Shown here one piece after another: positions 1 through 44,311 of a stretch of DNA of 44,311 bases. Both the position numbers and the translations under genes were made by a program. The notes under the pieces are model-generated. The model was not told the origin of the DNA and made no database searches. It saw nothing but the letters and a program-made list of their open reading frames with translations. Every line of letters starts with the position of its first letter. Position 1 is the first letter of the stretch. This DNA is from an uncultured Clostridia bacterium (GTDB taxonomy: Bacteria > Bacillota > Clostridia > Christensenellales > Borkfalkiaceae): contig CANQQM010000007.1 in assembly GCA_947626005.1 (NCBI GenBank), forward strand, positions 1 to 44,311, in the 5' to 3' direction.

Positions 1-60
1 ATTGAAGTATTGTATGGCATAGGCTTAGCGATCTTCAACTCGGCTTGGAGAAAGCAATAA
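1..60 (+). CDS. Possible 3' end of a gene cut by the window edge
   Basis: Frame 1 is open from the first base to a TAA at 58-60 and gives 19 residues ending in FNSAWRKQ. The other two forward frames close almost at once. The tail resembles the end of a membrane-associated protein, but no family can be named from so little sequence. It may equally be chance read-through in AT-rich intergenic DNA. Confidence 0.2.
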   Translation: MEVLYGIGLAIFNSAWRKQ

Positions 61-199
61 AAGAGATGACGCCTTGTGTGACTTGGTAAAAGTCGCCCGT
101 GGATAAGTTCTACATTCAATATCAAATTTCAATTTGTACGCACGGACGACGGGCATCTATAGAGTTGGTCTAAAATACCTTAAAAGGAGAATATAAAAA

Positions 200-928
200 A
201 TGGTCATTAAAGAATACGGGAATCCGCAGGGAAAAATTCTTCTGCTCCTGCATCCGATGCTTGCGGACGGAAAGACAATGACAACTTTAATCGGAAATTC
301 ACTTCAAAAGTACCGCGTCATCTCGCCCGATCTTTCGGGGCATGGAGAAGATAAGGGCGACTTTATTTCGGCGGAAGAGGAGGCAAGGACGCTCCTTGCG
401 TATTTGAAAGAGCAAAATATCCAAGAGATCGAGCTTTTGTTCGGTGCGTCGCTCGGTGCGCGCGTGGGGCTTGAACTGTTTTCCGAGAAGTCAATCAAAA
501 TCGAACACATCGTATTCGAGGGTGCGCCGTTTTTCAAAAACGCGCCTATCCTCAAAAAAGTCGTTGCGTCGGTATTTTTGAAAAAGCAGAAGAGAGTGCT
601 CAAGTACCCAGAACGATCCGTCCGAAAGATGGAAGAAACTTATGGGATCTTCGGAGAAAGTATGGCAAAAGCGCTTGCGGGTATGAGCAAAAAGAGCATC
701 AAAAACGTCGTTGCCGCCTGCTGTTCTTTTGAATTCCCGCACTATGACGAGAAGTTGCAAGAGAAAGTTTTGCTTGCGTTCGGCAGCAAAGACGCCGATT
801 ATAAACAGCGGAAGAAAATCGAAAAGAGTTATCCGAAAATGCGTTTTTGGGTGCATGAGGGATTCGGACATTGCGAATATCTTGCAAAATTCCCCGAAAA
901 GTATTTCGCCGAGCTAAATTTGTTATGA
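200..928 (+). CDS. Alpha/beta hydrolase
   Basis: This 242-residue protein has the outline of an alpha/beta-hydrolase. There is an HP motif after the first strand (residues 18-19, oxyanion region), a nucleophile elbow GASLGA with Ser84, a likely acid in SKDAD (Asp198 or Asp200), and a catalytic His224 in GFGHCEY. Substrate cannot be told; esterase- or haloperoxidase-like members share this size. It has no signal peptide and should be cytoplasmic. The start at 200 follows an AAGGAG about 10 nt upstream. The gene stands alone, with no clear sigma-A promoter. Its codons are much more AT-rich than those of the rest of the window, which suggests a different origin. Confidence 0.85.
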   Translation: MVIKEYGNPQGKILLLLHPMLADGKTMTTLIGNSLQKYRVISPDLSGHGEDKGDFISAEEEARTLLAYLKEQNIQEIELLFGASLGARVGLELFSEKSIKIEHIVFEGAPFFKNAPILKKVVASVFLKKQKRVLKYPERSVRKMEETYGIFGESMAKALAGMSKKSIKNVVAACCSFEFPHYDEKLQEKVLLAFGSKDADYKQRKKIEKSYPKMRFWVHEGFGHCEYLAKFPEKYFAELNLL

Positions 929-1007
929 ACAAATAATGTAATTTTATGGGATAGGGACAAACTCATAGAAAAATTAAATGAAATATAATTTTGGCATTTA
1001 GGCGTGA

Positions 1008-1044
1008 GCTTGTCTTGTCTTGACAAGCGCGCCGCTACGCGGCG
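1008..1044. repeat. Two adjacent inverted repeats in an intergenic gap
   Basis: GCTTGTC and GACAAGC (1008-1014 and 1022-1028) flank a 7-nt loop. They are followed at once by CGCCGC-TAC-GCGGCG (1030-1044). No T-run follows either hairpin, so a simple intrinsic terminator for the hydrolase gene is not clear. The composition changes sharply here, from AT-rich to GC-rich. Confidence 0.5.
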
Positions 1045-1122
1045 GGCGGGAGAGCATTCTTAGACGCTTTCGCACGTCTCTTTTGTTCCTGCAAAAATTT
1101 CCCTTCGGATCTGGGGAAGGGA

Positions 1123-1151
1123 TTGACTTGCACGGGAAGGTGTGATAAAAT
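1123..1151 (+). promoter_or_regulatory. Promoter of the zinc-ribbon gene
   Basis: A -35 TTGACT (1123-1128) and a -10 TAAAAT (1146-1151) are separated by 17 bp. The predicted start of transcription lies about 15-20 nt before the ATG at 1174. Confidence 0.65.
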
Positions 1152-1173
1152 AAAAGAAAAAAGGAAGAAATCT

Positions 1174-1512
1174 ATGAGTTACTGTCCGAATTGCGGATCT
1201 CAGATCCCCGACGGCGCGTCCTTCTGTCCCAATTGCGGCTGTGCGACGGCCTCGCCGCAGTCCCAACCCGTTCAGCCCGTTAATCAGGGAGAGAACGTCC
1301 TCCGCACGCTTGCCAAGGTCTTTATGGTCCTCGGGTGTGTTGCGTCGGCGAGTTTCCTTCTCATTCCCCTCCTGTGGACCATCCCCATGACCGTCACCTA
1401 TTTCAAGAGGACGGAGCAGGGGCTGCCCGTTTCGACTGCGTTTAAGATCTGCTCCCTGCTGTTTGTCAATCTCATTGCGGGGGTCTTGATGCTCTGCGAC
1501 GATAAATCTTGA
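1174..1512 (+). CDS. Zinc-ribbon membrane protein
   Basis: The 112-residue protein opens with a zinc-ribbon of the form CPNC-x10-CPNC (Cys4, 7, 18, 21), a knuckle pair expected to bind one zinc ion. A short Ser/Pro/Gln linker follows, then two hydrophobic stretches (about residues 43-66 and 90-107) that should span the membrane. Many Bacillota carry such zinc_ribbon_2 plus transmembrane proteins of unknown role. The longer open frame starting at 1123 is rejected, because it would begin inside the promoter and because ATG 1174 has an AGGAAG sequence 6-8 nt upstream. It is monocistronic and followed by a strong hairpin. Confidence 0.8.
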   Translation: MSYCPNCGSQIPDGASFCPNCGCATASPQSQPVQPVNQGENVLRTLAKVFMVLGCVASASFLLIPLLWTIPMTVTYFKRTEQGLPVSTAFKICSLLFVNLIAGVLMLCDDKS

Positions 1513-1542
1513 TGTATCGGCTTTGAATAAGCATCGTTTCAT

Positions 1543-1574
1543 ATGTTGCCCCGCGAGTTTTCGCGGGGCAACAT
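1543..1574 (+). terminator. Perfect 14-bp hairpin after the zinc-ribbon gene
   Basis: ATGTTGCCCCGCGA (1543-1556) pairs perfectly with 1561-1574 around a GTTT loop. It lies about 30 nt after the stop codon. It lacks a proper U-run on either strand, so it may be the left edge of the repeat described next rather than a true intrinsic terminator. Confidence 0.5.
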
Positions 1575-1790
1575 GACGTGATTTAGAATTGCCCCCCATC
1601 CGTCACGGCTTCGCCGTGCCCGTTTCGGCGGCAGGGACCGCCGAAACCCCGGAGCGGAGGCCACCGCTCCTGTCGCGCGCCACTCACAGCCCACCGGGCT
1701 GTTGAGTAGAAATGGCGCGCTCCACCTCCCGCGGAGGAGCCAAGAATAAGGTGATGTTTCGACTTCGCGCAACATGACGTATTTTAGAAT
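1570..1790. repeat. Hairpin-mosaic intergenic repeat
   Basis: About 220 bp hold a chain of inverted repeats: CACGGC/GCCGTG (1604-1618), GTTTCGGCGG/CCGCCGAAAC (1622-1647), GGAGCGG/CCGCTCC (1651-1670), a nested element with outer arms GCGCGCCA/TGGCGCGC (1675-1682 and 1713-1720) around CAGCCC/GGGCTG (1687-1701), and CCTCC/GGAGG (1725-1737). The block is flanked by two near-identical 20-nt direct repeats beginning AACATGACGT (1570-1589 and 1771-1790, 18 of 20 bases equal). No credible coding frame covers it. The 1513-1985 gap otherwise holds only the Nudix promoter and leader. Confidence 0.7.
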
Positions 1791-1802
1791 GCGGGAAAAT
1801 GG

Positions 1803-1831
1803 TTGACAAACGGGGCGGGGTGGGGTAAAAT
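1803..1831 (+). promoter_or_regulatory. Promoter of the Nudix gene
   Basis: TTGACA (1803-1808), 17 bp, TAAAAT (1826-1831). The leader would be about 145 nt long. It contains a 15-nt sequence repeated at 1895-1909 and 1924-1938. Confidence 0.75.
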
Positions 1832-1985
1832 ATTCAGGATCCCCTTTCGCGGATAAGTACGAAGGGCGGAGCGTTCGGACAGCGCAAAGAAGCGGCGAAG
1901 GATCGGCGCGAGTAACGACGTAAGCGAAGGATCGGCGCAAAGAGAAGCAACGAAAAGCGGCGGGATCCGAACGGAAGGAGACGGA

Positions 1986-2495
1986 ATGGAGCGCATCCCC
2001 GAGCTTGACATTTTCGGCGAAAACGCATCCCATACCCCCACGAAAGTGCGGAAGGCAAGCCGTGCGATCATCCTCGACGGCGATCGCATCCTCCTCTCGT
2101 ATGCGGCGGAGGTCGACGTCTGGATGCTCCCCGGGGGAGGGCTCGAAGGCGGCGAATCGCCCAAGGCGTGCTGCATTCGCGAGGTCGCGGAGGAGACGGG
2201 GCTCAAAGTAATTCCGCGGCGGTGCTTTTTCATCCTGAACGAGTACTTCGGCGAAAGGAAGTATCGCTCGTACTACTATCTCTGCACGAAAATCGGCGAG
2301 ACCCCCCGCCGCCCCACCGACTGGGAACGGGAAGTGGGCATGCGGCCCGTGTGGACGGACTTCGACAAGGCGAAGGATATCTTCTCCCGCTACGACGACT
2401 TCCAAGGTTCGGACGATCGGCGGCGCGGGATGTATCGGCGGGAATACAGCGCCCTCGAGCAGTTTTCCAAGCTGCGCGAAGCGGGTGAAATCTGA
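1986..2495 (+). CDS. Nudix hydrolase
   Basis: A 169-residue cytoplasmic protein with a complete Nudix box at residues 51-73: G-x5-E-x7-REVAEETGL. The Glu residues of the REVAEE core are the metal ligands used to hydrolyse a nucleoside diphosphate linked to another group. The preferred substrate (oxidised nucleotide, ADP-ribose, NADH or another) cannot be read from the motif. The ATG is preceded by AAGGAG at the usual distance. It is transcribed alone from the promoter at 1803 and ends at a strong terminator shared with the convergent degV gene. Confidence 0.9.
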   Translation: MERIPELDIFGENASHTPTKVRKASRAIILDGDRILLSYAAEVDVWMLPGGGLEGGESPKACCIREVAEETGLKVIPRRCFFILNEYFGERKYRSYYYLCTKIGETPRRPTDWEREVGMRPVWTDFDKAKDIFSRYDDFQGSDDRRRGMYRREYSALEQFSKLREAGEI

Positions 2496-2504
2496 ATCGA
2501 CAAA

Positions 2505-2545
2505 CAAAAAACGGAGCACAGGTCCTTACTGTGCTCCGTTTTTTT
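2505..2545. terminator. Bidirectional terminator between Nudix and degV genes
   Basis: An 11-bp stem, ACGGAGCACAG (2511-2521) with 2529-2539, has a 7-nt loop. There is an A-run before it and a T-run after it, so it can stop transcription on both strands of these convergent genes. Confidence 0.9.
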
Positions 2546-3417
2546 CAGCGGTGACGGCCGCGGAAGAACACGGCGAGGGTGCCCGCGCCCGAGTGGGCGC
2601 CGATGACGGGCCCGATCGCGCCGACAAACACTTCCCGCTCCCCGAACTCCCTTTTAAGAAGGGTGAGGAGGGATCCCACGTCCTCCTCGCAGTCGCCGTG
2701 GCTGATGTAGATGGGATCGGTCGGGGTGAGCTCTTCGAGCTCCTTCATCCGTTCGACGAGGGCGGAGATGGACTTCCGCCGCCCCATCGTCTTTGCGATC
2801 GGGATGAGGTGCCCTTCTCCGTCGACATGGAGGACGGGCTTGATGTTGAGCACCGTCCCGACGAAGGCCTCCCCCGCCGAGACGCGGCCGCCGCGCTTCA
2901 AATGATAGAGATCCTCCACCGTGAAAAAGTGGCAGATGTGCTGTTTTAGCCCCTCGGCGTAGTCGACGGTCTCCTCGAGGGAGGCGCCGCTTTCCGCCTT
3001 CTTCACGAGGTAGTCGACGAAGAGCCCCTGTCCGAGGGAGGCGCAGAGGGAATCGACGACGGCGACTTTGCGCCTCGGGTAGGCCTCCATGAGTTCCTTG
3101 GCGGCGGCGACGTAGCTGCCGTATGTGCCCGAGAGCCCCGAGGAAAAGGAGACGATGAGAACGTCCCTCCCCGCCTCGAGCTCGGGAACGAGGCATCGTT
3201 TGACCTGTTCTGGCGTCGCCTGAAAGGTCTTGGGCATGGCCCCGCCGCGAAGGGCGGCGTAGAACGACTTGACGTCGGGAAGCGGGGTTTCGACGCCGTC
3301 GTAAGTGACGCCGTCCATCATGAAGCCGAGCTGTATGACTTTGACCCCGTGCTCCTTGTAATAGCTTTCGGGGAGATCGCTCCCCGTGTCGGTGACGATG
3401 AGAAAGTTGTTGCCCAT
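2545..3417 (-). CDS. degV: DegV family lipid-binding protein
   Basis: The 290-residue product matches the DegV family throughout: an N-terminal VTDTGSDLP motif, the SFSSGLSGTY stretch that lines the fatty-acid site, and the later DSLCASLGQG segment. DegV proteins (including FakB of the fatty acid kinase complex) hold one fatty acid; FakB presents it to the FakA kinase. No FakA gene is near, so a FakB role here is inference only. The start has AGGAGG just upstream. It is monocistronic. Confidence 0.92.
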   Translation of the reverse strand: MGNNFLIVTDTGSDLPESYYKEHGVKVIQLGFMMDGVTYDGVETPLPDVKSFYAALRGGAMPKTFQATPEQVKRCLVPELEAGRDVLIVSFSSGLSGTYGSYVAAAKELMEAYPRRKVAVVDSLCASLGQGLFVDYLVKKAESGASLEETVDYAEGLKQHICHFFTVEDLYHLKRGGRVSAGEAFVGTVLNIKPVLHVDGEGHLIPIAKTMGRRKSISALVERMKELEELTPTDPIYISHGDCEEDVGSLLTLLKREFGEREVFVGAIGPVIGAHSGAGTLAVFFRGRHR

Positions 3418-3438
3418 CCTGCCCTCCTTCTTTGGGAT

Positions 3439-3467
3439 ATTTTACACCAGTCCGACCCGTTTGTCAA
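3439..3467 (-). promoter_or_regulatory. Promoter of degV
   Basis: On the minus strand: TTGACA (3467-3462), 17 bp, TAAAAT (3444-3439). The bases right after the -35 box are nearly the same as in the Nudix promoter (both read TTGACAAACGGG). Confidence 0.8.
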
Positions 3468-3482
3468 TTGCGTATCGTAAAT

Positions 3483-3710
3483 TTATGGGAGGGAAGTAAA
3501 ATTTTTTGCGCGGACGATGCGGAAGGTGAGCCTGACCTCCGTCCCGCGGCCGCTCTTTTCCGTCTCGAGCCGAAAGCCGCCGTCCGTCTCGAAATATTCC
3601 TCCGCGACGCGCTTGAAATCGGCGATCGCCGCCTGCCGCATGCGGGGCGAGAGCTCCTCCTTGTCCCCTTCGAGCATGCGCTTAAGGCGCAAACGTTCCT
3701 CTTCTCTCAT
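3483..3710 (-). CDS. minE: Divergent MinE-like cell-division topological factor
   Basis: This 75-residue reading frame starts at ATG 3710, overlapping the minD stop by ATGA. The pattern of RLKRMLEGDKEELSP, then a helix ending in the EEYF segment, then beta-strand pairs ending TFRIVRAK, follows the layout of MinE: an anti-MinCD helix, then the topological specificity domain. Similarity is weak but position, size and pattern agree. MinE would stimulate MinD ATPase and keep division inhibition away from midcell. A larger open frame in the same phase runs on upstream through minD and is a shadow. Identification is inference. Confidence 0.65.
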   Translation of the reverse strand: MREEERLRLKRMLEGDKEELSPRMRQAAIADFKRVAEEYFETDGGFRLETEKSGRGTEVRLTFRIVRAKNFTSLP

Positions 3711-4432
3711 CCCTTCCGCCTCCTCCAAAACAGCCCCTCCTCCCTTCTTCCGAGGTAGAACTCGGAGAGGAGCCGAAATGCGCGCGACCGTTCGGATACG
3801 TTGTCGAGAAAGAATTTGTCGTCCTCGGGGATGACCGCCCGCACGGGGAGGCGGAGCGCCGCCGAAATTTCTTCGGGGGAGAGGATCTCTCCCCGCCGCG
3901 CCATGTCCCTCTTCACGAGGTTGACGACAAGCCCGACGTCGCGGAAGCGGTAGCTCTTCAGAATGCCCGAGACGCGGTCGGCGTCGCGCATCGCCGAAAT
4001 GTGCGGCGTGGTGACGAGGAGGGCCTCCTCCGCGCATGCCGCCGCCCGATGAAAGCCCTCCTCGATGCCCGCGGGGGAGTCGATGAGGATAAAGTCGAAC
4101 TGCGGGGCGACGCTCTCGAGGACGAGACGCACCGCCTGCGGGGAGATGTAGCGCTCCGAGACGCGGTTGCTTGCGAGGCAAAAGAGGGTCGGGTAGCGGG
4201 GATGGCGGACGAGGGTCTGCCGCGGACGGCAACGGCCCTCCACCGCGTCGGAGACGTCGTAGACGGCCGCATTCTCGACGCCGAACACGACGTCGACGTT
4301 GTTGAGCCCGAAGTCGAGGTCGCACACGGCGACGCGGAGCCCTCTCCGCGCAAGCTGAACGCCGAGGTTGCAGCATACCGTCGTCTTCCCCACGCCGCCC
4401 TTTCCCGACGTGACTACGATCTTTCTTGCCAT
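3707..4432 (-). CDS. minD: Septum-site determining ATPase MinD
   Basis: A 241-residue MinD/ParA-type ATPase. It carries the deviant Walker A GKGGVGKT (residues 10-17), a DFDF/LIDSPAG switch region, and a C-terminal basic and aromatic segment (GLFWRRRKG) that fits the membrane-targeting helix of MinD. MinD binds the membrane with ATP and recruits MinC. The start at 4432 is chosen over 4471 because GGGAGGG lies just upstream and MARKIVVTSGKGG is the family N-terminus. minC is not next to it, although it often precedes minD. It is translationally coupled to the MinE-like gene. Confidence 0.9.
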   Translation of the reverse strand: MARKIVVTSGKGGVGKTTVCCNLGVQLARRGLRVAVCDLDFGLNNVDVVFGVENAAVYDVSDAVEGRCRPRQTLVRHPRYPTLFCLASNRVSERYISPQAVRLVLESVAPQFDFILIDSPAGIEEGFHRAAACAEEALLVTTPHISAMRDADRVSGILKSYRFRDVGLVVNLVKRDMARRGEILSPEEISAALRLPVRAVIPEDDKFFLDNVSERSRAFRLLSEFYLGRREEGLFWRRRKG

Positions 4433-4520
4433 GCTTCCCTCCCGCGCGCGCGTTTGAAAAGAGGATAACACGGACGAAAGCGCAAATATGGGGAAGTTTT
4501 GTCGCGAAAGCGCATTTTGG

Positions 4521-4550
4521 GCAAAAAATACGCCCTCCCGAAGGAGGGCG
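4521..4550 (-). terminator. Terminator of rny
   Basis: An 8-bp stem, CGCCCTCC (4531-4538) with GGAGGGCG (4543-4550), closes a CGAA loop. On the minus strand it is followed by a T-rich run (4530-4521). Confidence 0.85.
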
Positions 4551-4562
4551 CGGAGAAACCGC

Positions 4563-6197
4563 TTACTTTGCGTACTCGACGCTGCGGAATTCGCGGATGA
4601 CGTTGACCTTGATCTGCCCGGGATATTCGAGCTCGCTCTCGATCTTCTTCGCGATGTCCTTTGCGAGGAAGAGGGCCTTCGCGTCGTCGACCTGATCGGG
4701 CTTTACGATAACGCGGACTTCCCTGCCCGCCTGTATCGCATAGCTCTTGTCGACGCCGTGGAAGGAGGAAGCGATCTCCTCAAGCTTTTCGAGGCGCTTG
4801 ACGTAGTTGCTGCCCGTCTCGCGGCGTGCCCCCGGCCGTGCGCCCGAAATGGCGTCTGCCGCCTGCACGAGGACGGCCTCGATCGTCTTGGGTTCGACGT
4901 CGCCGTGGTGCGCCATGATCGCATTGACGATCATCGCGTTTTCCTTATACTTCTTGGCGAGGTCCGCACCGATCTGGATGTGGGTGCCCTCCTGTTCGTG
5001 GTCGACGGCTTTGCCGATGTCGTGGAGAAGCCCCGCGCGCTTGGCGAAGTTGACGTCGAGCCCGAGCTCCTGCGCCATGAGGCCCGCGAGCTGGGCGACC
5101 TCGATGGAGTGGCGGTAGACGTTCTGCCCGTAGCTCGTGCGGAATTTGAGCCGCCCGATGAGCTTGATGATCTCGGGATGGAGCCCGAAGATCCCCACTT
5201 CGAACATGGCGTTCTCGCCCGCCGTTTTGATCTGCTGGTCGAGTTCCTTCGTGACCTTTTCGACCGTCTCCTCGATGCGGGCGGGGTGGATCCTGCCGTC
5301 GGTGATGAGCCGCTCGAGGGTGAGACGGGCGATCTCGCGGCGGACGGGGTCGAAGCCCGAGAGGATGACAACTTCCGGCGTATCGTCGATGATGAGTTCG
5401 ATGCCCGTGGCGTTCTCGATCGCGCGGATGTTGCGCCCTTCGCGCCCGATGATGCGCGCCTTCATGTCGTCGTTGGGGAGCGGGACGACGGAGACCGTCG
5501 TCTCGGATGCGTGCTCGGAAGCGCAGCGCTGGATGGCGAGCGAAATGACGTTCTTCGCGTTGAGGTCCGCCTCCTCCTTCGCCTGCTGTTCGAGGTTGCG
5601 CACCTGAACGGCGAGTTCGCGGCGGGTCTCGTCGAGGATCTCGTCGGTGAGCTGCTTCTTCGCCTCTTCCCTCGTGAGCTGGGCGACGCGCTCGAGCTCG
5701 GCCGTCATGAGTTCGTGCTGATGGGAGAGCGTCTCGCGCTGCTGGGCAAGGGCCTCCTGCGTCTTTTGCATCTCCTCGTTGCGCTTTGCGAGGTTGTTCT
5801 TCTGCGCCTCGAGGGACTGCTCCTTGCGGGAGATCTCCGTCTCGCGTTTTTCGAGAAGGTCCTCCTGCCGTGTGAGACGGGATTCGACGCGCTGCTGTTC
5901 GGCGCGCTTCTCCTTCATCTCCTTGTCGAATTCGTTACGTCTTTTGAGATCCTGCTCCTGCGACTCTAAAATTGCTTCCTGCTTTAACTGTTTACACTTC
6001 GTTTCGGCGTTTTGGATCATTTCCTCGACGCGCTTCGAAGTTTCATCGAGCTTCTGCTGAGACTTTTTTTGGGAAACTTTTTTGAGAACCACCCATAAGA
6101 TCCCCATCGCCGCGGCGGCGCCGACGGCAAAGGCGAGGATGATGAGCCCGACCGCAAGGCCGGTCCCCACAAGGAGCAGGCTGGAAATGTTGTGCAT
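4563..6197 (-). CDS. rny: Ribonuclease Y
   Basis: A 544-residue protein with the full RNase Y order: an N-terminal membrane anchor (about residues 6-38), a long charged coiled coil, a KH RNA-binding domain (around [15 protein letters not shown]) and an HD domain with [11 protein letters not shown] and GLLHDIGKA carrying the metal-binding His-Asp pair. It ends with the usual [11 protein letters not shown] stretch. RNase Y starts mRNA decay at the membrane in Bacillota. A GGAGG sequence precedes the start. It is monocistronic, with its own promoter and terminator. Confidence 0.97.
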
Positions 6198-6283
6198 TTT
6201 TCGCCTCCTTCTTTGAATTTTTTCGTGAAGAATCCGGATCTTTCCGCACTTTTCCCGCGGAAAGTCCGATTTCGTCGCTTATC

Positions 6284-6312
6284 ATTATACAATAACCTAT
6301 TCGGATTGTCAA
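6284..6312 (-). promoter_or_regulatory. Promoter of rny
   Basis: Minus strand TTGACA (6312-6307), 17 bp, TATAAT (6289-6284): a full sigma-A consensus. The leader of about 80 nt contains TTTCCGC/GCGGAAA arms (6241-6247 and 6257-6263), which could form a small hairpin. Confidence 0.85.
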
Positions 6313-6376
6313 CTTCTTCACGCGGCTTGTCGGGAATTCCGAAAAAAAATTTTCTTTCAAAGCGACCCCTGCTTTC

Positions 6377-6405
6377 TTGACAACGGCGGCCGAAAAAGGT
6401 ACAAT
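6377..6405 (+). promoter_or_regulatory. Promoter of the five-gene ABC exporter operon
   Basis: TTGACA (6377-6382), 17 bp, TACAAT (6400-6405). It is divergent from the rny promoter, with less than 100 bp between the two -35 boxes. Confidence 0.8.
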
Positions 6406-6459
6406 TTTATCGGAAGAAATTTGCGGTTCGGGCGGGACGTCCGCCGCGGGAGAAAAAAC

Positions 6460-7173
6460 ATGATCAGCGTAAGAGGCTTGAAAAAGGAGTACAAGACGGG
6501 AGAGGCGAGTTTGTTTGCCCTCGGCGGCGTTTCGCTCGATATAAAGGAGGGCGAATTCGTCGCGATCACGGGGAAGTCGGGCTCGGGCAAGTCCACCCTC
6601 CTCAACATGATCGGCACCCTCGACCGCCCCACGGAGGGAACGGTGCTTGTCGACGGGAAGGACCTTTCCGCCTTCTCGGGAAAGCAGGTCGCCGAATACC
6701 GCAATAAGACGGTGGGATTCGTCTTTCAGAGTTTCTACCTCGAGCCGAGCTATACCGTCTACGACAACGTGGAGCTCCCCCTCATCCTCTCGGGGAGCCC
6801 GTCGAAGAACAACCGCGAAAGGGTCGAGGCGGCGCTCGAGGCCGTCGGGCTCATTTCCAAAATCAAAGAGAAGGCGCGCAACCTCTCGGGCGGGGAACAG
6901 CAGCGGGTCGCGATCGCGAGGGCGATCGTCAACGATCCTTCCTACCTCCTTGCGGACGAGCCCTGCGGGAACCTCGACACCGCCAACAGCGAAAACATCA
7001 TGCACATCCTCTCCACCCTTCACGCCGCGGGAAAGACGGTCATCATCGTCACCCACGACCCCGAGGACGCAAGGAAGGCGGAGCGCATCGTCACGATGTC
7101 GGACGGGCTCGTCGTGAGCGACGTCGAAAATACCCCTATTCCCGCCCAAACAGAAGAAAAAGAAGTGGTTTGA
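6460..7173 (+). CDS. ABC transporter ATPase (LolD/MacB type)
   Basis: A 237-residue nucleotide-binding subunit with Walker A GKSGSGKST (about residue 38), a Q-loop in FVFQSF, the signature LSGGEQQR, Walker B YLLADEP and the H-loop histidine in IIVTHD. It belongs to the LolD/MacB/FtsE group that works with FtsX-like permeases. ATG 6460 is chosen over the upstream in-frame ATG at 6421, which falls close after the promoter. Its stop directly abuts the ATG of the next gene. It is the only ATPase for four permease genes and must power all of them. Confidence 0.93.
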   Translation: MISVRGLKKEYKTGEASLFALGGVSLDIKEGEFVAITGKSGSGKSTLLNMIGTLDRPTEGTVLVDGKDLSAFSGKQVAEYRNKTVGFVFQSFYLEPSYTVYDNVELPLILSGSPSKNNRERVEAALEAVGLISKIKEKARNLSGGEQQRVAIARAIVNDPSYLLADEPCGNLDTANSENIMHILSTLHAAGKTVIIVTHDPEDARKAERIVTMSDGLVVSDVENTPIPAQTEEKEVV

Positions 7174-8325
7174 ATGCGACGGATATTTCATTTGATCGGA
7201 CTTGAATGCAAATTGCTTGTCCGAACGATCGTTCTCATCGGGCTCATTCTGACCCTGTTCAGCTCCGCCCTCCTCTCCGTCGTCTCCGTCGTGTTCGACG
7301 TCCCGGAGGGGCTCTACGGCTATCATTCGGCCTTTGCGGGCCGCCTCAACCTCGCCGCCGCCGATACGACGATCGGGGAAGTGAAGGAGCATGCCGAGGG
7401 TTGGGCGTTCGGGGTGCGCGCGGGGCTCACGTCCGACGTCGCGGTGACGGGAAGCAAGCGCTACACCCTCCCCGTCTGCGAGACGCACGACAACCCCTTC
7501 CCCAACCAATCCGTGACGACCGCCTTTGCGCTCATGGCGGAAAACTTCGTTCTCGTCGAGGAATCCATCGGCTTCCGCCCCGAAGGCGAATGGCCGACTG
7601 CGCCCGGGGAAGCGGCGATCACCTCCCTCTTCGGAAACAGCGTCGGCGCAAAGCTCGGCGACACGGTGAAGGTGGGAGAGCGGGAGTTCCTCATTACGGC
7701 GATCATCGATTCGGACACGCTCGACCCCGACCGCAAGAGCCTGAACGCCATGCCCATCCGTTCCGCCTACCTCTGCGTGGACGGGAACGAACAGCTCGAC
7801 TTTTGCTACCTCGGCTACTCCGACTCGCGGCTTCTGCGCTCGGACAGCGTAAGCCTCAAAGAGGCGGGATTTACCGTCTTTCTGACCGACGCGACGGTGG
7901 CGATCTATCAGAATATCGACCTCGTGCGGGCGTTCTTCTCGGCGATCGCCGCGGTGCTCGCCATCACCGCCCTCTTCATCCTCTACTGCCTCATCGCGAT
8001 GTTCTACCGCCAGCGGCGGACGCAAATCTGCCGCATGAAGCTCGTCGGCGCACGGGAGGGGACGATCGCGGGGATCTACTGCACCGTCGCCGTCCTCCTC
8101 GGGACGGTCGCGATCGCGCTCGGCACGGCGGGGTCGGTGCTCTTCAACCTCTTCTTCATGCGCCTCTGCTCCTATCTCTTCGAGTGGGAATTCGCCTCGC
8201 ATTTCCACCCCATTGTGCCATTTGAGCTGTTTGCGACGATGGTCGTCTTTGTCCTCATCCTCTATGCGATCTTCTCGAAGAAGATCAAAAACGCACGCAT
8301 CGCGGAGGAGGTGAAACATGAATAG
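7174..8325 (+). CDS. FtsX-like ABC permease, cassette 1 subunit A
   Basis: A 383-residue membrane protein: one N-terminal transmembrane helix (about residues 14-36), a large extracytoplasmic domain, then three helices near the C-terminus (about 245-270, 295-325 and 345-370). This is the MacB/FtsX arrangement used for mechanical coupling or extrusion of lipids and peptides. It is clearly paralogous to the gene at 9626 (shared LIGLIL/LIGVIL, DVPEGLY/DMPEGMY, FYRQRR, ending EVKHE/EVRHE). It overlaps the next gene by 8 nt (ATGAATAG). Substrate unknown. Confidence 0.88.
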   Translation: MRRIFHLIGLECKLLVRTIVLIGLILTLFSSALLSVVSVVFDVPEGLYGYHSAFAGRLNLAAADTTIGEVKEHAEGWAFGVRAGLTSDVAVTGSKRYTLPVCETHDNPFPNQSVTTAFALMAENFVLVEESIGFRPEGEWPTAPGEAAITSLFGNSVGAKLGDTVKVGEREFLITAIIDSDTLDPDRKSLNAMPIRSAYLCVDGNEQLDFCYLGYSDSRLLRSDSVSLKEAGFTVFLTDATVAIYQNIDLVRAFFSAIAAVLAITALFILYCLIAMFYRQRRTQICRMKLVGAREGTIAGIYCTVAVLLGTVAIALGTAGSVLFNLFFMRLCSYLFEWEFASHFHPIVPFELFATMVVFVLILYAIFSKKIKNARIAEEVKHE

Positions 8326-9619
8326 GCCCTCCCCCGCCCCCTTCCGCCTTGCCATACGCAACATCGGCGCATACGCGTGGATCAACCTTCGGCTCTCCCT
8401 CGTCATCGCCTACCTTTCCTTCCTCATCTGCCTCTTTACGGGCTACAACAGCGCCCTTCGGGCAAAGCGCGACGAGACGGTCTCGTACACCACTTCCGCC
8501 AACTATGCGCGGATCATGCCGAAGGCGAACGGCATCCCCTCCGAGGAGGAACTTGCGCTCGCCAAGGAGTTTTCGGGGCACGACCCCGTATGGTTCAACC
8601 GCTTCTCCCTTGCGACCCGCGTCAACAAGGCAAACCGCGTGAATCTCGTCTCCGCCATCGCCCGCTATATCGATCTTTCCTTCGACGGAAAAGAGGCGCC
8701 CTCTCCCTCGGACGATACGATGGTATATGGGCTGTACGATACGGATTATCCCTTCTTCGAGGGGGACTATGCGGAGTTTAAGGCGCGGTTCGGAATGGAC
8801 GACTTCCTCATCGGCCGCCTTCCCGAAAACGAAACGGAGGTCGCCGTCTCCGAACTCCTTCTCGAAAATTACGGGGGAAGTGCGGAGAGCATCGGCTCCT
8901 CCTTGGCGCTCACGGTCAAGGGAGAGGATTCCCCTCTCTTCACGGCGACGATCGTCGGCGTCTTTCGCCGCGAATACTACGAGCTCAGCGGCCACTGCAT
9001 GCAGTCGGGGCAATTCTATCCCGTCGTCATGCTGCATGCGAGCCATCCCCTCTTCACGAAATCGGGCAGACTGCCGACCCCCGTCTACCCCCTCGACGGG
9101 ACGCCCGACGATAAACTGGCGGAGGAATACGCCGAAAAGCGGGTCATGTACGGCGGGATGGAGCTTGCAAGGTCCATCAAGATGTTCGACAATATCCTCA
9201 CCCTCGCCAACACGCTGTATATTACGGTCGGGTCGTCGCTCATCATCGGCATCGCGCTCACCGTCCTCCTCATGATGGACAAATACTTCAAGGTGTTTGC
9301 CCGTGCAAGCGGCGTCTACCTCTCCTTCGGCATGGGGCGGGGCGAACTCGCCCGGCTGCTCCTTATGCAGCTCTTCCTTCTCTCCCTCCTCGCGATCCCC
9401 CTTGCCGTCTGTCTGACGGCCGCGGGCTATCTTGTGATCGGAAAGGTCATCCGTTTCGCCACGGGGGTCTCGATGGAGATCACGGGGCGGCGGCTCGTTG
9501 GAATGCTCATTACGGGCTTTACGGCGACTGTCGGCTGTGCCCTCCTCTTCTTCGTCTACCTCGTTCTGCGGCTCAGGCGCAGGACGATCAAAGAACTTCT
9601 TTCGACCGAGGTCCTTTAA
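8318..9619 (+). CDS. FtsX-like ABC permease, cassette 1 subunit B
   Basis: A 433-residue permease with the same one-plus-three helix arrangement as its partner. The first helix lies at about residues 25-45, followed by a long outer domain, with the last three helices at about 310-335, 345-375 and 395-420. It is paralogous to the gene at 10824 (shared TYNTAL/GYNSAL, ASANY/TSANY, EYYEL and FLMIDKY/LMMDKY features). Subunits A and B differ from each other, so a heterodimer is likely. Its start lies inside the end of the preceding gene, which implies coupled translation and matched amounts. Confidence 0.87.
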   Translation: MNRPSPAPFRLAIRNIGAYAWINLRLSLVIAYLSFLICLFTGYNSALRAKRDETVSYTTSANYARIMPKANGIPSEEELALAKEFSGHDPVWFNRFSLATRVNKANRVNLVSAIARYIDLSFDGKEAPSPSDDTMVYGLYDTDYPFFEGDYAEFKARFGMDDFLIGRLPENETEVAVSELLLENYGGSAESIGSSLALTVKGEDSPLFTATIVGVFRREYYELSGHCMQSGQFYPVVMLHASHPLFTKSGRLPTPVYPLDGTPDDKLAEEYAEKRVMYGGMELARSIKMFDNILTLANTLYITVGSSLIIGIALTVLLMMDKYFKVFARASGVYLSFGMGRGELARLLLMQLFLLSLLAIPLAVCLTAAGYLVIGKVIRFATGVSMEITGRRLVGMLITGFTATVGCALLFFVYLVLRLRRRTIKELLSTEVL

Positions 9620-9625
9620 TCTTCC

Positions 9626-10831
9626 ATGAAAAGTATTGCAAAACTCATCTTTCTTGAGGTCAACTTCCTCAAAAAGACGATCGCGCTCATCGGCGTCATC
9701 CTCATCGCCTTCGTCGCGGCCCTCCTTTCCGTCATCTCGGTGCTCTACGATATGCCCGAGGGGATGTATGCGGGGCTCGACGACTACCTCCGCTTCTTCC
9801 CCTGCACCGTCGCGGACGTCAAGGGGGAAACGTCGGAGGAGGTGGGCGCCGTTCCCGTGTATGCGTCGAGAAACGGCCTCACCCGCTATGCGATGCTCTC
9901 GGCGGGGGCGAAGTCCATCAACACCGACGCCGCCGACGGGCTTCTCCCCATCGTCCGCCGCGGATATGCGGTGCATGAAGGTTCGGGGGCGCTCAAGGAG
10001 TACGACACGGCAAAGCTCGAGGGGGAATGGCCCAAGGCCGACTTCGAGATCTGCCTCGACGCCGACATCGCGGGGTACCTCGGCGTGGGCGTGGGCGACA
10101 GCGTCTATATCGCCCCCGACGCCTCCTTTTTGAACCGCGACGACCTCGAATTCAAGGAACTCGGGCAAGAGAGATACCGCGTGACGGCGATCTACTCCTT
10201 CCGTACGGTCGCGGAGGAACTTCGCCGCCGCCCGCAGGAGTGCGTCGTCCCCGCGGCCTACTACTACCTTGCCCTCGACGAGACGGCGGAGATGGATTCC
10301 GTCGTGTTCGCCTTCCCCGATACGCGCACCCTCTTCCGCCGCTACGACGACCTCGTGGATGCGGGATACGAAGCGTCGCTCGGGTCGGTGGCGGAGAGCC
10401 AATACGAGAACATCAACCTCGCCCAAGCCTTCTTCGGCGCGGTCGCGGGGGTACTCGGCGCGATGGTGCTCTTCATCCTCTATTCCCTCATCGCGATCTT
10501 CTACCGCCAAAGAAGGAGCCAGATCTGCCGATTGAAGCTCCTCGGGGCGACGGGAAGCCGCATCGCCGCCGTCTACTGTTCGGTCGCCATCCTCCTTGTC
10601 GTCGTCTCCGTCGTCGCGGGGACGGCCTTCTCGATGGCGTTCAACGTGTACTTCATGCACCTGTGCGCACGGCTCTTCGACAAGTTCAGCTCCAACTTCG
10701 TCTCCCACTTCCGCCCCGCGGTGTCGCTTGTTCTCCTTGCCGCGATGGCGGCGTTCGTTCTTCTCCTCTTCGCCTTCCTCAACCGTCGGGTGAAGAATGC
10801 GGAGATCGCCAAGGAGGTGCGGCATGAATAA
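9626..10831 (+). CDS. FtsX-like ABC permease, cassette 2 subunit A
   Basis: A 401-residue paralogue of the gene at 7174. It has the same N-terminal helix, a diverged extracytoplasmic domain (about residues 38-260) and a better conserved C-terminal three-helix block containing FYRQRRSQICRLKLLGA. The conserved block is where the ATPase would dock; divergence in the outer domain suggests a different ligand or partner. It lies only 6 nt after cassette 1 and overlaps the next gene by 8 nt, exactly as in cassette 1. Confidence 0.88.
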   Translation: MKSIAKLIFLEVNFLKKTIALIGVILIAFVAALLSVISVLYDMPEGMYAGLDDYLRFFPCTVADVKGETSEEVGAVPVYASRNGLTRYAMLSAGAKSINTDAADGLLPIVRRGYAVHEGSGALKEYDTAKLEGEWPKADFEICLDADIAGYLGVGVGDSVYIAPDASFLNRDDLEFKELGQERYRVTAIYSFRTVAEELRRRPQECVVPAAYYYLALDETAEMDSVVFAFPDTRTLFRRYDDLVDAGYEASLGSVAESQYENINLAQAFFGAVAGVLGAMVLFILYSLIAIFYRQRRSQICRLKLLGATGSRIAAVYCSVAILLVVVSVVAGTAFSMAFNVYFMHLCARLFDKFSSNFVSHFRPAVSLVLLAAMAAFVLLLFAFLNRRVKNAEIAKEVRHE

Positions 10832-12107
10832 GTCCGTCTCCCTCTTCGCCCTCGCCCGCAAGAACGTGACGACCAACGCATGGATGAACGTTAAAATGTG
10901 CTTCACCTTCGCCTGTCTCGCCTTCCTCGTCTGCCTGTTTCTGACCTACAATACGGCCCTCAACGAGAAGCGCAACGAGCTCATCGAGAGCGGCGCCTCC
11001 GCCAACTATGTGCTCAGCAAAGAGGAGATCGGCGACGGGCTCAAGGAGTCGGTCGAGATCGCCGAACACGCCACCTACGACTTCTACTCCTTCCGCGACA
11101 AGACGCTTGAGACGTACGGCACGGCGATCGATCTTACGACCGTCCTCACGCAGGCGGCGACGGGCGGGGCCGTGTATGAGGCACGCACCTCCATCGCTTT
11201 TTCCGCCGTTGCATGCGGGGAAACCCCCATCTTCCGCGACGGCGACTATGTGGAACTTCTCCGCGATTACGGATACCATACCGTCTTTTATAAGGGACGG
11301 CTGCCCGAATCGGAGGAGGAGATCGCGCTCGGGGCGCCCCTTGTGCGCGCCTACAAATTGAAGGCGGACGAGCTCGTCGGAAAGAACATCGCCATTTCCA
11401 TGCGCCTCCCCGACGGGAGCATGCGCTCCGTCCTCTCGGGGAAGGTGTGCGGCATCGTCCGTTCGGAATATTACGAGCTTGCGGGGCACGATTCGGGGAG
11501 CTACTTCCGCCCCAACATCTTCCTCTCGGAAGGCAATCCCATCATGAAAAACAGCGATACGTACCACTATTATCTCCTCTCCGAATGGCCCGAAGAGACG
11601 CCCATGCGCGAATTCATGGGGAAATTCACCTGCACCTACCCCGGGAACGGGCTCGTCATCGGCATCGACACGGTGAACGGGGTGCAGGAGCTCGCCTTCA
11701 ACCTCTATGTCATCGTCGGAACGGCGCTCGGGGTGGGACTGGTGCTCACCATCTTCCTCATGATCGATAAATACGTGCGCGTGTTCTCGAGGACGAGCGG
11801 GATCCTCCTCGCCTTCGGGCTCGAACAGAAGAAGCTCCACCTTCTCCTTCTCTTGCAGCTCGCCCTCCTCTGCGCCGCCGCCGTGCCCCTTTCGCTCGTT
11901 CTTTCCGTGACGGGATATACCGTCATCAACGCCGTCATCCGAAGCGTAACGAATGTGCGGCTCGGCGTCTCCTTTGCACAGATCGCGGGGATGTTCGGGA
12001 TCGGCGTCGCCGCCGTCCTCCTCTTTGCGGGGCTGTTCTTCGCCTATGCCCTCGTCCGCATGCGGAATTTCACCGTGCGGGAATTCCTCACCGTGGAAGT
12101 CGATTAA
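10824..12107 (+). CDS. FtsX-like ABC permease, cassette 2 subunit B
   Basis: A 427-residue paralogue of the gene at 8318. ATG 10824 (MNKSVSLFALARKN) is preferred over the upstream frame start at 10797: it lines up with the start of its paralogue and keeps the same 8-nt overlap (ATGAATAA). The protein has one N-terminal helix, a large outer domain and three C-terminal helices. It is the last gene of the operon, ending just before a very strong terminator. Confidence 0.87.
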   Translation: MNKSVSLFALARKNVTTNAWMNVKMCFTFACLAFLVCLFLTYNTALNEKRNELIESGASANYVLSKEEIGDGLKESVEIAEHATYDFYSFRDKTLETYGTAIDLTTVLTQAATGGAVYEARTSIAFSAVACGETPIFRDGDYVELLRDYGYHTVFYKGRLPESEEEIALGAPLVRAYKLKADELVGKNIAISMRLPDGSMRSVLSGKVCGIVRSEYYELAGHDSGSYFRPNIFLSEGNPIMKNSDTYHYYLLSEWPEETPMREFMGKFTCTYPGNGLVIGIDTVNGVQELAFNLYVIVGTALGVGLVLTIFLMIDKYVRVFSRTSGILLAFGLEQKKLHLLLLLQLALLCAAAVPLSLVLSVTGYTVINAVIRSVTNVRLGVSFAQIAGMFGIGVAAVLLFAGLFFAYALVRMRNFTVREFLTVEVD

Positions 12108-12121
12108 ACGCAAATATAAAG

Positions 12122-12163
12122 TACGGGCGGCGGTCAATGTGACCGCCGCCCGTAACGTTTTTT
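12122..12163 (+). terminator. Terminator of the ABC exporter operon
   Basis: A perfect 15-bp stem (12122-12136 with 12140-12154) around a 3-nt ATG loop is followed by a T-run (12157-12162). It also separates the operon from the convergent acpP gene. Confidence 0.92.
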
Positions 12164-12164
12164 C

Positions 12165-12392
12165 TTATTTCGTGATCTTTTCCATCATGTCGACGATGTC
12201 CTGCACCGTCTTGACGTTTTCCACCTCGCCGTCGGGAAGGGTGATCCCGTACTCGTCCTCGAGCGCCATCATGAGTTCGACAACGTCGAGCGAATCGGCC
12301 CCGAGATCTTTGACGACGTCCGATTGGGGCGTGATCGAAGCGGGATCGAGATTGAGCTGCTCGGCAAGCATCTTACAAACTTTTTCGTACAT
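12165..12392 (-). CDS. acpP: Acyl carrier protein
   Basis: A 75-residue acidic protein with the phosphopantetheine site DLGADSLD (Ser34), followed by VVELMMALEDEYGI, as in ACPs of fatty acid synthesis. The start at 12392 (MYEKVCKMLAEQL) has GGAGG 7 nt upstream; the longer frame from 12464 would begin inside the promoter. It stands alone: no fab genes are in the window. It lies downstream of the DNA glycosylase gene but has its own strong promoter. Confidence 0.95.
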   Translation of the reverse strand: MYEKVCKMLAEQLNLDPASITPQSDVVKDLGADSLDVVELMMALEDEYGITLPDGEVENVKTVQDIVDMMEKITK

Positions 12393-12404
12393 AATTTCCT
12401 CCAC

Positions 12405-12425
12405 GGCTCCGAAAGGAGCGTTTTT
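12405..12425. promoter_or_regulatory. Small hairpin in the acpP leader
   Basis: GCTCC (12406-12410) and GGAGC (12415-12419) enclose GAAA, followed on the plus strand by a T-run. On the acpP message it forms a small stem just upstream of the ribosome-binding site. Its orientation as a terminator would act on the plus strand, where no gene needs it. Confidence 0.35.
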
Positions 12426-12435
12426 TCTTGTCTTT

Positions 12436-12464
12436 ATTCTACCGCACGGAGAGGGAAATGTCAA
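12436..12464 (-). promoter_or_regulatory. Promoter of acpP
   Basis: Minus strand TTGACA (12464-12459), 17 bp, TAGAAT (12441-12436). It gives a leader of about 40 nt. Confidence 0.82.
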
Positions 12465-12481
12465 CCCTTTTCACATGTTTT

Positions 12482-12982
12482 TCATGCATTCCTCCCCTTC
12501 CGCTCCTCGGGAAAGACTTCAAAAAGCGCCGCATGCCAAACTTCCTCCCTGTATCGGGGATTGGCGGGAGAGGTCGAGGGAAGGCGGCGGGCGATCGGAA
12601 GAAGCTCCGGAAAGCGCAGGGAAAGCCCCTCGTACGCCTTCGACCCGTTGCAGAAAACCCTTTGTACTTTGGAAGCGGAGAGGATGCGGGGAAGATCGGC
12701 CGTCTCCCCTTCCCGAATGGAGGCGTCCGACGAGCCGACGACCTCGCACGAGGCGTACACGTCCCAGAGGGCAATGCGGCGGCGGTGCAAAAATTCCCGC
12801 TTCTTTTCGATCTCCGCGGGGACGTCCTCCCCGAAGAAGCCGAAGAGCATTCCCCAAAAGCGGTTGCGCGGATTGCCGTAGTAGAAGCCCTCCTCGCGGC
12901 TCTTGACGGAGGGAAAGCTCCCGAGAATGAGAAGGATGCTCTCCCCGTCCCATACGGGCTCGAAGCCGACAAAGCGGCTCAC
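12482..12982 (-). CDS. DNA-deoxyinosine (hypoxanthine) glycosylase, UDG superfamily
   Basis: A 166-residue uracil-DNA-glycosylase-like protein. It has GFEPVW, then LGSFPSVKSREEGFYYGNPRNRFW, then a late STSPAN motif. This set marks the family of small hypoxanthine-DNA glycosylases that remove deaminated adenine. GTG is the likely start, overlapping the M16 stop by GTGA, so the two are translationally coupled. It fits with uvrC and mutS2 upstream as part of a loose DNA-maintenance grouping. Confidence 0.85.
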   Translation of the reverse strand: MSRFVGFEPVWDGESILLILGSFPSVKSREEGFYYGNPRNRFWGMLFGFFGEDVPAEIEKKREFLHRRRIALWDVYASCEVVGSSDASIREGETADLPRILSASKVQRVFCNGSKAYEGLSLRFPELLPIARRLPSTSPANPRYREEVWHAALFEVFPEERKGRNA

Positions 12983-14217
12983 AGGGCGATCTTCTCCTTG
13001 AGGTTTCCGACGGACGCCGCCGCCGCGCGGGAGAAGTCGAAATTGTCGCCGATGACCCGCATGACGTCGTCGCGGCGGAGGGAGGAAATTTCCTCCATGC
13101 GCGCCTCGAAGTCGTACACCTCCCCCGTGTAGAGGAGGTTGCGCCCGTAGAGGAGCATCTGCGAAGAGGTGTTCTCCTGTGAAAAGATACTGCTCGAGCG
13201 GAGCTGTTCCTTCCCGCGGAGGAACTCCTCCTCGGTGATGCCGTTCTTCTTAAAGTCGAGAATGGTATCCGTTACCGCCTTGGCGGCGCTTGCCGCCTTC
13301 TCGGGATTCACCCCCGCATAGACGGTGAGAAGCCCCGTCTCCTCGTAGTGCGAAGTGTAGGAGTAGACGGAGTAGGCAAGGCCGAGCTCTTCGCGCACTT
13401 TCTTGAAAAGACGCGAACTCATGCCGCCGCCGAGGATGGCGTTCATCACCTGCACGGCGGGGAGATCGTCGTCGTCCCGCCGCAAGGTCGGGAATCCGAA
13501 GGCGAAGTGGGCCTGCTCGATGGGTTTTTTGCGGAACAGGTTGTCCGTTTTTAAGGAGATCTTCTTCTCACGGCGGACAAAGGGTTCCCCGAAGGGGGCG
13601 CCGAAGCGCTTTTCGGCAAGGGCAAGCGCCTCTTCGATGCCGATGTTCCCCGCAAAGGAGATGACGATGTTTTGGGGGCGGTAGCACTCCGCCTTGTAGC
13701 GGAAGATGTCCTCGCGGGAGAAGCGGCGGACGTTCTCCGCGGGGCCGAGGATGTTTCTGCCGTAGTTCTCCTTTCCGAACGCCGCACGGGCAAGAAGGTC
13801 GAGACAGAGGTCCTCCGGGGAGTCCTCGTCCATATTGATCTCTTCGAGGACGACCCCCTTTTCCCGCTTCATCTCCTCCTCGGGGAAGTCGGCGTCGAGG
13901 AAGAGCTCGGAAAGGAGGGCAAAGGTCTCGGCGGCGTGGTCGCTCGTCGACTTTGCGTAGTAGCAGGTCATGTCCTTCCCCGTGAAGGCGTTGACCTGTG
14001 CGCCGAGGGCGTCGAAGGCGTCGGAGATCTCGAACGCCGTGCGGGTAGGCGTCCCCTTGAACTGCATGTGTTCGATGAAGTGGGAGATGCCGTCCTCCTC
14101 GTCCCGTTCGAAGGCCGACCCCGTCCCGACGAGTAGCCCCATCGTGACGGAGAGAAGCCCCTCCATCTTCTTGACGATGACGCGGACGCCGCTTTCCAGT
14201 GTAAATGTCTGTACCAT
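12979..14217 (-). CDS. M16 family zinc peptidase
   Basis: A 412-residue single-chain M16 peptidase. The inverted zinc motif HxxEH is present as HFIEHMQFKGT (near residue 45), with the distal Glu expected in the EEINMDEDSPED segment. The C-terminal half is the usual second, non-catalytic domain (ILGGGMSSRLFKKVREELGLAYSVYS). Bacterial members are often near peptidoglycan or processing genes; substrate here is unknown. ATG 14217 has GAGAGGAAA upstream, so the longer frame from 14691, which runs through the next gene, is rejected. Confidence 0.92.
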   Translation of the reverse strand: MVQTFTLESGVRVIVKKMEGLLSVTMGLLVGTGSAFERDEEDGISHFIEHMQFKGTPTRTAFEISDAFDALGAQVNAFTGKDMTCYYAKSTSDHAAETFALLSELFLDADFPEEEMKREKGVVLEEINMDEDSPEDLCLDLLARAAFGKENYGRNILGPAENVRRFSREDIFRYKAECYRPQNIVISFAGNIGIEEALALAEKRFGAPFGEPFVRREKKISLKTDNLFRKKPIEQAHFAFGFPTLRRDDDDLPAVQVMNAILGGGMSSRLFKKVREELGLAYSVYSYTSHYEETGLLTVYAGVNPEKAASAAKAVTDTILDFKKNGITEEEFLRGKEQLRSSSIFSQENTSSQMLLYGRNLLYTGEVYDFEARMEEISSLRRDDVMRVIGDNFDFSRAAAASVGNLKEKIAL

Positions 14218-14240
14218 GGACTTTCCTCTCATATGTATTT

Positions 14241-14951
14241 TTATGTATCTTCGCCGAGGTTTTCTCCGACCGTGACGGCGCGGAGCCCGAGCGTTTCGTA
14301 GGTTTTGAGAATGCGCGGAAGTGCGCACACGGTATGCGCCATCGGGTGCATGAGGACAAGATCGCCCCCCTGCGCTTTGGTGGCGCGGGCAAAGCAGACC
14401 TCCTCGTCTTTGTCCCGCCAGTCGACGGTGTCGCGGCTCCAGAGGACGACTTTCAGCCCCATGCTCTCCGCCGCCCGAACGGTCTCTTCCCCGTATGCGC
14501 CCGAGGGCGGGGCGAAGAGGGAGACCGTCTGCCCCGAAAGGAGGGAAAGGAGCTCTGCGCTCGTTCCGATCTCCTGCACATTTTCCTCGTAGGAGAGCTT
14601 GTCGTGGCTCAGGTGGAAGTACCCGTGAGAGCCGATTTCGTGACCCCGTCCCGCGATTTCGCGCACGCAGACGGCGTTGTCGTCCGCCCAACTCCCGCCG
14701 AGGAAGAAGGTCGCCTTGGCGCCGTATTCGTCGAGGACGTCGAGAATTTTATACACCTCGTCCGTCCCCCAATAGACGTTGAACATCAAGGAGACGCCGT
14801 CTTTTAAGTTCCCGCGGCGGAATACGCGGTCCACATCGCCCGAGGCGGGCCCCGCAGACGGGAAGAAGCAGACGGCGGCGACCGCGACGAGGATGAGCGC
14901 AAGCGCAAGGTTTGTGAGCGCCGAGACCGTACGGGAGGAAAGTCTCTTCAT
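14241..14951 (-). CDS. PdaB-like polysaccharide deacetylase family protein
   Basis: A 236-residue NodB-homology protein with an N-terminal membrane anchor or signal (about residues 8-30), so it acts outside the membrane. Motif 2 is intact (GSHGYFH). Motif 3 appears as FAPPSGAYG. Motif 1, normally TFDDG or FDISWG, reads FNVYWG and lacks the usual Asp pair, so activity may be lost or the metal held differently. The family deacetylates peptidoglycan or chitin-like sugars. It lies 23 nt upstream of the M16 gene and is probably in one transcript with it. Confidence 0.85.
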   Translation of the reverse strand: MKRLSSRTVSALTNLALALILVAVAAVCFFPSAGPASGDVDRVFRRGNLKDGVSLMFNVYWGTDEVYKILDVLDEYGAKATFFLGGSWADDNAVCVREIAGRGHEIGSHGYFHLSHDKLSYEENVQEIGTSAELLSLLSGQTVSLFAPPSGAYGEETVRAAESMGLKVVLWSRDTVDWRDKDEEVCFARATKAQGGDLVLMHPMAHTVCALPRILKTYETLGLRAVTVGENLGEDT

Positions 14952-15018
14952 CAGTTTCCCTCAAACGAAAAGATTTATCATCCCATTGTATTGCGGCGGG
15001 GGCGCGTTTATGCTATTT

Positions 15019-17367
15019 TCATTTGAGGGTCGCGATCGTCACGCCCGATTCCCCTTCCCCGTACTTTCCGAGGCGGAAGCTCTCGACGTGGCGGTGCTTC
15101 TTAAGAAGAGCATGCACGGCGGCGCGCAGCTTTCCCGTGCCCATGCCGTGGACGATGCGCACTTCCCTGAAGTTCGCAAGCACGGAAGCGTCGAGGAATT
15201 TTTCGAGTTCGGACTGCATCTCCATGACCGTCATGCCGATGAGGTTGATCTCGGGACGCGCCGCGGCGGGGTCGGAGAGGTTGCGCGTCACCTTGACCTT
15301 CGGCTCCTTCTTCTCTTCGGGCGGGAGAAGGAAGAGGTCGTCGATCTTCACCTTGGCGCGGAGGTTCCCCGTTTGGATCTCCGCCGTCCCGTTCCGGGGA
15401 TTGACGGAGAGCACCGTCCCCTCCGCCTGCATGCTCCCGATGCGGACGCGGTCCCCCTTCGTAAGCGTCGCGGGGTCGGCCTTTTGTTCGCGGACGGGGG
15501 CCTCTTCCCGCTCCTCGGGAAGAAAGCCGATCTTATTTTTGAGGGTACGGGCGGCGATGAGGTCGGCCTCCGTCAGCGTCTCCTTTTCGAAGAGCGCCTC
15601 GATCTCCGCGACAAGCTCCTCCGCCTCCGCCGTCCTCGCGGCGACGATGCGCTTTGCCTCGGCGCGGGAGGAAGCAAGGAATTTTTCCCGCTCCAAGCGG
15701 AATTTCTCCCGCTCGGCGTCGAGTTCTTCCTGTGCCTTTTTGGCCTCCGCGCGGAGGTTTTCGGTCTCGCGGACAAGTTCTTCGGCGCGGACTCTGCTCT
15801 CCTCGGCAGAGCGCAGCACCCGTTCGAAGGAGCGTGCGCCCTCCGAAAGATACCCCCTTGCCTCCTCCACCGTCTCCTCGGGCAAGCCGAGGCGGGTGCA
15901 GATCGCAAGGGCGTTGGAGGAGCCCGGCGCCCCCATCTTGAGGCGGAAGAGGGGGCGGAAGTCCTCCGCGTCGAACTCCATGCTGCCGTTCTCCAAGCCC
16001 GCCGTCTCGAAGGCGAACTCCTTGAGCGCCGTGTAGTGGGTCGTCACGATGCCGCGGCAGCCCTTTTTGAGGAGAGCGGAGAGCACGGCCCGCGCGATCG
16101 CCTGCCCCTCCTCGGGATCGGTGCCGCCGCCCGGTTCGTCGATGAGGACGAAGTCGTACGCCTGCGCCGAGAGCAAGATCCCCTTGAGGTTGACGATGTG
16201 GGAGGAGAAGGTGGAGAGGTTCTCCTCGATGGACTGGCTGTCGCCGACGTCGGAAAAGACGTTTGTGACGGTGAGGCGGGTGCCCTCCGCGGCGGGGACG
16301 AAGAAGCCGCACGCCGCCATGAGGCAGAAGAGCCCGCACATCTTGAGGGTGACCGTCTTCCCGCCCGTGTTCGCCCCGCTGATGAGGAGGAACTTGCACT
16401 CCTCCCCCACGGAGACGCTGACGGGGACGGCGGAGGACGGGTCGAGGAGGGGGTGCCTCCCCTTTCTGATCTCGACGACCCCCTTTTCGTTGAGGACGGG
16501 CTTGACCGCACGGAAGGCATAGCCGTACTCCGCGCGGGCGTAAAAGGCGTCTGCCTCGGCAAGGACGGAGGCCGAGCGTTCGAGCGCAGCGCGGCGAAGG
16601 CCGACGCGGCGGGAAAGGTCTTTTAAGATCCGCTCTTCCTCCTCCTTCTCGTCGAGGATGAGGGTGCGGAGTTCGTTGTTCATCTCGAGCACTTCCTCGG
16701 GCTCGATGAATACCGTTGCGCCGCTTTGGGAGCGGTCGTGGACAAAGCCGCGGACGGCGCGTTTATATTCCGATTTGACGGGGAGGACGAAGCGGTCGCC
16801 GCGCACGGTGACGATCGCGTCCTGCAAAAACTTCTTTTCGTCCCCCGTGAGGTAAGCGTTGAGACGGGCGCGGATGCGTTCGGAGAGGGAACGGATCTCC
16901 CGCCGAAGGGAGAAGAGCTTTTCGCTCGCATTGTCGGAAAGGGCCTCGTCGGAGACGATCTTCTCCCCGATCTCCTCCTCGAGGCGGCGGTCGGTCTCGA
17001 TGCGGTCGGTGAGAAGGCGGAACTGCACGATGCCCTCGTCCGCACGGGAGAGGACGCTGTCCGAAAAGAGACGGGCGGAGCGCATGAGACGGGCGCAGTC
17101 CGAAAGCTCCTTGCAGCCGAGCATCGCCCCCTTTTCGGCGCGTTCCAATTTGTCGCCGATGGGCGGGAAGGCCTCGATGCGTCCCGCGCCGAGGAAAAAG
17201 AGCAGGCGCTCGGCTTCCTCCGTCGTGTCGAGAAGGCGGCGCGCTTCGGTCAGGTCTCGGGTGGGCTCGAGGGAGAGGACAACTTCCCTCCCCCCTTCGA
17301 GGACGGCGTACCCCGCCGCCTGCGCCAGAATTTTGTCGAGCTCCAAAAGCTCGGTGCTCCTCTTCAT
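15019..17367 (-). CDS. mutS2: Endonuclease/ribosome-rescue ATPase MutS2
   Basis: A 782-residue MutS2: N-terminal core and clamp, Walker A GANTGGKT, Walker B LIDEPGGGTD, a long Glu/Arg coiled coil, a small beta-rich region (KGDRVRIGSMQAEGTVLS) and a C-terminal Smr domain with the HGMGTGKLR motif. MutS2 does not act in mismatch repair; it suppresses recombination and, in Bacillus, splits collided ribosomes. The start overlaps the preceding stop by ATGA. Confidence 0.95.
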   Translation of the reverse strand: MKRSTELLELDKILAQAAGYAVLEGGREVVLSLEPTRDLTEARRLLDTTEEAERLLFFLGAGRIEAFPPIGDKLERAEKGAMLGCKELSDCARLMRSARLFSDSVLSRADEGIVQFRLLTDRIETDRRLEEEIGEKIVSDEALSDNASEKLFSLRREIRSLSERIRARLNAYLTGDEKKFLQDAIVTVRGDRFVLPVKSEYKRAVRGFVHDRSQSGATVFIEPEEVLEMNNELRTLILDEKEEEERILKDLSRRVGLRRAALERSASVLAEADAFYARAEYGYAFRAVKPVLNEKGVVEIRKGRHPLLDPSSAVPVSVSVGEECKFLLISGANTGGKTVTLKMCGLFCLMAACGFFVPAAEGTRLTVTNVFSDVGDSQSIEENLSTFSSHIVNLKGILLSAQAYDFVLIDEPGGGTDPEEGQAIARAVLSALLKKGCRGIVTTHYTALKEFAFETAGLENGSMEFDAEDFRPLFRLKMGAPGSSNALAICTRLGLPEETVEEARGYLSEGARSFERVLRSAEESRVRAEELVRETENLRAEAKKAQEELDAEREKFRLEREKFLASSRAEAKRIVAARTAEAEELVAEIEALFEKETLTEADLIAARTLKNKIGFLPEEREEAPVREQKADPATLTKGDRVRIGSMQAEGTVLSVNPRNGTAEIQTGNLRAKVKIDDLFLLPPEEKKEPKVKVTRNLSDPAAARPEINLIGMTVMEMQSELEKFLDASVLANFREVRIVHGMGTGKLRAAVHALLKKHRHVESFRLGKYGEGESGVTIATLK

Positions 17368-19460
17368 AGCAAACTCCTCTCGTAGTGTCCGCGGGTATAT
17401 TCCCCGCTCCGCATCTTTTCCGCCGTCCCGTCGGAGAGCGGAGAGGCAAGCCCCCGCTCCCGTTTTAGGGCCGCACAGTTATACACCTCGAAGCGGCACC
17501 CCTCCGAAAGACGTATGCGGGAGAGCGGGAACACACGCCCCGCCTCGTCGGTCATGCGGTAGAGCTCCCGCCCGTCGCAGCTTGCGCACTTTTTCCCGAA
17601 GGGGCAATAGCAAAGATCCATGAGCTTGATGTCCCCCTCCGTGAGGGCAAAGGCCCCCTCGGCGGCCAAGGCGTCCTCCTCCTCTTTCGAAAGTTCCTTG
17701 GAGAGGGTGAAGCGCTCCGCCCGCTCCTTGATCCCCGCGACGGAGACGGAGTTCGTGAGGTTCATCCCGACCCCCGCAAACAGCTTGACGCCGTATGCCT
17801 TCGCAAGGGCGATGCCGTAATATCCCTCCGCATAGATCCCCTCGAACTCGGGAAGGACGTCCTTGATGAGCGCTTCGTCCGCCGAGGTAAAAAGGGGCGG
17901 AAGGTAGAGATAGCTCCCCTTCTCGGGCGTTACTTTGCGGTAGTCGCGCGGCTTTACGATGCGGATGGGAGCGCTCGGCGCGTTGCCGATCTCCGCCCTC
18001 TCCTTCCCCTTCACGGGGCGGAGGACGGGAAGAGGAAGATCGCTCTTTTGAAGGGGCGGACGGGGCGGGTCGAGCGCATCCCGAAGCCGCCGATAAAATT
18101 CGCGGCGGAAGGCGTTGAGCGCCGACTTCGGCCAAAAGACGCCGTCCGTCTGCACTTCGACCTCGGGCAAAAGGGGCTCCCCCGCCTTTCGGAAGGCGGA
18201 GGCGACGTCCTCCTCGGTAAGGGGCGCACGCTCTGCCCGCGGGAGAAGCTCCTCCCCCTCAAAGGAGAAGTTGCGGGAGGAGGCGAAGGGCCTCTTTCCC
18301 GCCTCGAGACGGACAAAGACGGAGAGTTTCCGCGCTTTTACGGGGCGAAGCGCCTCGGCGCTGCCCTCCGCGGAGGTCGTGAGACGGACTTCGTCGCCCG
18401 CTTTGAGCGGCTTTTGCGAAGAGAGGAAGGTCCCCTCGGGGGAAACGGTTTTGGGGACGGCGCCCGAGACTTCCTCCCCCTTTCGAAGAATTTTGAAGGC
18501 GTCCCCCTTTTGGGCACGGTAGGAGGTAAAGGGCTTGCCGCCCCGAAGTTCGACCCGTCCGACTTCTTCTCCGATGTGCCCCTGCACGAGGGGGGAACGG
18601 AGGGAGGGCGTCTGTCCGAAGGCAAGCCCCTCCGTGTAGTCGCCGCGGTTGAAGGCTCTTTTGAGGAGAGAAAATTCCTCCTCCCCCGTCCTTCCCGCAA
18701 GCAGCGCACGGTAGTACTTCACCGCCGCCGCACAGTATTCCGGCCGACGCATGCGGCCCTCGATCTTGAAGGAAGTGACGCCCGCAGAGAGGAGATCCTT
18801 GATTCTCTTCCCCAAAGAGAGGTCGGAAAGGGAGAGCGCGTATTGCATTTCGGAAAAGCCGTCGCGGTCGATTTTGTACCGCTTGCGGCAGGGCTGTTTG
18901 CACATGCCGCGGTTGCCGCTGTGATTTCCCGCAAAGGAGGAAAAGTAGCACTGCCCCGAAAAGGCCGTGCAGAGCGCCCCCTGCACGAATACTTCCGTCT
19001 CGATGACGGAGGAAATTTTCTCGATGTCGGAAAGCGGGGTCTCCCGTGCGAGGACGGCGCGGGAAAAGCCGAAGTCCTTTGCGACCTCCGCTCCGTACCT
19101 GTTGCAGCAGCCCGCCTGCGTCGAGAGATGAAGAGTGAGGGAGGGATATCTTCTGAGAAGTTCCCTTCCGAGGAAGAGGTCCTGAAGGAGCAGCGCATCC
19201 GCCCCCGCGTCCCATGCGAGGCGGGCGCTCTCGAAGAAGGCGGGAAGCTCCTCCTCTTTTATAAGGGTGTTGAGGGCGACGTACACCTTCGCGCCGAGAA
19301 GGTGGGCAAGGCGCACCGTAGCTTTAAGTTCCTCTACGCCGAAATTCTCCGCGCCGACGCGCGCGGAGAATTGTTTTAAGCCGAGATAGACGGCGTCCGC
19401 CCCCGCAAAAAGGGCGGCACGCGCCGATTGTTCGCTCCCGCCGGGAGCTAAAATTTCCAT
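17364..19460 (-). CDS. U32 family protein, RlhA-like (collagenase-like, with DUF3656)
   Basis: A 698-residue U32 protein. The start MEILAPGGS..GADAVYLGLKQFSAR is the family N-terminus, and the central CTAFSGQCYFSS...GNRGMCKQPCRKRY stretch holds the conserved cysteines. Length and the middle insert resemble E. coli RlhA, which hydroxylates 23S rRNA; shorter TrhP types act on tRNA. The old protease label is doubtful. A second Cys group near the C-terminus (FGKKCASCDG) may bind a metal or cluster. ATG 19460 is preferred; a GTG six bases earlier would overlap the hprK stop by 4 nt. Confidence 0.88.
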   Translation of the reverse strand: MEILAPGGSEQSARAALFAGADAVYLGLKQFSARVGAENFGVEELKATVRLAHLLGAKVYVALNTLIKEEELPAFFESARLAWDAGADALLLQDLFLGRELLRRYPSLTLHLSTQAGCCNRYGAEVAKDFGFSRAVLARETPLSDIEKISSVIETEVFVQGALCTAFSGQCYFSSFAGNHSGNRGMCKQPCRKRYKIDRDGFSEMQYALSLSDLSLGKRIKDLLSAGVTSFKIEGRMRRPEYCAAAVKYYRALLAGRTGEEEFSLLKRAFNRGDYTEGLAFGQTPSLRSPLVQGHIGEEVGRVELRGGKPFTSYRAQKGDAFKILRKGEEVSGAVPKTVSPEGTFLSSQKPLKAGDEVRLTTSAEGSAEALRPVKARKLSVFVRLEAGKRPFASSRNFSFEGEELLPRAERAPLTEEDVASAFRKAGEPLLPEVEVQTDGVFWPKSALNAFRREFYRRLRDALDPPRPPLQKSDLPLPVLRPVKGKERAEIGNAPSAPIRIVKPRDYRKVTPEKGSYLYLPPLFTSADEALIKDVLPEFEGIYAEGYYGIALAKAYGVKLFAGVGMNLTNSVSVAGIKERAERFTLSKELSKEEEDALAAEGAFALTEGDIKLMDLCYCPFGKKCASCDGRELYRMTDEAGRVFPLSRIRLSEGCRFEVYNCAALKRERGLASPLSDGTAEKMRSGEYTRGHYERSLL

Positions 19461-19462
19461 GA

Positions 19463-20389
19463 TCACCGTCCGATCGTGCGCTGGATAAGCTCCTGCGCCG
19501 CGTCATAGCCCATTCCCTTGAGCCGCTGGTTGCGCGCCGCGACCTCGATGAGAATGGCTAAATTTCTGCCCGGGCTCACGGGGACCGTCAGCTTGGGAAC
19601 GCCGATGCCGAGGATCTCCTCGACGCCGCCCTCCCCGCCGATGCGGTCGTACGCCTTGCCCTCCTTCCAATGCTCGAGCTCCATCACGAGCTCGACTTCC
19701 TTTTCACCGAGCACCGAGCCCGAACCGTACATGTTTTTGACGTTGATGATGCCGATCCCGCGGAGTTCCATGAAGTAGCGGATGCGCTCGGGAGCGGTGC
19801 CGACGAGCTCGTTCTCGATGCGGCGGATGAGCACCGAATCGTCTGCGACGAGGCGGTGTCCGCGTTTGATGAGCTCCATTGCCGTCTCACTCTTCCCGAC
19901 GCCCGAGTTGCCCGTTAAAAGGATGCCGACGCCGAATACGTCCATGAGGACGCCGTGGACGGTCGTCGTCGGGGCAAGGAGGCGGTTGAGGTAGACGCAG
20001 AGGTCGGCCATGAAGGAGGTCGTCATCTTGCTTGTGCGGAAGATGGGCGTCCCCGAGGCCCTTGCGCACTCCATGAATTCGGGAAGAACGGGAAGATCTC
20101 GGGCAAAGACGACGCAGGGGATCTCCCCGCATTCGAAGAGCTTGCCGATCTTCTCCGTCCGCTGTTCGGGCGAAAACGAACGCATATACTCATGTTCGGT
20201 GAGCCCGATGAGCATGATGCGCTGGGTGTCGAAAAAGCTGAAAAATCCCGCGAGACGCAGCCCCGGACGGTCGACGCTGATGCTCGTGAGCGTGATGAGT
20301 CCCCGCCCCGCATACAGCATCTCGAGGTTGAGATCGGATGCGAATTTGTCGAGCATGACCGTCTCGTGCGGCAAGATGATCTCGTTCAT
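19463..20389 (-). CDS. hprK: HPr kinase/phosphorylase
   Basis: A 308-residue HprK/P: an N-terminal MurF-like domain, then the catalytic domain with the conserved His145, Walker A GNSGVGKS (160-167) and the C-terminal signature ELRGIGIINVKNMYGSGS. It phosphorylates HPr on a serine to signal good carbon supply, and reverses the reaction with phosphate. The start at 20389 (MNEIILPHE) overlaps the HAD stop by ATGA; the longer frame from 20461 is not needed. No ptsH or ccpA is in the window. Confidence 0.96.
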   Translation of the reverse strand: MNEIILPHETVMLDKFASDLNLEMLYAGRGLITLTSISVDRPGLRLAGFFSFFDTQRIMLIGLTEHEYMRSFSPEQRTEKIGKLFECGEIPCVVFARDLPVLPEFMECARASGTPIFRTSKMTTSFMADLCVYLNRLLAPTTTVHGVLMDVFGVGILLTGNSGVGKSETAMELIKRGHRLVADDSVLIRRIENELVGTAPERIRYFMELRGIGIINVKNMYGSGSVLGEKEVELVMELEHWKEGKAYDRIGGEGGVEEILGIGVPKLTVPVSPGRNLAILIEVAARNQRLKGMGYDAAQELIQRTIGR

Positions 20390-21204
20390 AAATCTTCCCC
20401 CATTGCGTATTTTTCGATCGCATAGGCGACGCCGTCCTCCTCCGCGGAGGGAACGACGCACGCAACTTTTTTGAGAACTTCCACGGCCCCTTCCACGGCG
20501 AACTTTCCCCCCGCCGCCTCGAGCATCGGGAGGTCGTTCTCCTCGTCGCCGATCGCGGCGATCCTCTCCTTCGGCACGCCGAAGCGTTCGGAGAGAAAGC
20601 CGATCGCGGAGGCCTTCGTCTGCCCTTTCGGCATGATTTCGACGAGGGTTTTATTGGACCGCGTGACAAAGTATTTCTCCCCGAGCTTTCTCCGAAGGGA
20701 AGAGAGAACTTTCGGCTGTTCCTCTTCGGAGCACATGAGGAGGGTCTTGACGACGGGAATGTTCTCCCTTTCGACGAATACGGAGAGCGGAACATCGGGC
20801 ACTTCCCCCTTGACGCCGCAGACCCGTTCGTACTCCGCAAGATAGTTATCCCTTCGGTTGGAATACAGCTTTTCCGCCGAATAGACGTGGATATGAAAAT
20901 CCCCCTCTTCGAGGGTGCGGATGACCTCCCCCGCCTCCTCCCTCGAAAATCCCTCGTTTTTGAGGAGGGCGCCCGTGCGGATGTCGGCGATCGTCGCCCC
21001 CTGATAGGCGATGACGACCCCCTCCTTGAGGCCGAGTTCTTGGAGCCGCGGCAGGATGGAGACGAGCATCCTTCCCGTGCAGACGGCGAAGATCCCGCCC
21101 GCCGCGCGGTAGCGTGCGATCGCCGAAACGGTATGCTTCGAAACGGTCCCGTCCCGCCCGATGAGGGTGCCGTCGAAGTCGGACACGAAGATATCGTAAT
21201 TCAT
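20386..21204 (-). CDS. Cof-type HAD phosphatase
   Basis: A 272-residue haloacid-dehalogenase-superfamily hydrolase of the Cof/YidA class. Motif I is DFDGTL (nucleophile Asp9, Asp11), motif II lies in VCTGRM, a conserved Lys in KGQTKASAI (motif III region), and motif IV is GDEENDLPML. A C2-type cap is inserted in the middle. Such enzymes dephosphorylate sugar phosphates or FMN-like compounds; the substrate is not predictable here. It overlaps both neighbours by ATGA. Confidence 0.93.
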   Translation of the reverse strand: MNYDIFVSDFDGTLIGRDGTVSKHTVSAIARYRAAGGIFAVCTGRMLVSILPRLQELGLKEGVVIAYQGATIADIRTGALLKNEGFSREEAGEVIRTLEEGDFHIHVYSAEKLYSNRRDNYLAEYERVCGVKGEVPDVPLSVFVERENIPVVKTLLMCSEEEQPKVLSSLRRKLGEKYFVTRSNKTLVEIMPKGQTKASAIGFLSERFGVPKERIAAIGDEENDLPMLEAAGGKFAVEGAVEVLKKVACVVPSAEEDGVAYAIEKYAMGEDL

Positions 21205-23009
21205 AGTTCCTCGAAATAGCGGACGATGCGCTCGGCGAGTTCGCTTCCGATCCCCGCCGTTTCGGCAAGTTGCTTTTTGTCGGCACTCATGATCTTGTCG
21301 ATGGTGCCGAATCGCTCGAGGAGGGCCTGCCGCTTCTGCTTGCCGATCCCCTCGATCTCGTCGAGCACCGAAGAAAGGTTGCGCCGCGAATGAAGGTTGC
21401 GGAAATAGGTGACGGCGAAGCGGTGCGCCTCGTCGCGGATGCGCTGGAGCATGCGGAGGGCGTAGTCCCGCCGCTCGAGACGGATGCTCTCCGCCCTGTC
21501 GAGGACGAAGATCTCCTCCTCCTGCTTGGCAAGGGCGATGAGGTCGATGTCCCCCACGCCCGCCTCCTCGAAGATCTCCCGAACGGCGGAGAGCTGCCCC
21601 TTGCCGCCGTCGATGACGACGAGCTGCGGCCGCGGGAAACGGTCCTCTTCCTCCGTATTCAGCTTGGAGAGGCGGCGGCGGAGCACTTCCTGAAGGGAGG
21701 CGAAGTCGTTTGCCCCCTCCACGGTGCGGATGCGGAAGCGGCGATACTCGTACTTATCGGCCTCGCCGTCGGTAAAGACGACCATGCTCCCCACCTTGTC
21801 CACGCCCGAAATGTCGGAGATGTCGTAGCACTCCATGCGCTTCGGATATTTTTTGAGCCCGAGAAGGCGGCGGAGGCGTTCGCAGGCGGATTTCGTCATG
21901 TCGTTCTTATGGGCGATCGCGGCGACCGACTTTTCGAGGTATTCCTTGGCGTTGCCCTCCGCCATGTCGAGAAGTTCGCGGCGAATTCCGAACTTGGGGC
22001 GGGTGATCTCGACGGAGCGGCCCTTCTTCTCGAGAAGATAGCCCTTGAGCAAAGCGTCGTCGAGGGGCTCGTCGAGGACGATCTCGTGCGGGATCTCACG
22101 GTCGGCGTAGTACTGGGTGAGGAAGCTCGCAAGCGCTTCGCCCCGCTCCCCCGCGCCCTCCTCGAGGGAGAAGTTGCGGCTCCCCTGCATCACCCCTTTC
22201 CGCGTGACGAGGATGGAGACCGCCGCATACAGGCCGTTGGAAAAATAGGCAAAGACGTCGACGTCGACGTCCCGCGGCATGGAGGTAATGCGCCGCTCTC
22301 CGAGCTTTTTGAGCATGCGGATCTTGTCGCGGAGGTCGAGGGCGAGTTCGAACTGCTCCTCGTCGGCGAATTTTTGCATGCGGTCTTTGAGCAGTTCCTC
22401 CGCTTCCTCGTAGTTCCCCGAGAGGAAGGAGAGCACCTTTTCGACGCGGGCGGCGTATTCCTCCCGCGTGCACGCATGCGCACAGGGGGCAAGGCACCGC
22501 CCGAGGTGACGGTCGAGGCAGGGCTTTTTGGGCTTCTCCCCGATCTGCACCGAACAGGTGCGGATGTTGTACACTTTGGCGCAGACGTCGACGATCTCCT
22601 TGCAGGTGATGCCGCCCATGAAGGGGCCGAAATACTTTCCGTCCTTTTTGACGCGGCGGGTGACGGAGATGTGCGGATACTCCTCTTTTGTGTGGACCTT
22701 GATGTAGGGATAGGTCTTGTCGTCTTTGAGGAGGATGTTGTACTTGGGCTTGTACTTCTTGATGAGCGTATTTTCAAGCGCCAAGGCGTCGACTTCGCTC
22801 GGGGTGACGATATAGGAGAAATCGGCGATCTGCTCGGTCATCGCCTGCACTTTCACCGGTTTTTCGGTGGAATGGAAGTACTGGCGGACGCGGTTTTTGA
22901 GCACCCGCGCCTTGCCGACGTAGATGACCGTCCCCTCCCCGTCGAGCATGATGTAGACGCCGGGGGAATCGGGAAGCAGTTTGAGTTTTTCGCGCACGAC
23001 GTCGCTCAT
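21201..23009 (-). CDS. uvrC: Excinuclease ABC subunit C
   Basis: A 602-residue UvrC: GIY-YIG domain (PGVYIMLDGEGTVIYVGKA), the CLDRHLGRCLAPC Cys cluster, a UVR helix pair (ADEEQFELALDLRDKI), an RNase H-like nuclease half (ECYDISDISG, VVIDGGKGQL) and terminal helix-hairpin-helix motifs. It makes both incisions in nucleotide excision repair. ATG 23009 is chosen over 23033 because the -10 box overlaps the region between them. No ribosome-binding site precedes it, which fits a leaderless message. It is first of a tightly coupled operon through mutS2. Confidence 0.95.
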   Translation of the reverse strand: MSDVVREKLKLLPDSPGVYIMLDGEGTVIYVGKARVLKNRVRQYFHSTEKPVKVQAMTEQIADFSYIVTPSEVDALALENTLIKKYKPKYNILLKDDKTYPYIKVHTKEEYPHISVTRRVKKDGKYFGPFMGGITCKEIVDVCAKVYNIRTCSVQIGEKPKKPCLDRHLGRCLAPCAHACTREEYAARVEKVLSFLSGNYEEAEELLKDRMQKFADEEQFELALDLRDKIRMLKKLGERRITSMPRDVDVDVFAYFSNGLYAAVSILVTRKGVMQGSRNFSLEEGAGERGEALASFLTQYYADREIPHEIVLDEPLDDALLKGYLLEKKGRSVEITRPKFGIRRELLDMAEGNAKEYLEKSVAAIAHKNDMTKSACERLRRLLGLKKYPKRMECYDISDISGVDKVGSMVVFTDGEADKYEYRRFRIRTVEGANDFASLQEVLRRRLSKLNTEEEDRFPRPQLVVIDGGKGQLSAVREIFEEAGVGDIDLIALAKQEEEIFVLDRAESIRLERRDYALRMLQRIRDEAHRFAVTYFRNLHSRRNLSSVLDEIEGIGKQKRQALLERFGTIDKIMSADKKQLAETAGIGSELAERIVRYFEEL

Positions 23010-23015
23010 GACCCT

Positions 23016-23044
23016 ATTATACACGAATCGCATAAAATTTTCAA
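23016..23044 (-). promoter_or_regulatory. Leaderless promoter of the uvrC operon
   Basis: Minus strand TTGAAA (23044-23039), 17 bp, TATAAT (23021-23016). Only 6 bases separate the -10 box from the uvrC ATG, so the normal start point falls on or next to the A of the start codon. Confidence 0.8.
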
Positions 23045-23106
23045 GGATTTCCGATAAAAACTTTCCCAAATACAAAATATCGGAATACGCCTTTGGGCGG
23101 ACAGAC

Positions 23107-23134
23107 AAAACAGGGCGGGGAAATTTTCCCCGCC
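23107..23134 (-). terminator. Terminator of the ECF/TetR operon
   Basis: A 10-bp stem, GGCGGGGAAA (23114-23123) with 23125-23134 (a few inner bases will form the loop), is followed on the minus strand by CTGTTTTG. It lies just after the aldo/keto reductase remnant. Confidence 0.7.
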
Positions 23135-23163
23135 GAATTTCTTCCGACCCTTTCGGATACGAT

Positions 23164-23244
23164 TTATCGCACCGATGTCGGCGCCGTTTGCGCTCCTTGC
23201 GGCAGACGCATAAGCCCGAATCCCGATTTTTTAATTTCACTCAT
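23164..23244 (-). pseudogene. N-terminal remnant of an aldo/keto reductase
   Basis: A 26-codon frame starting MSEIKKSGFGLMRLP and stopping at TAA 23164-23166. The GFGLMRLP string is the typical first strand of clostridial aldo/keto reductases of about 300-380 residues. After LP the sequence no longer matches the family and the frame ends, so the rest of the gene seems deleted. It follows the TetR gene on the same strand by 15 nt, which fits a lost third gene of the operon. It could instead be a chance short peptide. Confidence 0.55.
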
Positions 23245-23259
23245 CGCTATTTCTCTTTT

Positions 23260-23883
23260 TTATTCGGCATTGTTGCTTAAATACGGCTTCATTATTGCGG
23301 GAAGAAACATCTTGCAAAACGTTTTGGTGCGTTCCTCGTAGCTGTACGCTCCGCCCGCCATATCCCAGCAGAGCATTTCGCCGTAGAGAACGTCCGTAAG
23401 CGCGTCCGCAAGCGCATCGACGGGCGTATCCTCTTTGAGCTCCCCCCGCTCGACGCCCGTTCGGATCATTCCTTTCAGAGAATCGTTGTCCATGCGGAGT
23501 TTCCCCTTGTCGTAGGGGTTCTCCGCGAGATCGGGATCGACGGTGTTGCGCACCCATTCCTGACAGAGTTTGAGCCCGTCCCGCTCGATATGTCCCGAAA
23601 ACGTGACCATATAAAACGCCAACCGATCCATAAACGGTCCGTCGTAGCTTTGCGCCGCCTCGTAAATTTCACGGAACATATCGTGGCTGATCGCAAAGAC
23701 AACGTCCTCCTTGCGCCTGAAGTAGGTATAGAAGGTTCCGTTTGCAACGCCGCAAGCCTTCGTGATCTCTTCGACAGAGGTATTTACAAGCCCCTTTTCC
23801 CGGATGATGACCTTTGCCGTATTGAGCAGTTTTTTCCTCGTCTCCAAGGCGGCGAGTTTTCTGTTCGTCATTTTCTCGGGCAT
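23260..23883 (-). CDS. TetR/AcrR family regulator
   Basis: A 207-residue protein whose N-terminal helix-turn-helix is clear: TRKKLLNTAKVIIREKGLVNTSVEEITKACGVANGTFYTYFRRKEDV (about residues 15-62). The rest is the all-helical ligand-binding and dimer domain. The ligand is not known. It is second in an operon, 6 nt after the ECF S-component gene, and probably represses that operon through the palindrome at 24517-24543. G+C is lower than in neighbouring operons. Confidence 0.92.
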   Translation of the reverse strand: MPEKMTNRKLAALETRKKLLNTAKVIIREKGLVNTSVEEITKACGVANGTFYTYFRRKEDVVFAISHDMFREIYEAAQSYDGPFMDRLAFYMVTFSGHIERDGLKLCQEWVRNTVDPDLAENPYDKGKLRMDNDSLKGMIRTGVERGELKEDTPVDALADALTDVLYGEMLCWDMAGGAYSYEERTKTFCKMFLPAIMKPYLSNNAE

Positions 23884-23889
23884 ATCCGA

Positions 23890-24468
23890 TCATTCCTTGT
23901 CTTTGATGAGGAGCAGGCGCAGCCCCATCACAAGAAAGGGTACGAGTACGGCCTGTAACACCATTCCCAAAAGTCCCGTTTGGATCTGCGACCAAACCGT
24001 TGCCGCCGAAAGAGGGGAAACGCTCTGAAAAACGGCGGCGATCATGAGGAATACAAGCCTTCCCGAAACCTCGGCAAGGAGCACCGCGGGGAACGCCATC
24101 CAACCGTTTTGGGCGATTTTGCGCGAAAAGAGCCCGGAAACCGCCGCAAAGACCGCAAGTTCAACGATCATATAAGGCAGACGAACCGCGGCGGGCATGG
24201 GGTTTCCGGCAAGCGAAGTGATCGCAAAGCTGACGACGGGAGAGAGGACCCCCACCCCCAAGCCCCACTTCCAACCGAGAAGGCACCCGCAGAGAAGAAT
24301 GGGAAGATACATCGGCAGCCATTGAACTCCGCCGGGCGCGCCGAGCGCGAGATGCACGATTTGCGGAAGAACGACCGCAAGCGCGATAATTCCGACCGAA
24401 ATCAGCGTTTTCACCGTAAGTTTCATACGGGGAGCCGCGTTGCGACGCGAAAGAGCCTGTTCAATCAT
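23890..24468 (-). CDS. ECF transporter S component-like membrane protein
   Basis: A 192-residue protein with about six hydrophobic helices, sized like the substrate-binding S subunits of energy-coupling-factor vitamin or metal importers. Features such as LPMYLPILLCGCLLGWKWGLGVGVLSPVVSF match the family pattern, in which helix 1-3 motifs contact the T subunit. The substrate cannot be assigned. No EcfA or EcfT gene is near, so it would share a module encoded elsewhere (group II type). ATG 24468 has GGAGG about 10 nt upstream. Confidence 0.75.
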   Translation of the reverse strand: MIEQALSRRNAAPRMKLTVKTLISVGIIALAVVLPQIVHLALGAPGGVQWLPMYLPILLCGCLLGWKWGLGVGVLSPVVSFAITSLAGNPMPAAVRLPYMIVELAVFAAVSGLFSRKIAQNGWMAFPAVLLAEVSGRLVFLMIAAVFQSVSPLSAATVWSQIQTGLLGMVLQAVLVPFLVMGLRLLLIKDKE

Positions 24469-24500
24469 GATAAATTTCCTCCGAACAATTTGTTTTTATG

Positions 24501-24543
24501 ATCATATCACATTCGTTGAATGAAAGTCAATGATTTTCATTCA
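24501..24543 (-). promoter_or_regulatory. Promoter and TetR-type operator of the ECF/TetR operon
   Basis: On the minus strand: TTGACT (24530-24525), 18 bp, TATGAT (24506-24501). An inverted repeat TGAATGAAA (24517-24525) / TTTCATTCA (24535-24543) with a 9-bp spacer covers the -35 box. This is where a TetR dimer would block RNA polymerase. Confidence 0.72.
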
Positions 24544-24575
24544 CTCATAAAAAGTTTTTTATGTGCGGATATGGA

Positions 24576-24602
24576 ATGAGCTCGGTTTGAAACCGAACTC
24601 AT
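24576..24602 (-). other. Hairpin in the gap between arsR end and ECF promoter
   Basis: ATGAG-x-TCGGTT (24576-24587) pairs with AACCGA-x-CTCAT (24591-24602). On the minus-strand RNA the odd position becomes a U-G pair, giving a 12-bp stem. No clean U-run follows, so it is a possible but unproven end of the arsR transcript. Confidence 0.4.
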
Positions 24603-24670
24603 CCTTCATTATAGGAACGTTTGCCCGACTTTTTGGGCTTACTTCGACCCGCCGCAAGCGGCCTTCCCCT

Positions 24671-25006
24671 TCAGTAGCCGAGAAACTCGACGCCCTTTAA
24701 GAGCACATCGTTGACGATGTCGTTGCAGAGGGAGTAGAAAATGATCTTCCCGTGGCGATCCGTCGATACCATCCCCGTGTCTTTTAAGAATCGAAGCTGA
24801 TGGGAGACGGTCGTCTGGTTGATGCCGAGCACCCGCGAAATATCGGTGACGCACATTTCGGAGATCGCAAGCGCGGCAAGGATGCGGAGGCGGGTGCCGT
24901 CCGAAAAGATGGAAAAGAACCGCACGAGGTCGAAGAGAAGTTCCCCGTCGGGAACGTACCCTTCGATCATGCCCTGCGTACGGCGGTCGAGAAGAAGTGT
25001 CTGCAT
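24671..25006 (-). CDS. ArsR/SmtB family regulator
   Basis: A 111-residue winged-helix repressor: FFSIFSDGTRLRILAAL, then MCVTDISRVLGINQTTVSHQLRFLKDTGMV (recognition helix) and the wing HGKIIFYSL. Classic ArsR sensors have ELCVCDL with paired cysteines; here only Cys52 of that site is present (CVTD) and the other cysteine is Cys94, so the metal site differs or the inducer is not arsenite. ATG 25006 follows a perfect AAGGAGG. It is divergent from the ArsB-like permease gene. Confidence 0.92.
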   Translation of the reverse strand: MQTLLLDRRTQGMIEGYVPDGELLFDLVRFFSIFSDGTRLRILAALAISEMCVTDISRVLGINQTTVSHQLRFLKDTGMVSTDRHGKIIFYSLCNDIVNDVLLKGVEFLGY

Positions 25007-25032
25007 GTTTGCCTCCTTTTCTTCGCATGATA

Positions 25033-25054
25033 GCATATGTGAAAGCGCACATGC
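25033..25054. promoter_or_regulatory. Possible ArsR operator
   Basis: ATGTG-N6-CACAT (25037-25041 and 25048-25052) is the core of a longer imperfect inverted repeat, just upstream of the arsR ribosome-binding site. Placement suits autoregulation. Only an inference from symmetry. Confidence 0.4.
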
Positions 25055-25137
25055 GGGAACGATGTGTCGAAAAAGGAAATTTGCGCGCGAATTTCCCGCC
25101 CCTTTCCCGAATTTTTCGTTTTTTTACGCGCGGAAAG

Positions 25138-25166
25138 TTGACATTTATTTTCAAACATGATACGAT
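25138..25166 (+). promoter_or_regulatory. Promoter of the ArsB-like permease gene
   Basis: TTGACA (25138-25143), 17 bp, TACGAT (25161-25166). It gives a short leader before ATG 25192. Confidence 0.75.
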
Positions 25167-25191
25167 ATGCGGGACGGTGGAAAAGTAAAGA

Positions 25192-26490
25192 ATGCTGAAC
25201 ATATTTCTCTTCGCCGCGACATGCTTCGTCATGATCTTCGGCGTACTCTTCTTTCCGAAAATCAAATTGGGGAAGATCCGCCTCGATTCCTATTGGGTCG
25301 TCGCCCTCATCGGGGCGGCGGCGGTGCTCGTTTTCGGCGACGTCAACGTCACGGCGATCTGGAAACAGCTCATCGCGAATACGGCCGTCAACCCCGTCAA
25401 GATCCTCGTCCTCTTCCTCTCGATGGCGATCCTCTCCGTCTTTCTCGACGAGCTCGGCTTCTTCCGCTTCCTCGCGGGGTTTGCCCTCCGCCATACCCAC
25501 GGCGGGCAGACGAAGCTATTCTTCTCCCTCTACTTTACCATCGCCGTCCTCACCGTATTTACCTCCAACGATATCATCATCCTCTCCTTTACCCCCTTCC
25601 TTTGCTACTTTGCGAAAGAGGCGGAGATCGACCCCGTCCCCTACCTTGCGGCGGAGTTTGTCGCGGCGAACACGTGGAGCATGGCGCTCATCATCGGAAA
25701 CCCGACGAATATTTACCTTTCGACGCGGTTCGGGATCGACTTCTTCTCCTACCTCGGGGTGAGCATTCTCCCCACCTTGGCGGCGGGGGGCGTCTCCCTC
25801 CTCCTCCTTTGGCTCCTCTTCCGAAAGCGTCTCAAAAAGCCCGTCACGGGGACCCCTATCCGCGAAGAGATCGAAGATAAGCTCTCCCTCGGCGTGGGGA
25901 TCGCCCACCTTGCGGTCTGCACCGTTCTCCTTGCGATCAGCTCCTATATCGGTTGGGAGATGTGGATCATCGCCCTTGCCTCGGCGGGAAGCATCGTCCT
26001 CTTCAGCGGCATCCTCTCCGCCTGCAGAAAAAGCAAGCCGAAGGCCCTTCTCGGCTGCCTCAAACACACGCCGTGGCAGCTCGCCCCCTTCCTCCTTTCG
26101 ATGTTCGTCATCACCGAAGTATTGAGCCAGCAGGGGGTGACGGCGGCCGTCGGCAACTTCCTCGGAACGAACTTTTCCGTCCCCGTCTACGGGGCGCTCT
26201 CCTTCCTCACCTCCAACCTCATCAACAACATTCCGATGACCGTCCTCTTCGCCCCGATGATCGAGGCGTCGGGTGCGGGCGCGGGCGCCGTGTTTGCGAC
26301 GGTCGTCGGTTCCAACCTCGGCGCGTTTTTCACCCCCGTCGGGGCACTTGCGGGGCTGATGTTCGGCTCTATCCTCTCCGAACACGGCGTCAAATTCGGC
26401 TATCTCGACTTCTTGAAGCTCGGGGTGACGGTCGCGCTCCCCACCCTTGCGGCGGCGCTCGGCGTGCTCATGGGCGTTCTCCTCATTTAA
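25192..26490 (+). CDS. ArsB/NhaD-type (SLC13-like) ion transporter
   Basis: A 432-residue protein with about eleven membrane helices in two inverted halves. Each half has the family hairpin: TSNDIIILSFTPFL and NPTNIYLSTRFG in the first, TSNLINNIPMTVLFAP and GSNLGAFFTPVGAL in the second. This is the ion transporter superfamily that includes ArsB arsenite/antimonite exporters and NhaD Na+/H+ antiporters. The divergent ArsR gene suggests metalloid export, but ArsR cysteines are atypical, so another ion is possible. It is probably co-transcribed with the following MmcQ-like gene (4 nt gap). Confidence 0.88.
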   Translation: MLNIFLFAATCFVMIFGVLFFPKIKLGKIRLDSYWVVALIGAAAVLVFGDVNVTAIWKQLIANTAVNPVKILVLFLSMAILSVFLDELGFFRFLAGFALRHTHGGQTKLFFSLYFTIAVLTVFTSNDIIILSFTPFLCYFAKEAEIDPVPYLAAEFVAANTWSMALIIGNPTNIYLSTRFGIDFFSYLGVSILPTLAAGGVSLLLLWLLFRKRLKKPVTGTPIREEIEDKLSLGVGIAHLAVCTVLLAISSYIGWEMWIIALASAGSIVLFSGILSACRKSKPKALLGCLKHTPWQLAPFLLSMFVITEVLSQQGVTAAVGNFLGTNFSVPVYGALSFLTSNLINNIPMTVLFAPMIEASGAGAGAVFATVVGSNLGAFFTPVGALAGLMFGSILSEHGVKFGYLDFLKLGVTVALPTLAAALGVLMGVLLI

Positions 26491-26494
26491 GACG

Positions 26495-27148
26495 ATGGAA
26501 CTTTCCGCCTTTCGGAACAAAATTTTCGACGAAGCCCTCCTCCGCGCCTACGGCTTTCGGGAGGAAGCGGGGGCGTTTTCGCATACCGTCCCTATCCGAA
26601 ACGGCGAATTCCTCCTCACCGTCACCGTCGCGGGGCAGGATGTGAGGACCCGCCTTGTCGATTCGGACACGGGAGAGGAGTACCGCCTGCACCTTGTCGA
26701 GGAGGCCGAAGGAGAGTTCGTCGGGAGCGTTCGGGAGGAATTCGGGCGGGTGCTCGAAGAAATTGCCCGCGCCTGCTGCCGCACCCGAGTCTTTTCGGGC
26801 GGGGAGGCGCAGCGTCTCCTTGCCTATGCGAAGGAAAAGTACGGCACCGACCCCGAATTTTTATGGAGCGATCTCCCCGAGGCCGCGGTGCTCCGCCGCA
26901 AAGACACGGGGAAATGGTATGCGTTATTCATGAAACTTCCCAAAAAACGCCTCTCCCTTTCGGGGGAAGGGCAAGTCGAAGTCCTCAACCTCCGCTACCC
27001 CGTATTTTCCTCCCCCGAAACCCTCGACGGCGTGCGCTTCTTCCCCGCCTATCACATGAATAAAAAGCGCTGGATGACAATTCTCCTCGGCGGGGAAAGC
27101 GATTCCCTCCTTCCCCTCCTCGACGACAGCTACAAAAATGCCAGGTGA
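26495..27148 (+). CDS. MmcQ/YjbR family protein
   Basis: A 217-residue protein. The C-terminal half (from about residue 110: YGTDPEFLWSDLPEAAVLRRKDTGKWYALFM ... HMNKKRWMTILL) is a clear MmcQ/YjbR domain, a CyaY-like fold with a proposed DNA-binding role. The N-terminal half matches the extra winged-helix-like domain found in longer clostridial members. ATG 26495 is chosen since the frame upstream lies within the permease gene. No ribosome-binding site is evident, so translation may depend on the upstream gene. Function unknown. Confidence 0.82.
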   Translation: MELSAFRNKIFDEALLRAYGFREEAGAFSHTVPIRNGEFLLTVTVAGQDVRTRLVDSDTGEEYRLHLVEEAEGEFVGSVREEFGRVLEEIARACCRTRVFSGGEAQRLLAYAKEKYGTDPEFLWSDLPEAAVLRRKDTGKWYALFMKLPKKRLSLSGEGQVEVLNLRYPVFSSPETLDGVRFFPAYHMNKKRWMTILLGGESDSLLPLLDDSYKNAR

Positions 27149-27150
27149 AA

Positions 27151-27174
27151 CGGCGGAAAACTCCGCCGCTTTTT
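27151..27174 (+). terminator. Terminator after the MmcQ-like gene
   Basis: CGGCGGA (27151-27157) pairs with TCCGCCG (27162-27168) around AAAC, then CTTTTT. It starts 3 nt after the stop codon. Confidence 0.85.
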
Positions 27175-27197
27175 CGTCTGCTTTTCACACAAAGCGC

Positions 27198-27226
27198 TTT
27201 GCTTTTTTCGCATAACATGGTATAAT
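27198..27226 (+). promoter_or_regulatory. Extended -10 promoter of the second ABC exporter
   Basis: TATAAT (27221-27226) is preceded by TGG, an extended -10 element. A weak -35 TTTGCT lies 17 bp upstream (27198-27203). Confidence 0.65.
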
Positions 27227-27254
27227 TAAATCACAGAACACAAAGGGGAACGCC

Positions 27255-27956
27255 ATGAGCTATCTTGCGCTTAGAAACGTATCGAAGCGGTACCTCGTCG
27301 GAACGGTGACCGTCGACGCCTTGAAGGACGTCTCGTTCGACCTCGAGGACGGGGAATTTGTCGTCGTGCTCGGCTCGAGCGGGGCGGGAAAGACCACCCT
27401 TCTAAACCTCCTCGGGGGGATGGACGTCGCCACGGAGGGCGAGATCGTCCTCGACGGCAAAAACGTCACGAAAATGACCCGCCGCGAGCTCACCGAATAC
27501 CGCAGGACGGACGTCGGGTTCGTCTTTCAGTTCTATAACCTCATGCCCAACCTCACCGCCCTCGAGAACGTCGAGATCGCCGTCGAAATCTGCAAAAACG
27601 CCCACGACCCCCGCAAGATCCTCGAGGAGGTGGGGCTTTCCGACCGCCTCATGAACTTCCCCGCCCAGCTCTCGGGCGGCGAACAGCAGCGCGTCTCCAT
27701 TGCCCGCGCGATCGCGAAGAACCCCAAGCTCCTCCTCTGCGACGAGCCGACGGGCGCCCTCGACTATGCGACGGGAAAGCGCATTTTGAAGCTCCTCTAT
27801 GACGTGACGCGCAAAGAGAAGAAGCCCGTCATCGTCGTGACGCACAACGCGGCGCTCAAGGCGATGGCAGACAAAGTCATCTCCATCCGCAGCGGGTGCA
27901 TCGAAAACATCGAGACGAACGCTTCCCCCGTTCCCGTCGAGGAGATCGAGTGGTGA
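27255..27956 (+). CDS. ABC transporter ATPase (LolD/MacB type)
   Basis: A 233-residue ATPase: Walker [11 protein letters not shown]-loop FVFQFY, signature LSGGEQQR, Walker [14 protein letters not shown]-loop VVTHN. It belongs with the large FtsX permease that follows, with which it overlaps by GTGA. Exporters of this class move lipids, antimicrobial peptides or signals, or drive outside enzymes. No sensor kinase pair is next to it, so a Bce-type peptide-resistance module is not supported. Confidence 0.93.
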
Positions 27957-29800
27957 AAACCTATCTTAAGACATTTGCGCGGACTTTCCGCCATCATCTC
28001 ACCCGTCTCGTCTCCATCGTGCTCATGGTGCTTGTCAGCATCGGCTTCTGCGCGGGGATCGGCATGGCGAAGGACAAGATCGACTACGCCCTCGACGACG
28101 TGTACAGGGAGAAGAACGTGAGCGACCTCATCGTGAAGAGCACGGCGGAGACGGGGTTCACGAAGGAGGAAATTTCCCTCCTCGAAGAGCGATACGGGGC
28201 GGAAAATGTGCTGACGGGGGGCTCTTTCGAGCTCCGCGACGGCGTACTCGACGCGAACGGATTCGAGATCGTGCTCGAGGGCCTCGGCGAAGGCATCACG
28301 CGCATCTACTTTTTCAGCCGCGGCGCGGAGGAACTCGATCAAAACGTCCTCGAAACGGTGGAAAGCTACGAGACGAACGAGGGCTACTATCCCCTCTATG
28401 CGGAGCGGGCGACGAGCCAGCTCGTCGACTTCGGGGAAGATGCGCGCTTCCGCATCAAGAGCGACTTCCTCCCCCTCAACTACAACTTCGAACTTGCGGG
28501 CGTCGTGTTCAATCCCCTCCATATGGCGGTGCGCGACGACCCCTCCTTCCGCTATGAGGACGAACTTCTCTCGCACATCGTGTATGTGTTCGACTTCCCC
28601 CTCCTCACCGACACGCTCGTAAACGACGTCTATATCACCTTCCCCGAGCGGGACCTCCCTGTCCTCTCGGACGAATACGAGACGAAGGCGAAAGCGGAGC
28701 GGGATGCCGTCCTCGAGCTTCTTCCCTCCGCCGCCGCTCTGACCCTCTTCGAGAACTTCAGCTTCGTATCCTTCCATGAGTACGGGAACAAGATCGAGGG
28801 GATCGGGCTCGTGATGATGGTCGTCTTTCTCCTCGTCACCCTTCTCATCGTCCTCTCTACGATGACCCGCTTCCTCGACGAGGAACGCTCGGAGATCGCA
28901 TGCCTTCAGACCCTCGGCTATCCCGCCCTCGGGATCCTTTCGAAGTACCTTCTCTTCGCCTTCGTGGGAACGGCGATCGGCGGGGCGGGGTCGTACTTTG
29001 CAAGCATCGGCCTTGCCTACATCATCTACATCAACTTCACTTGGAATTTCACCCTGCCGCCCTATCCCGCACGCATTTCGGTGGGATTCTTCTTCCTGGT
29101 CGCGTCGGTCATTCTCCTTTCCGCCCTCGCCGCGACGCTCATCGCCGGGCTCCGCATGACCCGCCGCCGCCCCGCAGAACTCCTCCGCCCCAAGGCGCCC
29201 CGTCCCGGGAAAAAGGTGCTTCTCGAGTCGATCCCTCTTCTTTGGAACCGCCTCTCCTTCCGCTACAAGTCCTCTCTTCGCAACGTTTTCCGCTACAAGA
29301 CGCGCTTTTTCATGACGGTCGTCGCCGTCATGGCGTCGACGGCGCTCGTGCTTGCGGGGCTTGCCGTCCTCGACTGCTGTATCTTCCAGGACGTCGGAAC
29401 GGCGGCGATGATCGGCGTTGCGATCGTTGTTCTCCTCTTCGCCGCCCTCCTCAACGCCGTCGTCATCTACACCCTCACCAATATCAACGTCAGCGAACGC
29501 ACGCGGGAACTTGCGACGCTGATGGTGCTCGGCTACTCCGACCGCGAGGTGACGGGGTATGTCTACCGAGAGATCTACCTTACGAGCAGCATCGGGATCG
29601 CCCTCGGCCTGCCCTTCGGGTGCATCCTGTGCCTCTTCATCTTCAATGTGATGGAATTCGGGTCCGTCCCGCTCATCGGGTGGTACGTGTGGCTGTGTGC
29701 TCCCCTCCTTTCCCTCCTCTTCACCTTCCTCGTGACCCTCATGCTCCGCCGCCGCATCGTGCGCATTCCGATGAACGACTCCCTCAAGGCGATCGAATAA
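27953..29800 (+). CDS. Large FtsX-like ABC permease
   Basis: A 615-residue permease. It begins with a transmembrane helix (about residues 18-38), then an outer domain of some 240 residues, a three-helix FtsX block (about 285-410), a basic cytoplasmic link (RMTRRRPAELLRPKAPRPGKK) and a second hydrophobic helix block to the end. The start is the GTG at 27953, overlapping the ATPase stop, with GAGGAG upstream. A single large chain contrasts with the split A/B pairs in the operon at 6.5-12.1 kb. Substrate unknown. Confidence 0.88.
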   Translation: MKTYLKTFARTFRHHLTRLVSIVLMVLVSIGFCAGIGMAKDKIDYALDDVYREKNVSDLIVKSTAETGFTKEEISLLEERYGAENVLTGGSFELRDGVLDANGFEIVLEGLGEGITRIYFFSRGAEELDQNVLETVESYETNEGYYPLYAERATSQLVDFGEDARFRIKSDFLPLNYNFELAGVVFNPLHMAVRDDPSFRYEDELLSHIVYVFDFPLLTDTLVNDVYITFPERDLPVLSDEYETKAKAERDAVLELLPSAAALTLFENFSFVSFHEYGNKIEGIGLVMMVVFLLVTLLIVLSTMTRFLDEERSEIACLQTLGYPALGILSKYLLFAFVGTAIGGAGSYFASIGLAYIIYINFTWNFTLPPYPARISVGFFFLVASVILLSALAATLIAGLRMTRRRPAELLRPKAPRPGKKVLLESIPLLWNRLSFRYKSSLRNVFRYKTRFFMTVVAVMASTALVLAGLAVLDCCIFQDVGTAAMIGVAIVVLLFAALLNAVVIYTLTNINVSERTRELATLMVLGYSDREVTGYVYREIYLTSSIGIALGLPFGCILCLFIFNVMEFGSVPLIGWYVWLCAPLLSLLFTFLVTLMLRRRIVRIPMNDSLKAIE

Positions 29801-29808
29801 GAACATGC

Positions 29809-29844
29809 AAAAAGAAGCCGCAAGCGAACGCGGCTTCTTTTTTT
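29809..29844. terminator. Bidirectional terminator between permease and galK
   Basis: GAAGCCGC (29814-29821) pairs with GCGGCTTC (29830-29837), with an A-run before and a T-run after. It serves two convergent operons. Confidence 0.9.
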
Positions 29845-29889
29845 GTGCCCGAAGGCGGGATTTTCTTGCTTATGTGATCTTTCCCCGAT

Positions 29890-31011
29890 TCAGAGACGCA
29901 TGATCTCGACGCCGTCGGAGATATGCGTCGTGTAGAAGGTGGGTTCGTACCCCGTCTCCCGCTGATATTCCTCGGTGACGTAGGTCATGAAGTTGTCGAG
30001 CCCGCCCGTCCGCACGACGGAGACGGTACAGCCGCCGAACCCCGCACCCGTCATGCGGGAACCGTAGCACGAGGGGTGCCGCTGTGCCGCATGGGCAAGG
30101 GCGTCGAGCTCCCGTCCCGTCACTTCATAGAGTTCGGAAAGGGAACGGTGGGAGGCATTGAGGAGGGCGCCGAAGCCCTTCATGTCCCCGAGGCGGAGCG
30201 CGGAGGCCGCCTTGGCGACGCGGGCGCATTCCTCCACGACGTGCTTCGCGCGGCGATAGACGATGGGCGGAAGCGCCGAACGGTATTCCTCGAGGCGGAA
30301 GGCGGGAACGGCGGCAAGGCTTGATACGTCGAGCCGACGCCTTAAGATGCGGAGAGCCGTCTCCACCTCCTCCCGACGCTCGTTGTACTTGCTCTCGACG
30401 AGGCTGTGCGGCTTGTTGCAATTGGCAATGACGAGGCTGCAATCCCCCATCCGTACGGGGATGTACTCGCATTCGAGGGTCGAACAGTCGAGAAGGAGGG
30501 CGTTATTCGCCTTTCCCGCGGCGGAGACGTACTGGTCCATGATCCCGCAATTGACGCCCGCGAATTCATGTTCGGCGCGCTGGGCGGCAAGCGCCGCCGC
30601 GACGGGCTCGAACTTCTCCCCCGCCGCCGCCGTGAGCGCCGCGATCGTCGAGACTTCGATCGCCGCCGACGAGGAGAGCCCGCTTCCGAAGGGAACGGTG
30701 CAGTCGTAGAGCATGTCGCACCCGACGAGGCGATGCCCCGCCTGCCGCCAGAAGAAGGCGCTTCCCGCGATGTAGCGCGCATGCTTCTCCCCGCGGTAGC
30801 TCTCGAGCTTGTCGAGGTCGAGGGAGACGCGGTCACTCAGGTCCGTCCAAGCGATATTCAGGGTATTTGTCCCGTTGGGACGGACGGAGACGGTATTCTT
30901 AAGGGAGAGGGCGCAGGGAAGCACCTTCCCGCCGCAATAGTCGACGTGTTCGCCGATGAGATTGACCCGTCCCGCCGCCGAGACTTTGAATTCGTAGCTG
31001 CCGTTATTCAT
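29890..31011 (-). CDS. galK: Galactokinase
   Basis: A 373-residue GHMP kinase. The galactokinase signature GRVNLIGEHVDY is at residues 14-25, the ATP loop is PFGSGLSSSAA, and the third GHMP motif is GAGFGGC near the C-terminus. It phosphorylates galactose at C1 in the Leloir pathway. It overlaps the upstream galT gene by 8 nt (ATGAATAA), so both are made together. galE and galM are not in the window. Confidence 0.97.
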   Translation of the reverse strand: MNNGSYEFKVSAAGRVNLIGEHVDYCGGKVLPCALSLKNTVSVRPNGTNTLNIAWTDLSDRVSLDLDKLESYRGEKHARYIAGSAFFWRQAGHRLVGCDMLYDCTVPFGSGLSSSAAIEVSTIAALTAAAGEKFEPVAAALAAQRAEHEFAGVNCGIMDQYVSAAGKANNALLLDCSTLECEYIPVRMGDCSLVIANCNKPHSLVESKYNERREEVETALRILRRRLDVSSLAAVPAFRLEEYRSALPPIVYRRAKHVVEECARVAKAASALRLGDMKGFGALLNASHRSLSELYEVTGRELDALAHAAQRHPSCYGSRMTGAGFGGCTVSVVRTGGLDNFMTYVTEEYQRETGYEPTFYTTHISDGVEIMRL

Positions 31012-32458
31012 AAAATCCGAGCCCCTTCAAAAATTCCGCCGTTTTTTGCGGTGTTTCGAACACGGCCGTGTTCAAGAGAATGCGCCTGCAGATGTCGCCG
31101 AGTTCGAAGGCGATCGCCCGATCGGCTTCCTCCTCCGTCTTGGGTGCGCCGCGCGCCATGATCTCCGAAAAGAGGAGACGGAAGTCGCGGAGTTCCTCCG
31201 TAAGAACGCCCGAAAGCAGGGCGCGGCGGAGAGAGCGAAGTTCTCCGACGAGCCGCCCGGGGAGGATGAAGAGCCCCTGTGCCTCGATGAGCCCGATGGA
31301 CTCTTTTTTGATGACATGGTATTCGGGATGGGCGTGAAAGACGCCGTCGGGGTAGCGCTCGGAGGTGATGTTGCTCCGAAGGATGAGGTTGATCTCGTAC
31401 CCCTTCTCCCCCATGACGACGGTCGGGCTTACGGCGTGGTGCACGCCCTCCCCGTCGCGGGGGATGAGGCCGCGGGTGCGGTCCTCGTACTCTTCCCACC
31501 CCGCACGGATGCGTTCGCAGACGGAGACGAGCTGTTCGCGGTTTCTCCCCGTCACGCGGACGACGGTGCCGTACCAGTCGACGACGCCCACTTCGACCTC
31601 CTTCTCCTCTAAGCTGTAAAGAGGGCAGGCGATCTTGGCCTTGAAGAGCGGAAGCGTCTCCCCTCCGCCCTGAAAGTGGTCGTGGGCAAGGACGCTTCCC
31701 CCGATGCGGGGAAGGGGGGCGTTACAGCCGATAAAGTAGTGCGGGAAGGCGTCGACGAAGTCGAGGAGCTTTTCGAATGCCGCCCTGTCGACGTGCATGG
31801 GAATGTGCTTTTCGTTGACCGCGATCCCGTGCTGACGGAAGTACCCGTAAGGGGAAAACTGCCAGAACCACTTCTCGTCGCCGAGCATGACGGAGACGGT
31901 GCGGAGGGTCCTGCGGTCGCGGCCGTGGAAGCCCTCGTTCTCGCGGCAGATGGAGCACGAAGGATACCCTCCCGCGACGGAATTCCCCGAGACCGCCTTC
32001 TTGGGGTCGCGGAATTCGGGTTTGGCGCGGTTGATCGTGACGATGAGCCCGTTTTCCGCCGTGAAACGGGGGTTGAGGTCGAGCCGCTCCTTCTTGACAT
32101 AATCGGCGTCGACGAGGTAGCGGTAGAGCCACTCCGTCGCCTTCTCGGGCGAATGCTCGAAGCGCATGGAGAAGCGCCTCTCGACCTCGGACGGGGGGAG
32201 CATGAGTGCGCCCATCACCCTGTCGGAGAGCGATTCCGCCTCCCCCTCCGTGATGAGGCCCTCCGCCGTCGCCTCCAAAGTGAGAGCGCCGAGGAGCTCG
32301 CCTACCGTCTCCCCTTCGTAGACGGCGCCCGTCTCCTCGAAGGTGCGAAGCCCCGTGAGCATGAGGAGGGTGTTGCGCGCAAAAACGGCGTCGCGCGGGG
32401 GAAGGGAGAGTTTTTGTTCGGCATAGCCGACGAGCTTTTCGATGATCCGACTCAGCAT
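31004..32458 (-). CDS. galT: UDP-glucose--hexose-1-phosphate uridylyltransferase, class II
   Basis: A 484-residue GalT of the Bacillota type, longer than and unlike E. coli GalT. A histidine motif AHDHFQGG marks the active region, and the C-terminal segment matches the family. The enzyme exchanges galactose-1-phosphate with UDP-glucose. ATG 32458 has GGAGG 8 nt upstream, so the longer start at 32503 is rejected. First gene of galTK, read from a promoter about 130 bp upstream and divergent from an AraC-family gene. Confidence 0.96.
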   Translation of the reverse strand: MLSRIIEKLVGYAEQKLSLPPRDAVFARNTLLMLTGLRTFEETGAVYEGETVGELLGALTLEATAEGLITEGEAESLSDRVMGALMLPPSEVERRFSMRFEHSPEKATEWLYRYLVDADYVKKERLDLNPRFTAENGLIVTINRAKPEFRDPKKAVSGNSVAGGYPSCSICRENEGFHGRDRRTLRTVSVMLGDEKWFWQFSPYGYFRQHGIAVNEKHIPMHVDRAAFEKLLDFVDAFPHYFIGCNAPLPRIGGSVLAHDHFQGGGETLPLFKAKIACPLYSLEEKEVEVGVVDWYGTVVRVTGRNREQLVSVCERIRAGWEEYEDRTRGLIPRDGEGVHHAVSPTVVMGEKGYEINLILRSNITSERYPDGVFHAHPEYHVIKKESIGLIEAQGLFILPGRLVGELRSLRRALLSGVLTEELRDFRLLFSEIMARGAPKTEEEADRAIAFELGDICRRILLNTAVFETPQKTAEFLKGLGFYE

Positions 32459-32483
32459 GATCTGCCTCCGAAAAAAGCAAAGA

Positions 32484-32580
32484 AATCGAACGATGAGGTG
32501 CAATATGCCGCCCCGCCGTTCGATTCCTTATAGGGGGGTATAAAGAATGAGCGCCTGTAAGTTCGGGAAAACCTTCCCGA
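32484..32580 (-). promoter_or_regulatory. Structured galT leader
   Basis: The galT leader (about 126 nt) holds three symmetric elements: arms AATCGAACG/CGTTCGATT (32484-32492 and 32517-32525, 24 nt apart), a palindrome TTATA-GGGGGG-TATAA around 32529-32544, and a hairpin TCGGGAA/TTCCCGA (32563-32569 and 32574-32580). They may be protein-binding sites or RNA stems. No known riboswitch class is recognised. Confidence 0.5.
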
Positions 32581-32590
32581 TTCTAAGAAA

Positions 32591-32619
32591 ATTATACCTG
32601 AAAACTTTCAACAAAACAA
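32591..32619 (-). promoter_or_regulatory. Promoter of galTK
   Basis: Minus strand TTGTTT (32619-32614), 17 bp, TATAAT (32596-32591). The poor -35 box suggests need of an activator. Confidence 0.65.
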
Positions 32620-32627
32620 GCATTCTT

Positions 32628-32667
32628 TTGACGGCTTATGGACATTTATTGACATTTTTCTTGACAC
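32628..32667. promoter_or_regulatory. Phased TTGAC repeats between galT and araC-type gene
   Basis: TTGAC or TGGAC begins at 32628, 32639, 32649 and 32661, at 11-, 10- and 12-bp steps, so all face one side of the helix. The last copy is the -35 box of the AraC-type gene. The direct-repeat layout is typical of AraC-family half-sites. Confidence 0.5.
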
Positions 32668-32689
32668 GCCCCTTCGCCTTCGCTATAAT
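32661..32689 (+). promoter_or_regulatory. Promoter of the AraC-family gene
   Basis: Full consensus TTGACA (32661-32666), 17 bp, TATAAT (32684-32689), 17 bp before the ATG, with GGAGG between. Confidence 0.85.
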
Positions 32690-32706
32690 AAAAGCGGAGG
32701 ATAAGT

Positions 32707-33582
32707 ATGATCGCAAAGCGGGAAGTGTGGAATTATCCCAAATTCGTAAAGGTTTGGGTGGGAAAGTACAAGAACTCGCACAATCTTCTGCATTGGCATT
32801 ACGACTGCGAACTTCTCTTCGTCGAACACGGGGAGATCGACGTCTTTTGCGACAAGCACACCCATCGGCTCAAAGGGGGCGACGCCCTCTTCGTCGACAG
32901 CGGCGAGATGCACTACATGCGCGCAAGGGACCCCGAGACAATTCTCATCGTCATCATCTTCGACCGCGAGATCGTGCGGCCCTACACGGGGGAAGTGCGG
33001 CTTTCATCCCCCCTCCTTTCGGGGCGGTACCCGATCCCCGAATTCTATACGAAGATCCGCGACGCCCTCCTTTCCGGTTCTCCCTTTGCGGGGGGAGAGG
33101 CGGCGGGGCTCGTTCTCACCCTCATGTCCGAAGTGTTCGGAAAAGAAGCGCTTGCGCAAAAGGCGATGCGGCGGGGAAGGACGGCGCAGTTCATGGCTCT
33201 TTTAGAGGACCTCGGCGAAAAGTACGAATTTTACACCTTTTCGGAGGCGGCGGCGTTCATGGGAATGAGCGAAGCGTACTTTTCCCGCTACTTCCGCGCC
33301 GAAACGGGCATCCCCTTCACCAATTACCTCAATTATATCCGCATCGAGCACGCGATCGAGGAGCTCAAAAAGGGACAGGCGACGGCGACGGAGATCTCCT
33401 CCCGCTGCGGATTCGGGACAATCCGAAACTTCAACCGCATCTTCAAGAGCATCACGGGGTATGCGCCGAGGGATCTGCCGCGCGGCTTCGTTCTCGACGA
33501 GAAGTTCGCCTATCCCTCCGACGCCGAATTCGACCCGACCTTATACGACTGCGAACTGCTCGAGTCGGCGGAAAAGGAATAA
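32707..33582 (+). CDS. AraC family transcriptional regulator
   Basis: A 291-residue regulator. The N-terminal half is a cupin-like sensor (HWHYDCELLFVEHGEIDVFCD...HRLKGGDALFVDSGEMHYM). The C-terminal part has two helix-turn-helix motifs: SEAAAFMGMSEAYFSRYFRAETGIPFTNYLN and ATEISSRCGFGTIRNFNRIFKSITGYAPRD, the AraC signature. It is divergent from galT, so it probably senses galactose or a galactoside and controls galTK; this is inference from position. A clear GGAGG precedes the start. Confidence 0.93.
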   Translation: MIAKREVWNYPKFVKVWVGKYKNSHNLLHWHYDCELLFVEHGEIDVFCDKHTHRLKGGDALFVDSGEMHYMRARDPETILIVIIFDREIVRPYTGEVRLSSPLLSGRYPIPEFYTKIRDALLSGSPFAGGEAAGLVLTLMSEVFGKEALAQKAMRRGRTAQFMALLEDLGEKYEFYTFSEAAAFMGMSEAYFSRYFRAETGIPFTNYLNYIRIEHAIEELKKGQATATEISSRCGFGTIRNFNRIFKSITGYAPRDLPRGFVLDEKFAYPSDAEFDPTLYDCELLESAEKE

Positions 33583-33631
33583 ATCGCCCCGATTTTTCGT
33601 TATTTCGATAATATTCTAAATAAGGAATTTG

Positions 33632-33660
33632 AAAAATCCGCCATTTTCGGCGGATTTTTT
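33632..33660 (+). terminator. Terminator after the AraC-family gene
   Basis: An 11-bp stem, AAAAATCCGCC (33632-33642) with 33649-33659, loop ATTTTC, T-run to 33660 and an A-run in the left arm. The rest of 33583-33816 shows no gene. Confidence 0.88.
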
Positions 33661-33756
33661 GATGTTTTCCATTTTTTACTTGGTTCTTTTCCCCTATTAT
33701 TTCGATGAATATCGAATAATCTATTTTTCCCTCTTCTGGCTCGAAAGGCGGCGCAA

Positions 33757-33792
33757 CGTAAGAGAGGAACGGAAATCCGTCCCCCTCTTACG
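33757..33792 (-). terminator. Long hairpin at the end of the feo operon
   Basis: Arms 33757-33773 and 33776-33792. In the minus-strand RNA the two imperfect positions become G-U pairs, giving an almost unbroken 15- to 17-bp stem; on the plus strand they are A-C mismatches. It lies 25 nt after the stop of the Cys-rich gene. No T-run follows, so it may protect the 3' end rather than terminate. Confidence 0.55.
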
Positions 33793-33816
33793 AAGATTTA
33801 TGGAGATTGAGAATGA

Positions 33817-33993
33817 TCAGTGCTTTTCCTTGGGCTTTACTCTATTGCATGCCGTGCAGCCGACGCAACCGCTGCAACCGCCGCATCCGTCGCAGCCGCC
33901 CTTGCCTTGCTTCTTTCGGACAATGCTCACCGCCGCGACCGCTACGACGAACCCCGCCGCCGCGATGATGAGGAGGATCTCCCACCAGCTCAT
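33817..33993 (-). CDS. FeoB-associated Cys-rich membrane protein
   Basis: A 58-residue protein. MSWWEILLIIAAAGFVVAVA gives one N-terminal membrane helix, then a basic RKK stop, then a ladder of six cysteines at strict three-residue spacing (Cys34, 37, 40, 43, 46 and 49), then a Lys-rich tail. Small proteins of this design are encoded after feoB in many Bacillota and Bacteroidota and are thought to aid ferrous iron uptake at the inner face. Start ATG 33993 overlaps the feoB stop by ATGA. It was missed by a length cut-off of 60 residues. Confidence 0.9.
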   Translation of the reverse strand: MSWWEILLIIAAAGFVVAVAAVSIVRKKQGKGGCDGCGGCSGCVGCTACNRVKPKEKH

Positions 33994-36356
33994 TGCGCCT
34001 CCCCGTCGGAGGCCGCGGCTTCCTCCGCCGCCGTGCTCTCCTCTGTCTTACCGCCCTCGGCGCTCACCGCCGCAAGGGGATGCTTCTTGTTCCAGAGCCA
34101 AATCCCGACGACGACGCCCGCGGCGACGGCGGCGACGATGAACACCGTCCACCACCAACTGCCGACGAGGTAGATGACGGTGCCGACGACGTAGGAGGTC
34201 GCAAGCCAGAAGAGAAGGGTCCATGCGAACTTCCCCTTGGGAAGCTCCGCCTTGGCCGTAGCGCAGGCCGCGAAGCAGGGAATGGTCACCATGTTGAAGG
34301 CGATGAAGGAGATGAGTGCGGGGATGGTGATGCCCGTCGCCTCTATCATCGTGACGGCCTCCTCGATGCCCTCTTCCGTCGAAATGTACGCCCCCGCCAC
34401 GCAGGCCGCAAGGGTGCCGAACGTCGCGATGACGTTCTCCTTTGCAACGAGCCCGGTGATCGCCGCGACGGCGAATACCCAGCCGAATGCGGAGAGCTGC
34501 GACCCGAAGCCGAGCGGCGTGAAGAGCGGTTGGATGAGCATACCGAGGGAGCCGAGAATGCTCTCGTCGGTGCGGAGGTTGACAAGGATCGTCTCCCCTT
34601 CGTACTCGATCTCCTGCGGCAGGAAGTGCCAGTTCCACGAGAAGTTGGAGAGGAACCAGATGACGATCGTCGAGGCGAAGATGATCGTGAACGCCTTCTT
34701 GACGAAGTGCTTGGTCTTATCCCAGAGGTGCACCATGAGGCCCTTGAAGAGGGGCGCATGGTAGGCGGGAAGCTCCATGATGAAGGGCGGGACTTCGCCG
34801 CGCATGGTCGTCGTGCGCATGAGGAGCACGCAGACGATCGCCGTCACGATGCCGATGAGGTACATCGCATAGGTGATGAGGTCGGCATTCCCGACGCCGA
34901 ACACGGAGACGATGCCGCCCGCGATCGCCGTGAGGATGGGAAGTTTCGCCCCGCACGAGAACATCGGAATGACGCGAATGGTCGAGGTGCGTTCGTTTTC
35001 GTCGGCAAGCGTCCTCGTGTTGATCATCGCGGGGAGGCCGCAGCCGAAGCCCATGATCATGGGCATGAACGCTCTTCCCGACAGCCCGAAGCGGCGGAAG
35101 ATGCGGTCAAGAATGAACGCGACGCGCGCCATGTAGCCCGAATCTTCGAGAATGGAGAAGAAGAGAAAGAGGGTGAGGATCTGCGGCAGGAAGCCGAGCA
35201 CGGCGGAAAGTCCGCCCCATACCCCGTCATTTAAGAAACTTCCGACCCAGAGCGGCGCTTTTCCGCAGATAAGGCCGATGAGCACGCTCACCCAGTCGAG
35301 GAGCCATGTAAAGAGTTTGGCAAGAATGACGCCCGGGGAGAAGATCGCCCCGTCGTAGAAGCAGGCAAGGAGGGTAACGCCCGCATTCGAGACGTCGTAG
35401 CCGAGGTCCCCGAGGGAGGGAAGCCCTCCCGCCATCGCGCTGATGTAGAAGAGGTCCTCCGAGAAGGTCAAGTGGAAGATCGCAAAGAGGATGACGAGGA
35501 AGATGGGAATGCCCGCCCACTTATTGGTGAGGACTTTATCCGCCTTGTCGCTCTTCGAAAGTTTCTCCCCCGCGCCGCCGCGGCGGGTATATGCCGCCGA
35601 GTAGTTGGCGGAAATGTACTTGTACCTCGCATCCGCCACGACCGCCTCGAGGTCGTTGCCGAAGGTGTCGTCCTCGAAAGTCGCCTTGAATTCGTCGACC
35701 ATCTTGACGAGTTCGGGGTGCATCTTCACCTCGATCTCGTCCATTTCGGCAAGTTTGACCGCGTGGAAGAGGGGCGCTTCGACCTTTGCGGCCTTGAGGG
35801 CGATGGAGACGTCCTGCACGAGGTGCGCAAGCGGAGAATCGTGCAGCACGGTCACCCCGCTCCGCTCCGTCTTGGCGACGGAGATGGCGCGGTCCATGAG
35901 CTCCTTGATCCCCGTCCCCTTGAGGGCGGAAATGGAGACGACGGGGAGGCCGATCTTGCGTTCGAGCTCCTTCGCGTCGATCTCGTCGCCGCTCTTTTCG
36001 ACGGCGTCCATCATGTTGAGCGCGATGATCACGGGGACGTCGATCTCCATGAGCTGCGTCGTGAGGTAGAGGTTGCGTTCGAGGTTGGTCGCGTCGACGA
36101 TGTTGATGACGCACTCCGGCTTCTCCTCGAGGATAAAGTTGCGCGATACGACCTCTTCGGGGGTATAGGGGGAGAGGGAATAGATCCCGGGGAGGTCGAC
36201 GATCTTCACCGGTTCCTCTCCGCGCTTGTAGGTGCCCTCCCGCTTGTCGACGGTGACCCCCGGCCAGTTGCCGACGTATGCCGTCGAGCCCGTAAGAAGG
36301 TTAAAAAGTGTAGTCTTGCCGCAGTTGGGATTGCCTGCGAGGGCGAACTTCATCAT
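33990..36356 (-). CDS. feoB: Ferrous iron transporter FeoB
   Basis: A 788-residue FeoB. The N-terminal G domain has G1 GNPNCGKTT, G3 DLPGIYS and G4 NMMD, followed by a helical spacer. The membrane part includes the two Gate motifs and the conserved GFGCGLPAMINTRTL segment whose Cys lines the pore. The C-terminal tail is rich in Ala and Glu (TEESTAAEEAAASDGEAQ). It imports Fe2+ across the cytoplasmic membrane. The start overlaps the feoA stop by ATGA; a second ATG follows directly. Confidence 0.97.
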   Translation of the reverse strand: MMKFALAGNPNCGKTTLFNLLTGSTAYVGNWPGVTVDKREGTYKRGEEPVKIVDLPGIYSLSPYTPEEVVSRNFILEEKPECVINIVDATNLERNLYLTTQLMEIDVPVIIALNMMDAVEKSGDEIDAKELERKIGLPVVSISALKGTGIKELMDRAISVAKTERSGVTVLHDSPLAHLVQDVSIALKAAKVEAPLFHAVKLAEMDEIEVKMHPELVKMVDEFKATFEDDTFGNDLEAVVADARYKYISANYSAAYTRRGGAGEKLSKSDKADKVLTNKWAGIPIFLVILFAIFHLTFSEDLFYISAMAGGLPSLGDLGYDVSNAGVTLLACFYDGAIFSPGVILAKLFTWLLDWVSVLIGLICGKAPLWVGSFLNDGVWGGLSAVLGFLPQILTLFLFFSILEDSGYMARVAFILDRIFRRFGLSGRAFMPMIMGFGCGLPAMINTRTLADENERTSTIRVIPMFSCGAKLPILTAIAGGIVSVFGVGNADLITYAMYLIGIVTAIVCVLLMRTTTMRGEVPPFIMELPAYHAPLFKGLMVHLWDKTKHFVKKAFTIIFASTIVIWFLSNFSWNWHFLPQEIEYEGETILVNLRTDESILGSLGMLIQPLFTPLGFGSQLSAFGWVFAVAAITGLVAKENVIATFGTLAACVAGAYISTEEGIEEAVTMIEATGITIPALISFIAFNMVTIPCFAACATAKAELPKGKFAWTLLFWLATSYVVGTVIYLVGSWWWTVFIVAAVAAGVVVGIWLWNKKHPLAAVSAEGGKTEESTAAEEAAASDGEAQ

Positions 36357-36589
36357 TTCTTTCCCTCCATCGTGACGAGCTCGGCCTCCGATTTCCGAAG
36401 GGTGAGCTCATACCCGCGGATGGTGATCTCGATGGGATCGCCAAGGGGGGCGCGTTTGCGCATGACGACGCTCGCCCCGGGCGTGACGCCCATATCGAAG
36501 AGGCGGCGACGGAGTTTCCCTTCGCCCGTGACGCTTTTTACGACGCCCGATTCCCCGACGGAAAACTCGCTGAGTAATTTTTCTGACAT
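36353..36589 (-). CDS. feoA: FeoA domain protein (second copy)
   Basis: A 78-residue SH3-like FeoA: GVVKSVTGEGKLRRRLFDMGVTPGASVVMRKRAPLGDPIEITIRGYELTLRKSEAELV. This has the usual LxxLGI-type and GDP(I/L)xI-type family motifs. FeoA is thought to bind FeoB and tune its G domain. GGAGG precedes the start. It sits between the first feoA and feoB, coupled to feoB. Confidence 0.95.
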   Translation of the reverse strand: MSEKLLSEFSVGESGVVKSVTGEGKLRRRLFDMGVTPGASVVMRKRAPLGDPIEITIRGYELTLRKSEAELVTMEGKK

Positions 36590-36613
36590 TGGTTTCCTCC
36601 GAATGTGGTTTGC

Positions 36614-36826
36614 TTATGCGACATAGATGCGGGCGGCGACGTTGCGGTCGAGCGCAAGCCGCCCTTCCTTCACGCGGCAGACGGTGCTCCCGCCGCTCGC
36701 GGAGATGACGGTGATCTTCCCGTCGACAAGCACCCCGAGGTTGGAAAGGTGCTTCTTCGTTTTGTCGTCTGCAATGATCTTGACGATCTTGACTTCCTGC
36801 CCGAGGGGCGCTAAGACAAGCGGCAT
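36614..36826 (-). CDS. feoA: FeoA domain protein (first copy)
   Basis: A 70-residue FeoA-like protein: MPLVLAPLGQEVKIVKIIADDKTKKHLSNLGVLVDGKITVIS... ending VAARIYVA. It is more diverged than the second copy but keeps the LSNLG and the terminal beta-strand. ATG 36826 has AAGGAG 8 nt upstream; a longer start at 36880 would put the third palindrome of the promoter region inside the gene and is rejected. Tandem feoA genes ahead of feoB are common in clostridia. Confidence 0.9.
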   Translation of the reverse strand: MPLVLAPLGQEVKIVKIIADDKTKKHLSNLGVLVDGKITVISASGGSTVCRVKEGRLALDRNVAARIYVA

Positions 36827-36886
36827 TCCACAATCTCCTTCTCGCAGCCCGCCGACGGCGGTTAGCATCTGCGAACTCATCTTCCG

Positions 36887-36909
36887 AAAAAATGCTCCTT
36901 ACGCGGAGC
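36887..36909 (-). terminator. Attenuator-like hairpin in the feo leader
   Basis: On the minus strand GCTCC (36909-36905) pairs with GGAGC (36898-36894), followed by ATTTTTTC (36893-36886). The stem is short, so read-through may be partial. It lies between the start of transcription and feoA. Confidence 0.4.
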
Positions 36910-36940
36910 GTCTTTTGGTTCGCCTTTGCGAACTATACTT

Positions 36941-36969
36941 ATCTTACCACACCCCTCCCCCGCTGTCAA
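36941..36969 (-). promoter_or_regulatory. Promoter of the feo operon
   Basis: Minus strand TTGACA (36969-36964), 17 bp, TAAGAT (36946-36941). Transcription should begin near 36934, at the edge of the middle palindrome. Confidence 0.82.
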
Positions 36970-37039
36970 CTGTTTTTTCGGAATTTTTCCGAGAAAGTTC
37001 GCAATTGCTAACTATGAACAAAACACGCAAACTTTTCAC

Positions 37040-37068
37040 AAAAAAGGGCGCCGCACAACGCGGCGCCC
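37040..37068 (-). terminator. Terminator of the GntR-ABC operon
   Basis: GGGCGCCGC (37046-37054) pairs with GCGGCGCCC (37060-37068), loop ACAAC. On the minus strand it is followed by TTTTTTG. Confidence 0.92.
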
Positions 37069-37086
37069 AAATCGTCCCCCTCCCCG

Positions 37087-38172
37087 TTAAACGGGAGAAA
37101 TCAAATACTCTCCGGCGATCACGGCGACGAGGATGCCGCCGATCAGACACGCGGCGATCACCACCGCGTACTTCCATCCGAATTTTATCGTCCTCTTATA
37201 GAGAAGGCTCAAAAGGAAGATCACAAAGGCGATGAGCACGGCAAGGATCGCGTCTGCCTCACCCGAGGAGATCCCGCTGAGCGCCGCCGCCATGAGGAGC
37301 ACGGAATAGACGGGAAGCTGCAATTTGTAGCTGAAGATGCTCGAGGAGACCTGCCCGCAATTTTCCGCGCGGCTGTACTTTTCGGTAAAGATAAGCCCAA
37401 CGGTCGCCGCCACGGAGAGCGCTGCCCAGATGAGCCCTCCGGTCAGGAACAGGGCATTCTTGAGCTCCGACGCCGACGACCCATAATATTCGGCCCAAGG
37501 GACGAGTACCCCCGTCTCGATCGCGTCGACATATGTGCGGCGGCTGATGCGCACAAACGGCGTGAAGGCAAAAAACCACGATCCGGTGACCTCATAGGGA
37601 TAGGGTTCGTAGGCCGAAAAGAGCGCCGCAACCGTGTACATCACCATGGGAAGAAGGAGGTGCCCGCCGATTACGGTGAAGATCCCGTCCCGCATCGTAT
37701 TCGCCCTCGTAAAGAGGAAGGCCGTAGTCGAATACACGATGAAGGCGGGAAGGATGAGGGAGAGATACATATAGAAGTAGTAGACAAGGTGAAGGCGGCG
37801 CACCTTGAGGATGAGGACGAGGAATCCGACGAAGCAGGAGATCGTGTAGGCGGAATAGAGAAGGATCAGCCCCACGAGGAAATGGGCAACGAGGACCTTC
37901 GTATGGCTGAGGGGCAGCGAATAGTGAAGGTCGATGCTGCGGCGGTTCATCTTATAGGAAAAGATCCAGATGGGAATGATGACACAGAGCGCGCCGAGGG
38001 CGGCGATGTAGGTTCCGATATGCATACTCGGAAGATAATTGTTCCAATGCCCATTCCAATCATAATAGTTGGTCGCGAGGACGGGAACCGCGAAGACAAC
38101 GATGCAAAAGAGGGTAAAGACGGCGAGCGGAACAAGATTCTTCCGAAGCAAATGCACAATGTATTTCTTCAT
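37087..38172 (-). CDS. ABC-2 type permease-like membrane protein
   Basis: A 361-residue protein with about eight hydrophobic segments (first at about residues 12-33, last at about 333-355). Motif YSLPLSHTKVLVAHFLVGLILLY is typical of the YtrC/YtrD-like and ABC-2 permeases that pair with a GntR-regulated ATPase. It overlaps the ATPase gene by ATGA and is the last gene of the operon. Substrate unknown; related systems respond to cell-wall antibiotics. Confidence 0.85.
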   Translation of the reverse strand: MKKYIVHLLRKNLVPLAVFTLFCIVVFAVPVLATNYYDWNGHWNNYLPSMHIGTYIAALGALCVIIPIWIFSYKMNRRSIDLHYSLPLSHTKVLVAHFLVGLILLYSAYTISCFVGFLVLILKVRRLHLVYYFYMYLSLILPAFIVYSTTAFLFTRANTMRDGIFTVIGGHLLLPMVMYTVAALFSAYEPYPYEVTGSWFFAFTPFVRISRRTYVDAIETGVLVPWAEYYGSSASELKNALFLTGGLIWAALSVAATVGLIFTEKYSRAENCGQVSSSIFSYKLQLPVYSVLLMAAALSGISSGEADAILAVLIAFVIFLLSLLYKRTIKFGWKYAVVIAACLIGGILVAVIAGEYLISPV

Positions 38173-39044
38173 TTCAGATACCCCCTTTCCTCCACTTCAT
38201 AGAGGAAGACGTCCTCGAAATCCATCGGGATTTCGTCGACGACGAGGGGGCCGAGCGCGTCGATCTCGGAACGCACCTCCTCCGCATCGCCGCGGACGAC
38301 GACGCGGATCACCCGCCCCGTCTTTTCGAAATGCAGGCACTCGAAGGGAAGGTCCTCCCGCTCCACGTCCCGTTCGAATATAAGCTGGAATTTGCTCAGC
38401 CGCGCAAGTTCGCCCTCGATCTTCCCGTACGACTTCACCTTGTGCCCGTCGAGGAGCGCAAAGCTGTCGCAGATGTCCTCGAGTTCGCGGAGGGAGTGGG
38501 AGGCGATGACGACGGAAGTGCCCTTCTCCTGCAGCTCTATGAGCCCGCGCTTGAATTCGAGCCGTGCAAGCGGGTCGAGCCCGTCGAACGCCTCGTCGAG
38601 GAAGAGGTAGGCGGGGCGGCAGGCAAGGGCAAGAGAGATGAAGAGCTGCCGCTTCATCCCCTTGGAGAAGTTTCGGATGGGCTTTTCGGCGCTCAAAGAG
38701 AACTTCTCGAGGTACCCTTTGAAGATCTCGTCGTCGAAGTCGTAGAAATTCTTATAGAAGGCGGCCTGCTGCCTCCCCGTAAGGTTGACCGTGTAATAAG
38801 GATCGTCGGGGAGGAAGAAGAGCTTGCGCTTGACGCGTTCGTTCTCGTAAACCTCCTCACCGTCGATGAGGATGCTCCCCGCATCCCGCCTTAAAACGCC
38901 GCTCAAAAGACGGAGAAGGGTGGACTTCCCCGCACCGTTGATGCCGACGAGCCCGAAGATGTCGCCGTCGCCCACTTGGAGCGCGGCGTCCTGGAGCACG
39001 ACGTTCTTTCCGTAGCTCTTATAGAGCCCCGTCACCTCGATCAT
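38169..39044 (-). CDS. ABC transporter ATPase, YtrB-like
   Basis: A 291-residue ATPase with Walker A GINGAGKST, the altered signature NFSKGMKRQL, Walker B YLFLDEAFDGLD (Ala where Pro is usual) and H-loop IASHSLRELE. About 80 extra residues follow the core, as in YtrB/CcmA-like ATPases. ATG 39044 has GGAGG 6 nt upstream and lies inside the end of the GntR gene. Confidence 0.93.
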   Translation of the reverse strand: MIEVTGLYKSYGKNVVLQDAALQVGDGDIFGLVGINGAGKSTLLRLLSGVLRRDAGSILIDGEEVYENERVKRKLFFLPDDPYYTVNLTGRQQAAFYKNFYDFDDEIFKGYLEKFSLSAEKPIRNFSKGMKRQLFISLALACRPAYLFLDEAFDGLDPLARLEFKRGLIELQEKGTSVVIASHSLRELEDICDSFALLDGHKVKSYGKIEGELARLSKFQLIFERDVEREDLPFECLHFEKTGRVIRVVVRGDAEEVRSEIDALGPLVVDEIPMDFEDVFLYEVEERGYLK

Positions 39045-39381
39045 GACTGTCCTCCGCATAAATTTCGTCTAAAAACGCTTCGATCTCGGGGCGGGAGAAC
39101 CCGGCTGCCCGCAAAGAAGCAAGCGTGCTCTTCGCCTCCAGTTCGGGATCGCCCCGTCCGCCCCGCGCATAGACCCCCTTCTTCGGGACGGTGACAAGGA
39201 ACCCCGCCTCCTCGAGTGCCGCATAGGCGCGCTGAACGGTGTTGGGGTTGATCCCCATCTCCATGGCGAGTTCCCGGCAGGAAGGAAGCCTCTCCCCCTC
39301 CGTGATGATTCCGAGCGCGATCTCTCGCTTGACCCGCTCCACGATCCCCGCGCATACGCTGCGCTTTCCGTCCGTTCGCAT
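39019..39381 (-). CDS. GntR family regulator, YtrA subfamily
   Basis: A 120-residue regulator: a winged helix (IVERVKREIALGIITEGERLPSCRELAMEMGINPNTVQRAYAALEEAGFLV) and a short C-terminal helical tail, the YtrA pattern. Such proteins repress their own ABC operon until a cell-envelope stress or ligand appears. ATG 39381 follows AAGGA; the longer frame from 39426 would begin within the promoter. It overlaps the ATPase gene by 26 nt. Confidence 0.92.
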   Translation of the reverse strand: MRTDGKRSVCAGIVERVKREIALGIITEGERLPSCRELAMEMGINPNTVQRAYAALEEAGFLVTVPKKGVYARGGRGDPELEAKSTLASLRAAGFSRPEIEAFLDEIYAEDSHDRGDGAL

Positions 39382-39391
39382 GTTGTTCCTT

Positions 39392-39443
39392 CTCACTGTA
39401 TTATCTGTATTTTGATTGTAACACATTTTTTTCTCCTTGTCAA
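39392..39443 (-). promoter_or_regulatory. Promoter of the GntR-ABC operon with possible operator
   Basis: Minus strand TTGACA (39443-39438), 17 bp, TACAAT (39420-39415). Just after the -10 box lies a direct repeat of ATACAG (about 39397-39411), a candidate site for the GntR protein. Confidence 0.72.
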
Positions 39444-39555
39444 TAGCTTTCGCAAAAATTTTTTCAAAAAACCGAGACGAAAATCAATTATAAATCGATT
39501 GCTTTCAAATTTGTGCCGAAATTCAACAATTTGATTTGAATTATAATGCCGTATC

Positions 39556-39590
39556 GGAAGATATTTGTGCTTTGTCCCAAAGCATCTTCC
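39556..39590 (+). ncRNA. Structured intergenic element
   Basis: GGAAGAT (39556-39562) pairs with ATCTTCC (39584-39590) and GCTTTG (39569-39574) pairs with CAAAGC (39578-39583), leaving a 6-nt bulge and a TCC loop. It lies between the divergent GntR and CMD-cupin genes, outside both transcripts as predicted. A TATAAT at 39542-39547 precedes it without a good -35 box. It may be a small RNA or a stray hairpin. Confidence 0.3.
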
Positions 39591-39660
39591 TGTTGCGATT
39601 CGCCTTCCCCTTGCGGACTAAGGCCGTGCTCGGAAAATTTTCGGAGAAAATGCAAAATGC

Positions 39661-39689
39661 TTGACGGCGGGGGTCGGTTGAACTATAAT
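39661..39689 (+). promoter_or_regulatory. Promoter of the CMD-cupin gene
   Basis: TTGACG (39661-39666), 17 bp, TATAAT (39684-39689), with a GGAAAGG ribosome-binding site before ATG 39721. Confidence 0.8.
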
Positions 39690-39720
39690 AAAGTTACAAA
39701 ATCGATTCGGGGGAAAGGGT

Positions 39721-40485
39721 ATGGAAAACAACACAAAAAAGATCACACAGGATGCGGGAAGGAAGGCCCTCGGCGAGTTTGCGCCCGAGTTCGCCCACTT
39801 CAACGACGATATCCTCTTCGGCGAAAATTGGAACGATCCGAACCTTGACCGCAAGACTCGCTGTTTGATTACGGTCGTCGCGCTCATGGCGTCGGGCGTC
39901 ACCGATTCTTCGCTTATGTATCATCTCGAAAACGCCAAAAAAGCGGGGGTCACGAAGAAGGAGATCGCCTCCGCCGTCACCCATGTCGGCTTCTATGCGG
40001 GTTGGCCCAAGGCGTGGGCCGTCTTTCGCATGGCAAAGGAGATCTGGACGGAAGGCGATGCGGAGACGGAGCGCGCCGCGCACGAAAACGCGATGATCTT
40101 CCCCATCGGCGCTCCCAACGACGGATTCAAGCAGTATTTCAGCGGAAGAAGCTATCTTGCGCCGATCTCCAAAGAGCAGGTCGGCATCTTCAACGTGACC
40201 TTCGAACCCGCATGCCGCAACAATTGGCACATCCACCATGCGGAAAAGGGCGGCGGGCAGATCCTCATCTGCGTCGCGGGACGCGGCTGGTACCAAGAGT
40301 GGGGAAAGGAGGCCGTCGAGCTTCGCCCCGGCGACGTCGTCAACATCCCCGCAGGCGTCAAGCACTGGCACGGAGCGGCGAAGGACAGCTGGTTTTCCCA
40401 CCTTGCCGTCGAGGTCCCCGGCGAGAAGGGCTCGAATGAATGGTTGGAACCCGTGGAAGAAGCGGAATACCGCGCCCTCCCGTAA
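39721..40485 (+). CDS. Carboxymuconolactone decarboxylase-cupin fusion
   Basis: A 254-residue two-domain protein. Residues about 20-112 form a CMD/AhpD-like helical domain. At the usual CxxC redox site it has DSSLMYH (62-68), so no thiol pair; His68 remains. Residues about 140-240 form a cupin with metal ligands WHIHH (His170, His172), and GDVVNIPAGVKHWHG (His215, His217). Such fusions are widespread in anaerobes next to oxidoreductases; the reaction is not established. It is monocistronic. Confidence 0.88.
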   Translation: MENNTKKITQDAGRKALGEFAPEFAHFNDDILFGENWNDPNLDRKTRCLITVVALMASGVTDSSLMYHLENAKKAGVTKKEIASAVTHVGFYAGWPKAWAVFRMAKEIWTEGDAETERAAHENAMIFPIGAPNDGFKQYFSGRSYLAPISKEQVGIFNVTFEPACRNNWHIHHAEKGGGQILICVAGRGWYQEWGKEAVELRPGDVVNIPAGVKHWHGAAKDSWFSHLAVEVPGEKGSNEWLEPVEEAEYRALP

Positions 40486-40504
40486 GGGCCACTCCTTCAA
40501 ACGG

Positions 40505-40534
40505 AAAGAGCAGACCGAAAATCTGCTCTTTTTT
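40505..40534 (+). terminator. Terminator of the CMD-cupin gene
   Basis: AAAGAGCAGA (40505-40514) pairs with TCTGCTCTTT (40522-40531), loop of 7, T-run to 40534. Confidence 0.88.
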
Positions 40535-40617
40535 GATACCGTGTCGCATGTATTTTCGGAGACGGCCGAAGTGAAAGCCGTCCCGAAGAGCTTCCGCAAC
40601 CCCCTTCGCACAAGAAA

Positions 40618-41187
40618 TCATCTTTTGCGGGCAAAATACTCTTCCCGTAAAATGCCGCGCTCCACGATATCCACCCGCTTCCCCGTCGTGGGAGGGCGGA
40701 AGAACTTTCTGCGCGTCCCCTCGTAGGCGAGCCCGCACTTTTCCATGACGCGGGAGGAGCCGATATTCTCCGCCGCATGCTCGCCGTCGATGCGGAAAAA
40801 TCCCACTTCCTCAAAGCAGTAGCGCAAGACTTCGGCAAGCGCCTCCGTCATGATACCCCTTCCCCACCATGCCTTGCCCATACAGTAGCCGATCGTGCCG
40901 CGTTCCTGAACCTCGTCCGCGCGCAGCACGGCGATGTCCCCGATGAGGATGTCCCCCTCTTTTAAGACGATCGCCCAATGGTAGATATGCGGCTCGCCGC
41001 TCTCCCGTTCCCACATTTTGAGTAGAGCCCGCGTCACCTCGATGTCCCCGTGCGGCGTCCACGTGAGGTATTTTGTGACGTCGGGGTCGTTCATCCAATG
41101 TGCAAACGCCTCTTCGGCGTCGCTCTCCTTCCACCTTCGAAGGAGCAACCGCTCCGTTTCGAGAATTTTCGTTCCCTTGTGCTGCAT
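40618..41187 (-). CDS. GNAT N-acetyltransferase, RimJ/RimL type
   Basis: A 189-residue acetyltransferase: LETERLLLRRWKESDAEEAFAHWMNDPDVTKYL, the acetyl-CoA site GYCMGKAWWGRGIMTEALAEVL, and NIGSSRVMEKCGLAYEGTRR. This is the ribosomal-protein-alanine acetyltransferase-like pattern; real targets vary. ATG 41187 has GGAGAGG upstream; the frame continuing to 41355 is rejected. Confidence 0.92.
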   Translation of the reverse strand: MQHKGTKILETERLLLRRWKESDAEEAFAHWMNDPDVTKYLTWTPHGDIEVTRALLKMWERESGEPHIYHWAIVLKEGDILIGDIAVLRADEVQERGTIGYCMGKAWWGRGIMTEALAEVLRYCFEEVGFFRIDGEHAAENIGSSRVMEKCGLAYEGTRRKFFRPPTTGKRVDIVERGILREEYFARKR

Positions 41188-41304
41188 ATTCCTCTCCTGT
41201 TCAAACTTTGTCTTTCTTTCGAATTGCCCCTGCCCTGTTGTGCAAAAAGCGCTCTCCATAGATCGGCGGCGCGTTCCCTCCGCGAAGGAAAGCCCCTTTC
41301 CTTG

Positions 41305-41333
41305 ATTATACCATGGAGCCGACGCAAAAGCAA
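41305..41333 (-). promoter_or_regulatory. Extended -10 promoter of the GNAT gene
   Basis: Minus strand TTGCTT (41333-41328), 17 bp, TATAAT (41310-41305), preceded by TGG (extended -10). The leader is about 110 nt. Confidence 0.65.
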
Positions 41334-41418
41334 GCGTTTGGCGCTTCCGCCGCATGGAATTCCCCTCTCACATTCGGCTCCTTCAACCGTTTTCATGAGG
41401 GAAATCGGCGGGAACCTC

Positions 41419-41447
41419 TTGCGAAAATCAATAAGTTGTGGTATAAT
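41419..41447 (+). promoter_or_regulatory. Extended -10 promoter of the DUF1295 gene
   Basis: TTGCGA (41419-41424), 17 bp, TATAAT (41442-41447), again preceded by TGG. Confidence 0.72.
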
Positions 41448-41479
41448 AGCAGAAAATCCGAATGTGAGCGGTGCGGCTT

Positions 41480-42361
41480 ATGAGCAAACGATTCGATAAA
41501 ACCATCGGGATCCTCATCCTGATCTGCGTCTACCTCGGCGCGTTCGGCGTCGGGAGTGCGATCTATTATTTCCTTCCCCTTCCCTTCTGGCTCTCCCTCT
41601 TCCTCGCGGACGTCGCCGCGACCCTCTTCACCTTCGCCTTCAGCCTCATCTTCAGGAATGCCTCCGTCTACGACCCCTATTGGAGCGTTCAGCCCGTCCT
41701 CATCCTTGCCTCCTACGCCGTATTCGAGAAGATGAGCGTCGGCGCCTTCCTTGCCCTCGTCGCGGTGACCGTTTGGGGGATCCGCCTCACCGCAAATTGG
41801 GCGTACACTTTCCGCGGGATCGATTCGGAGGACTGGCGCTATACGATGCTCCGCGAAAAGACGGGGAAGTGGTACTTCCTCGTGAATTTGCTCGGGATCC
41901 ACCTCGTTCCGACGATCGTCGTGTACCTTTGCACCCTGCCCGCCGTCTTTACCTTCGTCTATGCCCCCGCCTTCAACCCGGGGAGCTCCGTCTTTTTCTC
42001 CGTTTCGCTGTTTGCCGTCCTCTGGCAGGGCACGGCGGACTGCCAGATGCACGCCTTCCGCCGACGCCGTACGGGCGGGTTCCTCCGCACGGGGCTTTGG
42101 CGGTATTCCCGCCATCCCAACTACCTCGGCGAGATCGTCATGTGGTGGGCGGTGGGACTTGCCGCGGTCTGCCTCATGCCCTCCCGCTGGTGGCTGCTTG
42201 CGGGCGCCGTCGCAAATTCCGCCCTCTTCCTCTTTGTGAGCATTCCGCTTGCCGACGGTCATCAGGCGCGGAAGGAGGGATTTGAGGCGTACCGTGCGGA
42301 GACGAGGCGGCTTCTGCCCATTCCCCGCTTCTGCCGCCCCAAAACGGAACCGAATAAATAA
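41480..42361 (+). CDS. DUF1295 (steroid reductase/ICMT-like) membrane protein
   Basis: A 293-residue protein with about seven membrane helices. The C-terminal block GLWRYSRHPNYLGEIVMWWAVGL is the hallmark of DUF1295 and of isoprenylcysteine methyltransferases, and probably binds NADPH or S-adenosylmethionine. The N-terminal half has the DPYWSVQP motif of DUF1295. It may reduce or methylate a membrane lipid; no substrate is known. ATG 41480 is preferred over an in-frame GTG at 41471; neither has a strong ribosome-binding site. Confidence 0.87.
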   Translation: MSKRFDKTIGILILICVYLGAFGVGSAIYYFLPLPFWLSLFLADVAATLFTFAFSLIFRNASVYDPYWSVQPVLILASYAVFEKMSVGAFLALVAVTVWGIRLTANWAYTFRGIDSEDWRYTMLREKTGKWYFLVNLLGIHLVPTIVVYLCTLPAVFTFVYAPAFNPGSSVFFSVSLFAVLWQGTADCQMHAFRRRRTGGFLRTGLWRYSRHPNYLGEIVMWWAVGLAAVCLMPSRWWLLAGAVANSALFLFVSIPLADGHQARKEGFEAYRAETRRLLPIPRFCRPKTEPNK

Positions 42362-42396
42362 TTCTGCCGAGTTTTGCTTTCCCCCTTGAAGAACGC

Positions 42397-42425
42397 TTTA
42401 CACGGCGAAAAAAATCGGATATAAT
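42397..42425 (+). promoter_or_regulatory. Promoter of the VUT transporter-SDR operon
   Basis: TTTACA (42397-42402), 17 bp, TATAAT (42420-42425). The transcript begins near 42432, directly at the structured leader. Confidence 0.78.
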
Positions 42426-42430
42426 ACCCT

Positions 42431-42517
42431 TTGCGCAAGATGTTCCTTGCCCAACCATCTCAGCGCAGTCCCGCCCCGCGGGATACGCACCTTCGTGCAA
42501 TAAAAAACAAGGAGGCT
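42431..42517 (+). promoter_or_regulatory. Candidate preQ1-type riboswitch
   Basis: The leader folds as a hairpin with arms TGCGC/GCGCA (42432-42436, 42463-42467) and AGATG/CATCT (42438-42442, 42456-42460). Its loop contains TTCCTTG (42443-42449), which can pair with CAAGGAG (42508-42514), i.e. with the ribosome-binding site itself, making a pseudoknot. An A-rich strand TAAAAAA (42501-42507) runs right before that segment, as in preQ1-I RNAs. Two small hairpins (42469-42483 and 42487-42498) are inserted between. The downstream gene is of the queuosine-precursor transporter family. Class assignment is uncertain. Confidence 0.6.
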
Positions 42518-42521
42518 TCGT

Positions 42522-43277
42522 ATGAAGCGCATCAAAACAATTTTTTCCGACTTTCTCGTCCTTCTCCGCTCTGTTCCGCCGCTTGCTTTTTCCTTCTTTC
42601 TTCTGTCCGTCTTTTCGATGAATCTGCTTGCGAACAAGAGCATCGACCTCCCCCTTTCGTGGCTTGCGCTCGACTGCGGCATCGTCGTCTCGTGGATCTC
42701 CTTCCTCTGCATGGACGTCCTCACCCGCCACTTCGGGCCCCGCGCCGCGACCGAGCTCTCGGTCTTTGCCGCGGCCGTCAACCTCGTCCTCTGCCTCATT
42801 CTCTACCTTTCGAGCCTCATTCCGGGCACATGGGGTGCGTTTTTCGACTTCGGAGAGCAGCCCGTCATCAACGACGCCCTCGATCGGACGGTGGGCGGAA
42901 CGTGGTATGTCGTGCTCGGGAGCACCCTTGCCTTCCTCGTCTCGGCGGCGGTCAACAACTTCACCAATTGGGGGGTGGGGAAGCTCTTCAAAAGGTCCCC
43001 GAACGGCTTCGGCGCGTATGCCTGCCGCACCTACCTTTCGACGGCGGTCGGGCAATTTACCGATAACATGGTATTCGCTTTTGTCGTCAGCCACTTCTTT
43101 TTCGGGTGGACCGCGGTGCAATGCGTGACCTGTGCCGCGACGGGTATGGTCGCCGAACTGCTCATCGAGGCGATCTTTTCCCCGATCGGCTTCCGCGTCG
43201 CCGAAGGATGGCGAAAACGCGGGGTCGGGCGCGAATATTTCGAACGCATTTCAAAAGCCGAGGAGGCCGCAGAATGA
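42522..43277 (+). CDS. VUT family transporter (queuosine-precursor type)
   Basis: A 251-residue protein with about six membrane helices. The stretch LALDCGIVVSWISFLCMDVLTRHFGPRAATELSVFA and the late TYLSTAVGQFTDNMVFAF match the VUT/YhhQ family (COG1738), known to import queuine or its precursors preQ0 and preQ1. AAGGAGG lies 6 nt before the ATG and is part of the pseudoknot in the leader. First gene of an operon with an SDR. Confidence 0.88.
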   Translation: MKRIKTIFSDFLVLLRSVPPLAFSFFLLSVFSMNLLANKSIDLPLSWLALDCGIVVSWISFLCMDVLTRHFGPRAATELSVFAAAVNLVLCLILYLSSLIPGTWGAFFDFGEQPVINDALDRTVGGTWYVVLGSTLAFLVSAAVNNFTNWGVGKLFKRSPNGFGAYACRTYLSTAVGQFTDNMVFAFVVSHFFFGWTAVQCVTCAATGMVAELLIEAIFSPIGFRVAEGWRKRGVGREYFERISKAEEAAE

Positions 43278-43915
43278 AAATTTTGATCACGGGGACGAGC
43301 ATGGGCATCGGAAAGGCGACCGCCGAGCTCTTCTTAAAATGCGGGCATGAGGTCGTCGGGCTCGACCTCCTCCCCTCCTCGATCGAACACGCATGTTATA
43401 CCCATTTCCAAGCGGATATCGCCGCGGATCCCCTCCCCGAAGTTGCGCCCGACGTTCTCGTCAACAATGCGGGGACGCAGGACAGCGGACGGGATATCGA
43501 CGTCAACCTCAAGGGCACCATCCGCGTGACCGAAAAATATGTACGCCCCGGCATCTACAGCATCGTCTTTGTCGCCTCGGCAAGTGCCTCCACGGGGGCG
43601 GAATTCGCCGAATATGCGGCAAGCAAGGGCGGCGTCGTGACGTATATGAAGCACATCGCCCTCCGCGTTGCCCCGTGGGGTGCGACCGCGAATTCCCTCT
43701 CCCCGGGCGGCGTTACCACGGCACTCAACCGCCGCGTCATGGGAAACCCCGCCCTCTGGCAGGAGATCATGGACGAGACCCCGCTCAAAAAATGGGCCTC
43801 TCCCGAAGAGATCGCCCGCTGGGTGTACTTTCTCGCCGTCGAAAACCGCTCGATGACGGCGCAGGACCTCATAATCGACAACGGCGAGAGCGCCCGCGCA
43901 AAGTTCGTCTGGTAA
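43274..43915 (+). CDS. Short-chain dehydrogenase/reductase
   Basis: A 213-residue SDR: cofactor motif TGTSMGIG (residues 6-13), NNAG (64-67), catalytic YAASK (Tyr114, Lys118) with a preceding Ser cluster. It is shorter than usual (about 245), with a reduced segment between NNAG and the active site. Substrate unknown. It overlaps the transporter gene by ATGA and has GAGGAGG upstream, so the two are co-expressed. The link to queuosine is by position only. Confidence 0.9.
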   Translation: MKILITGTSMGIGKATAELFLKCGHEVVGLDLLPSSIEHACYTHFQADIAADPLPEVAPDVLVNNAGTQDSGRDIDVNLKGTIRVTEKYVRPGIYSIVFVASASASTGAEFAEYAASKGGVVTYMKHIALRVAPWGATANSLSPGGVTTALNRRVMGNPALWQEIMDETPLKKWASPEEIARWVYFLAVENRSMTAQDLIIDNGESARAKFVW

Positions 43916-43947
43916 AAAGCAGGGAGATGCGCCCCTTCATTTTCGGA

Positions 43948-43978
43948 GAAAGGACAGCAAAGAGCTTGCTGTCCTTTC
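43948..43978. terminator. Terminator between the SDR and SGNH genes
   Basis: A 13-bp stem, GAAAGGACAGCAA (43948-43960) with 43966-43978, loop AGAGC. The T-rich tail is weak; it lies between convergent genes. Confidence 0.7.
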
Positions 43979-44013
43979 TCGTTTCTCCGCAAATAGCGGC
44001 TTTCTTCGTCATG

Positions 44014-44311
44014 TCAAAGCGATTTGAGAAGTTCCTCAAATTTCGGTAGCCACCATTCGCGGTAGCCCGCGCGGGTCGGGTGGATCTCATCGTGCATATA
44101 CAGGGTGCGCTCCTTAGGGGTGATGTCGTTGAACGCCTCGTCGGAATAGAGATCGAGGACGGAGATCCCCCACTTTTCACGGATGCGTTCGAGTCCTTCC
44201 ACCATTTCCGCATAGCGTTTGTTTTCGTAATAGCAATTGGTATAGAACACGATGGGGCAGTTCCAAACGTTTTTCACGGTCGCAATGATGGTTTCAATGG
44301 CGCCGAACGTC
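44014..44311 (-). CDS. SGNH/GDSL hydrolase, C-terminal part (runs off the window)
   Basis: The frame is open to the window edge, so the N-terminus with the GDS serine is not seen. Visible are a strand (NCPIVFYTNCYYENKRYAEMVEGLERI), a loop and the catalytic DEIHPTRAGYREWW motif holding the Asp-His pair. Enzymes of this fold cleave esters, often acetyl groups on sugars, or act on lipids. At least 98 residues are present of an expected 200 or so. Confidence 0.85.
   Translation of the reverse strand, partial: TFGAIETIIATVKNVWNCPIVFYTNCYYENKRYAEMVEGLERIREKWGISVLDLYSDEAFNDITPKERTLYMHDEIHPTRAGYREWWLPKFEELLKSL

Follow-up and report, generated by a model that had tools for sequence, protein, structure and literature searches.

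A candidate class I preQ1 riboswitch with inserted hairpins ahead of a VUT transporter gene in an uncultured Clostridia bacterium

Background

Class I preQ1 riboswitches are among the smallest aptamers. A leader that seems to join their core to a sizeable structured insert raises the question of what kind of RNA it is and what the insert might do. Such a leader precedes a VUT transporter gene in the window considered here, i.e., the whole stretch of 44,311 nucleotides that was analyzed (contig CANQQM010000007.1 of assembly GCA_947626005.1), which comes from an uncultured Clostridia bacterium. The nearest named relatives, also 'uncultured Clostridia' metagenome-assembled genomes (MAGs), have isolate names beginning with Lapin, which point to the rabbit gut as the source.

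In the portions of the published accounts available to us, class I RNAs of types I and III have UU following the 5' strand of stem P1, those of types II and III have AC in front of its 3' strand, and type I bears a UC mark. Type III has a variable linker between P1 and the A-run, and shortening this linker changes affinity by only about 1.1- to 4.2-fold. Class II possesses a helix, P4, that is extra to the pocket; its deletion has a minor effect on binding, and the kinetics depend critically on it. Class III RNAs are 100 nt long, with Shine-Dalgarno (SD) pairing far from the pocket and a second pseudoknot.

Hairpins inserted between P1 and L3 of a class I RNA are not mentioned in the available parts of the family review or of the type III paper, where the linker is short or variable. 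No title or abstract opening in the literature searched reports a class I RNA with hairpins at this site, and an earlier description in the survey of McCown et al. (2014) is possible. A sequence-only reading of the window had proposed that the leader is a variant of preQ1-type riboswitches. Here, we examine this proposal by folding, comparison of related leaders and searches of related genomes.

Results

Anatomy of the leader

The region from the promoter to the end of the second gene contains the following features:

42397..42425, plus strand: sigma-70-type promoter with TTTACA (42397-42402), a 17-nt spacer and TATAAT (42420-42425); 11 of 12 consensus matches
42432..42436, plus strand: 5' strand of the P1 extension, UGCGC, partner of 42463-42467; from folding and covariation
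42438..42442, plus strand: 5' strand of the P1 core, AGAUG, partner of 42456-42460 (CAUCU); from folding and covariation
42443..42455, plus strand: loop L1, UUCCUUGCCCAAC, with a UU cap, the P2 5' strand CCUUG (42445-42449) and AC (42454-42455); conserved in aligned leaders
42456..42460, plus strand: 3' strand of the P1 core, CAUCU; from folding and covariation
42461..42462, plus strand: asymmetric internal loop, A42437 facing C42461 and A42462, which divides the P1 core from the extension; from folding
42463..42467, plus strand: 3' strand of the P1 extension, GCGCA; from folding and covariation
42468..42484, plus strand: inserted hairpin H1; from folding and covariation
42487..42498, plus strand: inserted hairpin H2 (GCAC/GUGC); from folding, weaker in the model alignment
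42499..42507, plus strand: A-rich L3, AAUAAAAAA, 9 nt, a length that recurs in relatives
42508..42514, plus strand: P2 3' strand CAAGGAG, predicted partner of L1; from sequence and duplex energy
42509..42515, plus strand: SD sequence AAGGAGG, 6 nt ahead of the start codon; from sequence
42522..43277, plus strand: VUT/YhhQ-family (QPTR, COG1738) queuosine-precursor transporter, 251 aa; from PF02592
43274..43915, plus strand: SDR-family oxidoreductase, its start overlapping the VUT stop; from sequence and neighborhood

The 11/12 match of the strong promoter-like site (42397..42425) compares with a shuffle mean of 0.1, and look-alikes of TTTACA...TATAAT were seen by eye ahead of many relatives' leaders. 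Placed from this site, the transcript would start at about 42432. The whole predicted sensor element spans 84 nt (42432-42515).

As the sequence-only reading had described, a promoter-proximal stem-loop carries a loop complementary to the ribosome-binding site of the transporter gene over seven positions. UUCCUUG (42443-42449) can form seven pairs with CAAGGAG (42508-42514), the outermost being U-G, and the duplex program formed six of them at -7.2 kcal/mol. The A-run leading into the ribosome-binding-site strand is likewise there (UAAAAAA, 42501-42507), AAUAAAAAA being followed by CAAGGAGG, which contains the SD sequence, and the two small hairpins said to separate the stem from the A-run were recovered at 42468-42484 and 42487-42498. 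The description of the stem needs a correction: it is made up of a 5-bp core (AGAUG/CAUCU) plus an extension (UGCGC/GCGCA), one on either side of the asymmetric internal loop. By analogy with known class I RNAs, C42455 in L1 is expected to be the ligand-pairing base, and L3 is expected to sit in the minor groove of P1.

With seven upstream bases included, the nested fold had a z-score of -3.57 and none of 200 shuffles was as good; starting at 42432, the z-score was -2.72 and 3 of 200 shuffles were as good. The loop-SD match is modest by itself, since CCUUG arises in 2.1% of shuffles of the 13-nt loop. It stands above chance because it recurs in relatives.

The predicted fold of 42425-42530 also contains a small hairpin around the start codon, GCUUC-GUAU-GAAGC (42515-42528); GGAGGCUUC...AUGAAG is common to many relatives and absent from others. 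An intrinsic terminator was considered and rejected. No terminator-like site was found on the gene strand within 42300-42600, and the only one in this interval covers the start codon and is encoded on the minus strand.

The transporter, its neighbor and queuosine genes

The earlier naming of the downstream gene as a VUT transporter was borne out by a Pfam match to PF02592 (77.9 bits, cut-off 27.2). The NCBIfam model TIGR00697, 'queuosine precursor transporter', gave 40.1 bits, under its cut-off of 50.95. The contig ends shortly 3' of the VUT gene.

The SDR gene is probably the second gene of the VUT operon. Among loci with room downstream, a relative of it begins no more than about 150 nt from the expected VUT end in 36/39 with extended and 20/20 with compact leaders (the two leader forms are defined below), and in 6/6 of group c, 14/44 of group d and 2/3 of group e; the same holds for 15/16 duplicate or unsorted loci. 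NCBIfam matches of the protein are to generic SDR models and far below the cut-offs. We regard it as a candidate co-regulated queuosine-salvage enzyme.

The genome (a 1.37-Mb assembly in 57 contigs) contains Tgt, QueA and QueH, all on contig C2. QueF and QueG (DUF1730) had no match in this assembly, and these absences are tentative because it is 90.75% complete. QueC was not accepted: its two weak matches are proteins that we take, from their motifs, to be NadE- and ThiI-like. With Tgt, QueA and QueH present and a QueF match absent, the organism looks like a preQ1 salvager. In another genome of the same genus, a weak VUT-like match (G051:C43:10989-11318; 31% identity) contains four in-frame TGA codons; it may be a degenerate copy, or the match may be due to chance.

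Compact and extended leaders in relatives

A VUT homologue is encoded in 38 of 101 related genomes, a count that includes the genome of the window itself. For the comparison of leaders, 80 named loci were taken from 110 encoding a relative. A pattern made of P1, U-U/C, CUUG, an AAC-type end, P1', the A-run and CAAGGA gave 44 distinct leaders, and 62 once loci from the model search were added. They comprise 39 extended leaders (insert of at least 20 nt; window included) and 23 compact ones. In the 39 extended leaders, an insert of 27-73 nt, mostly structured, lies exactly between the P1 stem and the A-run; a short unstructured linker between P1 and L3 was found in the 23 compact leaders and in none of the extended ones, including the window. 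Because the pattern demanded AC, CUUG and CAAGGA, the constancy of these three among the 62 leaders is not independent evidence. Immediately before CUUG, 57 of the 62 leaders have C, four have A and one has U. Loop and tail are complementary, CUUG and CAAGGA being required by the pattern, and P2 does not covary; one of its strands is the nearly invariant SD sequence, where the covariation that the sequence-only reading asked for has no room to appear.

In compact leaders, UU follows the 5' strand of P1 and AC precedes its 3' strand, L3 is A-rich, and P2 would take in the SD sequence. One of them (L007), GGAUG UUCCUUGCCAAAC CAUCC C AAAAAAACAAGGAGG, reads as an ordinary class I aptamer. The window has UU at 42443-42444 and AC at 42454-42455, as in class I types II and III. 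The core recurs ahead of VUT genes with protein identity as low as 45%, and also in Coriobacteria MAGs. Together, the compact relatives with class I features, the sharing of their core by leaders with the insert, and the VUT context support, at the level of sequence, the earlier proposal of a preQ1-type riboswitch variant.

Insert size varies within the order. L140 (1501-1620) has a 73-nt insert with longer hairpins, and L189 and L190 have shorter inserts that appear, by eye, one-hairpin or unstructured.

Rfam searches and position of the insert

The preQ1-I model, RF00522, gave 12.7 bits on the window leader, in the wrong register (cut-off 39 bits), and its cut-off was reached nowhere in the window, nor in nine loci of relatives, nor in a set of 18 loci. 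At E up to 5, it matched 6 of the 18 loci (21.6-25.7 bits). It aligned in register in four of eight compact loci (22.9-25.7 bits, under the 39-bit cut-off); the other four, and all four extended loci examined, stayed unmatched at E up to 5. Neither the preQ1-II model (RF01054) nor the preQ1-III model (RF02680) matched the window leader (42350-42600; E up to 10) or the 18 relatives' loci (E up to 5). The Rfam check suggested earlier produced no hit at the cut-off for the window, and the in-register matches that it did yield were the below-cut-off alignments of four of the eight compact relatives.

RF00522 also missed, at E up to 10, the yhhQ leader of E. coli K-12, in which the linker published for the type III RNA used in experiments, GGUUAAUC, is present. 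Because this leader was missed too, an Rfam miss is weak evidence against class I. Likewise, since a variable linker is known for type III, the inserted helices bar the label 'typical member' and not 'class I-like'. Judged from the predicted fold, the insert occupies the position of the class II P4 helix and does not follow the class III layout, so that the earlier likening of the embedded hairpin to types II and III stands for the former and falls for the latter.

Covariation and folding of the insert

In a structure-free alignment of 26 extended rows, P1 and its extension scored 0.400, compared with 0.157 when shuffled (0/500 as high); 7 of 10 pairs showed changes on both sides, and slid registers reached at most 0.127. 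The alignment made with the covariance model R1 (44 matches, 39 distinct) leans towards its own model; over its 39 distinct rows the score was 0.513 versus 0.184 in shuffles (0/500), 16 of 19 pairs changed on both sides, and every slid version scored at most 0.143. Aligning the leaders of related genes, a check that had also been suggested, favored the nested helices, with covariation in P1, the extension and H1.

Within the R1 alignment, the P1 core of about 5 bp was paired in 99.5% of cells, with two of its five pairs changing on both sides and three invariant; the outer pair is AU in 24 and GC in 14 of the 39 distinct rows. The extension was paired in 91.6% of cells and H1 in 86.9%, and in each all five pairs had changes on both sides. 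H2 was paired in only 66.0% of cells, with both-side changes in four of four pairs.

Extended leaders were folded with P1 fixed and the loop and tail held single-stranded. Exactly two hairpins formed in 36 of 39 (one in two leaders, none in one). In 35 of 39, the window among them, the 3' side of the stem carried 1-4 unpaired nucleotides at a point 5-6 bp below the loop; three leaders had none there, and one had 31. Where at least one hairpin was present, the distance from the last hairpin to CAAGG was exactly 9 nt in 27 of 38 leaders. Taken singly, an extension of at least four pairs is common by chance (36/39 real leaders versus 67% of shuffles), and two hairpins were seen in 36/39 versus 11.8%. 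The combination occurred in 33/39 real leaders versus 4.5% of 3900 folds with a shuffled insert and 5' flank. The energy z-score was below -1 in 38 of 39 extended leaders.

History of the insert

A 67-row VUT tree, from which L034 and L035 were left out because of short reading frames, placed the 39 extended sequences and seven compact ones of the same genus in one group (support 99/88), within which the seven formed a clade of their own (98/90). Outside this group lay the remaining 14 compact forms, five of them from Coriobacteria MAGs and nine others. A single clade of all extended rows was not rejected (p-AU 0.118). The simplest reading, one gain of the insert and one later loss in the seven relatives, is the best and not the only history. 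Because the best tree takes two changes between the extended and compact states, the insert can apparently be lost.

Distribution across genomes

An R1 search of 396 genomes of the order matched 44, at one place each. Ten of the 44 matched sequences, including the window, had been used to train R1, and 34 had not. Insert length sorts the 44 into 23 extended and 21 compact forms. The core was visible in all 44, and a VUT gene lies downstream of every one. According to a script, the tail is at most 45 nt from the predicted start in 42 of 44, the predicted start being offset in L148 and L188.

The compact model R2, run against 391 genomes of the class, matched 19 places in 18 of them, L173 being one of the 19. 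Two of these places are VUT leaders already found (the window and G034). Seven (L155, L158, L165, L167, L168, L169 and L171) precede proteins that look QueT-like by eye, and Pfam confirmed QueT in all three that were submitted; at L165 the core is weak and lies 98 nt ahead of the QueT-like frame. The core is also carried by L156 and L160-L162. The contig of L160 ends too soon, and the other three have a radical SAM protein downstream. Two of these three proteins were searched and gave weak RaSEA matches, far below the cut-off; we infer that all three are QueL-like. QueL of C. difficile, in the accessible part of its description, is a lyase that gives preQ1 from queuine and is, with its partners, under a preQ1-I riboswitch. 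Places with neither the core nor a queuosine gene (L163, L164, L166, L170 and L172) were set aside, as were L175 and L176.

Five genomes of one genus, the G557 family, all have a queT-like leader with the same core. At the same insertion point, all five carry an inverted repeat whose sequence differs, and an unconstrained fold formed the hairpin in four, L168 being the exception. This hairpin is an insert in the switch of a different gene, and the queT leaders may have acquired it independently at the same site. Five queT leaders have the tail CAAGGGAG and the loop CUCUUG, which are compatible with pairing and not required by it.

Other leaders ahead of VUT

In 45 of 136 labelled loci, VUT is preceded by a very uniform leader, in which AAGCAG-UUCGGGUCCGAUAUC-CUGCUU runs into an A-rich tail and CCAAAGGAG. 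These loci lie between L061 and L118 (e.g., L072 and L080), and many are rumen MAGs. The leader bears the UC mark of class I type I, and the two loci examined with RF00522 (L072 and L080; E up to 5) gave no match. A related loop, UUCGGCCUCUAAAUC, is present in four loci. The group c leaders of sister genomes were considered as the same switch as that of the window and rejected, because they have the UC mark of type I. The VUT leader of sister genomes L026-L032, which differs from that of the window, has, by eye, a type I-like loop such as UUCGGAACCAUC, in which CCAUC could also pair with GGAUGG just 5' of a hairpin with a U-rich tail. This arrangement suggests transcriptional control of the same VUT gene in these genomes.

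Discussion

Proposed mechanism

We consider it probable (about 0.82) that the leader is a translational OFF switch of the class I preQ1 kind, with sequence features of types II and III and a structured insert. The ligand, the direction of switching, the pseudoknot and the role of the insert are parts of this riboswitch reading that are drawn from analogy. At low preQ1, P1, the extension, H1 and H2 would be folded and the SD sequence open, so that the transporter and the overlapping SDR would be made. At high preQ1, the ligand would pair with C42455 and be stacked between P1 and P2, the A-rich L3 would settle against the 5-bp P1 core, and the SD sequence would be locked away in P2 (CCUUG paired with CAAGG, up to seven pairs). 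The extension and the two hairpins would lie directly below the core, in the place taken by the short linker of class I and by P4 in class II. Because the insert leaves L3 at its normal 9-nt length, the pocket should be undisturbed; most likely, the insert would tune folding speed and stability, as P4 does for kinetics in class II.

Role of the insert

A variable linker at the same place in type III, whose shortening has, in the available part of that report, only the 1.1- to 4.2-fold effect on affinity, would suit an insert that is a passive ornament at a length-tolerant site, and so would the nesting of seven same-genus relatives without an insert among extended ones in the best tree. Such an insert, with no role in switching, is compatible with the main reading. 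We find it rather unlikely, given that pairing in the extension and H1 survives many compensatory changes and that the two-hairpin form (36/39) and the 9-nt L3 (27/38) are kept. The compensatory changes and the kept two-hairpin form indicate selection for structure, though not for a switching role. Tentatively, and at somewhat under even odds, we propose that class I has a fourth structural type, the extended RNAs, in which the class I pocket is combined with a selected domain, the P1 extension and two hairpins, at the P4 position that sets kinetics or regulatory range.

Ligand and class

The substrates of COG1738 transporters differ: in the published accounts, as far as available, the E. coli member imports preQ1 and preQ0, and that of Chlamydia imports queuine. 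The same fold and mechanism might accordingly serve another queuosine precursor, i.e., preQ0, queuine or queuosine, but this is improbable. As in the preQ1-binding types II and III, AC precedes the P1 3' strand and the tail is A-rich; with Tgt, QueA and QueH and without a QueF match, preQ1, not preQ0, would be the directly useful import; and the presence of one motif at VUT, queT and a QueL-like gene suggests preQ1 as the common product.

The embedded hairpin between the stem and the pseudoknot strand is class II topology, with P4 extra to the pocket, and might place the leader in class II or III, or in a separate class that converged on SD sequestration. We consider this very unlikely: RF01054 and RF02680 were silent in the window leader (E up to 10) and in the 18 relatives' loci (E up to 5), and compact relatives have the same core without the insert, four of eight tested aligning to RF00522 in register. 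Just as remote is a ligand-free structured leader (for RNA stability or as a thermosensor) with an accidental loop-SD match, to which the GC-rich hairpins and the 2.1% frequency of the match in loop shuffles would be agreeable, but not the recurrence of the core down to 45% VUT identity and in Coriobacteria MAGs, at VUT in 44/44 order-wide matches and elsewhere at queT and a QueL-like gene.

Implications

If the extended RNAs are indeed a fourth type, class I and class II topologies would be the ends of one continuum and not separate inventions. For the same gene in related genomes, the leaders form a natural series of none, one and two hairpins at one fixed point by the pocket, which is a ready experiment on embedded helices in SD-sequestering pseudoknots. 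These leaders of salvage genes in gut Clostridia lie beyond the reach of the current Rfam model. In addition, a conserved SDR oxidoreductase is linked to the uptake of queuosine precursors.

Comparison with known preQ1 riboswitches

The leader resembles preQ1-III (RF02680) in its multiple helices, similar size (84 nt compared with 100 nt) and predicted loop-SD pairing. It differs in that a single pseudoknot would both form the pocket and hold the SD sequence, and in having no RF02680 match. With preQ1-II (RF01054) it shares a hairpin between the 3' strand of the stem and the 3' strand of the pseudoknot, and an SD sequence within the pseudoknot, which is predicted for the window leader; preQ1-II exerts translational control, which is also proposed for the window leader. 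Unlike preQ1-II, the window has a class I-like core, two hairpins in place of the one P4, a P1 extension, and no RF01054 match.

Its closest counterparts are class I types II and III (T. tengcongensis and E. coli yhhQ; RF00522), with which it has in common a short P1, the UU and AC marks, an A-rich L3 and, by prediction, a P2 that includes the SD sequence. Compared with these RNAs, P1 is extended below a bulge, a covarying and normally two-hairpin domain replaces the short linker, P2 would be capable of 5-7 standard pairs, and the score lies below the RF00522 cut-off. Like the window leader, the E. coli type III RNA stands ahead of a yhhQ/VUT gene, and its linker from P1 to the A-run is variable. 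The tail of the window leader, ACAAGG, is presumably identical to that of the Thermoanaerobacter tengcongensis RNA.
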